This document shows positions 1 to 64,000 of a stretch of DNA of 64,000 nt, piece after piece (the stretch's first letter is position 1; each line of letters opens with the position of its first letter). Below the pieces are notes generated by a model. That model saw only the letters and a program-made list of their open reading frames with translations, did no database searches and had not been told where the DNA came from. The DNA comes from Nakaseomyces glabratus (taxonomy: Eukaryota; Ascomycota; Saccharomycetes; Saccharomycetales; Saccharomycetaceae), in the NCBI RefSeq assembly GCF_010111755.1, contig NC_088960.1, forward strand, positions 186,001 through 250,000, read 5' to 3'. A program made the translations under genes and the position numbers.

Positions 1-442
1 CGAACCAGAGCCAGAGCCTTCACCTGGGGTGGAACCAGATCCTGAACCAGTGCCCGAACCAGAGCCAGAGCCAGAGCCTTCACCTGGGGTGGAACCACTG
101 CCTGAACCAGAGCCAGAGCCAGAGCCTTCACCTGGGGTGGAACCAGATCCTGAACCAGTGCCCGAACCAGAGCCAGAGCCAGAGCCTTCACCTGGGGTGG
201 AACCACTGCCTGAACCAGAGCCAGAGCCAGAGCCACCTTCAGAACCGGATCCAGAACCGGAACCAGATCCTGAACCAGTGCCCGAACCAGAGCCAGAGCC
301 TTCACCTGGGGTGGAACCACTGCCTGAACCAGAGCCAGAGCCAGAGCCACCTTCAGAACCGGATCCAGAACCGGAACCAGATCCTGAACCAGTGCCCGAA
401 CCAGAGCCAGAGCCTTCACCTGGGGTGGAACCACTGCCTGAA

Positions 443-473
<31 letters not shown>

Positions 474-3400
474 CTTCACCTGGGGTGGAACCAGATCCTG
501 AACCAGTGCCCGAACCAGAGCCAGAGCCTTCACCTGGGGTGGAACCAGATCCTGAACCAGTGCCCGAACCAGAGCCAGAGCCTTCACCTGGGGTGGAACC
601 ACTGCCTGAACCAGAGCCAGAGCCAGAGCCAGAGCCTTCACCTGGGGTGGAACCACTGCCTGAACCAGAGCCAGAGCCAGAGCCACCTTCAGAACCGGAT
701 CCAGAACCGGAACCAGATCCTGAACCAGTGCCCGAACCAGAGCCAGAGCCTTCACCTGGGGTGGAACCACTGCCTGAACCAGAGCCAGAGCCAGAGCCTT
801 CACCTGGGGTGGAACCAGATCCTGAACCAGTGCCCGAACCAGAGCCAGAGCCTTCACCTGGGGTGGAACCACTGCCTGAACCAGTGCCCGAACCAGAGCC
901 AGAGCCAGAGCCTTCACCTGGGGTGGAACCACTGCCTGAACCAGAGCCAGAGCCAGAGCCACCTTCAGAACCGGATCCAGAACCGGAACCAGATCCTGAA
1001 CCAGTGCCCGAACCAGAGCCAGAGCCTTCACCTGGGGTGGAACCACTGCCTGAACCAGAGCCAGAGCCAGAGCCTTCACCTGGGGTGGAACCACTGCCTG
1101 AACCAGAGCCAGAGCCAGAGCCACCTTCAGAACCGGATCCAGAACCGGAACCAGATCCTGAACCAGTGCCCGAACCAGAGCCAGAGCCTTCACCTGGGGT
1201 GGAACCACTGCCTGAACCAGAGCCAAAGCCAGAGCCTTCACCTGGGGTGGAACCACTGCCTGAACCAGAGCCAGAGCCAGAGCCACCTTCAGAACCGGAT
1301 CCAGAACCGGAACCAGATCCTGAACCAGTGCCCGAACCAGAGCCAGAGCCTTCACCTGGGGTGGAACCAGATCCTGAACCAGTGCCCGAACCAGAGCCAG
1401 AGCCAGAGCCTTCACCTGGGGTGGAACCACTGCCTGAACCAGAGCCAGAGCCAGAGCCACCTTCAGAACCGGATCCAGAACCGGAACCAGATCCTGAACC
1501 AGTGCCCGAACCAGAGCCAGAGCCTTCACCTGGGGTGGAACCAGATCCTGAACCAGTGCCCGAACCAGAGCCAGAGCCTTCACCTGGGGTGGAACCACTG
1601 CCTGAACCAGAGCCAGAGCCAGAGCCTTCACCTGGGGTGGAACCAGAACCGGAACCAGATCCTGAACCAGTGCCCGAACCAGAGCCAGAGCCAGAGCCAG
1701 AGCCTTCACCTGGGGTGGAACCAGATCCTGAACCAGTGCCCGAACCAGAGCCAGAGCCAGAGCCTTCACCTGGGGTGGAACCACTGCCTGAACCAGAGCC
1801 CGAACCAGAGCCAGAGCCAGAGCCTTCACCTGGGGTGGAACCACTGCCTGAACCAGAGCCAGAGCCAGAGCCACCTTCAGAACCGGATCCAGAACCGGAA
1901 CCAGATCCTGAACCAGTGCCCGAACCAGAGCCAGAGCCTTCACCTGGGGTGGAACCACTGCCTGAACCAGAGCCAGAGCCAGAGCCTTCACCTGGGGTGG
2001 AACCAGATCCTGAACCAGTGCCCGAACCAGAGCCAGAGCCTTCACCTGGGGTGGAACCACTGCCTGAACCAGAGCCAGAGCCAGAGCCTTCACCTGGGGT
2101 GGAACCACTGCCTGAACCAGAGCCAGAGCCAGAGCCTTCACCTGGGGTGGAACCACTGCCTGAACCAGAGCCAGAGCCAGAGCCACCTTCAGAACCGGAT
2201 CCAGAACCGGAACCAGATCCTGAACCAGTGCCCGAACCAGAGCCAGAGCCTTCACCTGGGGTGGAACCACTGCCTGAACCAGAGCCAGAGCCAGAGCCTT
2301 CACCTGGGGTGGAACCAGAACCGGAACCAGATCCTGAACCAGTGCCCGAACCAGAGCCAGAGCCTTCACCTGGGGTGGAACCACTGCCTGAACCAGAGCC
2401 AGAGCCAGAGCCAGAGCCTTCACCTGGGGTGGAACCACTGCCTGAACCAGAGCCAGAGCCAGAGCCACCTTCAGAACCGGATCCAGAACCGGAACCAGAT
2501 CCTGAACCAGTGCCCGAACCAGAGCCAGAGCCTTCACCTGGGGTGGAACCAGATCCTGAACCAGTGCCCGAACCAGAGCCAGAGCCAGAGCCTTCACCTG
2601 GGGTGGAACCACTGCCTGAACCAGAGCCAGAGCCAGAGCCACCTTCAGAACCGGATCCAGAACCGGAACCAGATCCTGAACCAGTGCCCGAACCAGAGCC
2701 AGAGCCTTCACCTGGGGTGGAACCACTGCCTGAACCAGAGCCAGAGCCAGAGCCAGAACCTTCACCTGGGGTGGAACCACTGCCTGAACCAGAGCCAGAG
2801 CCAGAGCCTTCACCTGGGGTGGAACCAGAACCGGAACCAGAGCCAGAGCCAGAGCCACCTTCAGAACCGCATCCAGAACCGGAACCAGATCCTGAACCAG
2901 TGCCCGAACCAGAGCCAGAGCCTTCACCTGGGGTGGAACCAGATCCTGAACCAGTGCCCGAACCAGAGCCAGAGCCAGAGCCTTCACCTGGGGTGGAACC
3001 ACTGCCTGAACCAGAGCCAGAGCCAGAGCCACCTTCAGAACCGGATCCAGAACCGGAACCAGATCCTGAACCAGTGCCCGAACCAGAGCCAGAGCCTTCA
3101 CCTGGGGTGGAACCACTGCCTGAACCAGAGCCAGAGCCAGAGCCAGAACCTTCACCTGGGGTGGAACCACTGCCTGAACCAGAGCCAGAGCCAGAGCCTT
3201 CACCTGGGGTGGAACCAGAACCGGAACCAGATCCTGAACCAGTGCCCGAACCAGAGCCAGAGCCTTCACCTGGGGTGGAACCACTGCCTGAACCAGAGCC
3301 AGAGCCAGAGCCACCTTCAGAACCGGATCCAGAACCGGAACCAGATCCTGAACCAGTGCCCGAACCAGAGCCAGAGCCAGAGCCTTCACCTGGGGTGGAA

Positions 3401-4746
3401 CCACTGCCTGAACCAGAGCCAGAGCCAGAGCCTTCACCTGGGGTGGAACCACTGCCTGAACCAGAGCCAGAGCCAGAGCCTTCACCTGGGGTGGAACCAG
3501 ATCCTGAACCAGTGCCCGAACCAGAGCCAGAGCCAGAGCCTTCACCTGGGGTGGAACCACTGCCTGAACCAGAGCCAGAGCCAGAGCCACCTTCAGAACC
3601 GGATCCAGAACCGGAACCAGATCCTGAACCAGTGCCCGAACCAGAGCCAGAGCCTTCACCTGGGGTGGAACCACTGCCTGAACCAGAGCCAGAGCCAGAG
3701 CCAGAGCCTTCACCTGGGGTGGAACCAGATCCTGAACCAGTGCCCGAACCAGAGCCAGAGCCAGAGCCTTCACCTGGGGTGGAACCACTGCCTGAACCAG
3801 AGCCAGAGCCAGAGCCTTCACCTGGGGTGGAACCACTGCCTGAACCAGAGCCAGAGCCAGAGCCACCTTCAGAACCGGATCCAGAACCGGAACCAGATCC
3901 TGAACCAGTGCCCGAACCAGAGCCAGAGCCTTCACCTGGGGTGGAACCACTGCCTGAACCAGAGCCAGAGCCAGAGCCTTCACCTGGGGTGGAACCACTG
4001 CCTGAACCAGAGCCAGAGCCAGAGCCACCTTCAGAACCGGATCCAGAACCGGAACCAGATCCTGAACCAGTGCCCGAACCAGAGCCAGAGCCAGAGCCAG
4101 AGCCTTCACCTGGGGTGGAACCACTGCCTGAACCAGAGCCAGAGCCAGAGCCACCTTCAGAACCGGATCCAGAACCGGAACCAGATCCTGAACCAGTGCC
4201 CGAACCAGAGCCAGAGCCTTCACCTGGGGTGGAACCACTGCCTGAACCAGAGCCCGAACCAGAGCCAGAGCCAGAGCCTTCACCTGGGGTGGAACCACTG
4301 CCTGAACCAGAGCCAGAGCCAGAGCCAGAGCCTTCACCTGGGGTGGAACCACTGCGTGAACCAGAGCCAGAGCCAGAGCCACCTTCAGAACCGGATCCAG
4401 AACCGGAACCAGATCCTGAACCAGTGCCCGAACCAGAGCCAGAGCCAGAGCCTTCACCTGGGGTGGAACCACTGCCTGAACCAGAGCCAGAGCCAGAGCC
4501 ACCTTCAGTACCGGAACCAGATCCTGAACCAGTGCCCGAACCAGAGCCAGAGCCTTCACCTGGGGTGGAACCACTGCCTGAACCAGAGCCAGAGCCAGAG
4601 CCACCTTCAGAACCGGATCCAGAACCGGAACCAGATCCTGAACCAGTGCCCGAACCAGAGCCAGAGCCTTCACCTGGGGTGGAACCACTGCCTGAACCAG
4701 AGCCAGAGCCAGAGCCAGAGCCTTCACCTGGGGTGGAACCACTGCC
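1..4746 (-). repeat. compound minisatellite encoding Ser-Gly stalk
   Basis: About 4.7 kb of in-frame tandem repeat. It is built from a 6-bp step (AGAGCC on +, Gly-Ser on -), a recurring spacer CTTCACCTGGGGTGGAACCA (encoding STPGEG) at roughly 50-115 bp spacing, and a longer variant with a GGATCC-containing block (encoding SGSGSEGG). The spacer occurs roughly 70 times by hand estimate. Copy lengths differ only by multiples of 3, so the frame is kept. Point variants are rare (for example near 1225, 2870, 4355 and 4509), which suggests recent homogenisation. The true length on the chromosome may differ because such arrays collapse in assembly. Confidence 0.95.
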
Positions 4747-5739
4747 TGAATCATGATTTTCGTGTTGGCCAGGGATATAGCATTTTTGGTAATCTGGAGC
4801 GGTTTCTAAACTTGTAGCAATTACAAATGTTTTGAGACTTTCTCCATGATAGACGATGTATCCCGTAGTCGACCCCAGAGTAGTTTCATCGTAACCGCAG
4901 CCAATGTCATAAACATACCTACCTGAGTCTGTGTTAACTGTCACTATACCCGTTTGATTATTGTATGTGAATGAACCATTATCACCAATACTACTGATCA
5001 GATTACCACTAATCAGACCTCTTACCTTAATGATATTTGAAGAAGTAGATTTGACAGATATACCACTAATGCCCCCTAAGTTTATTGTATTTCCGACAAA
5101 AGATGTAGTCTCCATATGTAGGATACCTCTAGCAATATTAATATTACCGGTACCACTGACATCACCATATAAATAATACTTTACTCCTAAACTTAATTCA
5201 ATAGTACCAGTATTTACTAGCCTACCACCTGGAGTACTTATTTGTAGAATGTTTCCCTCCCTAGAAGGATCATTTTGCTCAACAGCCGAATATGGCCTCA
5301 CTGTTAATTTACCAGCATTGATGATTTCTGGTGATCCCAGAATAAGCTTGGAAACTGCATCAGATCTGGTATGCGCTAACTGTATATCAACTTGATAATA
5401 ATTTTTAAAAACAGCTGGGCTGAAGTTTATTGTTTGTTTGAAGCCATCTAAATTTTTATTTATAAGCTCAAAATTACAATAGTTAACAAATTCCTTACCA
5501 ACATTGAAGTCAAAGTCGGATTTATCATTAGCTACAGCACGGAAAGTACAGCCTTCTTGGCTGCTAACAATACCACCTCCAAAATTATACTCTGAACCAT
5601 CAACGTAGCTGATTGTATCACCATTTTGAATGACAAGTTCATTCTTCAAGTCTTGATTACCTTCATAATTTTTTGCCTGGGCAAACACACCTTGTATGTA
5701 GAGAAAACTCGACAGAAATAGTGGTGTATAACAAAGCAT
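1..5739 (-). CDS. Hyr/Iff-like cell-wall adhesin with giant Gly-Ser repeat stalk (3' end outside window)
   Basis: Reading down from an ATG at 5739, the minus strand is open to position 1 (1,913 codons, no stop). The first ~23 residues form a signal peptide ([20 protein letters not shown]). A non-repetitive domain follows to about residue 330, with scattered cysteines. It is clearly related to the N-domain of the adhesin at 7567-10818: both carry an INFSP segment and then a run around ILGSPEI. From 4746 down to 1 the protein is almost only Gly and Ser, in (SG)n runs broken by [12 protein letters not shown] and GTGSGSG units. By family knowledge the N-domain resembles the hyphally-regulated cell-wall protein N-terminal (Hyr/Iff) domain, a surface ligand-binding domain on a glycosylated stalk. 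A C-terminal GPI signal is expected beyond the window but is not seen. Start chosen because it gives a signal peptide immediately; a TATA lies about 105 bp upstream. Confidence 0.85.
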
Positions 5740-5821
5740 TTTCACTTTGTTAGAACTGCTTAATTATGTCCCTTGATAAATAACTCCAAATTTGAGGGAA
5801 CTAGGTGCGTCCTCAGAAATT

Positions 5822-5838
5822 GTAAAACGTCGTTTTAC
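5822..5838. promoter_or_regulatory. perfect palindrome in the adhesin promoter
   Basis: GTAAAACG-T-CGTTTTAC is an 8+1+8 perfect inverted repeat. It lies between the adhesin start codon (5739) and its TATA element (5845-5852). The position and symmetry suggest a dimeric regulator site or a 5'-leader hairpin. No known factor is assigned. Confidence 0.4.
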
Positions 5839-5844
5839 CATGTC

Positions 5845-5852
5845 TTTATATA
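5845..5852 (-). promoter_or_regulatory. TATA element of the first adhesin gene
   Basis: TATATAAA on the minus strand, about 105 bp upstream of the ATG at 5739, the usual distance for a yeast TATA-dependent promoter. Confidence 0.6.
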
Positions 5853-7566
5853 TTAACTGCCCTTACCGAGACCTGTTTGGAGATTCGCAAAAACAAAAAA
5901 AAGATATCTGCTAAAGAAGAATCCTCCCTTACTTGGCATATATTCTGAGAGTACAATTAAGTTTTACTTTCCGTAAGCAGGCGTGCATCCAGCTTGCAAC
6001 AATTGACCGTCCCCTCCTTCACTACCTGACTTTGTTTATTATTATTATTACTTATCTCTCTCCTGTGTTTTTCTATCATCATTGTGACAATACCATGCAG
6101 ATAAAGTGTGCTCGGCACCTTGTCCTGAAGCTGAATACCATCACATATGACCTATGCGAACACAAGTAAGAGGAGTGGGTATGTCTTCTTCACTGGGGTT
6201 CACAACCCTTTTGAAAGGATTTACCACAAAGATTATCCCTCCACTATTCCGAACTCCTTTGGGATCAAAAGATTTGCTTATCGGCAATACATGTCTTAAC
6301 TAGTCTTTCCATTCGCAGAAGGTCCCTGTTTTCGTTACTCCCGCCCTGCTTTCACCAGTGAGGCGTGACTATTTCCATAAATTTTTCATTTTCCGCAAAT
6401 CTCAGTACAACCTGCGTACAACCAAGTGCTATTACCACGCCCCACGAAAATTTCCTAATACCCACACCGCCACGAAACATTCTGTGGATTAAGTAAGGTT
6501 TCCAACTTTCGGTTCTGCTCTACATGATTTTCCCTTTCAATTGTTCTTATGTCAGTCACAATACTATGCTTTGTTTTCTAAGCAGCGCGATGCCAATACT
6601 AAATTTGTATGTTTCGAATTCTCCCCGCGTTTCTAAGAAGTCCGAGAAAAGAGAAAATCATTCTCCAGTTAGCCGACCTTCTCTGCACCTACCTATTTGG
6701 GAAAATATCATTTGAAATAGGGATAACCTGTTTCCCTCCCCCCTTTGGGCGTAATGCAATCGGGAAGCAACTTCTCTTGGAAGATCGGAGTGATTTCACT
6801 CCGTCCTTGGGAACCGCAAACATGCCTCAATGAAAAACCCACAGTTACCCACAGTTACCCACAGAACGCACCTGTTCTTTGCTGGCGATGTAGTACGCAA
6901 AACAAATATCACATAGCAACTCGATGCGGGGGAAGTTTGAGAGAGTCATATGTACTGCTCTGCAGGGGATGGGTATGCCTTCATGATAGGGATGAAGGAG
7001 ATTGATTATTGGTATCTGGAGAGTCGCATCATTTGAATGCCAATATGTTAATATCCGAATACCCGGAAACATATTGCGAATTACCGAGCTGCTCCTTGGG
7101 TCGAAACGGCAAAAAATTTTCTTGAAAAGTATTTCCCAAGCACTAATCTGTCGATGACCCCCTACGCATTGCTCGACCAAGTGTAGAAATGTGTAATACA
7201 CTTCTGAGTTTTAGTCAAATGCATTAAGGATAGAAGCCAAAGCTCAGAAGTTCGTGTTGGACATACTATTGTGCTTTTCTTAAGAAGAAGCTTTTTTTTT
7301 CCTTAAAGAGTAGCTAAGATTATTAACGAATTATAGACATTTTTTGTGTAGTGGAATACTTTTATGGTTTTTACTGTAGTGATGCAGTTAAAACAGAAGA
7401 ATGACCGATAATAGAAAGACAGAATTTCGGTTTAATAATTAAAGCAATTTAATGTGGGTGTAACAAGACGTTTGCTACCCCGTTGAATTACTAATAGAAG
7501 CAACAAAAACAAAAGAAATTCACCAAAACAGCATAACTTTTCAAGTTATGATAGACCTTCAATTGT
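5853..7566. other. intergenic region between the two adhesin genes
   Basis: About 1.7 kb holding the distal promoter of the first adhesin gene and the 3' flank of the second. Short open frames are present but none has a recognisable domain or a convincing context. A small direct repeat (CACAGTTACCC, about 2.5 copies) lies at 6838-6866. I see no RNA gene here. Confidence 0.6.
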
Positions 7567-10500
7567 TTAGAGGAATAGTAGGGCAACTAATGCTGGCAGC
7601 ACCAATTCAATACCTTGAATGCTTAGCATAGCTGCATTACCACGGAACGTAGAACTTAGGATTGTTGGGATTCTAGAGTTGATTGGTATAATGTTTGAAC
7701 CAGACAATGAGCCTCCGTTCACCTGCTGTGCAGGATTTGATCCTGGAGAAGGACCTTTAGTAGGCTGTGTACCCCCAGGACCTTGATTGGCTTTTGGTTG
7801 TGATGCTGACCCACTTAATGTCTTTGTCGATGGTTTTTGAGCTTCCGATTTTCCAGTATTCGATTTCCCAGAGGTAGGCTTGACAGTATTTGACTTCCCA
7901 GAGTTTGATTTCACAGTGCTTGGTTTCTCATTTTCTTTGCTAACATTATTGGACGAATGCCCATTACCTGGCCCCGCCTTCCCGCCTTGAGAACTGTTAA
8001 CATTAGGCTTGGGACTTGGCGTAGCTTTACTCGAAAGACCATTTCCTTTCTTTGAATTGATGGTAGATACACGATTATCACCACTTGGATTTGGCTTCGA
8101 AACATTAGAAGATGCAGACGATGGCTTACTAGATTTTGGAGAGGCAGATGCTGACTTTGAAGAATCATCTATGTTGTGACTGGATGGGTTTAGGTGTATT
8201 CCCGAGTTCACTTTGGAAGGTTTAGCATACCCATTATCGCTATTTCTATTATTACTAGTTTCGACTGAGGACTTCGAAGAGGAACTCACTGTACTCGATG
8301 AATTCATATAGGCTTGAGGGGAAGATGAAAGTTTAACTGACGAGGACAAAGCAGGATTTATTACTACACGCTGACTTATTGATGGCTCTTCAGTTGGAGA
8401 CAAAACAGCCAATGGGCTACCAATTGCTATACTATTTTTTGAAGACAAGCCATTAGAAGAACCTGCAATATCTTGGCTACCAATGGAATTAATGTTGGAT
8501 GGCTGGATACCAGGATGAACAACGCTTGAGGAGTTAGCAAAGCGGTTTATGACAGATGGTTTTGCAGTAGGAGAATAGACACTAGGTTGCTGAAAATTGA
8601 CACTCGGAGTTGAGGTATCAACGTGTGGAGGCTTGCCCAAAGGTGAGTTTGGCTTAGGCTGTGGGTTATTTGAAGTGTCATTGTTTGCAGGCTGTACCAC
8701 AGGAGGAGTATTACCTTGTGGCTGTGGGTTTGCTGGACCGGCAGCCGGAGAGTTTGCATTTGAGTTTGCATTTGAGTTTACATCTGGTTTAGGCTGTGGG
8801 TTACTTGAAGTGTCATTGTTTGCAGGCTGTACCACAGGAGGAGTATTACCTTGTGGCTGTGGGTTTGCTGGACCGGCAGCCGGAGAGTTTGCATTTGAGT
8901 TTGCATTTGAGTTTACATCTGGTTTAGGCTGTGGGTTACTTGAAGTGTCATTGTTTGCAGGCTGTACCACAGGAGGAGTATTACCTTGTGGCTGTGGGTT
9001 TGCTGGACCGGCAGCTGGAGAGTTTGCATTTGAGTTTGCATTTGAGTTTGCATTTGAGTTTGCATTTGAGTTTACATCTGGTTTAGGCTGTGGGTTACTT
9101 GAAGTGTCATTGTTTGCAGGCTGTACCACAGGAGGAGTATTACCTTGTGGCTGTGGGTTTGCTGGACCGGCAGCTGGAGAGTTTGCATTTGGTTCTTCTT
9201 GAGAAGGTTTGTTTGGCTTGGGTTGTGGACCGACATATGTGCCATTTTTAGCTGGTCCGTTTGGAGCAGCGTTCACAGGCGTATCTACGTCTGGTTGTGC
9301 GTTTGCCGGAGGATTAGCAGGCGCATTAGCAGGAGGATTAGCAGGAGGATTAGCAGGCGCATTTACATCTGGTTGTGCATTAGCAGGCGCATTAGCAGGA
9401 GCATTGGCAGGTGCGTTTGCAGGAGGATTAGCCGGCGCATTAGCAGGAGGATTTTCAGGAGGATTGGCAGGTGCGTTTGCAGGAGGATTAGCCGGTGCAT
9501 TAGCAGGCGCATTGGCAGGCGCATTTACGTCTGGTTGTGCGTTTGCAGGAGGATTAGCAGGCGCATTAACAGGCGCATTAGCAGGAGGATTAGCAGGCGC
9601 ATTAGCCGGCGCATTAGCAGGAGGATTAGCAGGTGCGTTTGCAGGAGGATTAGCAGGAGCATTGGCAAGCGCATTTACGTCTGGTTGTGCGTTTGCAGGA
9701 GGATTAGCAGGTGCGTTTGCAGGGGCATTAGCAGGAGAAACATTTTCACCATCTCTTTTAAATAGATTCATAATATCCCAGCCTTTGATATCACCATATT
9801 TATCTAGTAAGGTTGACTTTACTCTCCTAAATTCTTTTGATGATTCCACACAAATGGTGTTGGTTGGTGGCACCTGGTGAAATGTGACAGAAAAATAGTC
9901 ATACAACTTGCCTTGGTACCATGTTTTGGTTTGTGACGTCAGAATCAACTCACTTTTGTATCCACAACCTATGTTGTATATAAAGGAGCCCTCGCTGGTA
10001 GTTACAACAAGAAGACCAGTCTTATCATTATAGTTGAACTTACCATCAGACCCTGCAGAACTTATTGCGGAAGATGTTTCCAAACCTCTGACGGTAATCG
10101 GGGCAGAAATCGAATTTTTAAATGCAACAGCTGTATTTGATCCCAAGTATATGATATTTGAAAATGACAGGGAATCAACATATAAAGTACCTCTATGAAC
10201 ACTAATAGATCCACCAAGACCAAATACTTTCCCAAATAGATAATACTTGCTGGCAGCATCAAAACTAATTTTACCAGTATTGTTTATAGAACCTGTTGGC
10301 CTACCAATTTTCAACAGGTTACCTTCATTGTTAGAATCGCCTATCTCAACCCCTGTCGAAATATAACTTATCTCTCCACTATTAACAATTTCTGGTGAAC
10401 CCAAAATCAGTCGAGAGGAAGCATCTGAATTGGTATGACCTAGTTCCAAGATAAACTTGTTAGTATTTTTGAATTCAATTGGACTGAAGTTTATGGACTG

Positions 10501-10818
10501 TATTGTCTTAGCTCCAGTGTTAGCATTTCTAATTTTGAAAACACAACCATTCTCAAATAACTTTGCATCTGAAGAGGTTGTTAAGGTAAATGGTAAACCT
10601 TTAGCGGCATTAATGTCAATAGAACATTGCTTCCCGCCATGATATCCGCCATTGAAAATATATTCTGAACCATCATTTAGTACTAGCCCACCACCATTAT
10701 CAATGATGACTTCATCTTCAAATATCTGATTACCCGTTAACACCGTTGGTCCGGGGTAAATGCTTTTCGTATTGACCAAAGTTAGCCACCACAATTGTAT
10801 TAAAAGGATAAGTTTCAT
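7567..10818 (-). CDS. Hyr/Iff-like GPI-anchored adhesin with Pro/Asn/Ala-rich repeat stalk
   Basis: The protein is 1,083 aa from the ATG at 10818. The frame stays open upstream to a GTG at 10893, but the ATG puts a hydrophobic signal peptide (MKLILLIQLWWLTLVNTKS) at the N-terminus. Residues ~20-350 are a conserved domain related to that of the adhesin at 1-5739. Residues ~360-505 are ANAPANPP repeats broken by AQPDVN. Residues ~545-725 hold four ~45-aa repeats (PAAGPANPQPQGN, TPPVVQPANND, NPQPKPDVNSNANS). A Ser/Thr/Lys-rich region follows. The C-terminus (FRGNAAMLSIQ followed by a hydrophobic tail ending VALLFL) has the form of a GPI-anchor signal. By family it should be an adhesin cross-linked to cell-wall glucan. 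The ligand is unknown. A TATA (TATATAAA) lies at 10944-10951. Confidence 0.9.
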   Translation of the reverse strand: MKLILLIQLWWLTLVNTKSIYPGPTVLTGNQIFEDEVIIDNGGGLVLNDGSEYIFNGGYHGGKQCSIDINAAKGLPFTLTTSSDAKLFENGCVFKIRNANTGAKTIQSINFSPIEFKNTNKFILELGHTNSDASSRLILGSPEIVNSGEISYISTGVEIGDSNNEGNLLKIGRPTGSINNTGKISFDAASKYYLFGKVFGLGGSISVHRGTLYVDSLSFSNIIYLGSNTAVAFKNSISAPITVRGLETSSAISSAGSDGKFNYNDKTGLLVVTTSEGSFIYNIGCGYKSELILTSQTKTWYQGKLYDYFSVTFHQVPPTNTICVESSKEFRRVKSTLLDKYGDIKGWDIMNLFKRDGENVSPANAPANAPANPPANAQPDVNALANAPANPPANAPANPPANAPANAPANPPANAPVNAPANPPANAQPDVNAPANAPANAPANPPANAPANPPENPPANAPANPPANAPANAPANAPANAQPDVNAPANPPANPPANAPANPPANAQPDVDTPVNAAPNGPAKNGTYVGPQPKPNKPSQEEPNANSPAAGPANPQPQGNTPPVVQPANNDTSSNPQPKPDVNSNANSNANSNANSNANSPAAGPANPQPQGNTPPVVQPANNDTSSNPQPKPDVNSNANSNANSPAAGPANPQPQGNTPPVVQPANNDTSSNPQPKPDVNSNANSNANSPAAGPANPQPQGNTPPVVQPANNDTSNNPQPKPNSPLGKPPHVDTSTPSVNFQQPSVYSPTAKPSVINRFANSSSVVHPGIQPSNINSIGSQDIAGSSNGLSSKNSIAIGSPLAVLSPTEEPSISQRVVINPALSSSVKLSSSPQAYMNSSSTVSSSSKSSVETSNNRNSDNGYAKPSKVNSGIHLNPSSHNIDDSSKSASASPKSSKPSSASSNVSKPNPSGDNRVSTINSKKGNGLSSKATPSPKPNVNSSQGGKAGPGNGHSSNNVSKENEKPSTVKSNSGKSNTVKPTSGKSNTGKSEAQKPSTKTLSGSASQPKANQGPGGTQPTKGPSPGSNPAQQVNGGSLSGSNIIPINSRIPTILSSTFRGNAAMLSIQGIELVLPALVALLFL
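8640..9190 (-). repeat. in-frame 135-bp repeats in adhesin stalk
   Basis: Four copies of a ~45-residue unit. The marker GCTGTACCAC (+ strand) starts at 8691, 8826, 8961 and 9121, so spacing is 135, 135 and about 159 bp. The longer interval comes from two additional NANS steps of 12 bp. Near-identity between copies indicates recent expansion or conversion. Confidence 0.9.
9295..9740 (-). repeat. ANAPANPP low-complexity repeat in adhesin stalk
   Basis: A 12-bp-type degenerate repeat encoding Pro-Ala-Asn steps (ANAP, ANPP) punctuated by AQPDVN blocks, about 145 residues. On the + strand it leaves two long open frames that are shadows. Confidence 0.9.
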
Positions 10819-10943
10819 AATGTTGTCGTTTTTAATTGAGATCAAACTGGAGTCTTCATAGTACCCAAGAAAAATATGTATAAAAAATGCCACACATTAG
10901 ATGGATACTAGAAAAGACAATAAAATACAATAAAATACACCCT

Positions 10944-10951
10944 TTTATATA
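10944..10951 (-). promoter_or_regulatory. TATA element of the second adhesin gene
   Basis: TATATAAA on the minus strand, about 130 bp upstream of the ATG at 10818. Its position relative to the start matches that of the upstream paralogue. Confidence 0.55.
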
Positions 10952-12903
10952 GTTTGAAAATATTTTAGCAACCCGTTTTAGTCAATTAAGAATATCTCTT
11001 GTTGTTCTTCAACAAATAAAAAAAGACTTGAACGTAAACTTACTGACTAATTTAACCAGCATCGAAAAAAGTTGATCATTACTCTGAAATGAACCAAGAA
11101 CATCCCTGCTACTGAATCCTCAATTTATCAACTCATAAAACAGCATGCCTGTGTTAATTCGCGTTTGGCAATAAAGCAACATCTTATCAAAAAGAGAGTG
11201 ATACTATATTGAACAGTTCAATTTATTATGCTGGTGCAATCGGTATAATCGATAAACCAAAAAGGAATTTTGCTTATCAAAGCCAGTATCGAAGTAACTG
11301 CCCATATATTTCTGGATGGTGAAAATAAACTAACCCTGTGTTTACTTAAGCATTGACGTTATTTGACATTTATAGTGACCATGTAGTAACAGGTCTCATG
11401 GTGACTTTCAAGATCAGGTTACATGTAAACTACCAAATAGAAAGGCTGGTCACGAAAATAATCCAAATTCATTGCTTATATGATACATTGGAAAATAATC
11501 CATGCACTAATTTACTGCTGAACTGAGTTGTTTTGGGAGCCTTTATCGTGTATTTCTTTTCAAATACTGGTACAAAAATGATACCAAAGGAGAACTCATA
11601 CACGATGTCTGGCTCTCACAATCGTTTATAGTTGATTTACAGCAACTCACTGAATATTTTACGGCATAAAGTATGGATGCACCATTCCACTTAGGATAGC
11701 AAAGAAATAGGCCTAACATATTTCCAATTTGTGAATTACCCTAGTTTATCGATTGCCACAGCTACCCAAATTTCAAGATTACCCCAACAACCATACTTGC
11801 AAGGCATTACTACAGTAATTGCCCGGGTACAATGCCATTGATTTTAAAGCAGTGAGATCATAATATTTGGGAGTGTTTGTTTGCTAACAGTATTACTGGC
11901 ATTTCTTATCAGAAAGATTTACTTTGCATTCCGATAAGCTCCCACTCCACGACGTTTTCTGTGCATAAGAGCAACAATTCCGGAAGGAACAGAAATCAAA
12001 CCGAAGCTATGTAGCATACAACTGCACAAAGTGACACAATATTCACATATCACAAGCCAAGTTTCACTCCATGATTTTACTACGGGTAGTCAGACTTTTG
12101 CGTTGCTTGTTAGTAGATAAATTATTGTGGTTTTTGTTAGTGACAGGAACATAAATAGCTAAACGAATAAATAAGGGATCAATCTGTAATACAATGACGT
12201 AGTTAGAGGTAATTAATAGTCGCTGGTTTATCAACAAACCTACCACCAACTGCCTGTCAGTTTGAATAATTTTGACTTCTTCAATTCAACTTGGCTGGTT
12301 CAATTTACCAGCAGTATCGCATAGATCCCAGTTGCATCTATGGAAACTAAAAATGGACACTGATCAAAAAAATGGAACAGGTATATTGAAATTCCTTACT
12401 TCTTCCTTAACCCCCATCTCATTTTAAAAGTGATAGTCTCAGTGCAGGTGATGTCATGTAAAAGGTTCTGAATAAACTAAGATATTTACTATAACTATAG
12501 ATGGCAGCATTCCGATGTATTTGCCAGGTATGTAGAGATGTACTACTTGGAGGACTAAAACCTGAAAAGTAAGAATTATGAGTTAAAGCCATCTTGACTA
12601 TTCCTTTTCTTTTAGCATATTTTAGAACAATTTATATTGAATCACCAGTATATTGGAATAATGATAGTCTCTGTAAATTGAAATAGCCTATTTTTGCACA
12701 TGTGCACCGGCAAAATATTGACTAGTAGGGTCAAACAAAATATCATTGGGAATCTCAAATAAATTTAGTTTTTGCGACTATACGCATTTGACGCAAGAGT
12801 ATCTTGGAACTATAATGTACTGAATTCGAGGCCATAGCTTCATTATGACTTCAGAATTGCCTATCTTTAATTGACAAGATCCAAAAAAACAAAAATAGAA
12901 ATA
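10952..12903. other. gene-free intergenic region upstream of the second adhesin
   Basis: About 1.95 kb with only short chance frames. I see no conserved protein, tRNA or snoRNA box pair. It may carry distal adhesin regulatory sequence or relics. The sequence alone supports no specific call. Confidence 0.5.
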
Positions 12904-12976
12904 AGCCCTGTAGGGGGCTCGAACCCCTAACCTTATGATTAAGAGTCATACGCGCTACCGATTGCGCCAACAAGGC
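12904..12976 (-). tRNA. tRNA-Lys (anticodon CUU)
   Basis: The reverse strand folds as a 73-nt cloverleaf. The acceptor stem is GCCTTGT/ACAGGGC with a U discriminator, the anticodon stem TATGA/TCATA holds loop CTCTTAA (anticodon CTT), and the T-arm carries GGTTCGAGCC. No intron. A T-rich Pol III terminator follows on the minus strand (the A-rich tract around 12885-12899 of the + strand). It sits alone in the gene-poor stretch between the adhesin and RPA135. Confidence 0.97.
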
Positions 12977-13587
12977 TTATTAATTGCGTTGTAGTCTTCG
13001 TAAAACACAAACATTTTGTAGAGCCAGCCTCCATCACGTGACCATAATAAGATTTGGTGGTTTTATGCCATACATGGTTTATATCTATTACCTCAAGGAC
13101 CAAACGCAAAAGGAACACCATCATTGCGCAAGTTAGATGAGGAGTGTGCACAGAAACATGACGATTTATTATGATTCCCTTACAATATATAGGCAAGTAC
13201 TATAATGTCGGTCACATGACCTTCATTTCATTTTTTTTTTTTTTTTTTTTTTTCAGTGAAAATTTTTGAAAATTTTTCTGCTCATCTCATCGCAAAAAAG
13301 TGAAAAAAAAAATCGATGATTTCAATTAAAATAAGAGCATCGCCCTATCATTATAGTGATTATAGGTGTTATTTTGGTTTGTTTGTATTGGATTTTGTAT
13401 TTAGTTGAGATTCAAATAATAGTACATTAAAGAGTTGCTTTTTCTATCTAGAGGTTGTTTTGTTTGCTTTACAACAGAAATTCTTAAGAATTCGAATAAC
13501 TATAAACAAGCAAATATTCTGGACAGCCTTGACAGTTTCTCCCAAAATAATTTTGATTAGAATCTGAGAGCTGACGAGGATTAGATA
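12977..13587. promoter_or_regulatory. RPA135 upstream region with PAC and RRPE-type elements
   Basis: Tandem TGAAAATTTTT boxes (13257-13277) resemble the RRPE. TCTCATCGC at 13285-13293 is the reverse complement of a PAC core (GCGATGAG). This pair is typical of yeast Pol I/III subunit and ribosome-biogenesis genes. A T23 tract lies at 13231-13253. Two E-box-like sites, TCACGTGA (13034-13041) and GTCACATGAC (13211-13220), lie further upstream. Confidence 0.65.
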
Positions 13588-16500
13588 ATGTCTAAAGTAA
13601 TCAAGCCTCCTAGCAATGCTAGGACAGCTCATTTTCGTACTTTGGAAAGGGAGAACAGATTCAAGAATCCACCAAAGGACAAGTCTGCCTACCCGCTCCT
13701 ACAAGAAGCTGTGCAACCACATGTTGGATCATTTAATGCACTAACTGAAGGTCCAGATGGTGGTTTGTTGCAGAGAGCCGTTGAGGATATTGGTGAGAAA
13801 GTTATCTTTGATGGTAAGTCCGATGGGTCTGATGAGATCAGCGACTACTTAGGTAACAAGCTGTCTATCAGTGTTGAACAAGTTTCCATCGCCAAGCCAA
13901 CAGCTAACGATGGTGTTATGGGTGCCGCAGAGAGACCAGTTTACCCATCTGAAGCCAGACAACGTCTTACTTCCTACAGAGGTAAGATTCTATTGAAGCT
14001 TAAATGGTCTGTCAATGATGGCGAGAATGTGTTTTCTGAAGTTAGAGACTGTGGTGGTTTGCCAATCATGCTTCAATCAAACAGATGTCATTTGAACAAG
14101 ATGTCCCCACATGAGTTGGTTCAACACAAGGAAGAATCAGATGAATTAGGTGGTTATTTCATTATCAATGGTATCGAAAAGCTTATTAGAATGCTAATCG
14201 TTCAACGTAGAAATCACCCAATGGCCATCATCAGACCTTCTTTTGCTAACAGAGGTGCTTCTTACTCCCAATACGGTATCCAAATAAGATCTGTTAGACC
14301 AGACCAAACTTCTCAAACTAACGTTTTGCATTACTTGAATGATGGTCAAGTCACCTTCAGATTTTCATGGAGAAAGAACGAATATTTAATTCCAGTGGTG
14401 ATGATTATGAAAGCATTAGTGGACACCAGTGATAGAGAGATTTTCGATGGTATAATCGGTTCGAACACCAACAACTCTTTCTTAACTGATCGTTTGGAAT
14501 TGTTGCTTCGTGGTTTTAAGAAGAGATATCCACAATTGAAGAACCGTACCCAAGTTTTGCAATATTTGGGAGATAAATTCAGACTGGTTTTCCAAGCTTC
14601 TCCAGATAAGTCTGACTATGAAGTCGGTCAAGAAGTTCTAAACCGTATTGTTCTGGTACATCTAGGCAGCAATGGTAACATGGATAAATTCAGAATGTTG
14701 CTGTTCATGGTGAGAAAACTTTACTCTCTTGTGGCTGGTGAATGTTGTCCAGATAATCCAGATGCTACTCAGCATCAGGAAGTTTTATTAGGTGGTTTCC
14801 TATATGGTATGATTTTAAAAGAAAAAATTGATGAGTATTTACAAGGTATTGTAGCACAGGTTAGAACTGACATCAATCGTGGTGTAGCGATCAATTTTAA
14901 TGAAAAAAAGTACATGTCCAGAGTTTTAATGAGAGTTAATGATAATATTGGTTCAAAAATGCAATACTTTTTGTCAACTGGTAACCTAGTCTCCCAATCT
15001 GGTCTTGACTTGCAACAAGTCTCTGGTTATACCGTTGTTGCCGAAAAAATTAATTTCTACCGTTTTATTTCTCATTTCAGAATGGTTCACAGAGGTTCAT
15101 TCTTTGCTCAATTGAAAACAACCACAGTTAGAAAACTGTTACCAGAGTCATGGGGTTTCTTGTGTCCTGTCCACACACCTGATGGTTCTCCATGTGGTCT
15201 TTTGAACCATTTTGCTCACAAGTGTCGTATTTCTACCACACAATCAGATGTCTCTAAGGTACCCGAACTGTTGTACTCCTTGGGTGTTACTCCAGCTTCT
15301 CATACATTTGCAGCTGGTCCATCCTTGTGTTGTGTTCAGTTGGATGGTAAGATCATTGGTTGGACGTCGCATGAACAAGGTAGGGTTATTGCCGATACTC
15401 TAAGATTTTGGAAGGTCGAAGGAGAGACTCCAGGCTTGCCTAAAGATTTGGAAATTGGTTATGTCCCACCTTCCAGTAAGGGTCAATATCCAGGTTTGTA
15501 CATATTTGGAGGTCATTCTAGAATGATGCGTCCAGTACGTTATTTGCCATTGGATAAGGAAGATATTGTTGGGCCATTTGAACAAGTTTATATGAACATT
15601 GCTGTTACACCACAAGAAATCCAAAACAACATTCACACCCATGTTGAGTTCAGTCCAACTAATATTCTATCCATCTTGGCCAACTTGACACCATTTTCTG
15701 ATTTCAACCAGTCTCCAAGAAATATGTACCAATGTCAAATGGGTAAGCAAACTATGGGTACTCCTGGTGTTGCACTATGTCACCGTTCCGATAACAAACT
15801 TTATAGATTACAAACTGGTCAAACTCCAATTGTGAAGGCTAACTTGTACGATGATTATGGTATGGATAACTTCCCAAATGGTACTAACGCTGTGGTTGCG
15901 GTTATTTCATACACAGGTTACGATATGGATGATGCGATGATTATCAACAAATCTGCTGACGAGAGAGGTTTTGGTTACGGTACTATGTATAAAGTCGAGA
16001 AGGTTGATCTATCCCTCAACAGAAGTCGTGGTGACCCTGTTACACAACACTTCGGTTTTGGTACTGATGAATGGCCAAAGGAGTGGCTGGATAAGTTAGA
16101 CGAGGATGGTTTGCCATACATTGGTACGTATGTCGAAGAAGGTGACCCTATCTGTGCGTACTTTGACGATACCATTGGTAAGACCAAGATAAAGACGTAC
16201 CACTCTTCGGAGCCAGCTTACATTGAGGAAGTCAACTTGATTGGTGACGAATCCAACAAGTTCCAAGAGTTGCAAACTGTGTCTATCAAGTACCGTATTA
16301 GGAGAACACCACAGATTGGTGACAAGTTTTCGTCTAGACACGGTCAAAAGGGTGTTTGTTCCCGTAAGTGGCCAACTATTGACATGCCTTTCAGCGAAAC
16401 GGGTATCCAGCCGGACGTCATCATCAACCCTCACGCTTTCCCATCTCGTATGACCATTGGTATGTTTGTCGAGTCTCTAGCTGGTAAGGCCGGTGCGTTG

Positions 16501-17196
16501 CATGGTATTGCTCAGGACTCCACGCCATGGATCTTCAACGAGCAGGACACCCCAGCTGACTACTTCGGTGAGCAACTGCTGAAGGCAGGTTACAACTACC
16601 ACGGTAACGAGCCGATGTACTCTGGTGCCACTGGTGAGGAGTTGCGGTGCGATATCTACATAGGTGTGGTCTACTACCAGAGGCTGCGTCACATGGTTAA
16701 CGATAAGTTCCAAGTGCGTTCCACTGGTCCGGTGAACAGCTTGACCATGCAGCCCGTGAAGGGTAGGAAGAGACACGGTGGTATCCGTGTCGGTGAGATG
16801 GAGAGAGACGCGCTGATCGGCCACGGTACCTCGTTCCTGCTGCAGGACCGTCTGCTGAACTCCTCAGACTACACACAGGCCGCTATATGTCGCGAGTGTG
16901 GCTCGATACTGACCACGCAGCAGACCGTGCCCCGTATCGGAGCGGTGTCGTCGGTGTGCTGCCGCCGTTGCGCAGTCAAGTTCGAAGACGCAAAGAAGAC
17001 GCTGTTCGAGCACGAGGAGAAGACAGAGGAGAAGATATTCATCGACGACTCGCAGATATGGGAGGACGGCCAGGGCCAGAAGTTCGTGGGCGGTAACGAC
17101 ACCACCACGGTGGCCATCCCATTTGTGCTGAAGTACCTCGACTCCGAGCTGAGCGCCATGGGTATCAGGCTGCGCTACAACGTCGACCCAAAGTAA
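13588..17196 (+). CDS. RPA135: RNA polymerase I second-largest subunit
   Basis: The 1,202-aa product matches the Pol I beta-like subunit (1,203 aa in S. cerevisiae) in length and throughout, starting MSKVIKPPSNARTAHFRTLE. It is not RPB2, as the N-terminus and the missing Pol II-specific segments show. Visible signatures are the GDKFSSRHGQKGV active-site segment (residues ~912-924), NADAM-like YTGYDMDDAMIIN, the conserved tract around MQPVKGRKRHGG, and a C-terminal zinc site (CRECG near residue 1101, CCRRC ~20 residues later). With RPA190 it forms the catalytic core that transcribes 35S rDNA in the nucleolus. The C-terminus reads GIRLRYNVDPK, two residues longer than the yeast form I recall. 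The 3' third is markedly more GC-rich than the 5' part. PAC/RRPE elements lie upstream. Confidence 0.97.
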   Translation: MSKVIKPPSNARTAHFRTLERENRFKNPPKDKSAYPLLQEAVQPHVGSFNALTEGPDGGLLQRAVEDIGEKVIFDGKSDGSDEISDYLGNKLSISVEQVSIAKPTANDGVMGAAERPVYPSEARQRLTSYRGKILLKLKWSVNDGENVFSEVRDCGGLPIMLQSNRCHLNKMSPHELVQHKEESDELGGYFIINGIEKLIRMLIVQRRNHPMAIIRPSFANRGASYSQYGIQIRSVRPDQTSQTNVLHYLNDGQVTFRFSWRKNEYLIPVVMIMKALVDTSDREIFDGIIGSNTNNSFLTDRLELLLRGFKKRYPQLKNRTQVLQYLGDKFRLVFQASPDKSDYEVGQEVLNRIVLVHLGSNGNMDKFRMLLFMVRKLYSLVAGECCPDNPDATQHQEVLLGGFLYGMILKEKIDEYLQGIVAQVRTDINRGVAINFNEKKYMSRVLMRVNDNIGSKMQYFLSTGNLVSQSGLDLQQVSGYTVVAEKINFYRFISHFRMVHRGSFFAQLKTTTVRKLLPESWGFLCPVHTPDGSPCGLLNHFAHKCRISTTQSDVSKVPELLYSLGVTPASHTFAAGPSLCCVQLDGKIIGWTSHEQGRVIADTLRFWKVEGETPGLPKDLEIGYVPPSSKGQYPGLYIFGGHSRMMRPVRYLPLDKEDIVGPFEQVYMNIAVTPQEIQNNIHTHVEFSPTNILSILANLTPFSDFNQSPRNMYQCQMGKQTMGTPGVALCHRSDNKLYRLQTGQTPIVKANLYDDYGMDNFPNGTNAVVAVISYTGYDMDDAMIINKSADERGFGYGTMYKVEKVDLSLNRSRGDPVTQHFGFGTDEWPKEWLDKLDEDGLPYIGTYVEEGDPICAYFDDTIGKTKIKTYHSSEPAYIEEVNLIGDESNKFQELQTVSIKYRIRRTPQIGDKFSSRHGQKGVCSRKWPTIDMPFSETGIQPDVIINPHAFPSRMTIGMFVESLAGKAGALHGIAQDSTPWIFNEQDTPADYFGEQLLKAGYNYHGNEPMYSGATGEELRCDIYIGVVYYQRLRHMVNDKFQVRSTGPVNSLTMQPVKGRKRHGGIRVGEMERDALIGHGTSFLLQDRLLNSSDYTQAAICRECGSILTTQQTVPRIGAVSSVCCRRCAVKFEDAKKTLFEHEEKTEEKIFIDDSQIWEDGQGQKFVGGNDTTTVAIPFVLKYLDSELSAMGIRLRYNVDPK

Positions 17197-17934
17197 TGCA
17201 TAAGTGGCATCTCTGACAATCTGTATACTAAATATCCAAGAAGATAACCATATCTAGAAGGTCCATAAGCAATATATATCAATACACGGATCATCACACC
17301 ATTCCCCGTGAGAAGCAACGAGGCTTAGCTATTGCAAAAAAGTGCCGATCAGTTCAGCGGTGGGGGGGGGGGTGGGTGGAAGTCGTACGCAGAGTACTGA
17401 GGACAGGGTCCATCTTACCGGCTCCGGTACTCAGACGGCACTGCACAGGTGGAGAAGCATGTTCAGAACGCATAAAAAGAGTAAATCAAGTGCAGAAATG
17501 CGTCTCTCCCACAGACTCCCCTGCACAACCACATCGTTTCTTTTTTTCTTCTCTGTCTGAAAGCTTTGATTAGAATCTTTGACAAGCCTGTATAATTCGG
17601 GATCTGTGTCCTCTGGCAGAGACAACGCCGCAGAAAGTTGAAAGCTGTGAAATTAGAGTTGGCTCTCTGGCTCTGCCTCTGCCTCTGGTGGGGGGGATGG
17701 GGGTGGGAGTTAATTTTACCCGGCACAGGCTAAATTAGCTGACTTGGAGGAGGGGGGGGGACTCTGCGCACGCATACACCAATGCTGAATCAAGGCTTAT
17801 TACATATTTGATATATATCAATTATCTCTATTATAATTATATATTAAACGTACCTTCTATATGAGGATCAGGCAGTGTTTGAGGATAGGGCGCTAGGGTG
17901 AAAAATATTGAAATTGCTAGGAGTGAAAATAACT
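17197..17934. promoter_or_regulatory. GC/G-tract-rich RPA135-PMR1 intergenic region
   Basis: This 738-bp region holds the RPA135 3' flank and the PMR1 promoter. It contains three clusters of G runs on the + strand: G11 plus GGG at 17362-17379, GGTG7AT-G5-T-GGG at 17687-17707, and GGAGGAG9 at 17746-17760. Clusters one and two could form G-quadruplexes. A short GAGGCAGAGGCAGAG-like tract on the minus strand (17660-17690) is a weak candidate for a Crz1-type site, which would fit calcium regulation of PMR1. That part is speculation. Confidence 0.5.
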
Positions 17935-20775
17935 ATGGTTGAGAGTTATGTGATGAAAGCTGTGGAAGAGAGTGTGGATGATTCTGTGGAGGAGACGCAT
18001 GAGATGCTGCCGAGTGCCCCTGTGCTGGATGAGGAAGCGTATGAGCTGCTGAACAGGCCCAATCCGAGTCTCAAGTTTTGCACGCTTTCTGTCGGGGAGA
18101 CCGTGGAGAATCTCGAGACGGATGTGGACAATGGGTTGTCGTCGGAGGAAGAAGTCGTGAAGCGGAGGGAGATACATGGGAGGAACGATTTCGAGGAGGA
18201 TGACGACGAGAGCATGATCAAGAAGTTCCTGATGAGCTTTGTGGAGGACAGGCTGATCCTGCTGCTGATAGGGTCGGCGGTGCTGTCATTTGCGATAGGC
18301 CAGATTGACGATGCAGTGAGTATATCGCTCGCGATACTGATCGTGGTAACCGTTGGGTTCATACAGGAGTACAGATCAGAGAAGTCCCTTGAGGCTCTTA
18401 ACAAGCTTGTGCCCACGAAGTGTCACCTGATCAGGTATGGTAGGGAGTCTAATACGCTGGCGTCGGAGTTGGTCCCCGGTGACCTGGTGCGGTTCAAGAT
18501 CGGGGACAGGATTCCTGCGGACGTGAGAATTATCGAGGCTGTAGACCTGTCCATTGATGAAAGTAATCTCACGGGTGAAACAGAACCGCTGCATAAGGAT
18601 GCGCAGACCATCGACCCAGAAGAATATGACAATCGTAATGTTCCAGTCTCTGAGAGATCTTGTATCGCTTATATGGGTACTCTGGTCAAAGAAGGTCACG
18701 GTAAAGGTATCGTTATTGGAACCGGAACAAATACTTCCTATGGTGCTATTTTCGAGATGGTCAATAGCATTGAAAAGCCTAAGACGCCATTACAGGAGAC
18801 AATGGACAGATTGGGAACCGAACTGTCATACATTAGTTTCTTCATCATTGCTATTATTTCCATAGTCGGAATCATTAGAGGTAACTCTTTGCTGATGATG
18901 TTCCAAGTGTCTGTGTCCTTGGCTGTCGCTGCGATCCCAGAAGGTCTACCTATTATTGTGACTGTTACTTTGGCTCTTGGTGTGTTGAGAATGACCAAGC
19001 AGAACGCTATTGTCAGAAGGTTACCAAGTGTTGAGACTTTGGGATCAGTCAATGTTATTTGCACAGATAAAACTGGTACTCTTACTACTAACCATATGAC
19101 AGTGTCTAAGTTGTTTTGTTTAGACAGTAGTGGAACATACGAAAACGCAATATCTCCTGAGGAAGATTCAGAATTCGATGTACATGACAACGATGTTAAG
19201 GAAACGTTAACAATTGCAAATATTTGCAACAACGCAAAATATTCCGAAGAACACAATTTGTATATTGGTAATCCTACTGATGTGGCTCTGATAGAAGTGT
19301 TGACAAAATTTGGTATTCCCGATCAAAGGGACAGTCATGAAAAGATGGAAGAACTGTCATTTAACTCAAAGAGAAAATACATGGCTATAAAGAGTTCCAA
19401 AGAATCAGGCGAGCATGTTTTATACATTAAAGGTGCCTTTGAAAGAATTTTAGATAAGTCTAGCTATTATCTCGACAAAGCTGGTGAAGTCAGGGAATTT
19501 GATGAACACTCTAAGGTAATGGTCCTCGAAGCAGCACATTCGTGTGCTTCTGATGGGTTGCGTACGATTGCATGCGCTTTCAAACCAACTGATTCTGATA
19601 ATGTTATTAGTGAAGATGATATCAATGGTTTAACCTTCACAGGTCTCTTTGGTTTAGCTGATCCCCCAAGGCCAAACGTCAAGGCGTCGATTGAAAAACT
19701 GCATAGAGGTGGAGTTCATATCATCATGATTACTGGTGATTCTGTAAACACAGCAGTTAGTATTGCCGAAAAGATTGGTCTGTCCGTTCAAGACAGGGAG
19801 AGTTCAGTTATGACAGGTGATAAGGTAAGTGAGCTCACTGAAGATGAGCTTTCGAAAGTCATTGATAAAGTTAACATATTTGCTAGAGCAACACCTGAGA
19901 ATAAGTTGAATATTGTCAAAGCTCTTAGAAAACGTGGTGATATAGTTGCAATGACAGGTGACGGTGTAAACGATGCGCCAGCTTTAAAGTTAGCAGACAT
20001 CGGAATTGCTATGGGAATTAGTGGTACAGACGTTGCCAAAGAAGTGTCAGATATGATTTTGACTGATGATGATTTCAGTTCTATATTAACAGCTATTGAA
20101 GAAGGTAAGGGTATTTTTAATAATATCAGGAATTTCTTGACGTTCCAATTGTCCATATCAGTTGCTACACTTTCATTAATTGCAATTACTACTATTGCAA
20201 AATTACCTGCGCCCTTAAACCCAATGCAAATTTTGTGGATCAATATTATCATGGACGGTCCGCCAGCACAATCACTTGGTGTTGAACCTGTTGACTCTGA
20301 TGTTATGGACAAGCCACCTAGAAGTAGAGAGGAAAGAATTTTGAACATGAACATACTTTTGAGATTATTATACCTGGCCATATGTATATTGGTAGGGACC
20401 TTTTACATATTTTTGAAAGGTATGGACGAAAATCAGCAAACCACTTCAAAGGACATTACCATGACATTTACTGGGTTTGTTTTCTTTGCTATTTTTAATG
20501 CTGTTGCATGTAGGCATACAACGAAGTCTATCTTCCAAATCGGCTTATTTAGCAACAGGATATTTAATATCGCTATTTTATTGTCTGTCTGTGGTCAAAT
20601 GTGTGCTGTCTATATTCCATTTTTCCAGCATATCTTCAAGACTGAGAATTTGGGATTTTATGATTTATTAACACTTGTACTTGTTAGTAGTAGTGTTCTC
20701 ATTGTTGATGAAATTAGAAAAGCTATTTACGCTCTAGCAAGAGTGAATGAGCCAGTATACTCCTCTGAAGTTTAA
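17935..20775 (+). CDS. PMR1: Golgi Ca2+/Mn2+ P-type ATPase
   Basis: The product is 946 aa from the ATG at 17935; the frame opens further upstream only to a TTG at 17908. This secretory-pathway Ca/Mn pump loads the Golgi with both ions for glycosylation and protein processing. Motifs are all present: the first hydrophobic pair around LLLIGSAVLSF, the actuator SIDESNLTGETEP, the PEGLP ion-site helix, the phosphorylation site DKTGTLT with Asp near residue 378, the nucleotide-binding KGAFERIL, and TGDGVNDAP with the hinge. The C-terminal transmembrane set includes MQILWINIIMDGPPAQSLGVEPV. Length and order match S. cerevisiae Pmr1 (950 aa). The first ~200 codons use GC-rich synonyms and shift to AT-rich usage near 18560. 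Identification is secure. Confidence 0.97.
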   Translation: MVESYVMKAVEESVDDSVEETHEMLPSAPVLDEEAYELLNRPNPSLKFCTLSVGETVENLETDVDNGLSSEEEVVKRREIHGRNDFEEDDDESMIKKFLMSFVEDRLILLLIGSAVLSFAIGQIDDAVSISLAILIVVTVGFIQEYRSEKSLEALNKLVPTKCHLIRYGRESNTLASELVPGDLVRFKIGDRIPADVRIIEAVDLSIDESNLTGETEPLHKDAQTIDPEEYDNRNVPVSERSCIAYMGTLVKEGHGKGIVIGTGTNTSYGAIFEMVNSIEKPKTPLQETMDRLGTELSYISFFIIAIISIVGIIRGNSLLMMFQVSVSLAVAAIPEGLPIIVTVTLALGVLRMTKQNAIVRRLPSVETLGSVNVICTDKTGTLTTNHMTVSKLFCLDSSGTYENAISPEEDSEFDVHDNDVKETLTIANICNNAKYSEEHNLYIGNPTDVALIEVLTKFGIPDQRDSHEKMEELSFNSKRKYMAIKSSKESGEHVLYIKGAFERILDKSSYYLDKAGEVREFDEHSKVMVLEAAHSCASDGLRTIACAFKPTDSDNVISEDDINGLTFTGLFGLADPPRPNVKASIEKLHRGGVHIIMITGDSVNTAVSIAEKIGLSVQDRESSVMTGDKVSELTEDELSKVIDKVNIFARATPENKLNIVKALRKRGDIVAMTGDGVNDAPALKLADIGIAMGISGTDVAKEVSDMILTDDDFSSILTAIEEGKGIFNNIRNFLTFQLSISVATLSLIAITTIAKLPAPLNPMQILWINIIMDGPPAQSLGVEPVDSDVMDKPPRSREERILNMNILLRLLYLAICILVGTFYIFLKGMDENQQTTSKDITMTFTGFVFFAIFNAVACRHTTKSIFQIGLFSNRIFNIAILLSVCGQMCAVYIPFFQHIFKTENLGFYDLLTLVLVSSSVLIVDEIRKAIYALARVNEPVYSSEV

Positions 20776-21279
20776 CGGCAACCAAAAGATGACAATTAAA
20801 AAATAAACGCATAATGTTTTGGTTTCAAGTTACCACAACTTAATATTTTCCTTCCCGTAATTGTACCTTAGATGTAATATTATTCATATTTATAAATTTT
20901 TTAATAATTTTGTTGGTTTTTTTATTAAGTATTTTGTCGATGAAGCACTCATTCTTACCTGAATCAAGACCAAGTATCTCTATAAATATTTTTGTTGGGT
21001 CGATTTTTTACGTATATTCCTAATAAATGGTATTGTCCTCAACCTAATTTGTGAACTAATACTGTTACTTCAAGCTTATACAAGCCAAATGGTATATCAT
21101 TTGTTACGTAATTACTTTGATCCTGACTGTCGATCCAGCTGATGATCCTGATTCCAAAAGCCCCTCTCTTGGCAAAGTTTAATATAATTCGAGGTCTGTG
21201 AAGTGGATTCAAGTATCTATTAGTGTCAATCAGCGAAGTTAAAGTATCCATTAGCAAGAACAATAAACCTTTGCTACCC
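20776..21279. other. PMR1-PAN1 intergenic region
   Basis: An AT-rich region holding the 3' flank of PMR1 and the promoter of PAN1 (tandem genes). I see no RNA gene or conserved reading frame. Confidence 0.6.
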
Positions 21280-24200
21280 ATGTACCAGTATTCAAATCAA
21301 ACTGGGAACGGGGTGTATGGGAATCCTCCCATGCAACCCTTGCAGAATTATGGTTCTAGTGGCTATCAGCAAACGGCACCAATGCAGCAACCGTTACAGA
21401 CAGGGTATCAACAGCCAATGCAGCAAACAATGAACCAGAATCAGGGAATGCAATTGCCACAGCAACAATATCAGCAACAACAGCCCTTGCAGCAACAGCC
21501 TATGCAGCAACAGCCTATGCAACAGCAATCATTCCAACAGCCTCAATTGCAACAACCTTTGCAACAACAACCTACTCAAACTGGTATGCAGCAACAACCA
21601 TTGCAGCAGCAACTTACTCAATCTGGTATGCTGCAACAACCTTTACAACCACAGATGCAACAATCTTCTCAAACAATTCAACCAAATCAACTGAATGTTC
21701 AAAACACCGTCCAGTCTCAACAGTCCGTTCAGCCTTTGCTACCACAGCAAACAGGTTTTTATAGGCAAGGCAACCAACCCGTATTGGAACCTTTAAAGCC
21801 AACTGCGACTGGGTTTGTTAACTCTTTTGCTAATAACGGTCTTGATAATAATTTGAAAATCCCTGCTATCAGATTATCATTCATAACAGCGCAAGATCAG
21901 GCTAAGTTTGAAACATTGTTTAGATCTATTGTCACCAAAGGTTCTAATACAGTTTCTGGTGAAAATTGTAGAGCTATTCTAATGAAATCAGGATTGCAGC
22001 CATCACAACTGGCTAGGATTTGGCAACTCAGTGATACAAATCGTGCAGGTGAGCTGCTGTTCCCTGAATTCGCTTTAGCTATGCACTTAATTAACAACGT
22101 GCTGCAAGGTGACTCAATTCCATATGAACTTGATTCCAAGACAAAGAATGAGGTTTCCAGTTTTATTGATGCAATTAACTTGAGTGTTGTTTCAACAGAG
22201 TCTGACTTTAAGACACCATTTGATGATTTATTTAAACCTCAGCAATCCTTGCAGCCACAGGGCACAGGATTTTTACCTCAAACCTCTTTCGGTTTGCCTG
22301 CACAACCTACAGGCGGATTTGGACAACCACAACCAACCACTTTTGGTCAACTTCAAGCTCAAGTGACTGGCGGTTTTGGACAGCCACAGCCCACAACGTT
22401 TGGTTTACAGCCTCAAACGACAGGGGGCTTCGTGCAAGCTCAACAGGTAACAGGTGGTATTGCTCAGCAACCTTCTATGAATCCATTGACACAACAAGGT
22501 ACAGGTTTTGCTCAGAATCAACAAGGTACTGGCGGCTTCTTACAACAACAGGGTACAGGAAGTTTTAATAATGCTGGTTTTGTTCAACCTCAAAATACTG
22601 GAAGTTTTGTACCGCAACAACAGCAACAACCAGTTGTTCAATCACAGCCAATTGCGCCACAATCGACTGGGGGTTTTGGTCCACCAATGCCAACTACCTT
22701 TGGTATCCAACCTCAAAGTACTGGGGGCTTTGTGCAACCACAAGTTACTGGAGGTCTTCAACCTGCGTTAACTGGTAACATTCCTCAAACATCTTTTGGT
22801 GCACAACCATTTAATCAGCAATTGCAACCACAAGCTACTGGGTATCTTCCTCCTTCTCAATTCTCTGCCACTATGCCTTTAACTGCTCAAAAAACAGGTT
22901 TTGGAAATAATGAAATTTATGCCCAATCTAATTTTAATGGTCCTTCCTTTTCTACACAGGAATCGGATATTATTACTAGTGAAGAGAAATCATTGTTTTA
23001 CAAGATATTTGAAACGTTTTCTCAAAACCGTGGCGTATTAGACTCAGCAACAGCTGTCGAAATCTTTAGAAAGTCTGGTCTGAACAGATCTGATCTTGAA
23101 AAGATTTGGAACCTATGTGATATCAATAATACTGGACAACTAAACAAGCAAGAGTTCGCTCTTGGTATGCATTTGGTTTATGGTAGACTAAATGGTCGCA
23201 GCATCCCTGACAGACTTCCACCCAGTCTCATTCCCTCAAGTACTAAAATCCTTGATAATGTCAAGAATCAATTGATATCTAGCTCCTCTGATGGGAATAG
23301 AAAATCTTTCACCAGAATGGATGCCCTAAGTTACAAGAATGATGATAATGACAAATTGCCAAATTTCAGAAACAGAAGAAAGAATTACCCAACAGATAAT
23401 GATGCTGATAAGGAAAGACAGAGAAGACAGGAGAGAGAAAGAGAAGAAGCTGCCAAGAAGAAAGAACAAGAGAGAAAAACTAAGATGGATATCGAAAGAG
23501 CCCGCAAACAAGGTAGTTTTACCAACTCAGAACCAGAGTTTACAGATGTTTCTGTTTCTGAAATTGAGGATATAAAGCGCAGAATCACCGAAGCACAGCA
23601 AAAATTGGCTGTAAGAAATCAATCAATCCCCAACGATCTCAAAAAACGTTTCAACGAAGTTGTTGCTAGATTACCAACTCTGTTTGTGGAAATTTACAAA
23701 GTTGATACAGAAATCATGCAAGCTCGGATTGAGTTATGTAAAAGAAGAACTCCATCTTCGATTATAGGTACTGGACCAGGTGGTAGTATTACAGAGGATG
23801 ACAGAAGAAAAGCAAAGAGTAAAGCCTTGTTAAGATCTCGCATGAATGCACTAACTGGTAAGGGAGACAACTCAGACGAACCTGATATTGAATCTGAATC
23901 GTTCACTAAAGAAATTGAGAAAATTCAATCAGAAAGTGCTCAAAATAAGAAGATCATTAAAGATATTAGAATATCAATTTCTGAATTATCAGCTCCTATT
24001 AGATCCATTATGACTGGCTCACTCCCTACATGTTCTTCTACAGATTTCGAAAAGTGGGAAATTGGTGTTGGCTTGGAGAACGATGTAAGGGAATTTGTCC
24101 TAACTTTGAAGAAAGGACTACTCTATGTTTCTGAACCGTCCCATATGAACTCTAATCAAACACTGTCTCATCCACCAGCTGCTGCTCTAAAGAAAGAAGC

Positions 24201-25404
24201 CACAGGTGAAGACCGTGCTGCTCAACTGAAGGAGCAAGCTCAAAAGAGAATGAAAGAGCGTTTAGCTAAATTCGGTATTAGCAGAAGAGAAACTAGGGAT
24301 CTTGAATCCTCTAAACAACAGGAGTCAGGTTCCACTCCAGATGCTGTACCAGCTGCCCAAACTGCTAATGCATCTCAAACACCATTTGAGGAGGTTATTT
24401 CAAGTCCACAAAAAATGGAAGTAACTTCAACTGCTGGTGAAGACAATGAGGAAGAGGATGAAGAAGAGCGCAAACTGAAAGAACAATTAGAATTATTAAA
24501 ACAAAAGAAAAATGCTGAAAAGGAGAAAAGACTAGCTGATTTGCGAAGACAGATTGAAGAAGCAGAGAAGGAAGAAGAGCACCCCAGTGTAGCACAAAGT
24601 AACAGTGGAAATGTACAATCTTCTTCAAATCAACCTGCCAGTGTTCCTGTTGCTAATAGTCAACCACAGAATTTGCAGAACACACATATCACCACTAAAC
24701 CTCTTTCATTGAATCAAACTGGTAGTAGTTATGATATGGCTTCAAATACTTATTTTAAGCCAACTCAAACATCACAATCTGCATTTGATAGGGAGAAAGC
24801 TGAGCAGCAAAGAAAAATCCAGAGAGGTCTTGAAAGCGATGACGATGGATGGTCAGATGATGATGATGATTTATACAGCAAGCCAAACACTGCTCCTCAA
24901 ACTGCCCCAGTACTAGATAGCTCTAATACACCACAACCAGGGATGAATGCATCTGTTCCAGCACCTATTGCTCCTCCGATCCCTACCCCACAGGCAAGTT
25001 CTCCAGCAGTTCCAGTCGCGCCTCCAATTCCTGCTGTTACTCCTTCAGAATCTTCGATTCCCATGACCTCAAACGCCGATGTAGCTGGAGCTGATCATTT
25101 GGATCAAGATACTGATATATCTGGTGCAGCAGCATCAGCAGATAAGCAAAACACTTCTCATGTTAGCCATATCCCTCCTGTTCCAGTTGCTCCACCGTTG
25201 CCTCAAGTGAGCTCAATAGCACCACCACCTCCTCTGCCAAATTTGTCCGTACCACAACCTCATGAAACTGTTGATAATGACGATGGTTCGGATGTTTTGT
25301 CCATACCAGACTCTGTTGAATCAGATAAGGAAGATCTGGCACCAGCTGGTCATACTCCTGCAGCTATGGGAATTCCACCTCCACCGCCTCTACCTAATTT
25401 TTGA
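21280..25404 (+). CDS. PAN1: EH-domain endocytic scaffold and Arp2/3 activator
   Basis: The product is 1,374 aa from the ATG at 21280 (MYQYSNQTGNG). The frame extends 19 codons upstream without an ATG, so this start is preferred. Order: a Gln-rich N-terminus; EH domain 1 (~196-275, with a DTNRAGELLFPEF EF-hand loop); a Gln/Gly-rich linker with many TGGF repeats; EH domain 2 (~567-645, DINNTGQLNKQEF); a charged coiled coil (~700-1150 in segments); an acidic stretch DDDGWSDDDDD; and a Pro-rich tail with PPPPLPNF. Pan1 couples cargo adaptors to actin at endocytic patches with End3 and Sla1. The xxQxTG repeats fit Ark1/Prk1 phosphorylation sites, which turn the complex off. The PAN1-IST3-DJP1-AIM21-MPH1 order equals YIR006C-YIR002C in S. 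cerevisiae. Confidence 0.95.
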   Translation: MYQYSNQTGNGVYGNPPMQPLQNYGSSGYQQTAPMQQPLQTGYQQPMQQTMNQNQGMQLPQQQYQQQQPLQQQPMQQQPMQQQSFQQPQLQQPLQQQPTQTGMQQQPLQQQLTQSGMLQQPLQPQMQQSSQTIQPNQLNVQNTVQSQQSVQPLLPQQTGFYRQGNQPVLEPLKPTATGFVNSFANNGLDNNLKIPAIRLSFITAQDQAKFETLFRSIVTKGSNTVSGENCRAILMKSGLQPSQLARIWQLSDTNRAGELLFPEFALAMHLINNVLQGDSIPYELDSKTKNEVSSFIDAINLSVVSTESDFKTPFDDLFKPQQSLQPQGTGFLPQTSFGLPAQPTGGFGQPQPTTFGQLQAQVTGGFGQPQPTTFGLQPQTTGGFVQAQQVTGGIAQQPSMNPLTQQGTGFAQNQQGTGGFLQQQGTGSFNNAGFVQPQNTGSFVPQQQQQPVVQSQPIAPQSTGGFGPPMPTTFGIQPQSTGGFVQPQVTGGLQPALTGNIPQTSFGAQPFNQQLQPQATGYLPPSQFSATMPLTAQKTGFGNNEIYAQSNFNGPSFSTQESDIITSEEKSLFYKIFETFSQNRGVLDSATAVEIFRKSGLNRSDLEKIWNLCDINNTGQLNKQEFALGMHLVYGRLNGRSIPDRLPPSLIPSSTKILDNVKNQLISSSSDGNRKSFTRMDALSYKNDDNDKLPNFRNRRKNYPTDNDADKERQRRQEREREEAAKKKEQERKTKMDIERARKQGSFTNSEPEFTDVSVSEIEDIKRRITEAQQKLAVRNQSIPNDLKKRFNEVVARLPTLFVEIYKVDTEIMQARIELCKRRTPSSIIGTGPGGSITEDDRRKAKSKALLRSRMNALTGKGDNSDEPDIESESFTKEIEKIQSESAQNKKIIKDIRISISELSAPIRSIMTGSLPTCSSTDFEKWEIGVGLENDVREFVLTLKKGLLYVSEPSHMNSNQTLSHPPAAALKKEATGEDRAAQLKEQAQKRMKERLAKFGISRRETRDLESSKQQESGSTPDAVPAAQTANASQTPFEEVISSPQKMEVTSTAGEDNEEEDEEERKLKEQLELLKQKKNAEKEKRLADLRRQIEEAEKEEEHPSVAQSNSGNVQSSSNQPASVPVANSQPQNLQNTHITTKPLSLNQTGSSYDMASNTYFKPTQTSQSAFDREKAEQQRKIQRGLESDDDGWSDDDDDLYSKPNTAPQTAPVLDSSNTPQPGMNASVPAPIAPPIPTPQASSPAVPVAPPIPAVTPSESSIPMTSNADVAGADHLDQDTDISGAAASADKQNTSHVSHIPPVPVAPPLPQVSSIAPPPPLPNLSVPQPHETVDNDDGSDVLSIPDSVESDKEDLAPAGHTPAAMGIPPPPPLPNF

Positions 25405-25577
25405 AAGGCACATTGTCACAATAGTCACTTAGAGAGGTATTGTTTGTCCAATAATAAGGTATTGTTAGCACATGTTTGTATCATAGAGAAATATATATTG
25501 TTTACAAATCGACAAATTTATATTATTATCTTGAGTTTGAGTCAATATTGTAATCTCTTCATACTTGACATATATTT

Positions 25578-26087
25578 TTATCTTGAGTAGCTGGCCATAG
25601 GGTCATTTAACTCATCTTCTTCATTATTTGTGTATTTGGTTTCCTTTTGAATGTTATCGGTTGATAAATGGTCCTTATGGATATCTATTTTATCTTTCGA
25701 TAAAAACTCTCTTACTGCTTCTGTGTATTCAGGTATGTCATCTCGAGGGGTGAAAAAGATGTGATCGACTTTAATTTGTCTACCAGCCACTGTTATGCCA
25801 TTGAGATTATCAACGGCAAGGATTGTTGACCTCTGATCCTCATATTTCAGGAATGCAAAACCCTTTGATTCGTGAGTCTCCTTGTCACGGACAAGTAATA
25901 CATCAACGGGGACGCCATACTGTGAAAATATGGTAAGTAAATCACCTTCTGTCAACTGTCTGTTCAATCCTCCAATGAATATGTATGCCTGATCCTTGTA
26001 TTCCTGATGCCAGGAGTGTTCCGGCTTTAGTATACCAGCTTCTAGTTCCTTCTCATTGATTCTTTGGATAGCCTTGATCTGATTCAT
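25578..26087 (-). CDS. IST3: RES-complex RRM splicing factor Ist3/Snu17
   Basis: A 169-aa protein with one RRM at about residues 32-110 (RNP2 AYIFIGGL, RNP1 SKGFAFLKY). The N-terminal MNQIKAIQRINEKELEAGIL and the HSWHQEYKDQAYIF segment are typical of the Snu17/Ist3 family (148 aa in S. cerevisiae). Ist3 forms the RES complex with Bud13 and Pml1 in the activated spliceosome and aids splicing of weak introns and pre-mRNA retention. The C-terminal tail (KDHLSTDNIQKE onward) is acidic and low in conservation. It is convergent with PAN1 and follows DJP1 at the YIR005W position. Confidence 0.93.
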   Translation of the reverse strand: MNQIKAIQRINEKELEAGILKPEHSWHQEYKDQAYIFIGGLNRQLTEGDLLTIFSQYGVPVDVLLVRDKETHESKGFAFLKYEDQRSTILAVDNLNGITVAGRQIKVDHIFFTPRDDIPEYTEAVREFLSKDKIDIHKDHLSTDNIQKETKYTNNEEDELNDPMASYSR

Positions 26088-26449
26088 GAAATCTGATTCA
26101 CGTGTTAGTGAATATATTATTATCTATCAACCATTCATGATATCAGCCGGTAGTGGATCAGATTGCCATATTTATTATTTACAAGTTTGTAGCGTAAATA
26201 TCTCGAAACCAAGATATTTTACTGCTAGAGTGATATGAATGAATTGATGACCAAATTAGCATGGAGGTCGTACTCAAGCTCTAGGGCCATGCATTTGTAA
26301 CACTGAGTAAGCTATTTTAATATTGTTTTGGTGTCATGCCTTGAATAATGCCAATGAGATAGTTATATGTACAAAAAAATACTTATGACAAAACAAATAA
26401 ACATCGATTGATCTTCGTAGAATCATAGGTATACTTTGACTAAATTACA
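26088..26449. other. IST3-DJP1 intergenic region
   Basis: 362 bp of AT-rich sequence holding the IST3 promoter and the DJP1 3' end (tandem, minus strand). No other feature seen. Confidence 0.6.
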
Positions 26450-27727
26450 CTAGGTATTCCTATGCTTCTTAGTGGCTTCTGCTACCAACTCTTCGAATAT
26501 TTGCGCTTCTTCTTGTTCAGATTTAGTTCTGTAAGTCTTTTGGAAAACTTTGCCTAATAGTCTTAAGGCCTCTGCCCTCTTTATACGTGTATTGAGGTCT
26601 ATCTTTTGATCATCAAGTACTTTATCGCACACACTCCTCAGTGTTGATGTCATTTCGAACTTAGTTCCATGCCATGCCGCCGATAAGACCTTACCCATAA
26701 GTAATTGTTCCTGTTGTGCTAATTCTTCAGCAGTTGGTTTCGGTTTAGGAGCTGTTGTTGTTTCTGTCTCTGTCTTCTGTTGATTCTTACTGTTTTCTTC
26801 AGTATCCTCAGTGGAGGCTTCCTTCATTTTTTCAAGCTCTTTCATAGTATTTTGAGCATCAATAGCAGCAGACACCGTCCTCAGTGTGTCCATAAGCACA
26901 CCGCCTTTAGCTTTCACCGAATGAAATATGCCACCAAACCCAAATAGGTTTTGCGAGGCCAAAAAAATCTTTGCTTTCTCACAGTAAATATCACCTATAG
27001 TATGTAAAATATCAACACCAAAAGATTCCATCTTCAGCATATTTGCTTCTTCTTCAAACTTCTTTTGGAAAGAATTCTTGCATGCGTCGTCGTAAACACT
27101 CTCGGTCAGTATCGAAAGCCTTTCAATCAGTGTCTTACTCAACTCTTCAATTCTTTTCTCTCTTTCAATTTTCTGTTGTTCTTCAAATTCTTCTAGTTTT
27201 GTCTTCTTTTTCTGATTGACCGCATCATCCTTGGGCTTTGTGCCTTCAGGATCAGGATGTACCGTTATGTCTTGACCACTACCTTGTACATGGCCATTCT
27301 TCTTCATTTCTTCCTCTTTCTCTTTACGTTTCTGAGCCTCCTCTGCTTCTTTCTGCTTCTGTGCTTCATCCTCGGCGTTTAGTTCCTCTGTCTTTTGGAG
27401 ATTCTTCAGCAACGTCAACTCACCAATGTAGGATGCAAATGCTTCACCACCAAATATGGCGCTAAATTGCTCCGCTGCATCTTCAAATCCACCCTTTGGT
27501 ATAGCTTCTTGCTTACCAAACTTATCGTACTTGGCTCGCAGCTCCTCGCTACTTAGCACTTGGTAGGCTTCTGATATGGCCTGAAACCGCTCTGTCGCCG
27601 TGGGATCGTTGGGATTCTTGTCAGGGTGCTCCTGTATAGACTTCTTTCTGTACGCTTTCTTAATCTCAACGGCAGTAGCAGTGGGCCCAATACCCAACAA
27701 ATCGTAGTACGTGGAATCTACAACCAT
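26450..27727 (-). CDS. DJP1: cytosolic DnaJ co-chaperone for peroxisomal import
   Basis: A 425-aa type III J-protein. The J domain occupies residues ~5-72 (YYDLLGI, HPD in EHPDKNPND). It runs into FGGEAFASYIGELTLLKNLQ, the DJP1/CAJ1-type X domain, then a Lys/Glu coiled coil (~125-200) and a conserved C-terminal domain. Djp1 stimulates Hsp70 and is needed for efficient peroxisomal protein import and for ER-routed delivery of some mitochondrial proteins. CAJ1 is the alternative paralogue. Length (Djp1 is 432 aa) and position at the YIR004W slot, between IST3 and AIM21, decide for DJP1. Confidence 0.92.
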   Translation of the reverse strand: MVVDSTYYDLLGIGPTATAVEIKKAYRKKSIQEHPDKNPNDPTATERFQAISEAYQVLSSEELRAKYDKFGKQEAIPKGGFEDAAEQFSAIFGGEAFASYIGELTLLKNLQKTEELNAEDEAQKQKEAEEAQKRKEKEEEMKKNGHVQGSGQDITVHPDPEGTKPKDDAVNQKKKTKLEEFEEQQKIEREKRIEELSKTLIERLSILTESVYDDACKNSFQKKFEEEANMLKMESFGVDILHTIGDIYCEKAKIFLASQNLFGFGGIFHSVKAKGGVLMDTLRTVSAAIDAQNTMKELEKMKEASTEDTEENSKNQQKTETETTTAPKPKPTAEELAQQEQLLMGKVLSAAWHGTKFEMTSTLRSVCDKVLDDQKIDLNTRIKRAEALRLLGKVFQKTYRTKSEQEEAQIFEELVAEATKKHRNT

Positions 27728-28061
27728 CGCTAACTATGTTCTTTAATTATGTATCGTACTCACTCAAATAAAGTATCAATTTCAGCTTGTCCCACCGTAT
27801 ACTTGTAAAATTAGCCACCTAATCGTTTTCTGAGTATTCAATGGTTGAGTCCATCCATGTGTTTGCCAACAAGTCTGCGAAGTATGCTGTGTTGAAGTAG
27901 CTCTTAATTCTTCGATTCTGAGCTCTTAGAGCCTTGAACATGGGAGGGCATAGTATACGGTATAATTAAGGTTTATACCAGGACATAGTATCATTGAATT
28001 TGATGAATTGTTCACATATTTCTTAGAGTCGGTAGCTTTTGCTGCTTATACATTTACATAA
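27728..28061. other. DJP1-AIM21 intergenic region
   Basis: 334 bp containing the DJP1 promoter and the AIM21 3' flank. No other feature seen. Confidence 0.6.
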
Positions 28062-30167
28062 CTATTCATTGTCTAGCGGTTCGGCTTCAGTTGGGAGAGT
28101 TCCTGACTCTTCTCTGGCCTCAGTGTCTAGTTTCTGTTCAGGGGAAGGCTCTTGAACATCCAAAGTAGTTTTAGTAGGTTCATTGTCCAAGATGTCTGAA
28201 GATGTACCAGTTGGTACGTTGACTAGTACGGGTTCTGCAGATTTTGTTTGTTCTTCTTTAACTGTAAGTTCTTCTTTAACTGGTTTTTCTTCTTCAACTG
28301 TTTTTTCTTGTTCAACTGTTTCCTCTTCTTCAACAGTAGATTCAGACGCCATTAGTTCTTTCTCCATTTCACGTTCTTCCTGTTCTTCCATGTTTTGCTC
28401 CTCTGTTTCTACATAGTTGTCCTGATCACGGCAGTCAATGTCGTCATCCGCGTCGTGAACAACTTGCCCTTTGATACTCAGTTTCCATGCACTGAATATC
28501 TCGATGGTGTTTCCTGTCTCTGAAACTTTCACCTTCTCAGTGGTGGCCACTTTTGTTGGAAGTTTGCGCCCTCGAGGACCTCTTGCTCTACCATGACGAA
28601 CATCTTTCAAATTTGTACCAGATCCAGTATCTTGGTCATTCGACGTCGAGGTTTTGTCATTAGCAGTATCTTGGGGATCTTTCAACACTTTTGCAAGTGC
28701 AGGTGGAGGCGGACCACCAGGAACCATACCTGGAAGGGCAAAAAGACCATTCAGGTTATTTGCAAACTTGGTCCTAGCATCACTATTCATTGCTCCATCA
28801 TTTTGCTCACCTTTCTTTTGGCTCTTCTCAAACTGTGCTTCTTGTTGTTTCTGTAACATCTCTTGGAAAGCTGCTATCCGTGACGATGGCTTCTTCGGAA
28901 CTGGGGGAGGTCCACGCTTCTTAGGCCTGCTTTCTGGAACATGCGGCTTCGTTTCTTCTCCATCAGCCGTTTCATTCTGGTCAGATCGGTCTTGTGATAC
29001 TTTCTCCGATGGCTCAGTTGAATCTTTGGTAGACTTTTCAGATGTTTCCGAAGTTGTTTCTGTAGTTGGCTCCTGGGACTTCCTCTGAATTTCATTAGCA
29101 GATTCGGTACTGGTCTTAGGCGCATCGTTAGATTGGTCTGGAGAAGATGACACAGATTTCTCAGAAGGCTCTTCTGTTTGTCCTTTAACCAATATTTCGC
29201 TTGAATCTTCAACAGGCTCCTTTTCGGGTTCCTCAGTGGACTTCTTCATAGGCACTTCAATTGACTCTGGAATTGATTCTTCAATCGATTCAATCTTTTG
29301 CTCCTCAATTTGTTTGTCATCAGTTTCCTCGTCTGTCTTCGCAACTGATTTCTCAATTTCATCCCTCGACTCTTGTGGTGACACCATTTCGGCCGTCTTC
29401 TCAGCTGTCTTAGCAACAAAGTCGCTAGTTTTAACAGTTTCGTTTTCAGATGTGTTATCAGAAAGCTTTTCAGAAGCTCTATTTGATTTCGTCTCCTTCA
29501 TTTCCTCATCCCGTTGCTCAGACGTTTTCATTAAAGTAGTTTCCTCCTTGTCATTAGAGATTGTATGCTCTATTGGCTTTTCCGTACCTGCAACTACTTC
29601 GTTCAGTTCATCAGAAATCTCCTTTATTGCTTCTGGATGAGAACCAGTTGTAGCTGGTAGTGGATCTTCTGTTGTGAAAGTCTCTTCTGTTCCACCAGGG
29701 ACATTTAATTCTGTAGACTCCTTCGCTTTTGAAACATCAGCCGTGTTCTCGACCATATTGGTGTCTTTATCCTCCATTGGCGAATCAGTTGCTGTCATTT
29801 CTTCAGTAGCCTTCGACCCTTGTCCATCAGCAACTGACACTGATTCAAGACTCTCAGAAGTCTGCTTCCTTCTTGGGCGCTGTGGGATACTAGGCATTTC
29901 AGGAGTATCCACCACCTGCTTGTTCTCGTGCTCTTTAGCTTTCACTACTTTAGGCCTCCGCTGAGGAACCACCGGTTCCTCACCCTTGTGTCCATGCGAA
30001 ATCAATTGCTCCATCTCTTCCAACTCCTTAGTTGTATTTGACACCAGATCAGCTATCTCTTCCGTGGTAGAGTGCCTCATGGGCCGCTGTGGCACCTCTG
30101 GCACGGGACTGTCCTCCGCGCTATCGCCCTTCTTACGCTGTGGTCTCGCTGGTATTGCTGGAATCAT
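28062..30167 (-). CDS. AIM21: actin-patch regulator Aim21
   Basis: The product is 701 aa from the ATG at 30167 (MIPAIPARPQRKKGDS); the frame upstream reaches only a GTG at 30200. It is a disordered, Glu/Ser/Thr-rich protein with repeated short Pro-Arg SH3-ligand motifs near the N-terminus (IPARPQRKK, VPQRPMR, VPQRRPK, IPQRPRRK) and a central PPPVPKKPSSRIAAFQEML. The block around FANNLNGLFALPGMVPGG is a conserved Aim21 segment. Aim21, with Tda2, caps or restrains barbed-end actin assembly at endocytic patches and binds SH3 partners such as Bbc1 and Abp1. Assignment rests on the motif pattern plus the YIR003W position. Low-complexity EE-rich repeats (EETVEQEKTVEEEKPV) near the C-terminus are probably length-variable. 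Confidence 0.88.
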   Translation of the reverse strand: MIPAIPARPQRKKGDSAEDSPVPEVPQRPMRHSTTEEIADLVSNTTKELEEMEQLISHGHKGEEPVVPQRRPKVVKAKEHENKQVVDTPEMPSIPQRPRRKQTSESLESVSVADGQGSKATEEMTATDSPMEDKDTNMVENTADVSKAKESTELNVPGGTEETFTTEDPLPATTGSHPEAIKEISDELNEVVAGTEKPIEHTISNDKEETTLMKTSEQRDEEMKETKSNRASEKLSDNTSENETVKTSDFVAKTAEKTAEMVSPQESRDEIEKSVAKTDEETDDKQIEEQKIESIEESIPESIEVPMKKSTEEPEKEPVEDSSEILVKGQTEEPSEKSVSSSPDQSNDAPKTSTESANEIQRKSQEPTTETTSETSEKSTKDSTEPSEKVSQDRSDQNETADGEETKPHVPESRPKKRGPPPVPKKPSSRIAAFQEMLQKQQEAQFEKSQKKGEQNDGAMNSDARTKFANNLNGLFALPGMVPGGPPPPALAKVLKDPQDTANDKTSTSNDQDTGSGTNLKDVRHGRARGPRGRKLPTKVATTEKVKVSETGNTIEIFSAWKLSIKGQVVHDADDDIDCRDQDNYVETEEQNMEEQEEREMEKELMASESTVEEEETVEQEKTVEEEKPVKEELTVKEEQTKSAEPVLVNVPTGTSSDILDNEPTKTTLDVQEPSPEQKLDTEAREESGTLPTEAEPLDNE

Positions 30168-30477
30168 CGCTGATATAGCTTTCGCTGTAACACTAACCAC
30201 CTAGCTGTCCCAATGCTTTAAAATCAGTCCTCTTGTTGTACCTTTCCCTTTTTGCCAATTTCCTGAAAAATGTGTGTTGATGGGCATCGATTTCTTGTAA
30301 ACTCTGAGCTTGATAATGAGGCCTTTTAGAGCGATAGGAAGCCATTGGGAGTTGAAAGTAGTGCTTACATCGGTATTGGCGTGGTCTTAATTGGTGGCGA
30401 GCTCTTTTCTGCGATGGAATAAGCCCTTGTGGGTCACAAGATAGAACAACAAGAAGTGAACAAGAGAGTAAGAACTG
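30168..30477. other. AIM21-MPH1 divergent promoter region
   Basis: 310 bp shared by the divergently transcribed AIM21 and MPH1. No distinctive element or RNA gene seen. Confidence 0.6.
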
Positions 30478-33400
30478 ATGGAGGACAGTGATTTCGACGA
30501 TGCTGAGCTGGATGAGTTGTATGAGAAGGCTATCAATAGGCGTGTGAATGAGACATTGATTAGACGTTCGCTACCTGTGCAGCGCGACTTACAGAACGGT
30601 GTGGTGCCTGGACAGGACACGTATTATGAGGAGATACGCACTGAGGTGACGTTTGGCCCCACGCACCACCAATTGAATGAGGAGCTATTGCATAGTTACA
30701 TCTACCCGACGAACTTTGAAGTACGGGACTATCAGTTTGATATAGTGCGGAAGGGCTTGCTGCAAAATATCCTATGTGCGATACCGACAGGTATGGGTAA
30801 GACATTCATAGCGAGCACGGTGATGCTGAACTTCTTTCGGTGGACTAAAACCGCCAAGATTATATTTACGGCACCTACTAGACCTCTTGTAGCGCAGCAG
30901 ATCAAAGCCTGCCTTGGTATAACCGGTATACCTCACGACCAGACTGCGATTCTGCTGGACAAGACACGGAAGAACAGGGAAGAGATATGGGCAAACAAGC
31001 GTGTATTCTTTACTACACCGCAGGTGGTGGAGAACGACCTGAAAAGAGGTGTCTTGAATCCAAAGGATATTGTCTGCCTTGTTATTGATGAAGCTCATAG
31101 AGCTACAGGCTCTTATGCTTACGCAAACCTTGTGAAATTCATAAATAGGTTTAACTCTTCCTATAGGCTATTAGCATTAACAGCCACACCAGCTACAGAC
31201 ATTGAGGGTGTCCAAGAAGTAGTTAATAACTTGAACATTTCCAAGATTGAGATTAGGACGGAGGAGAGTATGGACATTGTCAAATACATGAAGAAGAAGA
31301 TAAAGGATAGGGTAAACATACAAACAACAGTGGAGATTGAGAACATAGTAGAACAGTTGGGTATAGCTATTCTTCCAGTTCTGAATCAAGCCGTGGAACT
31401 TGGAATCTATGAGTCTTGTCCACCGTCTGCGATCAATGCATTTAAGGCTATGCAAAAGAGCCAGGCTATCATCATGAATCCATCAATCCCGGAAGGAATC
31501 AAATGGAGGAACTATTTTATTTTACAGTTACTTAACCATGTGGGACAAATGTTAAAGCGTATTAAGATTTATGGGATACGGACATTTTTCTCATACTTTC
31601 AAAATAAGGTTAAGGAATTTACAACAAAATACGATCTGGGCAAGTCAACTAATAAGATAGCCGCTGGGTTTTACTATCATCCAATGATTCAAGCCATCAC
31701 AAAAGAGTGCGAAGAAAAAATAAAAGATCCAAACTTTTTGGGTCATGGTAAACTAGAGCACTTGAGAGATGAACTTACTCAGTTCTTCTACGAGAATCCA
31801 TTTGAATCTCGAGTTATAATATTTACTGAGCTTCGAGAAAGTGCATTAGAGATAGTAAAATGTATTGATTCCATGGAGAACTCCGAAATTCGTCCTCATA
31901 TATTTATTGGTCAAGCTAAAGGTAAGGAAGGCTTTGATGAGGTTAAATTTGTAAGGAAGCATGGGCCCAAAGGTAGAAAGAAAAGCGATAGGGAAAAACG
32001 GCTTGAGGAAGAACGTCGTATGGACGAGGAAAAGAAGCAAGCAGCGTTGCAAGAGAAGCTAGAAAGAACATCAAGAAGAACAGGAAGTTCTGAGGAAGCT
32101 CAATTGAGCGGCATGAATCAAAAACAACAAAAGGAGGTGATTAAAAAATTTAAGTCTGGACTTTATAACGTTCTTGTTTGTACTTCTATCGGGGAAGAAG
32201 GTCTTGACATCGGTGAAGTTGATTTAATTATCTGTTACGATACAACTAGCAGTCCCATCAAAAACATTCAAAGAATGGGCAGAACTGGGCGTAAAAGAGA
32301 TGGTAGAATTGTGCTTATGTTTAGTAGCAACGAAGCCTCAAAGTTTGATCAAAGTATGAATGATTATTATAATCTGCAGAAACTAATTTCTCAGCACCTG
32401 GTACAATACAGGAAATCAGACCGAATTTTGCCGCCTGAAAACCAAGAGCCTGAATGTGAAAAGAAATTCATAGAGGTTAGTGAGGAAGATCAAGAGCTAA
32501 ATAATATGGAAGATACAGATGATGTTATTAGGTTTGCAACTCAGTGTATGTTGGGCAAAATACCTAAGACAAAAAAGGGGAGGGATAAAGGAAAAGCCAA
32601 AAAAGGTAAGACATTCTTCATGCCTGACAATGTCATAACTGGGATCATTACCGCTAATAATCTGGTCCGTAAACGGAAATCAGCTCAGAATGGTAGCGGT
32701 GCAGCGCTACTGGACTCCATAGTCAATGATGATATTGATTTAGAGGATGAGGACGGGCAAGTAGAAATACTTGATGTTGATCAAGAGGTCAATAGAAGGT
32801 TAGCATCCAATGCTGTTCAGAAGACGAATGACATGGCTCTTCAGATTAGAAATGAGGAGACGCCTGAGATTGGAGATACCAGGAATAAGGCGAAAGCAAG
32901 CTCAAGCATGAAAGTTAAAAAGGAACCTACAATGGCCGTGGACCACAGTGACGATGAAGAGGACTTACCATTATCCAGACATGTTGAGCGAGCTAGTAGA
33001 GAGACCGCAAAGGAAGTACCTAATGCCACCAATGTAGCTGAGAAACCATTTCCACCACTAGAATTTGGAGTACAAAGACCTAGTAAAAGACAAAGATTGC
33101 AACCAGAAGTGCAACCAGAAGTGCAACCAGAAGTGCAACCAGAAGTGCAACCAGAAGTGCAACCAGAAGTGCAACCAGAAGTAACAGTGAAGCCCGAAGT
33201 CAAGATAAAGACTGAAGAGGGTTCCAAACTGTACAAGAACATATTTTTCAGCGACGAAGGGTTCTTACAACCACATGAGAAGGAGCTGTTTCTGTCCAAG
33301 TACAACCCTGAAGACGCCACGGTCACGATAGAGCCCGTACCGAGGTTTGTGCGAGCTCACGGGCGCGTGAAACACAGCAAGCGCACTGAGCAACTCATCA

Positions 33401-33636
33401 CATTGTTCGAAGACATGAACCACAACAGAGTGGCGCGCACCATCGAAATGAACAAGCTGAGAGGCATCGCCCGGCGCTTGCACACCGTCAGCCAGTCGCA
33501 AGGCCAATCCAACTCCCAGTCACAAGCCCATTCCACCTCGCAAAAGTCCCAGCAAGCTTCACAGAAGGACAGATCAAGCCAGGACAAAGACCTCACGAAC
33601 TCAGAACTAGAAGACCTCCTAGACTCAGACTTCTAG
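30478..33636 (+). CDS. MPH1: 3'-5' DNA helicase Mph1 (FANCM/Hef family)
   Basis: A 1,052-aa SF2 helicase. Walker A AIPTGMGKTFIA (~residue 102), DEAH in VIDEAHRATG (~204), TATP motif III, and motif VI around QRMGRTGRKRDGR are intact. A long insert separates the two RecA lobes, as in FANCM/Hef. Mph1 unwinds D-loops and reverses stalled forks, steering repair to error-free, non-crossover outcomes; it works with MHF and Smc5/6. The C-terminal half is poorly conserved. It has 7 QPEV repeats encoded by a perfect 12-bp array at 33100-33183, then a Ser/Gln-rich tail. Slightly longer than S. cerevisiae Mph1 (993 aa). Position equals YIR002C. Confidence 0.96.
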   Translation: MEDSDFDDAELDELYEKAINRRVNETLIRRSLPVQRDLQNGVVPGQDTYYEEIRTEVTFGPTHHQLNEELLHSYIYPTNFEVRDYQFDIVRKGLLQNILCAIPTGMGKTFIASTVMLNFFRWTKTAKIIFTAPTRPLVAQQIKACLGITGIPHDQTAILLDKTRKNREEIWANKRVFFTTPQVVENDLKRGVLNPKDIVCLVIDEAHRATGSYAYANLVKFINRFNSSYRLLALTATPATDIEGVQEVVNNLNISKIEIRTEESMDIVKYMKKKIKDRVNIQTTVEIENIVEQLGIAILPVLNQAVELGIYESCPPSAINAFKAMQKSQAIIMNPSIPEGIKWRNYFILQLLNHVGQMLKRIKIYGIRTFFSYFQNKVKEFTTKYDLGKSTNKIAAGFYYHPMIQAITKECEEKIKDPNFLGHGKLEHLRDELTQFFYENPFESRVIIFTELRESALEIVKCIDSMENSEIRPHIFIGQAKGKEGFDEVKFVRKHGPKGRKKSDREKRLEEERRMDEEKKQAALQEKLERTSRRTGSSEEAQLSGMNQKQQKEVIKKFKSGLYNVLVCTSIGEEGLDIGEVDLIICYDTTSSPIKNIQRMGRTGRKRDGRIVLMFSSNEASKFDQSMNDYYNLQKLISQHLVQYRKSDRILPPENQEPECEKKFIEVSEEDQELNNMEDTDDVIRFATQCMLGKIPKTKKGRDKGKAKKGKTFFMPDNVITGIITANNLVRKRKSAQNGSGAALLDSIVNDDIDLEDEDGQVEILDVDQEVNRRLASNAVQKTNDMALQIRNEETPEIGDTRNKAKASSSMKVKKEPTMAVDHSDDEEDLPLSRHVERASRETAKEVPNATNVAEKPFPPLEFGVQRPSKRQRLQPEVQPEVQPEVQPEVQPEVQPEVQPEVTVKPEVKIKTEEGSKLYKNIFFSDEGFLQPHEKELFLSKYNPEDATVTIEPVPRFVRAHGRVKHSKRTEQLITLFEDMNHNRVARTIEMNKLRGIARRLHTVSQSQGQSNSQSQAHSTSQKSQQASQKDRSSQDKDLTNSELEDLLDSDF
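33100..33183 (+). repeat. 12-bp tandem repeat inside MPH1 (QPEV x7)
   Basis: Seven consecutive CAACCAGAAGTG units, in frame and identical except for the last base, encode QPEV seven times between the helicase core and the C-terminal tail. Length polymorphism between strains is likely. Confidence 0.95.
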
Positions 33637-33757
33637 CCTACTATAAGCAACTCCGCAGCTTGTATATATGTGTTGTATATGTCTATGTAACCTGCCATGT
33701 GATATGTGCGTGTAATATTATCTGAAAATTTTTCAAAGGAAAATTGCAAGGAAAAAG

Positions 33758-33777
33758 TATAAAAAGCAGCTCATCGC
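33758..33777 (+). promoter_or_regulatory. U4 snRNA promoter: TATA and PAC box
   Basis: TATAAAAA at 33758-33765 lies about 79 bp upstream of the U4 5' end. An exact PAC core (GCTCATCGC, reverse of GCGATGAGC) lies at 33769-33777. PAC is usually associated with ribosome-biogenesis promoters. Confidence 0.6.
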
Positions 33778-33836
33778 GAAGCTTGTAGCTTTGTAGCTTT
33801 CTTGCAGTATTGTCTTTCTGCGACTTCTAGAGAACC

Positions 33837-34043
33837 ATCCTTATGCTCGGGAAATACGCATATCAGTGAGGATTCGTTCCGAGATTGTGTTTTTGCTGGT
33901 TGAAATTTAATTAATTATAAACCAGACCGTACTCCTCATGGCTCGTCTGCGTCCCGTCTCCTTGTGAGTTGGGTAGTGGGCAGTGCTACACTTAATTCCG
34001 TGGCATTGTAGAGCGCATGCAGGGAATTTTTGGCATCATTTCA
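33837..34043 (+). ncRNA. SNR14: U4 spliceosomal snRNA
   Basis: The first ~90 nt are almost the S. cerevisiae U4 sequence I recall: the ATCCTTATGC 5' end, GGGAAATACGCATATCAGTG (5' stem-loop with its kink-turn, bound by Snu13/Prp31), GAGATTGTGTTTTTGCTGG (U6-pairing stem I region), and the ACCAGACCGT central part. An Sm-type site AATTTTTGG lies at 34025-34033, preceded by GCAGGG, as in yeast U4. U4 pairs with U6 to hold it inactive in the tri-snRNP. The RNA is about 205 nt, versus 160 in S. cerevisiae. The extra length lies between the central domain and the Sm site. The exact 3' end is inferred from spacing after the Sm site. Confidence 0.95.
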
Positions 34044-34494
34044 CACATGGACAACATAGTTCTAGCGGTGGTCAATCACTGGAATGTTGTCCCTGTTCCT
34101 TTTTTTTTCTATTCCTAATAATAAGGAGGTCTCCTGTTTGTAATGAACTTACCTCTATAATGCTGTGCTCGATGAGTCCATTGGCTGGCAGTATAGAAGT
34201 TCTTTTATATATGTCAATATTCAGTTGTATATCATTGGACCCATCTTGTCATTTTGTCTTTAAGGGAAAATCCTGTGTGTAGCTTGCATCCTCGAGACTC
34301 ACTAAAATGATTAGGATTCGATATATCCCGAACGCAGGGAGGTTAATAATTGTATGCGACTCCCCCGGACTTGAACATTCCATAGGGGAACTTTACTTTC
34401 TGTATACTAGAGGGGGGCCAAGTGGTGCTCAATCTAATTTTATTAATTTCAAGACCAGAACAAGCTATTATATTAGCTCGGATGTTTATAGGGC
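34044..34494. other. U4-YIA6 intergenic region
   Basis: 451 bp holding the U4 3' flank and the YIA6 promoter. Short frames present look fortuitous. No other feature seen. Confidence 0.6.
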
Positions 34495-35580
34495 ATGGGA
34501 CAAGATGAGTTTTATCGAGAGAAATCTCATCCTGAAGAGATATGTTTCCCAGATAGTGCTTCTCCTTTGACATCTACTGATGTTATCGAGCCATTTAGAG
34601 GAGACACTATTGACAATAAGATGGAGGCTTACAAAGGGCTGGTACAAGAAGTACCGCGAGTGCGAAATACGCTGTTTGGTTTCACGCTTAATGATAACCG
34701 TATCAATGCTATATCTGGTGCCCTGGCGGGGTTGCTGTCAGGTATAGTAGTGTGTCCTCTTGATGTTGCCAAGACGAGGTTGCAAGCTCAAGGATTGCAA
34801 ACGAGAACCACCGAGAATTTGTACTACAGGGGGTCCATAGGGACAATGACCACTATTGTGAGGGACGAAGGTGTACGTGGGTTGTATAAAGGTCTAGTGC
34901 CAATTATCATGGGTTATTTCCCAACATGGATGATATATTTTTCAGTTTACGAGTTTTGTAAGGATAATCTACGAACAAACTCTTCTAACTGGAGCTTTGT
35001 ATCTCATTCATTCTCTGCTATTACTGCGGGTGCTGTATCGACTGTGGTAACCAACCCGATTTGGGTCGTGAAAACTAGACTAATGCTTCAGACTCATATA
35101 GGAAGCAACACCACTCACTACCAAGGTACCTACGACGCATTCAAGAAGATAATAAATCAGGAAGGGGTTAAAGCGTTGTATGCAGGATTGGTCCCATCAC
35201 TATTGGGATTATTGCATGTAGCTATTCATTTCCCTGTTTATGAGAGGTTGAAGGTATCATTTAAGTGCTATCAAAGGGATGAGAGTTCTAATGAATCAAA
35301 AATTAACTTGAAACGATTGATTTTAGCATCATCAGTCTCAAAGATGGTTGCCTCGGTGCTTTCATACCCTCATGAAATACTTAGAACAAGGCTGCAATTA
35401 AAATCTGACCTCCCATCACATCAGAGAAGATTGATTCCATTGATAAAGATTACATACATTCAAGAAGGAATATTCGGATTCTATTCTGGTTTTGGAACTA
35501 ATTTATTCAGAACTTTACCTGCATCGGCTATTACTCTAGTTTCTTTCGAATACGTTAGGAACTTTCTCAACAAAATATAG
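34495..35580 (+). CDS. YIA6: mitochondrial NAD+ carrier
   Basis: A 361-aa mitochondrial carrier with three tandem repeats, each bearing the signature: PLDVAKTR (~residue 83), PIWVVKTR (~188) and PHEILRTR (~298). The PIW variant in repeat 2 is characteristic of the NAD/pyrimidine-nucleotide subgroup. It imports NAD+ into the matrix across the inner membrane. S. cerevisiae has the ohnologue pair YIA6/YEA6 (YIL006W/YEL006W). The neighbouring EPS1 (YIL005W) supports the YIA6 side. Its ~55-residue hydrophilic N-terminus precedes the first helix, as in Yia6. The gene is convergent with an unrecognised gene at 37078, with a 1.5-kb gap that holds the structured array. Confidence 0.92.
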
Positions 35581-36259
35581 CATCGATAAATGAGGTTGGT
35601 TTTTTTCATTGTTTTGTTTATTCATCGCATTACGGGTTAGTGGCCAATTAATAATATTCAGCATTACATTTTTCTTTATTTATTGCTCAGCAACAATCAA
35701 CAAAATTTCTCTTATATATAGATGATGCATATTCACTCGGTGCAAAATAAATAATAATGGCCGATAATTAATACTTGCAAATATCAAAACTACTATTTAT
35801 AAATATTCGGCTAACTAGTAGTATTTAACAAAAGTTTTTAAATTAATACGTTCAGTATAATATTCTGCTATATCTTCTTTTTTCAGCAATGTGAATCCAT
35901 CCACAGAGTTTGCATCATATAGCTATATATATTTAATAAATATCTTCTTATACTGCTTTTAACTCGAACCTTGAACTGTCCAAAACAGAAAAATTTATTA
36001 CTTTTATATCTTCTTGCGTAAAATAACCGCCAAAGTTCGCCCTTTTGCGACACTTAACATTGATTGTATGTAGTCATTATACAACTTAAGTTCAAAAATT
36101 GCAATGAGACACCCCTTATGGGTTATCTCTAGGTATGTAACTATTTACAGAATAAACTCACCAGTCCACATATGTCATATTATATCTCAGCTGGCCAAAC
36201 TAAGATAATGTATGATACGTATGGTGGTTTATATATGTATATATGACTTTACTGAAACG
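35581..36259. other. YIA6 3' flank, AT-rich
   Basis: About 680 bp of AT-rich sequence between the YIA6 stop and the structured array. TATA-like runs occur (for example around 36230-36243), but nothing supports a gene. Confidence 0.55.
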
Positions 36260-36864
36260 CAGTTCACTACTGGTAGGTAATGTACTGGAACGGTCTAAAT
36301 CTAGTGATCGATTTAGCCTCCATCAGCAAAACTTCACTGATCTTCACATACATTATCCATCAGGAACACAGTTAGAATTAATAATAAAAACTGGAACGGT
36401 CTTAATGGTTGAACAGGTAAGCCTCCACCGTCAGGATGAATGTATGTTGTCAGTAATCAACGCATATGATTGTTTTTGTTTTCATTAAGACACAGTACAT
36501 TTGTTCCTATTTGAAATGAACTGGAACGGTCTATGGCATCTCATGTGAAATACCATAGCCTCCACTTAATGAAAATGGATGGTCGATTCAATTGACGAAA
36601 CGATACGAATAATCTCAGACACAGCATAATCATTATAAAATTATGCTGGAACAGTTCAAGTTGGTTGAGCAACAAGACCTCAACTGAAAATAGTTTCGTA
36701 ATTGAATGCAAAATCAAACAATGTCATATTCAATTAAAATTATTCTTCCATGAAACGCAAACTAAATTTAATTAGTTTGGAACGGTCCACAGGGTTTCAA
36801 AACAATAAAACCCATTCCATGGCCTCTATTCAGTGGTAATAATTTTAAAGTCTAACATTGTTTG
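36260..36864 (+). ncRNA. candidate structured RNA: five tandem stem-loop modules of unknown family
   Basis: Five modules with a core period of 106-131 nt share CTGGAACGGTC followed by a stem-loop and GCCTCCA (cores 36286-36322, 36392-36427, 36522-36564, 36647-36683, 36778-36828). The inner stems differ but pair: CTAAATC/GATTTAG, CTTA/TAAG, CTATGG/CCATAG, GTTG/CAAC, GGGTTT/AAACCC. Each core is preceded by a hairpin ending in its CTG/TTG, with different sequences: CAGT/ACTG, CAGTT/AACTG, CAGTaCATTT/AAATGaACTG, AGCATAAT/ATTATGCT, CAAACTAA/TTAGTTTG. Modules are closed by outer helices such as TTTTCATTAAG/CTTAATGAAAA and CAAACAATGT/ACATTGTTTG. Paired G-T positions (36277/36356; 36779/36827) are wobbles only if the + strand is the RNA. 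It lies between convergent genes. I do not recognise the family; transcription is unproven. Confidence 0.7.
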
Positions 36865-36879
36865 GGTTAGTAATAGTAA

Positions 36880-36985
36880 TAATAAAATAATAAAATAATA
36901 AAATAATAAAATACAATTTTTTTTTTTTTGTGTGCATAAAATGCACTTTTTTTATTTTTTTTTTTTTTTTTTTTAATTTTTTAAT
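36880..36985. repeat. AATAAAAT microsatellite and poly-T tracts
   Basis: Tandem AATAAAAT-type units (36880-36912), a T13 run, a small perfect hairpin GTGCAT-AAA-ATGCAC (36932-36946), then T7 and T17-type runs. Low-complexity DNA just 3' of the structured array. Confidence 0.8.
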
Positions 36986-37077
36986 GTTTTTTTGTTTTTG
37001 TGTTTTTATAATACCAGTTCATCATAATTTACACTAATATACATTCACCTGGCTAAATTGTCTCTCGTTCATAGAGT

Positions 37078-38502
37078 CTATTGTACAGTCCATGCAGATT
37101 CACCGTCCTTATATTCTTCGTCCTGGAAATAAGCGTCAATTTGGTCGAAGATCATTTTTCTGTACTTGGCTGCTTCAGACATGATTGGGCTGGATTGGTC
37201 TAAGCTCTCGTTAGCCTTGTCGTCAGTGTTATCTTCTGGCAGGAATTCTAGGTGGTTTCTGCCATTGATTACAGCGGCTACAGACGTTGGGGAAGACATA
37301 GCGACTTTGGCCTCGAATTCTTCTACGGGCATTTTCATTCCCAAGGGCTTTTTGTTCTTATTCTTCTTAGACTTTGATTTTTTACCTTTCTTCTTCTTCT
37401 TGTTAATCACATGCCAGCCTCTTCTCAATTTACCTTTAGCCTTAGAGCAACAGGAGTTATTTGTCTCTTCAGCACTTTCTCTGCCTGCATCACTTTCTTC
37501 ATTTTTGTGTTCGACTTTGTGTTCAACTTTGAGTTCAACTTTGTGTTCAACTTTGTGTTCCGGTTTCTCTTCCCTTATATCATCATGAATTTCAGTAATT
37601 CTTCCCTGGATATCCTTGGAGAAGGCCTCCTTCAGATTCTTGAACCCATGCTTCCTGGCTAGCTTCTTCATTCTCTTCATGCTGCCAGATGGGAACAAGG
37701 ATGGATTATTGGGGACTGACTCATTGAAATCAGACACAGAGGAATTACTGTCAGAGTTAAGATCTAAATTCTTTGTGGCATAAGTAGAGATGTCAGACAA
37801 CATAACAGAACTAAAGCATTCTTTTGGTAACTTGGTTCTGATAATAGTAACCATACTTACCGTTGAACTATTAATACTCTCACAATCAATCGCCTCTTGT
37901 TGAGTACGATCATGACCGTAAGCAATACTGCCCTCCCAGCAGCTTGAACCGTCGTAAATACTAGAGGTCTCGCATACTTGTGAGACCGAGTTGTCGTTAG
38001 TTTCATCAGATAGCTCCCCACTCTCATTTCCATCGGGCATGTAAGGGAGTATTGGGTACATCTGCTTGTATGCTTCAAATAGACTTCTCTGACCTCTTTC
38101 GCGAGCATCTTTGTAGACAGCTTGAGGTTCAAGAACAGTTTCAGCAGAGGATCCACTCCCATCTTCCCATGATGGAATTCTAGATGCAATATTATTCATA
38201 GAGCAAAAGGAGTTGCTAACAACTTCCATGTCAAATTCATAGTCTTCCAAAGTTGCGTTTGGGCCGTAGACTATTTCAATGACCTCAGAATAATCAACAG
38301 GTTTTTCGTAAATATTTCTGGTAACATCAATGGACTTACTGGAGAAGGCACCATTGTGGAACCAGTGTTTGAATTTGTTCAACTTATCAGAGCGTTTCCA
38401 CTTAAATACTGAAAAGGAAGTAAGAGATTCCTTGACATTTCTGAACTTCTTGGTGAAGGAAGTCCATCTGGAGCCGGCAGAAAAGTTGAAGTTGTTGATC
38501 AT
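37078..38502 (-). CDS. unrecognised basic protein with Lys-rich tract
   Basis: A 474-aa open frame with a clear ATG and ordinary codon use, so I regard it as a real gene, though I recognise no family. The N-terminus (MINNFNFSAGSRWTSFTKKF) is basic and aromatic with the segment HWFHNGAFSSK. Residues ~45-130 are mixed and look foldable (VIEIVYGPNATLEDYEFDME). The middle is Ser/Asn-rich. At ~325-345 there are repeated HKVE/LKVE steps. At ~375-392 a dense Lys run (KKKKKGKKSKSKKNKNKK) could be a nuclear or nucleolar signal. The C-terminus includes FEAKVAMSSPTSVAAVINGR and ends GESAWTVQ. No signal peptide or membrane segment. S. cerevisiae has no gene at this position between YIA6 and EPS1. Function unknown. 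Confidence 0.75.
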   Translation of the reverse strand: MINNFNFSAGSRWTSFTKKFRNVKESLTSFSVFKWKRSDKLNKFKHWFHNGAFSSKSIDVTRNIYEKPVDYSEVIEIVYGPNATLEDYEFDMEVVSNSFCSMNNIASRIPSWEDGSGSSAETVLEPQAVYKDARERGQRSLFEAYKQMYPILPYMPDGNESGELSDETNDNSVSQVCETSSIYDGSSCWEGSIAYGHDRTQQEAIDCESINSSTVSMVTIIRTKLPKECFSSVMLSDISTYATKNLDLNSDSNSSVSDFNESVPNNPSLFPSGSMKRMKKLARKHGFKNLKEAFSKDIQGRITEIHDDIREEKPEHKVEHKVELKVEHKVEHKNEESDAGRESAEETNNSCCSKAKGKLRRGWHVINKKKKKGKKSKSKKNKNKKPLGMKMPVEEFEAKVAMSSPTSVAAVINGRNHLEFLPEDNTDDKANESLDQSSPIMSEAAKYRKMIFDQIDAYFQDEEYKDGESAWTVQ

Positions 38503-41079
38503 TTTTTGAAGTTCTTTTTTTTACTTGAAGTTGTTTTTATTTGTCTAATAGTGAGTATTAGGCGCTTTTAGTTTATATGAGGAGGAGAATATACTCAAAA
38601 TAAATATTATGAAGCTGAATTAAAATGTAAAACGGGAAAGAAATATTTAAGACTTAAAAAAAAGACGGCCTATTAATATACGTTTTTGGAATAAATCAAG
38701 GTATAGTTCAGGTACACAAACGTAACCATTTTGTTGGTTTTTGTACCATAAGAATCATATATTCACTAATAATTTCCGAGGTTTAATTCCGGACCAAACG
38801 CTAACCTCTCAGAAATACCCATACTGATAGTATTATGAATTTATATTTATAAATTAACCACAAACTTTTAACCTAAAATCCATCTTTTTTCCTGTTTGGG
38901 GACTTTATTTTACTCACTTTAGAATTATTGTGGACTAGCCGCTTGTGCAGATCCAAGGAAATTAAATACATGTGACCATTTCGTCCAGGCCGATTGTTTA
39001 TCTATGGTTTGCAATTCTTAGAAGAAGGGTATATAGCGTGTAGACTAATAACAAGTATTTAGCTGTTACTAATACAGTTTTCAGTTCTTGATGGTTTTAT
39101 TCATCTTTTTTTAACACAACCTCCCATGGAAGCCTGAAAATTTCCTGTTAATTAGGATAATTCTTACTGCATTGGATAATGTAAAGAAGTAGTTGTTGTA
39201 GCTTTCAAATATTTTATTTCATTGTTTTTTGGTACAGCTGGGTTGCAATAATAAGGCGAAATTTCGTGTTTTATTTCCGTTGCACAACAAAAATTCTATG
39301 CTGTATTCTAGAAGGAGGAATTGTACAGGCTCCAAAGATCTATGTTTCCATGCACAGTTGCAAGATTTGAGTGATATTGGTGCTTTGCTGTTCACTTTAG
39401 AATTTACTGGTAAGAGATACACATATTACATTTTCCTCCGACAAACTCTGCAGACAGTATGGCCATTATGGACCGGTAGTGTTCTTCCACATTGGATATA
39501 TTCAATTGCTTCCGTTGGTGGTCCATCTTCACTTTGACCGACTGGTCCTATCCGATATTTCACATATCATGAGTGCTTACTTTCAATAAGTTCTCTAAAA
39601 GACCAGCAATTTGGCTATTTTATATCTTGGCTAACCTGAAATTTTTAAGAGTCTGATGCCCACGGGACTTTCTGTGAGCATGGTTAAAGTGATTTACCAA
39701 TTTTTTCAAAAATGATTGACAGTTATTTCCTTTAATTGATGAATTTATAAGCCGCAGTGCAACACTCGTGGCAGTGTGGAGATGAATGGACAAGAAATTC
39801 GTTAGAAAGGTTCCTTCAAGACACGCTGCTGTTTCTTCTGTGTATTTGTTCTGTTGAATTTCGAAGTTGGATGTGCTGTCCTTTCAATTGTCGAGGGCTG
39901 CCATTTCATAATATTATGTAATTTTGTGCATATGATTTCTTAACAAGTGTTTTAGAGATTCAATTGCTGACTATGAACTACGACATAGTGAAGCAAGTGG
40001 TTTGTATGGATCATGAATTTCGTTAATCACAACACTAAACTAGGCTGCTTCAATTTCGGTTAGCATGAAGTACAGTAATGTTTCGTTAAGGCGTAATGAA
40101 GAGATCTGATCACACAAAACATTTGAGATGCAACAGCTACCTTTGATACAGTGATTTCTATGAAGGGTAGAAATGCATAAGAGCACTTGATATTTTTTTC
40201 AAACAGTGTCAATGCTGTGATCTTTAGGTATCTTATTAGCACCCACGCATTTTAATCTACTATCAATAATAGGATTACGAGAGATCGCGTGGCTTTTCTG
40301 ATTTTTTAAAGTAGTGAGACAGAACTTACTGCTCTCTCATTGATAACAATAGCTAAATTGTTCTGGAGTGTAGAATTCAAGGGGGTTTAATAATTACTAG
40401 TTTTGCTGCTTTCATTCCACCACCCCAGAATATTTCTCAACTTTCTGCACAAAATTATAAACATATAAAAGATCAGACGTTGTTCTAATAGTAATACTAT
40501 TATATTATACTATTAATATTCCATTTTTATCACTGAATTCTCGTATCTACTATTTAAGAAAATTAGTGGTAAGCGTTAGCAAAGATTAGGTGATTTAATA
40601 GAATTGGAGTTGCTTAAGACCTGTATTCATTCTACTGTACTATTTATACCTGTACAGCCACTGGTCTCTAGTCTCTGATTTAGTGTGTTTCAGTCAAATT
40701 CAATTTTCAGACAAAAATTAATTGAAAGTATCAAGGATCCACCCTATCGTGACTAAGAACCTCCGGAACACTTGCCTACACACAGGGACTGCTCGAAAGC
40801 TATAAATAACTGCACGGACAAGGTAGGTTTATCATTTTCCGGTACCACTACTTGCCAAATTTATGACAATTCAATTCCCATCAGTTCTCCAGATATAGCG
40901 ACTCAAATTGTTATAACAAAGAACCTGATTAGACTTTTTCCAGTTTAATAGTAACGATCTATCAGAAAGGGTTCGCTCACTTAAGTTGTGAATATTCAAC
41001 TGAAAGGGAAATTATTGGTGTTAAATAGCAGGTGAGAATCAAAATAGCAAATTGTTATAACTAATAAATACTCGGGAAC
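38503..41079. other. 2.6-kb gene desert upstream of EPS1
   Basis: This region has no reading frame longer than about 100 codons that looks real, no tRNA, and no C/D or H/ACA box set that I could assign. A TATA-like CTATAAATAA lies near 40800, about 280 bp upstream of EPS1. The length is unusual for this compact genome, so an unannotated RNA or a decayed gene is possible. Confidence 0.5.
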
Positions 41080-43206
41080 ATGTTGTATAGCTATTTGTGG
41101 TCATTTATGTGGCTGTTGGCCATAGCTTGTGCGAGACCACCTCCGAAAGTAGATGAAAGAAATGACAAGCCACCTCGAGGATTTCCTCTCCCTTTGAATA
41201 AGAAGAATTTTGAGGTTGAATTATCCAACGGTTTCCATCTAGTGGAATTCTACAGTCCTTACTGTAGTCATTGTAAGAATTTGGCCCCAATTTGGGAAGA
41301 CACCTGGGTTTCATTTAGAGAGGAAGGGAAAAAACTAAACATGAAGCTATCTCAAGTAAATTGTGTTGAAAGTGGCGATATATGTCATAAAGAAGACATT
41401 AGAGCGTATCCAACCATCAGATTATATGGTCCAGATGGATTTTTAGAGGAGTATCACGGTAAGAGAACTAAGGAGGAATTCTTGAAGTTTGCCAGGAAGA
41501 GTATTATGGAGTATGGTGATACAGATGACCTGATTCTACCTTCATTAAGTAAGTTGTTGAGCGGAAAAGACTTTAGCCAGTTAATTTCTGGTAAGTCCAC
41601 GAAGCCTATGCTAGTATCATTTTGGCCTACTTCTGATATGCAGGAAGACAGCTCTGTGGAAACTAAATTTAACAACTGTCCGAAATGCGAAATATATCAA
41701 AGGAAGTGGAATTTAATAAATAATGCTGTTGATGGTCTTGGAGTTGATTCAGGTCATTTAAATTGTGGTTCAGAACAAAATCTATGTGAAAGGTTAGGTT
41801 TTGCAGACCTTGCATCATCAGCAAAATCAGGAGGTAATGTAAAGCCAAGGTTAGCATTAATTATTCCAAAAAAAGTAACAAATAATTTGTTCATATATCC
41901 AGAAGGTCAGGATGTGAGTAACCAGGCCGATGTTCTGGACTTCATTAAAAGAATTTCAGTTAACAGTGAGGCGGCAGAAATTTCGGAAAGTGAAATCATT
42001 GACTATTCTAGAAATTCTATGCCGTTGTTTTCTGAATTTGTGCACACCAATGCAAAGAAAGTGCATTCGGGACAAAATATCTACATTATTTTTTGTTACA
42101 ACCACAAGACTGTTGTACCTGAAGACTTTACTATACTAGAGCACTTAGTAGAACCATTAGCCAGTCGCCCAAATACATATTTACGCAAATTCAATGGTAC
42201 TATTCCTGAGTTAACTAAAAAGGTTTATGATCCTTTTTACCAAGTAGTGAATTATAATGACTCAGAACCAAGAAAGGAATTGAATGAGGAGTTTCAAACT
42301 ATGGCAGCTGTCACAGAATATCCAACATTCTTAATTATTAAGGAGGGTGAATTACAAACGCACGTATTTAATGGCTTCTCTACAACTGAGATGAGAAACT
42401 TAGATACTATATTAGATTGGATTGATGATACGATCGTGCCATCGTTGCCAAAATTGACATGGGATAACTTTGAAGAGATGTTGAATGTGAATCCATCGAA
42501 ATACCGTACTATGGCTATTTTGTTAATGAGTACAAAATGGGAGTATGATGACAAAGTGAATGCTGCGCAAAAGTTTTTTACTTCTTTCCTAGATTATGAG
42601 CATGTTAGAATGCAAAAGATGTTTGAAATTGTTCAACAGGAAAGGTTAAAAAAAGCAAATGCTATAGAGAAAATGCGAGAGAAACAAGAAAATACAAAGA
42701 ATATTCTAGCAAAAATGAGACAAGAAATCAGCCATCCTAACGATAGGAAGGTTCAGTATATGTACTTAGATTTGGCTAAAGATGAGCGACTACTGAAGAG
42801 GCTTGGAGTTCATAATGCTAACATTGCTCCTAACCAAGTTCTCCTGATAGATAAAGCACGCAAGACATTATATGCCGAAAACCATTTTGAGGAGAGATTA
42901 ACTGGCAAAGATACATATGGGATAAGAGAAGCCTTATTATCTATTAATATTCCGGAAAAATGTCAACTATCTACTATCCTAAGGGCTCAACATCTTAAAA
43001 TAAAACTACAGAAGAAAATCAAAATTCCTCATGTTAAAGTTTCCAATGGAAGTAATTCCAATATATTGTATTTCTTTGCTATTTTGTTATTATTGGTACT
43101 ATTGAGGAAATCACCTGTTTATCGTATGGTAAGTAGAAAATGGCATTCGCATCGAGCATCATATCAGGCTAATACTTCTTATAGCAAACTTGAGGCCCAG
43201 GACTAA
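41080..43206 (+). CDS. EPS1: ER membrane protein disulfide isomerase-related protein
   Basis: A 708-aa type I membrane protein. It has a signal peptide (MLYSYLWSFMWLLAIACA), a thioredoxin domain with active site YCSHCKNLAP (CxxC ~residues 62-65), then a second, divergent thioredoxin-like region with a separate CPKC motif (~205). Next come Trx-like repeats without CxxC, a charged coiled region (~510-560), and one transmembrane helix near residue 665 (ILYFFAILLLLVLL) with a basic cytosolic tail. Eps1 is the membrane-bound PDI family member of yeast, involved in ER quality control of plasma-membrane proteins such as mutant Pma1. Length matches Eps1 (701 aa). The YIA6-EPS1-BET1-CFD1 order equals YIL006W-YIL003W. 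Confidence 0.93.
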   Translation: MLYSYLWSFMWLLAIACARPPPKVDERNDKPPRGFPLPLNKKNFEVELSNGFHLVEFYSPYCSHCKNLAPIWEDTWVSFREEGKKLNMKLSQVNCVESGDICHKEDIRAYPTIRLYGPDGFLEEYHGKRTKEEFLKFARKSIMEYGDTDDLILPSLSKLLSGKDFSQLISGKSTKPMLVSFWPTSDMQEDSSVETKFNNCPKCEIYQRKWNLINNAVDGLGVDSGHLNCGSEQNLCERLGFADLASSAKSGGNVKPRLALIIPKKVTNNLFIYPEGQDVSNQADVLDFIKRISVNSEAAEISESEIIDYSRNSMPLFSEFVHTNAKKVHSGQNIYIIFCYNHKTVVPEDFTILEHLVEPLASRPNTYLRKFNGTIPELTKKVYDPFYQVVNYNDSEPRKELNEEFQTMAAVTEYPTFLIIKEGELQTHVFNGFSTTEMRNLDTILDWIDDTIVPSLPKLTWDNFEEMLNVNPSKYRTMAILLMSTKWEYDDKVNAAQKFFTSFLDYEHVRMQKMFEIVQQERLKKANAIEKMREKQENTKNILAKMRQEISHPNDRKVQYMYLDLAKDERLLKRLGVHNANIAPNQVLLIDKARKTLYAENHFEERLTGKDTYGIREALLSINIPEKCQLSTILRAQHLKIKLQKKIKIPHVKVSNGSNSNILYFFAILLLLVLLRKSPVYRMVSRKWHSHRASYQANTSYSKLEAQD

Positions 43207-43534
43207 ACTACAGCATAGACATTATATGATCAAATAAGAAATGTAATTCGTATAACAATGTGACAGTAATGATTGCCGGATACAAACTTCCCGAGTTTGT
43301 AAATATATATTTTTGTATGGTGCAATAGTCTAATGTTAGTCTATATTACATGTGCATAAATAAGTCAAAGCTTTTCGATTATAATTGAGGTTCATGGGAC
43401 AGCTTTATAATCTGCTTTAAATGATGTAGAAACTGTTCAAGACCAAAATATTAAATGTAAGGCTGCCATGTACAAGACCTAGGAACATTTATTTGTGGAC
43501 ACTGCGCTGTGTGTTTCTATAGAAATTGGGACTT
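43207..43534. other. EPS1-BET1 convergent intergenic region
   Basis: 328 bp between convergent stops, with termination signals only. No other feature seen. Confidence 0.6.
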
Positions 43535-43954
43535 TCAAGTTATCCAAACGTAGAAGAATAGCAAGAATATAAAAAAGAATAACAATAACCACGTCTTTAT
43601 GCTAATTCTCGATCTTTTTGCCATATCCATCATATTATTGAAAGTTTGTTTAAGTTTCACTGTTGTTCTTTGAAAAGTGTCGTCTAGCTGATCAAGTGTT
43701 TTGTTGCTTCCTCTTATCTCGTCCCCCATTCTCATTGACAATGACTTCAAAGCCCGTATCTTCTCAGTCATCACTCCCATCTGTTCCTCACTCTGGGACT
43801 CTAAATGAGCTAAAGTGCTCTGTGAGTAATCCAGCTTACCTTTATCATATGGGGAAGTTCTGTCATCAATCAATGTCGGATCAGCAGCACCAAATAATTG
43901 TGTCCTACTTGGATCTCTCTGATACAACGTACTTTCTGCATACTCTGAACTCAT
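43535..43954 (-). CDS. BET1: ER-Golgi Qc-SNARE Bet1
   Basis: A 139-aa tail-anchored SNARE with a SNARE motif at ~55-115 (LESQSEEQMGVMTEKIRALK and KSLSMRMGDEIRGSNKTLDQ, with heptads through TFNNMMDM) and a C-terminal membrane anchor (TWLLLFFFIFLLFFYVWIT). It works with Sed5, Bos1 and Sec22 in fusion of COPII vesicles with the Golgi. The N-terminus YQRDPSRTQLFGAADP matches yeast Bet1 (142 aa). S. cerevisiae BET1 carries a 5' intron as I recall it. Here the frame from ATG to stop is continuous, so the gene looks intronless. Divergent from CFD1. Confidence 0.96.
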   Translation of the reverse strand: MSSEYAESTLYQRDPSRTQLFGAADPTLIDDRTSPYDKGKLDYSQSTLAHLESQSEEQMGVMTEKIRALKSLSMRMGDEIRGSNKTLDQLDDTFQRTTVKLKQTFNNMMDMAKRSRISIKTWLLLFFFIFLLFFYVWIT

Positions 43955-44297
43955 ACCTAAAATTATCTAAATGAGTGTATAATCTTTAACTCAGTTCAAT
44001 AGTACTAACAAGGAACTCTGCATAGTTTTATAAACATTGAGCTATTCATTTTAACTGTAAATTTGTTGAAATTTCACAATTTCACTGAAAAAAGTGCGGT
44101 CCTGCCAAAGAAAAAACAAAAAAAGGTGTGAAGAGCGATGAGCTTGACAAAATAGCAGTGACTTAGTAAGCACCATAGATGACTCTCCCAACAGTATATA
44201 ATAGGAAGAGCTCCTTGACCAATTAGTTGCCACACATATTCGAACATTTTAGTTCTCTTGGTGAAGAAGACTTTAATAGACAACACGCAGTTTGAGA
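43955..44297. other. BET1-CFD1 divergent promoter region
   Basis: 343 bp between divergent genes. No specific regulatory element recognised. Confidence 0.6.
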
Positions 44298-45155
44298 ATG
44301 GATCCCGAAGAACAACTGGAATCTACTGAAGGAGTGCCAGCAAAGTCACTGAGCTTGATTAAGCATATTCTGTTGGTTCTATCTGGTAAGGGAGGTGTTG
44401 GAAAGAGTTCAGTTACTACACAAACTGCATTGACATTATGTGGTATGGGTTACAATGTTGGTGTTCTGGATATTGATTTGACTGGACCTTCATTACCTAG
44501 AATGTTTGGTATTGAAGACAGTAGTATATATCAATCAGCTGACGGTTGGATGCCTATTCCTGTTGAAACCAACGGTAAGGGTAAACTTTGCGTAGTCTCG
44601 CTAGGTTTTTTATTAGGTTCTAGGGGTACAAGTGTAGTATGGAGAGGTCCTAAAAAGACTTCTATGATTAGACAATTTATCAAGGATGTCACATGGGGGG
44701 AACTGGATTACTTGTTAATAGATACTCCACCAGGAACTTCAGATGAACATATTTCTATAGCTGAAGAACTTCGATTCACCAATCCAGATGGTGCCATTGT
44801 CGTAACCACTCCACAGGGCGTTGCCACCGCTGATGTCAAAAAAGAGATTAACTTCTGCAGGAAAGTAAACTTAAGAATTCTGGGTGTAATAGAAAATATG
44901 TCAGGTTTCGTCTGTCCATATTGTACAGAATGCACAAACATATTCTCAAAAGGTGGTGGTGAAAGTTTGGCGAAACAGTTTGATGTACCTTACCTTGGAA
45001 ATATACCGATTGATCCAAAGTTCGTTGATCTCATTGAGAATCAAAAGAAGATGGAGGGTACTCTAGTAGAATTATATGAGAAGTCGTCTTTATATCCGAT
45101 ATACTTAGAAATAATGAAGAAAGTTCAAGAAGAAAGCTCAAAGCCACAAGAATAA
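44298..45155 (+). CDS. CFD1: cytosolic Fe-S cluster scaffold ATPase (NUBP2)
   Basis: The product is 285 aa from the ATG at 44298 ([12 protein letters not shown]); an in-frame TTG two codons upstream is not used. It is a Mrp/NBP35-type deviant P-loop ATPase: [11 protein letters not shown] (Walker A), [18 protein letters not shown], and the C-terminal cluster-bridging pair in VCPYCTEC (CxxC). Cfd1 and Nbp35 form a heterotetramer that assembles a 4Fe-4S cluster and passes it to cytosolic and nuclear apo-proteins. It lacks the N-terminal four-cysteine ferredoxin-like extension of Nbp35, which separates the two. Same slot as YIL003W. Confidence 0.96.
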
Positions 45156-45415
45156 ATGCATAGTAAAGGGAATGAAATAAACCTAAAAGTCGCTTGCGTT
45201 TTATAATGTTTATTTACCATCAACAATATAATGACTTAATTACTAATGTCTTTTTAAACTGCAAACTAAAATATTCTCTTCTACCATAGTATGTCAATTT
45301 CTGATGTTAGTTCATTCAGCACGTAACTTGAAATTTATATTTTGGTGAAACTAACAACACTATAACCAAGGACTGGAAAAAACAAAGCCCTTCATATTTG
45401 ACAAGTGTAAGATAA

Positions 45416-45700
45416 ATGAAATGGCCAAGGAAGCTATTTGACAAAATAACTAGTATCGATAGACCAGTCAAGATAACTTTAAATATCATGACTATTGAAG
45501 ACCATAACTTAACTAATTCTGAAGCTAAGAATCTACAGGATGCATTAAAGGATATACTGCAAGGTGAGAAGCAGGCAAGTGAGATGGAACAAAAACTGGA
45601 TCAAGTTGAAAAGAACTTAGACATGCTATTAAAACAATTAGAGTCTTTTGAAGACGCTCGTTTGCAGAATGGGAAAAGTGAGAAGGACGAGCAAAAATAA
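45416..45700 (+). CDS. small conserved-position protein (YIL002W-A-like)
   Basis: A 94-aa frame starting MKWPRKLFDKITSIDRPVKI. It is hydrophilic, with predicted coiled coil through the C-terminal half (EKQASEMEQKLDQVEKNLDM) and no signal or membrane segment. It lies between CFD1 and INP51 on the same strand as the unnamed small gene YIL002W-A in S. cerevisiae. I call it that locus by position only. Function unknown. Confidence 0.65.
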   Translation: MKWPRKLFDKITSIDRPVKITLNIMTIEDHNLTNSEAKNLQDALKDILQGEKQASEMEQKLDQVEKNLDMLLKQLESFEDARLQNGKSEKDEQK

Positions 45701-45857
45701 GTTTTGAACAACACTAAGTAGAGCTGACAAAGTTAACAAAATCGCTTTCAAACCCCGTCTGCATTCTTTACCAACATAATCCAACTACCAAACGTAGGAT
45801 ATTAAAATTTAGAAGTACTACTACGAAAATTACATAGGAGGATAATTAACCCTTTAA

Positions 45858-48713
45858 CTATGACCTAGGTACAAACAACGGACTTGTATCATTAGAATCA
45901 AATGGATTGGGAGTGTGTTCAGGATTCAACATAAACTCTTCAGGATCAGTATCTAGGAAAACCTTGACTTGTTTTCCGTTTCCTACCCACCATTTCCTAA
46001 TCTCTGAACTTGGTGGTGGTAGCTTTCTTGCCCGTTTTTGTTCTGGTTTTGCATTCATATTGGTTATATTAGATATCTCATCATCAAGTTCATTGAGTTT
46101 GAAATTACCATCATTCAGAATTTCTATGCGTTCATCCTCATCACATCCTTCAAGCCGCTCCATTAACTTGGTATGTATAACTGACGATAACTCAGCTTTC
46201 TTTTTCTCATCCACCACAGTAACATTCGCAGAAAAGACAGCTGAGACTGGGCGATGATCAGAAAATAAAACATCTGGGGCATAAGTATAGGTTAGTTGTC
46301 TCAAGACATCACCCCTGCCTAAAATTCTATCAGTCCAAGCAGGAATTCTTAATTTTTCACTAGTATCGTATTGCCTTGTTCCTGGATCAAATTTATAGGT
46401 AGGAGGGAACTCAATTGGCATCTCGTGAAAGTAGGGAAATGATTCACCTGCTATCATTTGCTGGTTCAGCTGATCCTTTTCAAATAGACTCTTATAATCC
46501 TTTAAAGCAATAAGCTTACGTACTTCCTCATTAGACATCAATATCCTATAGTTAAAGTCACCCATCCATATAATTGCATCATGATCTTTGATTCTTAGAC
46601 CTCGTGAGAATCTTATGTTTTTCGATATCATTTTATAGTCGTTATGTCTCTGTTCCACATTCTCCAGACCTGCTGCCAAATGCGAAACCAGGACACAGAA
46701 CCTTGTTGCAGAGTAATTGAAACTAACAGCTACTGCGCCTTTATTAGATGTGATACCACCAAATCCTGTTTTCTTGACATCTCCCTCGACATGCTTAACC
46801 TTTAGTGATTCACTGGATTTCATCAATAAAATCAATAAAACACCACCCAACTGACTACTCCAAACTTTAGTATAGCTAGAATCTTTATCATAATAATTGA
46901 TGGTATCCAATAATTTTTTTTCCCAGAATTGTTTAATATACGGATCGATTGCCAGCATATGTCCTGGAGTTAGCTCTACAACTTCTTCTAAACCAAATAC
47001 ATACACATCTGCAAAGTCTTCTTCTGTGGTTACACCATTAGGAAAGATCCATTGAGAAATATCATCCTTAGACAATTTGCCGCTGACATTAAAGGTCCCT
47101 GCAAATACTTTTATATCCTTCATATGTGTAAAACTGCTCCTAAATTGTCTCAAGTATTGGGAAATATAAAAATGAACTGGATCGAATAATTTTACATGTG
47201 ATGAAAACAGTTTCAAATATATTTTTGCAGATTTATTATAATTTTTCTGATTTTTCGCATACACTCTTTCTAACCAGAAATGATTTTCTGACCACAATTT
47301 GTCATGCACTTCAAGCAATGGAGAAGTTATACTAAACCCATCTAGTTCCTTAGTAGCTAGTTCCAACACTTCTTTACTTATCAGTTTTTCTAAGAGAATA
47401 GGTTTTTCAATCGGGTCTGCTGCACTAATTCTTATTACACCGGTTTGTTTACCAAAATAAATTCCCTTTTTTATATTATATGCAAAAGCTCCACACTCAT
47501 ATATGTCTTGTTTCAGACTATATAAAACTTTATGAGGAGATTTATTTAGTGTTTGTGAACCACACGGAATATTGCTTATTTTTATTCCTCTGGTGTCCGA
47601 ATATTGCTTGTAAATAGATGCCAAGGTTTCTTGTGAATCGCTCCTAGATTTAACCAAATTAACAACACTGACAATACCAAATTTTGATTCTAGTGTGTCA
47701 AAATGCTTGTTAAACTCGTTTTGCCCCTCACCAGGTTGTTTTAGAAGCTTCAGCTTTTTACCGGAAAGTAGTTGTCCATCAATAATTTCGTAAAATAGTG
47801 GAATATTCCCTGCAATTTGTGTGTATGATAGAATAAAACTATCAGTTGTTACAATAGTTTCAGTTTCGATAATGGTGGAAACTCTCGAGTCCTCGTGCAT
47901 ACCTTCTGAATCGGATATAGACTTGTGACCTTCTGTAGAAACTCTTGATAGAACAGTTACTGTAGCTGTTAAATCAGGGTCATTGACTATGGATGTTTTG
48001 CAAAAGCCCCTAATAACGAACATCAAAAAAGGAGCGTTATCAAAAGCCTGCTTCTCTTTCATCGATAGCCTTCCTCTCCAATTGATAATTTCACCAATTA
48101 AATTTGCATTCCATATGAAAGATGTATCAAAATTATCTATCGCATAATCCAAGTTATGGGTAAGACCAGGGGACTTCACAGCATTCGTCAAATCATAATC
48201 TTTGGTATAATAAAATGAACCGTCAGCGAAGAGTCTTTTGTAGACACCACAGGGATGTTCATGCAGTAGCTTGTCAAAATTCTGCTCTGACCGGTCAAAA
48301 AACAAATGATCATAAATCTCTGTATCTAAGCTGATGAAATCAACCTCCAATATTTTGTTAATTGATTGCTCTGGTGTGATTTTTGAGCTATCATCCAAGT
48401 GCCATCTAGGATACCCTATACTTTGTACCCCACCAACTACTACTACGTAGACATCACCATTGATTGTAAGTAAACCTAGTAGGCCATTCAAACGTAGTGC
48501 TCTCAATTCTCTATAGCCATCTTTGACCAATTCACTAGCACTGACGTTTTTAATCGAAACTGTGGGTGCTTTTATTTGATTTGGTTGGCCTTGTTGGGCT
48601 TGCACATTGCCTTGAGTTTGATTAGATCGATCATAGAGTCTTTCAAATTTTAGACTATAACTTTCAGAAGATAACACCACAGACCTGGGATTTCTCCCAA
48701 CAAATATTCTCAT
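45858..48713 (-). CDS. INP51: PI(4,5)P2 5-phosphatase (synaptojanin-like) Inp51
   Basis: A 951-aa protein. The N-terminal ~520 residues form a SAC1-like domain, but the catalytic CX5R(T/S) is absent; the matching stretch reads IPCGSQTLNKSPHK. This agrees with Inp51, the one yeast synaptojanin whose SAC domain is dead. From ~530 the inositol 5-phosphatase domain carries FAGTFNVSGK, GLEEVVELTPG, WMGDFNYRI, and PAWTDRILGRGD with SDHRPV. The C-terminus ends with a TPNPFDSND NPF motif that would bind the EH domains of Irs4/Tax4. It hydrolyses plasma-membrane PI(4,5)P2 and so affects wall-integrity signalling and endocytosis. Length matches S. cerevisiae (946 aa). Divergent from the ankyrin/BTB gene, as YIL002C/YIL001W. 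Confidence 0.95.
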   Translation of the reverse strand: MRIFVGRNPRSVVLSSESYSLKFERLYDRSNQTQGNVQAQQGQPNQIKAPTVSIKNVSASELVKDGYRELRALRLNGLLGLLTINGDVYVVVVGGVQSIGYPRWHLDDSSKITPEQSINKILEVDFISLDTEIYDHLFFDRSEQNFDKLLHEHPCGVYKRLFADGSFYYTKDYDLTNAVKSPGLTHNLDYAIDNFDTSFIWNANLIGEIINWRGRLSMKEKQAFDNAPFLMFVIRGFCKTSIVNDPDLTATVTVLSRVSTEGHKSISDSEGMHEDSRVSTIIETETIVTTDSFILSYTQIAGNIPLFYEIIDGQLLSGKKLKLLKQPGEGQNEFNKHFDTLESKFGIVSVVNLVKSRSDSQETLASIYKQYSDTRGIKISNIPCGSQTLNKSPHKVLYSLKQDIYECGAFAYNIKKGIYFGKQTGVIRISAADPIEKPILLEKLISKEVLELATKELDGFSITSPLLEVHDKLWSENHFWLERVYAKNQKNYNKSAKIYLKLFSSHVKLFDPVHFYISQYLRQFRSSFTHMKDIKVFAGTFNVSGKLSKDDISQWIFPNGVTTEEDFADVYVFGLEEVVELTPGHMLAIDPYIKQFWEKKLLDTINYYDKDSSYTKVWSSQLGGVLLILLMKSSESLKVKHVEGDVKKTGFGGITSNKGAVAVSFNYSATRFCVLVSHLAAGLENVEQRHNDYKMISKNIRFSRGLRIKDHDAIIWMGDFNYRILMSNEEVRKLIALKDYKSLFEKDQLNQQMIAGESFPYFHEMPIEFPPTYKFDPGTRQYDTSEKLRIPAWTDRILGRGDVLRQLTYTYAPDVLFSDHRPVSAVFSANVTVVDEKKKAELSSVIHTKLMERLEGCDEDERIEILNDGNFKLNELDDEISNITNMNAKPEQKRARKLPPPSSEIRKWWVGNGKQVKVFLDTDPEEFMLNPEHTPNPFDSNDTSPLFVPRS

Positions 48714-49358
48714 ACTTTCAGTATTAGTGTTAAGGTTCTTCGACGTAAACCACCACTATGATGACGCTGCTGCAGTTATTAATGATATTACGTCGCAATG
48801 TCGCCAAAGGACCACAACCAAGCAGCCAATTACTTATAGATATACTATGATTAACTGAAAGTTGGACCAGTGTTACTCCCCCCCAATAGTTTTATTCTGA
48901 TTACTGTTTCAGTGTTCAACTCGCCAGTAATCGCAAAAAGTTTCTCGCCAATGTCTCTAATTTCAAGTATAGTATGATGTCGTATGCTCAATTGCCTAGT
49001 GATATCCCAGTATAGACCCCGACAAGAATCTAGCATTTACACAGTCCTAAATACAGACACACAGTCGGCTTCCCATCCATTATCTCATCTCGCAGTTCAA
49101 TTAAGCCCTTTTTTCCAAATGTGCTCTTGCGTTTCCCATCTCAGTAGCTATTGGAATGTAGTCAAAAGCACTAAGAGAATTTGTACAGTACTTTCTGTGC
49201 AAAAATGTTCATCTGAGTAGCGAAATTCGACAATAACGGTTGATGGACCAACTTCTCATAATAATAAGTGCTGCGATGCCCAAAAGAGTTTTACATCATA
49301 GTAGGGCTGCTACATGCCAAATATATATCTGATCTGGAAGCCGCAGATTTGAAGGTTC
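48714..49358. other. INP51 / ankyrin-BTB gene divergent promoter region
   Basis: 645 bp between divergent genes. No RNA gene or clear regulatory motif recognised. Confidence 0.55.
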
Positions 49359-50861
49359 ATGGTGGAAGGAAGCGCTACAAGCATTGACCCACGGTTCGCA
49401 GAGCTGTGTATGGCTTGCAGAGTAGGTGACATCGAGAATGCCGACCGGCTAATATCTACTGGGATTAATATTAATAGCGTTGATGAGTACGACAACTCGC
49501 CGTTATTTTTGGCTAGTCTGTGTGGCCATGAGGAAGTCGTTAAGTTGTTGCTGGAGAGAGGGGCTGCATGTGACAGAGATAAATTTGAAGGTGCACGGTG
49601 CATCTATGGTGCTTTGACCGATTCTATAAGAGATATATTACTGAGCCATGATATATCTAAGGCTGTTGACTTAAACCAGCCGTTTGCCACTCATATATCT
49701 TCCTTAATCAGGGATTTTTGGTTCTTTATGACATTTGATCTAACTATTGATTTCTCGAAAGAAGATATCAACTTTAAAGCACACAAGTTTTTACTAAATA
49801 TATTATGCCCCGAGTTTTTTGATTCAAACTGGCTTTGTGATAATGACTCCATAGATTTGAGCTCTGTAACAGATTCTGCTACTTTTGAATATTTTCTTGG
49901 TTATGCATACCTGTTACCAGCCGTACATAAACTGTCACACCGAGACTATGACGAACTAATAAAATTCTCTGAAGTTACAAAACTACATATATTAACTGAG
50001 TTTTTACACCAATCAAGAACCACATATGATGCAGCCGAAAAGTCAACATTAGTAATGGACTTTCAGTTCAAGTTTAGAGAATATCTTAGAGAAGCACTGA
50101 AGGTATTTGTAGAGGATAAGATTATTAATAATTATGAGGAGAATCTCAATAATATAACTAATAAATGTTTAGCATTTCATGACATATATTTGCGAGTTCA
50201 GAATCATGATACACAGGTCAGATATTATCCATGCCACTTGGCTATTTTAGAGAGAGCACCGTTATTTCAGCTAGTTTTTAACTCCAATTTTAGGGAAAAA
50301 TCTGTTTATATATCAAAATCAGAATACAATGATTCGATAACTGTCAATTTTCCTAATTGCGACTTCAATGTAGTCGAGATCATACTAAGATACTTATACT
50401 ACGATTGTCCAGAAATACCGATTGAATATGCTGCAGAAACGGTAGTCATGGCTGATATATTATTGGAGGACCGTCTTAAAGCGATAGCAACCGCAAATCT
50501 GGTAAAATCAAAATCTGTTTTCGACTACTATTCTGTTTTTGATATACTAAAGTTGGGATGGGAAATGAGATCAGAGAAATTAGAACACTTTGCAGCTAAG
50601 GAGATCGCAGAAAATTTGTTTAAATATGAGGAAGATCAAAACTTGAAACAAGCAATACTGGAGAGTTCACAAAGAATATCAGCTAGACAAGAGACCGATA
50701 CTATTGAATTGGTAGATGATATCAGATATTATTTGGTTTCTTCATTCGTTACCAATGTAAATAGTGATATTGTCGAGGAAGAGGATTATGAGAATATTGA
50801 GTATCAGAAACGGATTGCTGTAGTGAACAAAATTTTACGACAATTAAATATAGACGCATAA
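49359..50861 (+). CDS. ankyrin-repeat/BTB protein (YIL001W-like)
   Basis: A 500-aa protein. The N-terminal ~100 residues carry ankyrin repeats (CMACRVGDIENADRLISTGI, and NSPLFLASLCGHEEVVKLLL). Two BTB/POZ-like segments follow (DLTIDFSKEDINFKAHKFLL; YYPCHLAILERAPLFQLVF) with a BACK-like helical C-terminus. This layout matches YIL001W (513 aa), an uncharacterised yeast protein similar to ABTB1. By analogy with BTB proteins it may be a Cul3-type adaptor, which is inference only. In S. cerevisiae YIL001W is the gene immediately left of CEN9; here a point centromere likewise follows the stop codon at once. Confidence 0.92.
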   Translation: MVEGSATSIDPRFAELCMACRVGDIENADRLISTGININSVDEYDNSPLFLASLCGHEEVVKLLLERGAACDRDKFEGARCIYGALTDSIRDILLSHDISKAVDLNQPFATHISSLIRDFWFFMTFDLTIDFSKEDINFKAHKFLLNILCPEFFDSNWLCDNDSIDLSSVTDSATFEYFLGYAYLLPAVHKLSHRDYDELIKFSEVTKLHILTEFLHQSRTTYDAAEKSTLVMDFQFKFREYLREALKVFVEDKIINNYEENLNNITNKCLAFHDIYLRVQNHDTQVRYYPCHLAILERAPLFQLVFNSNFREKSVYISKSEYNDSITVNFPNCDFNVVEIILRYLYYDCPEIPIEYAAETVVMADILLEDRLKAIATANLVKSKSVFDYYSVFDILKLGWEMRSEKLEHFAAKEIAENLFKYEEDQNLKQAILESSQRISARQETDTIELVDDIRYYLVSSFVTNVNSDIVEEEDYENIEYQKRIAVVNKILRQLNIDA

Positions 50862-50987
50862 ATATATTATATAACTCAGGTTGTTAAAACTATCGTTTAT
50901 TATGAATTAGACGCACATTCAAAGAGAATTGATATTTGAGTTATCATCAAAAAATTAAATAAAACTGTAATTTTAATCCCCAATATA

Positions 50988-51098
50988 ATCAGGTGATTCA
51001 AAGTTTTTATTTTAAATTTTATTAATTTATTTTATTAATATAAAGTTTACTGATACAAAATATAAAAGTGGTAAGGTTTTGAGTTCCGAACGACAAAC
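50988..51098 (+). other. point centromere (CDEI-CDEII-CDEIII)
   Basis: CDEI-like ATCAGGTG (50988-50995) has one mismatch to RTCACRTG and sits in ATCAGGTGAT. CDEII (50996-51073) is 78 bp with 69 A/T (88%). CDEIII (51074-51098) is centred on TTTTGAGTTCCGAA, with the essential CCG at 51086-51088. Order, spacing and AT content match the Saccharomyces/Nakaseomyces point centromere. The flanking genes are the orthologues of YIL001W and YIR001C (SGN1), exactly those flanking CEN9 in S. cerevisiae. This is where CBF3 and the Cse4 nucleosome would assemble. Confidence 0.9.
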
Positions 51099-51310
51099 TT
51101 GGTTTTATAAAATTAATTTTTATACTGCAAACATATGTAGGTTTATAACTATTGACGTTATATTGGTGGAGACATACTCAAGGGTGCACGAAAATATGTT
51201 CGTTTCATAATATTATAATCTTAATGTAACATGTAAATGTCTAAAACCATGGGCATAATCCATGAGAAGTAGTGCTGATATAAGTGATTGAGGCATATGT
51301 TTGAAATAAG

Positions 51311-51745
51311 TCAAGTATTTTTATTTTCAGTACCACTATCTGTATTGTTTGATGTATTTTGCTTATAGTTAGGTATATTAGTTCTTTTCCGTTCTACAGA
51401 AATAACATGTTGTCGCAGATTTGTGCCATTAAAATCCAAGGCTTTATCACGAGAATCAATCGAATCAAATTCCACATATGCGTAACCTATTGAAGGCCCT
51501 GTGTTCTTATCATATAGCATAGTAATTCTCTTAATGACCCCACATGATTTGAAGTGCTCATCAATTTCCTCCGGTGTCGTATCCAAACTAATATTTCCTA
51601 TATAAATTGAGCAGGCGTCAGCTTCTAGTTGTAGAGCATGCTTCTGCTCTCTTGTCAATCTAGAGTTTGACTGTGTTGTGACGTTATTGCTACTGACGTT
51701 GAGATTTTCAAATATCTCTGATATTTTCTGTGGAGAAATTGCCAT
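51311..51745 (-). CDS. SGN1: RRM poly(A)-binding protein Sgn1 (short form)
   Basis: A 144-aa protein with one RRM at ~44-120 (SIYIGNISLD; GYAYVEF) and the family-typical VERKRTNIPNY after it. Yeast Sgn1 is a cytoplasmic RRM protein that may link poly(A) to translation initiation through eIF4G. It is close to PABP2-type RRMs. S. cerevisiae Sgn1 is 250 aa, with a long Asn/Tyr/Pro-rich C-terminal tail that is absent here: the protein stops about 20 residues after the RRM. The frame after the stop shows no continuation of the tail. Position just right of the centromere equals YIR001C. Confidence 0.9.
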   Translation of the reverse strand: MAISPQKISEIFENLNVSSNNVTTQSNSRLTREQKHALQLEADACSIYIGNISLDTTPEEIDEHFKSCGVIKRITMLYDKNTGPSIGYAYVEFDSIDSRDKALDFNGTNLRQHVISVERKRTNIPNYKQNTSNNTDSGTENKNT

Positions 51746-52886
51746 GACAGTCTATTATAGGATCTCTTTATTTTTTATGCTATGTTTTAAGCGAGTTATA
51801 GCACTATATTCTCTAAGGTCCAAGAGATATTCGGAATGCTCTAGGTTTGTATCAATTGACCCAATATTCGTTTCGACAAACTAAATTGAAACCCAGGTAA
51901 TATTTCTTTACAGTCGATAGGTACTGTTAAACAGATGGCGATAATTTTTGATATTTTACCTAGTTGGGATTGTAAGTTGTGGTAACAATTGAATACAGGA
52001 AGGGTTTATATCGTACTCATGCCACTGTTTTCCGTAGGTGATTTTGTTTATAGTAGGGACTACATTGCCAATGGATAGGGCAAGTCACAGTTTGCATGCT
52101 CAAAATCCCTTATCTGACGAAAATTCTGACAAAATATCGGATACTGACCATCGATCGATCAACTGATAGTGCAAGGAAGGTCCACATGGTAACATAGGAG
52201 AGGGGTGAAACTTTCTTGGCAGAAGTGCCACATCTGATACTAACTAATATGAGGAAAGAGTTACGTTTGCTATTCAAATCGATAGCTGATCTTCGGGGTA
52301 CGGAAAATCAAAATCTATGAACGTCTATGGTAAACAAGAAAAGAAAACAGTTCCGAACATATAGATTTATTAAATGTCCAATTCCACTACCACTATCTCA
52401 ACCCATATTTGCGATTGATAATAAAGTATGTCAAATATAGTATAGCTAAATTTCCTCCTCATCTTGTTGTAGTGTCATGCATTTCCGCTCAGATTTGGAT
52501 ACTGGGTTGATAAAAGGGAGAATAATATAAAAAAGTAATACATAAGATGGAATTGATAGTATAGCTTAACTGACAGAAAACAATTTATCTAATGAGCAAT
52601 CTGTGTTGGTAGTGTTAAGGATTATTGATTTCCATCAAATAGGCAGCTGTGGCAGCTTACTATTAACCAGTCGTACCTGCAAATATTATTTAGGAAGACG
52701 CTACAGTTTCGGTTGAACCTCGGATGTAAAGTAGGTAGATATATCCTCCTTTGCAGTATTGCCTGTTAGATAATTGTAAATATAAATGCATTGGAATAAT
52801 TCAGGACTAATCCTCTGTTATGCTGGGCAAGCGACTTCGTAGAATGGTACTGTAAATTTGTGATTTGACAAAAATTGTTCAGCGAT
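51746..52886. other. long SGN1-NOP16 divergent intergenic region
   Basis: About 1.1 kb with no credible reading frame. It includes a TACTAAC (52238-52244) with no matching 5' splice site found and a small perfect hairpin TGGCA-GAAG-TGCCA near 52218-52231. An unannotated small RNA cannot be excluded. Confidence 0.45.
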
Positions 52887-52895
52887 GCTCATCGC
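52887..52895 (+). promoter_or_regulatory. PAC box upstream of NOP16
   Basis: GCTCATCGC is the exact reverse complement of the PAC core (GCGATGAGC), about 146 bp upstream of the NOP16 ATG. This is the usual element and place for ribosome-biogenesis genes (Dot6/Tod6-controlled in S. cerevisiae). A TATA-rich run (TATATATAAA) follows near 52950. Confidence 0.7.
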
Positions 52896-53040
52896 AAATT
52901 TAATCGATGGCTAGGCATGATGCACTTTGCATTTCAGCACTATTATTATATATAAAACATATTATTGGATACTTTTTTAATAGTATTCGCTATAGTAGCT
53001 ATTAGAGACATAAACAACTACAAGATAGACAGCAGTAGAG

Positions 53041-53757
53041 ATGACGTCGGTAAGGAAGAGAAAGATGAACAGATCTTCTGTTAAGAAGGTTTCCAGAAGA
53101 AACAAAGACAAGCAAAAGAAGAAGCTTATAGCTTGCAACCCTATAATTGCTAAGAACTGGGATTATTCTTTGACTCTAGCACAGAACTACGAAAAGCTTG
53201 GTCTTAAAGCCAAGTTGCAGACACCTGCAGGTGGTCAGGAAGCCAAGTATGACACAGTCATCAAGAAGGAAGCTACCATCGACCCAGTAACACAATTTGG
53301 CGAAGACTCCGATTCTGATTCTGAAGAAGATAGTTCCAATAGCCAAGAAGATAATGAGGGACAAAATGTCGAGGATATCGACGAGAATGAGATACCTGAG
53401 GGTGAAGCCAGAATTATTCGCGATGCTGAAGGTAACGTAGTTAAGGTAGTATATGGTAAGAAGAAGGTGTTTGATATTGATGATGATATTGATACAATTA
53501 AGGCAAAACTAGCTGATCAACAGAAAGAGGAAACTGAGGTCGTCAAACAACTTGAAGCCTTTGCTTCCAGACCAATTGTGAAAAAGGAAAGAGTACAAAG
53601 TCCAAGAGAAGTCGAATGGTTAGAGAAGTTGTATAAGAAACACGGCGATAACTACAAAGCAATGTTCTTTGACAGAAAATTAAATATATATCAACAATCT
53701 GAAGGTGAAATAAAGAGGAAAATGAGGAAATGGAAATCAGAAAATAACATTGCTTAA
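53041..53757 (+). CDS. NOP16: 60S ribosome biogenesis factor Nop16
   Basis: A 238-aa protein with a strongly basic N-terminus ([20 protein letters not shown]), a conserved [20 protein letters not shown] box, an acidic middle ([15 protein letters not shown]) and a C-terminal helical segment with [20 protein letters not shown]. These are the hallmarks of Nop16 (231 aa in yeast), a nucleolar constituent of 66S pre-ribosomes. Convergent with PMI40, as YER002W/YER003C. Confidence 0.95.
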
Positions 53758-54113
53758 TTTTAAACCATGTCCAACAATAAGCAATGTCATCTTAATTCTC
53801 ATTGTATGAGCCTAATTAAGTAAATGGACTTAGTTCCAACATTTATCGATATCCATATAGAATTTTCATGTACACTAGTATTAATCAATATCATTTTCAT
53901 ACGTCTTTTTATACTCATATCATTAGCTATTGTTATATACAAAATTGACTATGGACCAAATGAAGAAAATGCGGTTAATTACTTATTCGAGAATTTTTGA
54001 ATTCACTAATACAAATATATAGATATATAAACCAGATATCTGGCATTAAATTAGAAGTTCATTATAATGTTTTTTTTGACCGACAGACATGTAATTTAGG
54101 TTCTCATTACGAG
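53758..54113. other. NOP16-PMI40 convergent intergenic region
   Basis: 356 bp of AT-rich sequence between convergent stops. No other feature seen. Confidence 0.6.
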
Positions 54114-55403
54114 CTAAGCTTCAACAAAAGCTCTGTAAGTTGTAAAATCTTTGTCAGTGGTTTCTAATTCCACTGGAACATTTGCACCAATGAAGAAGAC
54201 AAAACCTGGTTCAGCCTTTAACTTTTGGCCGTCTGCGCTTATGTAACCTTCACCAGCTGTTGTAATAACAATGCTTGGACCTTTTAGACCTTCAACAGTA
54301 GCCTTACCTGTTTTGTTCTTGAAAGTAGTTTCCAACACGGAGAATTCAGCAATTGGAGGGTTGTACATAATTGTAGCACCATCACCACCAGCTCTTGGAA
54401 ATTCTTCAGCACTCATGACTTGCTTTTCAACTGGATCATATCTATAGGTCAGCATTTCAACCAAATTCTTAACATCCTTAAACTTTGGAGTGAAACCAGC
54501 TCTCACAACATTATCAGAAGCTGCCATACATTCAATGATATCACCACAAATATAAGCATGAGGGTCCTTAGCCTCTAGAAACAAAGCTTGACCTGGTTGT
54601 AATTTACAGTGGTTCAGCATTAGACAACCACAGAACAAACCAACGTCCTTTGGAAATTGTCTATTCAATCTAACAACTAACTCTGGCAAGTCAGATGATT
54701 TGAAGCTGGAAGGGTTTTCATTAGCTCTTTTAGCCATGCCATCAGCGTTCTTCTCTAGTATATCACATGGAGCAGTCATAACCTTTTCGAAAACTTTTTG
54801 CAATAGTTTCTTATTGTTAGCGCAAGCTGATGAACTGTTTTCAACACCAGTCTTGTAGTTTTGAATGAACTCATTGGCAACTTCATCACCTACAACATCT
54901 CTGAATTCTGGAATAGTTTCCAATTCATCAGCAATCTCTTCTAGTGGCTTGAAACCGCAGAAACCTTCAAACTCGGTAATTGCGACGGCCATTTCAGGCT
55001 TGTGGTTGTCATCAGGGTAGTTCTTTGGGTCCTCCATATGAAGCTTCTTACCTAATTCCTTATCAGGATGGGCTTGGATAGACAGCACCTTCTCAATAGA
55101 TAGAACCTTGAACAAGAATGGCAACTCGTTAGTGCTCTTGAACTTGTTGATGACATCTTCACCAATCAACTCTTGAGAGTTCTTGGCTAGAATGTCATTC
55201 AGAGTAGCCTTGGTTTCGTGGTTTACAGATGGCAACTTGGAGTGAGTACCCATCCATAACTCAGCGTATGGTTTGGTTTCATCAATCTTGACAGAAGGGT
55301 CTGAGTGTGCAGCAAACTTAGCAACAGCACTGCTGGAACCGATCTTACCCCAGTCATACTGCTGGTAGCCGGCATCCAATCTAAAAAATCTATCACTAGT
55401 CAT
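54114..55403 (-). CDS. PMI40: mannose-6-phosphate isomerase (type I)
   Basis: A 429-aa zinc enzyme interconverting fructose-6-P and mannose-6-P, the entry step to GDP-mannose for N- and O-mannosylation, GPI anchors and cell-wall mannan. Zinc/active-site segments are present: IQAHPDK (Gln/His), NHKPEMA (Glu), DPHAYICGDIIECMAASDN (His) and AGFTPKFKDV (Arg). It begins RLDAGYQQYDWGKIGSSSAV and ends AFVEA, as in yeast Pmi40, also 429 aa. S. cerevisiae PMI40 has a 5' intron as I recall it; here the frame is continuous. Product supply from this gene would support the heavily mannosylated adhesins of the left end, a functional link only. Confidence 0.97.
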   Translation of the reverse strand: MTSDRFFRLDAGYQQYDWGKIGSSSAVAKFAAHSDPSVKIDETKPYAELWMGTHSKLPSVNHETKATLNDILAKNSQELIGEDVINKFKSTNELPFLFKVLSIEKVLSIQAHPDKELGKKLHMEDPKNYPDDNHKPEMAVAITEFEGFCGFKPLEEIADELETIPEFRDVVGDEVANEFIQNYKTGVENSSSACANNKKLLQKVFEKVMTAPCDILEKNADGMAKRANENPSSFKSSDLPELVVRLNRQFPKDVGLFCGCLMLNHCKLQPGQALFLEAKDPHAYICGDIIECMAASDNVVRAGFTPKFKDVKNLVEMLTYRYDPVEKQVMSAEEFPRAGGDGATIMYNPPIAEFSVLETTFKNKTGKATVEGLKGPSIVITTAGEGYISADGQKLKAEPGFVFFIGANVPVELETTDKDFTTYRAFVEA

Positions 55404-56392
55404 ATTTTTTGGTTAAGGTTATCTATAGGAGTGTGTATGTATGGTTATCGAATATTGTCCTGACTTTATTTGCTAAGACAGAACAGCTAACTTATCTCCA
55501 CAAAAATTATCGATTATAATTCTGTTATATATATTAATAACAAGATCAAAAAAGTATTATTTACGTCAAAATCCAACGTTCTTCTGTATCCTCTCTACTT
55601 TTGTTGTCACTTACCTCCCAGGGTCCTCCAATCCCAAGATGAAATCGCCTTCCCAGTTATTTAAGCTCAGGACACAGCAAAGTACATGCCAACTACGCGA
55701 ATTTTCCAGCTTTACACAAGCTAAACCATTTAGTTTCCTAAAATTACGTGATTCTATTCAACTTCCAAAACTAAAAACACCAGCATTGAGACAGTGCTTC
55801 TTTCTTTTTTTATTTTATATTTTGTTTTTTTCCACTTTTTTTCATTGTTTTCCAGCTTTTCTTAGCTGATTTTTGGTAGCACTTTATGCCCAATTTTGTT
55901 GTTGATTAGTTTTTAAACAAGCTCTGTGTGAACTCTGCAAGCTCTTTCAACCCTGCAAGCTCTTTACCACTCCTGGGCTGTCTCTGCCATTTCTTTTTAT
56001 AGAACAATGCTCAAATTATGGATTGTTGATGGGAAGTCGTCAACACCCCCACCACGTCTAAACACATTTATCGCCTTTCTGCCCCAGAATTTCCTATGCA
56101 GGTGCTCTTGCATTAAGTGTTGGGATTAAAGCCATGAATGCGTAGTTTTAGTGTCATTGTTATTGTTATTGTGGAGACAGATACATATGTTTAATGTAAG
56201 TGTAGACGTGAATGGTAATTGTAAATGTCGGAATGTCAGGTATGTCTATATGTCGACATGAACCTATTATGTAAGTTTTATAAGATGTTAAAAGGTACAG
56301 TATTTTGTTATTTCAGAAAGAAAAAAAAAATCGATGCTCTAAAGAAACATAGAAGGGGTATGCCGATATTAATAAGGTTTATTCTAATAGTC
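55404..56392. other. TMA20-PMI40 intergenic region
   Basis: 989 bp holding the PMI40 promoter and TMA20 3' flank. A 76-codon frame at 55639-55869 is Phe-rich and looks fortuitous. A T-rich run lies at 55800-55860. Nothing else is supported. Confidence 0.5.
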
Positions 56393-57151
56393 TTACAAAG
56401 TGAAATGCCATAGTGGGTCACCCAAGTGGTGGATTAGCTCAACACCGTGACCCTTGTTGATAGACTTGATTTCCTCAGTGCTCATCATAAGTTCACCAAT
56501 GGCAAGAGCATTTTCCTTGTTCTCGGCATTGATCACTACAATGGTTCCTTTCTCCAAACCTGGGGCCTCTGGCAAGCTAGCACCAGCGGAAGTCAGACCG
56601 GGACACATAATATTGGCACCGGAAAGTACGAACTTGATGGCACCTCTATCCACTTGCACAGTTGGGAATGCCTCTGGGTATTTGTGTACTAGTTTCAAAC
56701 TTGGAATTAAGTCGTTGAATTTCTGAAAGAACAACACTTCCTCGTCAACCGTATATAGCTGTATCTTGTCCTCACATTTGATAAGCTCGATTTGACTCTT
56801 CTTTGGAATCAATTCATCAATAACATCTTCTAGCTTAGGATATTGGGAAACCAGCTTGGTCTTCAAGGTTCTTTGAACCGAGGACTTCACTTTGGAACGT
56901 GAGTGCACATCTTCTTTAGAGAATCTACATTTTGTCTTCAAAACATTACCAACAATCACAATTAAAAAGATCACATAAAGGAACAGCTAGTGCGCAAATG
57001 ATCACTGGAGATAGCTGTATGATCTTATAACCAAAAATGTTGCAAGCTCAAAAAATAGCTGGTTAGTATATTTGCTTTTTAAATTTAAACACACCTAGCC
57101 CACTCGGATAGTTCTTTTTAAACATATCAAAATAACATACTTCTTAAACAT
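56393..57151 (-). CDS. TMA20: translation machinery-associated protein 20 (MCT-1 homologue), spliced
   Basis: Two exons, 57141-57151 (11 nt) and 56393-56924, give 180 aa starting MFKKFSKEDVHSRSKVKSS, matching yeast Tma20 (181 aa). The splice is needed: without it the frame has no ATG and begins with an unrelated hydrophobic stretch. It has an N-terminal DUF1947-like domain and a C-terminal PUA domain (GAIKFVLSGANIMCPGLTSA to the C-terminus HLGDPLWHFTL). Tma20 with Tma22 recycles post-termination 40S subunits and releases deacylated tRNA. The donor is GTATGT, the branch TACTAAC (57062-57068) and the acceptor TGTAG. S. cerevisiae TMA20 also has a 5' intron after a tiny first exon. Confidence 0.93.
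56925..57140 (-). other. TMA20 intron with remote branch point
   Basis: 216 nt: donor GTATGT (57140-57135), branch TACTAAC (57068-57062), acceptor TGTAG ending at 56925. The branch A lies about 138 nt from the acceptor. Between them a hairpin pairs AAGATCA (56967-56973) with TGATCTT (57020-57026) and ACAGCTA (56983-56989) with TAGCTGT (57012-57018). It would shorten the effective distance and hide internal AGs. Confidence 0.8.
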
Positions 57152-57485
57152 TGTAAATGATATACTGATATAATCTTGGTCGTCAGAGTCTCTTAGAAAG
57201 AATGGTCTTATAAATTGCTATTGCACCTAAATACTTGACTACTTGTTCTACTGTTAAATATTATAATTTGTTCGCAAGCTGTGAAAAATTGGACACCTTG
57301 CGATGATCTTCGTTTATTGAGAGACTTCACAATTGTGAACTAACGAGCAGAGTTTATAGACATTATATAACATAAGATAGTACAATTACTTGTCAATTAT
57401 TTTTACTAGTTTCATTTAATTTGTAGCAATTAATAATTAGGAACAAATCATCAAATTTTAATTCTCTTCCTTCATTATATAGCAT
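57152..57485. other. BAR1-TMA20 intergenic region
   Basis: 334 bp holding the TMA20 promoter and BAR1 3' flank. No other feature seen. Confidence 0.6.
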
Positions 57486-59111
57486 TTATGTCGCACATTG
57501 TAGGACTGTAAGTATTTTTGTGACTCTAATGGTAGTTGTAATGCTATCAGTTATTGTAGCAGTTACTGGCTTGTGGATTTCACTCGTAGATATGGTTGTT
57601 AATAATGCAGATAAATGTTCCTTCTGACTCAGGCTTGGGTATATCTCTTTTATACTACTGTCCGTGTTGAAAATAGATGGTGAAACACTTTCACTCGAAT
57701 TCTGTTCTTCATCACTTGAAAAATTACTAGAATAAACAAGAGAAGAACTGTTCAATTTAGATGAATAGGAATGAATATCTTGCAACTCACCGTCACAATA
57801 ATTCCTAAAACCGTACTCATTAACTGTTATATCATTAAAATGTGTCCATTTTTCTGATTTTGAGATTACAGCATTCTCAATCAACCCATTTGCTGGAATT
57901 TCAATCACTTTGCCAGGTAATGATGATTTTGCCATTGGAGCAAGTGATATCATATAATTATCCAGATCAAAGACAGTATAAACATGCGTTAGAAAACTGT
58001 CACCTAGAATTACGCGCCCTTTTGAAGACGTAATCCCCAATCCACAGAGCCCATTGCTTTCTTCATCGGGTAACAGAATAAATGATCGCAACGGAATCTT
58101 CATGTGCAATTCGCCAAATGTGAATGCCAAATCGGTTGTTGTGAGGAAATCATCCGATGGACATGCCAATACAAACAAGCCATGATCATCGCTCCATGTT
58201 GCATTCAGGTAACTGGCTATCGATTGAGTAATTGGATGAGGAAGTTCTATAAGAGTAGATCCAGTATCCAAAAGCGCAGGCAATTTGGTATTAGAAATTA
58301 CCCACTGCTCACATGATCCATCAATACCTATACCATCTAGTGTTAAACTAAGTGTAGATGGTTCGTCGGCAATTCCAGGAAACTCATTGATCATAGGGAA
58401 TGTGTACAATGGGCCAATAAACCGTGACGTATCAATTGAACCAAATAGAATTGATCCTTTCTTACTTTCATCATTATACTCTATTGAATAGGCCGCAATA
58501 TTTGTGAAGCCTGCATTCTTAAGCGCTAGGGGAAAATTTGGATAGAATTTACCAGGTGCGAATTCATAGCCATTGACCGATTCCATCGCAGGGAAACCAA
58601 TTCCTAAAACACCACTAAAAGTTGCATTTGTTGCAAATGCCATACCAAACTGTAAATCTTTTAAGTGTCCTTCTGGAAGTGTAATGATATCTACAATCCA
58701 TATTCCACTTGTATATGTGGTGTCTGCATATCCAATCTTAAAGGTTACATTTTTTAGATAATCAAAAGTTTGAGATTTATCCATGTCATAGAACACCAAC
58801 CCAGAGCAATCAATCAAACATTTGGGCGGTTTCCCAGAACCTTTGTTGTAACAAAGTGGATTCCCAATTAAAGTTACCCATAAATCAGAGGAACCAGTAT
58901 CCAAAACTAATGGAATTGATTGAGGTGGTGTCCCAAACTCGAGAACACTCTCATAATAAAGATTATTAAAGCGTCTAAATTGCAAATCAACAGCACTACG
59001 CTTTGATAGAGATGCATGAGACGAAACAATTCTCTTTTCAATAGTGAGTCGTAAGCAATTAACAACAGTGACCAGATTAAATATAAAATAACAGTTAATG
59101 AATTGAATCAT
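57486..59111 (-). CDS. BAR1: secreted aspartyl protease Bar1 (barrier pepsin)
   Basis: The product is 541 aa from the ATG at 59111 (MIQFINCYFIFNLVTVVNCL, a signal peptide); the frame upstream reaches only a TTG at 59147. It is a pepsin-fold protease with catalytic DTGSSDLWV (Asp ~71) and DTGSTLIELP (Asp ~282), possible Kex2 sites EKR (~27) and SKR (~38), and a Ser-rich C-terminal extension. There is no hydrophobic GPI tail, which separates it from most yapsins and fits Bar1. In S. cerevisiae Bar1 is secreted by a cells and destroys alpha-factor. The BAR1-SNL1-VID28-RPL2B order equals YIL015W-YIL018W. An alpha2-Mcm1-type operator lies upstream. Confidence 0.9.
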   Translation of the reverse strand: MIQFINCYFIFNLVTVVNCLRLTIEKRIVSSHASLSKRSAVDLQFRRFNNLYYESVLEFGTPPQSIPLVLDTGSSDLWVTLIGNPLCYNKGSGKPPKCLIDCSGLVFYDMDKSQTFDYLKNVTFKIGYADTTYTSGIWIVDIITLPEGHLKDLQFGMAFATNATFSGVLGIGFPAMESVNGYEFAPGKFYPNFPLALKNAGFTNIAAYSIEYNDESKKGSILFGSIDTSRFIGPLYTFPMINEFPGIADEPSTLSLTLDGIGIDGSCEQWVISNTKLPALLDTGSTLIELPHPITQSIASYLNATWSDDHGLFVLACPSDDFLTTTDLAFTFGELHMKIPLRSFILLPDEESNGLCGLGITSSKGRVILGDSFLTHVYTVFDLDNYMISLAPMAKSSLPGKVIEIPANGLIENAVISKSEKWTHFNDITVNEYGFRNYCDGELQDIHSYSSKLNSSSLVYSSNFSSDEEQNSSESVSPSIFNTDSSIKEIYPSLSQKEHLSALLTTISTSEIHKPVTATITDSITTTIRVTKILTVLQCAT

Positions 59112-60029
59112 TTTATTATTTGGGTATTCCAACTGTCTTTGTAGCAACTTTATTTAAAGACCTAAATCATACCATATACTGTATTTGGAGTATAAAGCTT
59201 GAGAAAGCAAGTCTGGTAAAAATCAATAGGATTCCAGTTTATACTCATCATAAAAGTAGCATTTATACTTTTCTTATATTCCAAATGTATCATAGGATAC
59301 AGCGATTATATTTTTTTAGGAGAGACCTTTTATTGAGGTGAGTAAATTGTATTTGCGGTCTTTGGAGGAAGTATAGTCTCCTCATAACCAGTAAACTTCC
59401 GAACACAACTTTAATCGAAATAAATAAAAAATTGACATGGTATCATTTTTTTTATTGACCTTATTAATTGAATAATTAGTATGTTAATAAGGTTATTACT
59501 ATTGGTCTTTCTATATTGTTATTGTTAGTGTTATGTCCAAATATGCACAGATATCAAGATAGAAATAGATAGAACCATGTATATTACCCAAATCGGACAT
59601 TACAAGGTGTTAAATGAGTTAAATAGTGAACAAAACTGAAAATCTGAAACTTAAATGAATACCATACCATAATTTTACGTATTTCATAGGCACCGTGGTT
59701 TTAACACTCATATGAATAATGAAGGATAGATCTGAAATATCAAACAATGAAACTGAAAAAAATGCAACAAGTGTCCATATTCATACTCGGTAGAAATAAA
59801 ATGCCATTGAAGTCTATGATAATATTTTACTTTGACTAGCATTTGAGGTTAAACAAAAGAATGTCATGCAGGTGCTATATTGGGTTCTTGTACGAATGCT
59901 TCTCTAGTAAGATAACAAGTTCAATGTTTAGATATGAAACAAGCCAATTCAAAGCAAAGAAAAGTATTACTTTTGACCATATATGAACAAGCAGTGGTAA
60001 GGTAAGAATAGTAACAAGAATCTTCAAAC
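59112..60029. other. SNL1-BAR1 intergenic region / BAR1 promoter
   Basis: 918 bp upstream of BAR1 with no gene. It contains the operator at 59576-59606. The rest is AT-rich. Confidence 0.6.
59576..59606. promoter_or_regulatory. a-specific-gene operator (alpha2-Mcm1 type) of BAR1
   Basis: A 31-bp element with an alpha2-like half-site CATGT at one end, a central Mcm1 P-box-like TTACCCAAATCGG, and an inverted half-site TTACAAGG at the other. This follows the layout of the S. cerevisiae a-specific operator (CATGTAATTACC... ...TTACACG). It lies about 465 bp upstream of the BAR1 ATG. It would mean repression in alpha cells and Mcm1 activation in a cells. Confidence 0.75.
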
Positions 60030-60491
60030 TCAGACCAATGTATCCAACTTTTTCAATTGGGTTTGAATTTCCTTTATGACAGCTTTCCTCTTTGCTTTCA
60101 AGATTGCTTTCTTTTCGGGTTCTTCACTTACTAGATCAACACCATCCAACTCTATCAACAATTTTAATAGCATTTCATTACAGTATTTCTTTTCGTAAAC
60201 TGATTTTTCGTCATCAGGATTATAAGCACCCAATATGTTGTTAACTCTATCTTCAAATTCATTCTTATACCTCAAGTGTATGTTCTCTATTTGCATTTCA
60301 TGAGTTAAAGCTGCAACTTTCTCCTTCTTATTCTTCTTCTTATAGCTTTTGCTCTTGGATTTCTTACTGGAACCGCTCCCACTAGTGAACTTCCAAAGAA
60401 GTACTGCAAACACGGCTGCACTCACGGTGGCTACGCAAATGCCTTGTACATCAATATTTTGTTGTTTAACGTATTCAATTAATGAGTCCAT
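60030..60491 (-). CDS. SNL1: ER/nuclear-envelope BAG-domain Hsp70 nucleotide-exchange factor Snl1
   Basis: The product is 153 aa from the ATG at 60491 (MDSLIEYVKQQNIDV); the frame three codons upstream begins with a GTG. It has an N-terminal membrane anchor (ICVATVSAAVFAVLLW, ~18-33), a Lys-rich stretch (KKSKSKSYKKKNKKEKV) matching the yeast Snl1 ribosome-binding region, and a C-terminal BAG domain (helices through YCNEMLLKLLIELDGVDLV and KRKAVIKEIQTQLKKLD). It stimulates nucleotide exchange on Ssa/Hsp70 at the ER surface. Yeast Snl1 is 159 aa. Same slot as YIL016W. Confidence 0.95.
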   Translation of the reverse strand: MDSLIEYVKQQNIDVQGICVATVSAAVFAVLLWKFTSGSGSSKKSKSKSYKKKNKKEKVAALTHEMQIENIHLRYKNEFEDRVNNILGAYNPDDEKSVYEKKYCNEMLLKLLIELDGVDLVSEEPEKKAILKAKRKAVIKEIQTQLKKLDTLV

Positions 60492-60891
60492 TTTACTCAC
60501 AAAAGATACTGGTTTGGTCTATAATCTACAGTAGCTATTCACCACCATAACTTTCACTGTAGTAATTACACTTAAATTGCTTCCCAATTTCTTGTTTTCT
60601 TAACGCACAATGCTAGTACCAGAAAAAGAAAAAAAAGGCCGATTAGAACAGGCGTTAATGTGCCGAACATGGGGAGACTCATTTTCCAGCATATCACTTG
60701 CATGGTGTTATAAAACAGCATGCTTACAAACTACTGCAACAACCTTAATTACACTAAGCGCTATATTTAAATTTACACTCCAAAGTTATTGCCCCCTCGC
60801 TACCTTTCAACGCCAGATTATAGAAGAATAGCAGCCTGGTTTTCCACCCCTTTTGTATTACTTTATACATCAAGACAAATACTTGTTATTA
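60492..60891. other. SNL1-VID28 divergent promoter region
   Basis: 400 bp between divergent genes. No specific element recognised. Confidence 0.6.
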
Positions 60892-63576
60892 ATGGTCAGT
60901 TTTGATTCAGTCAGTTCTTCCGAGCACTCCTTGGTTGCCTTGCGAAACAGGATAGTCGGCGATGCTACAGCTAAACTTGATGTTTATTTGGGCCAAAATA
61001 GTACGATATTCAAGGAGCTGACATCTATAAGTGCCAGCGATGATATTGATCTACAACATTTAAAGTTAGACATATTATTGATTTTGTTGAATGTGGACAA
61101 AAATACAATTGAATCCTTAGGGGAAAGCTATAATGATGTTGTTGTAAGTGTTCTACAGGATATTGAACTACCTAAGACATTTCTTACAAACAATACTTCA
61201 ATCAACAGAAAATATATCAAACTGATTAACATGAGCAAAGGCTATACGGAATGCGATGAATTCCCTTTCCTCAAAGAAACAGAACAATATTTGTCTCATT
61301 TAATCGACAAGCTACTTTCTGATATAGCCAACTCAAGCGAGATAGCAAACACGATCGAATTACTCACATTACAACTACAAAATGGCAAAAATAGGTCATT
61401 TTTAATGACAAAATCACTCAAGGAGCAAATTGAGTCAATGCTGTTTAAATGTTACAGAAAATACGCAGAGCTAATTAACTACAAGTATATGATTCGCCTT
61501 AGAGTTCAAAAAGATAAGAAGAATAACAAATATAAACCGCTCAGCAATAAAGGTTTGAACTCTTGCATTTCATTACCGAATTCGATCACCATATCAAATC
61601 AACAAGACGAAAAGCTCCTCTATTTATGCTTGGTACTTTACACTTGGAGTCATAAAATAAATCAAACTGCATCACTTTGGGAAAGCAGCGAATTTCAATT
61701 TTTTATTTCCAGTTTTCTAAAAGGGGAGAATATACAACTAAAGTGTGCTGCGTTGGAGTTTTTAATAGCTCCCTATCTGAATACTGAAAACACTTGGAAA
61801 AAGAGAAAGATCATTATAAAATACCTCCCATATTTAGTCGATCTCCTCAATTATCAACCCCTACCAAAGTGGTTTGACATTTTTGAGACTTTAACAGATT
61901 TAATTGAATTATACAACAGGCACGAGCCCATGAACAATCCCATTATTATGTTTTTGTCAAAATCAAATATGCTATACGGGATTTTGGGGGTATTTTTTGA
62001 ATGTATGTCATTAAAAACACAAAATAATGCTTCTATCAAAACATTGACTAAATGCGTTAAATTTTGTGCTGCGTTTGCTGCTAACGATGAAAAATATAGG
62101 GCCCTTCTATTGGAACATAAGTTTCTGTTGAATAACCTAGAGTTTGGATTAGAACTTCACCTTAGTTTACTTAATGAATTTATTGAATTTTTCAATACCT
62201 TTAAAAATGGAAATTTGATTTCTAGTACTGAACCTTTCCCATGTTTATATGATTCGGAACTTTGTTTTGAATGGTTATCTTTACTAAAGTCATTTTCAAG
62301 AAGCGTGACAGCGTTACGTACTTCTCTGAAAAGAAACAAATTACCAGAGTTGCTGCTAAGACTTTTGAGAAAAATACATCGTATTACAAAAGAATGTTTT
62401 GAGGTGGGCCCTGAATTCTTAGGCGCTGAATTAAAAGTAATGGGACAAACACTAGGTACGATCTGCAATTTTGTTGTAGAATTTTCCAATCTCCAGCCAT
62501 ACCTAGTAAAGAACGGCATAATTGAAATTATACAAGATCTGCTCAGTGATCCACTATTAAACGACAGTATCGAGTGGAATTTACAAAGCAGGAAGAATGC
62601 GTTACAGGGTTGCAACACAGAGGATGTTAAGACTAATTCGTTATGGGTATTGCGTCACTTAATGTATAATTGTCAAAATGAAGAAAAGCTAGAATTACTC
62701 GCGAAGATTCCAATGGAAACTATTCTGGAGTTTGTTAATGATCCTAGCTGGCCAGTGCAGGCACAAGCTTTCCAATTAATCAGAAATCTGACGTCGAATT
62801 CTAGAAAAGTGGTGAATATTTTACTGGAGAACTTTAAAGAAGTTGAATACAATCTTGACCCAGTAACAGGCAAAACCAAAGCAATTGGTAACACTTATCT
62901 GTTTGAGTTCCTTGTACATAAAATGACCAAATTAGATCCCCGTGATCCACCACAAAAGAAAACCCTAGAAGGGATTTTATATATAATAGTTAACCTAGCT
63001 GCTGTGAATGAAAACAAAAAACAACTCGTTGTGGAACAAGATGAAATATTAGAAATATTAAGTGAAATATTAGCAGCTTCTGCACAAAACCCAACAAGAT
63101 ATGGAAACGATAGTGACTTGAAACTTGCATCACTTTGGGTACTAAATAACTTACTATGGAATTCTGAATCAGCAAACCATTCCCAATTTGGTTTGGATGG
63201 ATACCCACCAACGTCAAGAGACAGCAGTTCAGCACCAATAGATTACTCCGAACCGCCATCAGGTAGAGTGTCCAGAAATGAAATACATGGCATTACAAGC
63301 AACACCGATCATAACTCAGCTATTGATGAGGATATTGATGACAGTAGCGCTCTTCAAGACAATGAAGAACGGAACGACGAGTTTGTGAGACATATCCCAG
63401 AGGGTAGATCTCAGAATAATAATTCCACTGTTTTAAGATGCAAGAAATTGGTTGATCTAGGTATACATGAACTGGTGAAAAAGAATATTTTTGACGATTC
63501 ACTTTCAGTAAGAGAGAAAGCAAGAACACTTTCCTTTCATATGGACTTACTTTTACGTGATAGCAACAGTAGCTGA
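60892..63576 (+). CDS. VID28: GID/CTLH E3 ligase subunit Vid28 (Gid5)
   Basis: The product is 894 aa from the ATG at 60892 (MVSFDSVSSSEHSL); the frame upstream opens only to a TTG at 60853. It is an all-helical armadillo-type protein, with ARM-like signatures in the C-terminal half (NSLWVLRHLMYNCQNEEKLE; LWVLNNLLWNSESANHS) and an acidic, Ser-rich insert at ~770-850. Vid28/Gid5 docks the substrate receptor Gid4 to the GID ubiquitin ligase, which destroys Fbp1 and other gluconeogenic enzymes when glucose returns. Yeast Vid28 is 921 aa. Position equals YIL017C. Confidence 0.93.
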   Translation: MVSFDSVSSSEHSLVALRNRIVGDATAKLDVYLGQNSTIFKELTSISASDDIDLQHLKLDILLILLNVDKNTIESLGESYNDVVVSVLQDIELPKTFLTNNTSINRKYIKLINMSKGYTECDEFPFLKETEQYLSHLIDKLLSDIANSSEIANTIELLTLQLQNGKNRSFLMTKSLKEQIESMLFKCYRKYAELINYKYMIRLRVQKDKKNNKYKPLSNKGLNSCISLPNSITISNQQDEKLLYLCLVLYTWSHKINQTASLWESSEFQFFISSFLKGENIQLKCAALEFLIAPYLNTENTWKKRKIIIKYLPYLVDLLNYQPLPKWFDIFETLTDLIELYNRHEPMNNPIIMFLSKSNMLYGILGVFFECMSLKTQNNASIKTLTKCVKFCAAFAANDEKYRALLLEHKFLLNNLEFGLELHLSLLNEFIEFFNTFKNGNLISSTEPFPCLYDSELCFEWLSLLKSFSRSVTALRTSLKRNKLPELLLRLLRKIHRITKECFEVGPEFLGAELKVMGQTLGTICNFVVEFSNLQPYLVKNGIIEIIQDLLSDPLLNDSIEWNLQSRKNALQGCNTEDVKTNSLWVLRHLMYNCQNEEKLELLAKIPMETILEFVNDPSWPVQAQAFQLIRNLTSNSRKVVNILLENFKEVEYNLDPVTGKTKAIGNTYLFEFLVHKMTKLDPRDPPQKKTLEGILYIIVNLAAVNENKKQLVVEQDEILEILSEILAASAQNPTRYGNDSDLKLASLWVLNNLLWNSESANHSQFGLDGYPPTSRDSSSAPIDYSEPPSGRVSRNEIHGITSNTDHNSAIDEDIDDSSALQDNEERNDEFVRHIPEGRSQNNNSTVLRCKKLVDLGIHELVKKNIFDDSLSVREKARTLSFHMDLLLRDSNSS

Positions 63577-63927
63577 ATTCAAAAAGCATGCGGAGGCTAT
63601 CTAAGAAAACAAAGAAAAATTGGTAACTAAATGAACTATTTTCACGAAGTTAATGAAATTTGTATAAAATCAACATATTCGTAAAGTTGGAGAATGATGA
63701 TTCATGATCAGGATTATGTTGTTACGATTACGCAAGAAATAAGCAATCGCCTTACTGGACACTCTTCTGGCAATACAATCCGCAACGACATACTCAGTTA
63801 AGCAGAGAATGAATATCTGATTTACTAATAGACACAGTTATGTTAAATAGTTTTTGAAATGATTGATTAAATTTATATTCTAAACACCATAGTTACAAAA
63901 TGACAGAGAAAACCAAAATTACGTAAC
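63577..63927. other. VID28-RPL2 convergent intergenic region
   Basis: 351 bp between convergent stops. No other feature seen. Confidence 0.6.
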
Positions 63928-64000
63928 TTAATCTTGAGTCTTTTGAGAACCACGTAGCAAACCAGTTCTTCTGGCAGCAATCAAACCAGCCTTTTGACCA
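63928..64000 (-). CDS. RPL2B: ribosomal protein L2 (uL2), C-terminal end only
   Basis: The minus frame ends GQKAGLIAARRTGLLRGSQ-KTQD before a TAA at 63928-63930. This is the eukaryotic uL2 C-terminus (60S subunit, near the peptidyl-transferase centre). The rest lies beyond the window. The B copy is suggested by the position next to VID28 (YIL018W in S. cerevisiae); the sequence alone cannot distinguish 2A from 2B. Confidence 0.9.
   Translation of the reverse strand, partial: GQKAGLIAARRTGLLRGSQKTQD

Follow-up and report, generated by a model that had tools for sequence, protein, structure and literature searches.

A three-way-junction fold with a nearly invariant joint in five diverged tandem copies in the genome of Nakaseomyces glabratus

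INTRODUCTION

Noncoding RNAs built from repeat modules, such as the roX RNAs of flies, are free in their letters outside short boxes. In the purine and TPP riboswitches and in the hammerhead ribozyme, conserved joint letters stand between three free helices. Each roX RNA is described as carrying several copies of one structured element (PMC4719309). Yeast telomerase RNA is large and combines a three-way junction and an Est1 arm with bulged protein-binding stems, and the same source gives the C. glabrata telomerase RNA as one reported without the three-way junction (PMC6115765). Li and Breaker (2017) presented 15 other motifs, in a main text in which the words "glabrata," "tandem," and "repeat" do not occur (PMC5640933).

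Here, we analyze five consecutive RNA-like modules, noticed in a preliminary description at 36260-36864 between convergent genes, in a 64,000-nucleotide window of N. glabratus (contig NC_088960.1, positions 186,001 to 250,000, forward strand; all coordinates below are those of the window).

RESULTS

Genomic setting of the array

The source assembly comprises 12.73 Mb in 13 contigs, and all evidence on the array was drawn from this one genome. CTGTGGGGTCTGGGTG, a permutation of the C. glabrata telomere repeat given in PMC8211666, has 1209 matches in it; those listed sit at either end of contig 1 and at the beginning of contig 2. To the left of the array are a U4 snRNA (33837-34049, plus strand), matched by Rfam, and a mitochondrial carrier open reading frame (ORF) (34495-35580), assigned by Pfam, which we take to resemble YIA6/YEA6. 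The U4 match spans 213 bases against a model of 138 positions and therefore holds extra sequence. To the right, and thus upstream of the array on the minus strand, lies an ORF of 474 amino acids (37078-38502, minus) that contains a lysine-rich stretch; in a minus-strand reading, the array would extend from 231 to 830 bases past its stop codon. This ORF is an orphan: it matched no Pfam family, is present as a single copy in the genome, and was the only sequence returned among 4841 scored candidates of a protein search (19 member sequences).

Directly outside module 1 lies a TATATA-rich element (36226-36245, no strand assigned), which may be either a TATA box for the plus strand, very near the module, or a 3'-end signal for the minus strand. 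Directly outside module 5, poly(dA:dT) tracts together with a minus-strand TATAAAA (37010-37004) occupy 36917-37010 (again without assigned strand), and these could be a promoter for the minus strand or a 3'-end region for the plus strand. A perfect short hairpin, GTGCATAAAATGCAC, at 36934-36948, flanked by two poly-T tracts, also adjoins the array. Elsewhere in the window, the 2.6 kb between two divergent ORFs (38503-41079) contain neither an ORF of at least 120 amino acids nor an Rfam match. A 1913-amino-acid frame on the minus strand (1-5739), open at the window edge, has a unique N-terminal part followed by long repeats (Tandem Repeats Finder, period 174, 28 copies, 5-4741), cell-wall-adhesin-like in appearance. 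Another minus-strand ORF (7567-10818) harbors near-perfect tandem repeats of 135 and 159 bases (97 and 100% matches) as well as 12/36/78-base arrays, all within 8650-9737.

The modules share one architecture

Each module runs from an outer helix, P1, through the strand (A)ACR to hairpin P2, then to hairpin P3 (GA-AC-GG-U-C...GCC-UC) and the linker NA, and back to P1. P2 is closed by CAG/CUG, kept in all five copies (in copy 5 by a compensated change to CAA/UUG), and P3 carries an AC and a U bulge at its base. A third box, (A)ACRCA, which the preliminary description had lacked, precedes the 5' hairpin in 5/5 copies, and in all of them P1 starts directly before this box and directly after UCNA. 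Because of this box and the outer helix around P2 and P3, we regard each module as a three-way junction, a drawing made after inspection of the copies. The AC bulge and the bulged U already seen in the core were borne out as invariant, as was the A of NA; the N column of this linker reads C, C, C, A, and U in copies 1 to 5, and the first G of GG is an A in copy 4.

None of the modules is assigned to a strand here. Module 1 (36248-36330) comprises P1 at 36248-36255/36323-36330, P2 at 36260-36287, and P3 at 36288-36320. In module 2 (36346-36447), P1 (36346-36358/36434-36447) is joined by a joint-side GG/CC, and the hairpins lie at 36369-36393 (P2) and 36394-36425 (P3). Module 3 (36479-36575) has P1 at 36479-36489/36565-36575, P2 at 36493-36523, and P3 at 36524-36562. 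The P1 of module 4 (36586-36707) is CAG/CTG (36616-36618/36684-36686), with P2 at 36622-36648, P3 at 36649-36681, and a distal helix at 36586-36602/36691-36707; its joint is the most diverged of the five, and its P3 contains an A.C on the plus strand that is a G.U on the minus strand. Module 5 (36734-36847) has a P1 in two parts (36734-36744/36837-36847 and 36748-36754/36829-36836), P2 at 36758-36779 (CAA/TTG), and P3 at 36780-36826. The linkers between modules are short, 86 bases in total.

Two helices of the preliminary description have to be corrected. The outer helix that it gave module 1 (36268-36284/36349-36366, -15.3 kcal/mol) lacks homology to those of the other modules, where it has no counterpart, and is in competition with module 2's P1 (-16.0); the homologous helix is the P1 listed above. 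As for its core helix UGGA/UCCA, the U-A, G-C, and A-U pairs were found in 5/5 copies, and the column of the second pair was the variable one (C, C, C, A, U).

The boxes are notable for their clustering

The reported core starts (36286, 36392, 36522, 36647, and 36778) and their spacings (106, 130, 125, and 131) were reproduced. The two boxes said to be common to all five copies, CTGGAACGGTC and GCCTCCA, are each exact in three of the five, with copies 4 and 5 deviating: the former reads TTGGAACGGTC in copy 5 (one change) and CTGGAACAGTT in copy 4 (two changes), the latter ACCTCAA in copy 4 and GCCTCTA in copy 5. Exact CTGGAACGGTC has six matches on both strands of 12.7 Mb, three of them inside the array. 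When up to one mismatch was allowed, it was found at 86 places (four in the array) compared with 171 for the reversed control, so the box by itself is not rare. The two-box pattern GGAACRGTN{10,40}RCCTCNA matched the genome 10 times, with five of the matches within 542 bases at the array; since its reversed control is commoner (183 matches), the pattern is notable for clustering and not for its total. Tandem Repeats Finder detected no period of 106-131 in the array, which is hence no plain tandem repeat, and a coding repeat was ruled out because the box copies occupy all three reading frames.

Pairing is maintained while letters change

All combinations of upstream and downstream arms were paired in silico, with P1 taken from 20-nt flanks, and the true partners were ranked among all 120 permutations. 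For P1, own partners reached a mean of -10.4 kcal/mol versus -5.0 for others and ranked 1st of 120, as did the own partners of P3; those of P2 ranked 2nd, and 1st once CAG/CUG was excluded. The P1 and P3 sums were reached by 0 of 2000 mononucleotide shuffles each, and the inner part of P2 was not beyond chance (111 of 2000). Of the 22 consensus pairs, 16 were changed on both sides (slid partners, 1-5; shuffles, 0/500), and 80.8% of the alignment cells paired. With two GA/UC pairs added, the fraction was 82.5% on the plus and 84.6% on the minus strand, and 16 of 24 pairs changed on both sides on either strand. The earlier claim of fixed boxes between stems that change sequence and stay paired thus holds, both in own-partner over cross-module pairing and in the compensated pairs. 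When the arms and loops of different copies were aligned with one another, their scores were no higher than those of shuffles; pairing has therefore been kept without the letters, and the copies are old or saturated. These results support well that a single three-way-junction fold, its joint almost unchanged, is present in the array as five copies that have diverged.

Whole-array folding energies were below those of 20/20 shuffles on both strands. Individually, module 2 folded no better than shuffles (z of +0.55, -0.83, and -1.16), and P1 of module 1 was weak on the plus strand, where 35% of shuffles reached its energy (p 0.35) and the constrained fold did not form it.

Evidence on the strand is divided

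The earlier assignment of the modules to the plus strand is not supported. Array folding favored the minus strand (z of -5.39 versus -3.72, 20 shuffles each), as did constrained folds, with 191 pairs and -135.9 kcal/mol on minus versus 178 pairs and -117.9 on plus. P1 of module 1 had -15.9 on minus versus -6.8 on plus, and P3 of modules 3 and 5 was likewise deeper on minus. We also counted for this strand two flanking features, the TATAAAA with poly(dA:dT) ahead of module 5 and the TATATA-rich element behind module 1. The plus strand, on the other hand, is favored by its A-rich unpaired letters (65 A and 41 T of 148); linkers were even (27 A, 30 T), and T exceeded A in the five further noncoding stretches that served for comparison, one of which is nested in another. 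Also deeper on plus were P1 of module 3 and P3 of module 2, and module 4 had its lower z there. Wobbles over all helices were balanced, with 12 G.U versus 11 A.C on the plus strand among 164 Watson-Crick pairs (p 0.53). The G-T pairs once offered as strand markers do not decide the matter, because 36277/36356 belongs to the nonhomologous helix and 36779/36827 to a variable column. On balance, we lean slightly toward the minus strand.

No described family and no further copies were detected

A search of the whole window with 4227 Rfam families at their gathering thresholds returned just the U4 snRNA and a tRNA; none reached threshold in the array, in agreement with the preliminary description, which knew no family of this kind. 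At E values up to 10, five matches were obtained on 35600-37100, all below threshold: ceN92 (E 0.098, 27.4 of 50 bits), snoR20a (E 0.58), sR9 (4.2), psRNA14 (4.7), and rliA (9.8). They fall outside the repeated joint or on a single copy. A telomerase RNA, which would carry a template complementary to the 16-nt telomere repeat, was rejected, as CCCAGACCCCAC has 0 matches in the window at up to two mismatches, and so was a polymerase III gene, there being no B box on either strand within 35600-37100. Hammerhead ribozymes have the core strands CUGANGA and GAAA at their three-way junction; the joint strands (A)ACR, GAAC, and UCNA, or their complements, lack this core and have no Rfam match.

Two models built from the copies, R1 and R2, gave five window matches of at least 60.0 bits, a recovery that holds by construction, and the next match had 11.2 bits (R1). 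Scores with R1 and R2, respectively, were 72.8 and 72.4 bits for module 1, 67.5 and 70.2 for module 2, 79.2 and 79.2 for module 3, 80.4 and 81.8 for module 4, and 60.0 and 61.3 for module 5. A DNA similarity search for dispersed copies found the array alone. In addition, R1 was run on 18 + 68 and R2 on all of 86 off-array loci, which were taken from the 82 places within one mismatch of CTGGAACGGTC and the five off-array two-box matches. None of these loci yielded another convincing module, in a scan blind to modules with at least two box changes, as in copy 4. The one weak match, at locus L011, which had been picked by the same boxes, scored 22.7 bits (E 0.00056 for that search) with R1 and 16.4 bits (E 0.093) with R2; we take it as a chance match and not as a sixth module because it has no P2 and lies inside a 294-amino-acid open frame on the same strand. 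Another of the off-array loci lies antisense within a 119-amino-acid ORF. In the literature, the matches listed for the box letters concerned just the mammalian Ccr4-Not complex, rotavirus, and fly olfaction, and nothing listed there or in further literature searches was recognized as this array.

DISCUSSION

An array whose letters are conserved just at the joint points to a putative, hitherto undescribed structured RNA. Tentatively, and with slightly less than even confidence, we explain it as an old series of five equivalent docking sites on a single transcript, probably meant for several molecules of the same protein. The stretch would be transcribed as one RNA, either a noncoding RNA of ∼0.6 to 0.7 kb or, if the minus strand is read, the 3' untranslated region (3'UTR) of the orphan ORF. 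As their letters are free, the arms would act only as struts. The recognized surface would be the joint—i.e., (A)ACR, the AC and U bulges, the GG/CC and CAG/CUG pairs, and the NA linker—since its letters have stayed almost the same in all five copies while the arms around it change freely. Five consecutive copies of one joint would make a repeated binding site, and together they may gather several molecules of a single protein, in the manner of a multivalent platform or sponge. Points against such a docking array are module 2 and the inner part of P2, neither of which exceeds shuffles, the weak plus-strand P1 of module 1, and the unconstrained RNAalifold result given below. The balanced wobbles also speak against it, as an RNA should have an excess of G.U on its own strand.

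This balance would suit a DNA-level feature, i.e., inverted repeats made and kept by template switching during replication, with no functional RNA. Perfect stems can arise and persist through template switching (PMC8794818), which in yeast lengthens imperfect inverted repeats (PMC3820800) and may be the cause of the even count. Since it leaves unexplained both the invariant joint and the equal distance from P1 to the joint in five copies, we consider this origin improbable. An unlikely reading, if not a negligible one, is that the array is simply the 3'UTR of the adjoining minus-strand orphan ORF and holds tandem cis-acting elements for localization or stability; the better folding of the minus strand fits this, whereas the A-rich unpaired letters favor plus, and the TATAAAA and poly(dA:dT) between stop codon and array would suit a separate gene. 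Clusters of snoRNAs cut from one precursor are found in yeast, and the modules, each closed by its own P1 and separated by short linkers, might similarly be five paralogous small RNAs of ∼85 to 120 nt. We give this as little credence as the DNA-level origin, given that no snoRNA or other small-RNA family reached threshold and that the weak ceN92 and snoR20a matches miss the repeated joint or touch a single copy.

In known junction aptamers and ribozymes, three free helices meet at a joint with a few conserved letters. The modules look alike in this respect, and they might be a new aptamer or ribozyme instead of a protein site, with junctions in tandem that bind a ligand or cleave themselves; with no Rfam riboswitch or ribozyme at threshold and no hammerhead-type core strands in the joint, this is very unlikely. 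We find it scarcely credible that the modules are plus-strand two-state switches, in which P2 and UGGA/UCCA would compete in every copy, as the preliminary description suggested. RNAalifold without constraint, run on the same MAFFT alignments, did return the core UGGA/UCCA hairpin and not the junction on both strands. However, just two bases (U and G) are disputed and a single structure holds the rest, the rival helix loses its G-C pair in copy 4 and has a G-U in its place in copy 5, and the plus-strand assignment is not supported, so a switch is not needed.

If the array is transcribed, it would represent a structured RNA so far missed in a yeast that has been studied intensively, one molecule of which would realize the same fold in five different ways, and a new RNA-protein or RNA-ligand interface accessible to direct pull-down. 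Transcription would also imply that such RNAs can be recognized inside one genome by comparison among tandem copies. It is rather doubtful, but conceivable, that the array stands for a new eukaryotic RNA class of five equal tandem three-way junctions under sequence selection only on the joint, whether as a multivalent platform for docking or as a chain of five aptamers or ribozymes.

Compared with known junctions, the joint letters differ from those of the purine and TPP riboswitches and the hammerhead, and there is no Rfam match. Yeast telomerase RNA resembles the array in having a junction with bulged stems; it has one junction per RNA versus five, and its template is absent from this window. 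Like the motifs of Li and Breaker (2017), the modules are candidates for structured RNAs of fungi that came to light through comparison. The fly roX RNAs and other repeat-module noncoding RNAs likewise consist of several copies of one structured element, five in the present case. The units of roX are stem-loops, whereas those of the array, known from DNA alone, are three-way junctions with a bulged joint, a repeat unit that is, to our knowledge, unlike those of known repeat-module noncoding RNAs.
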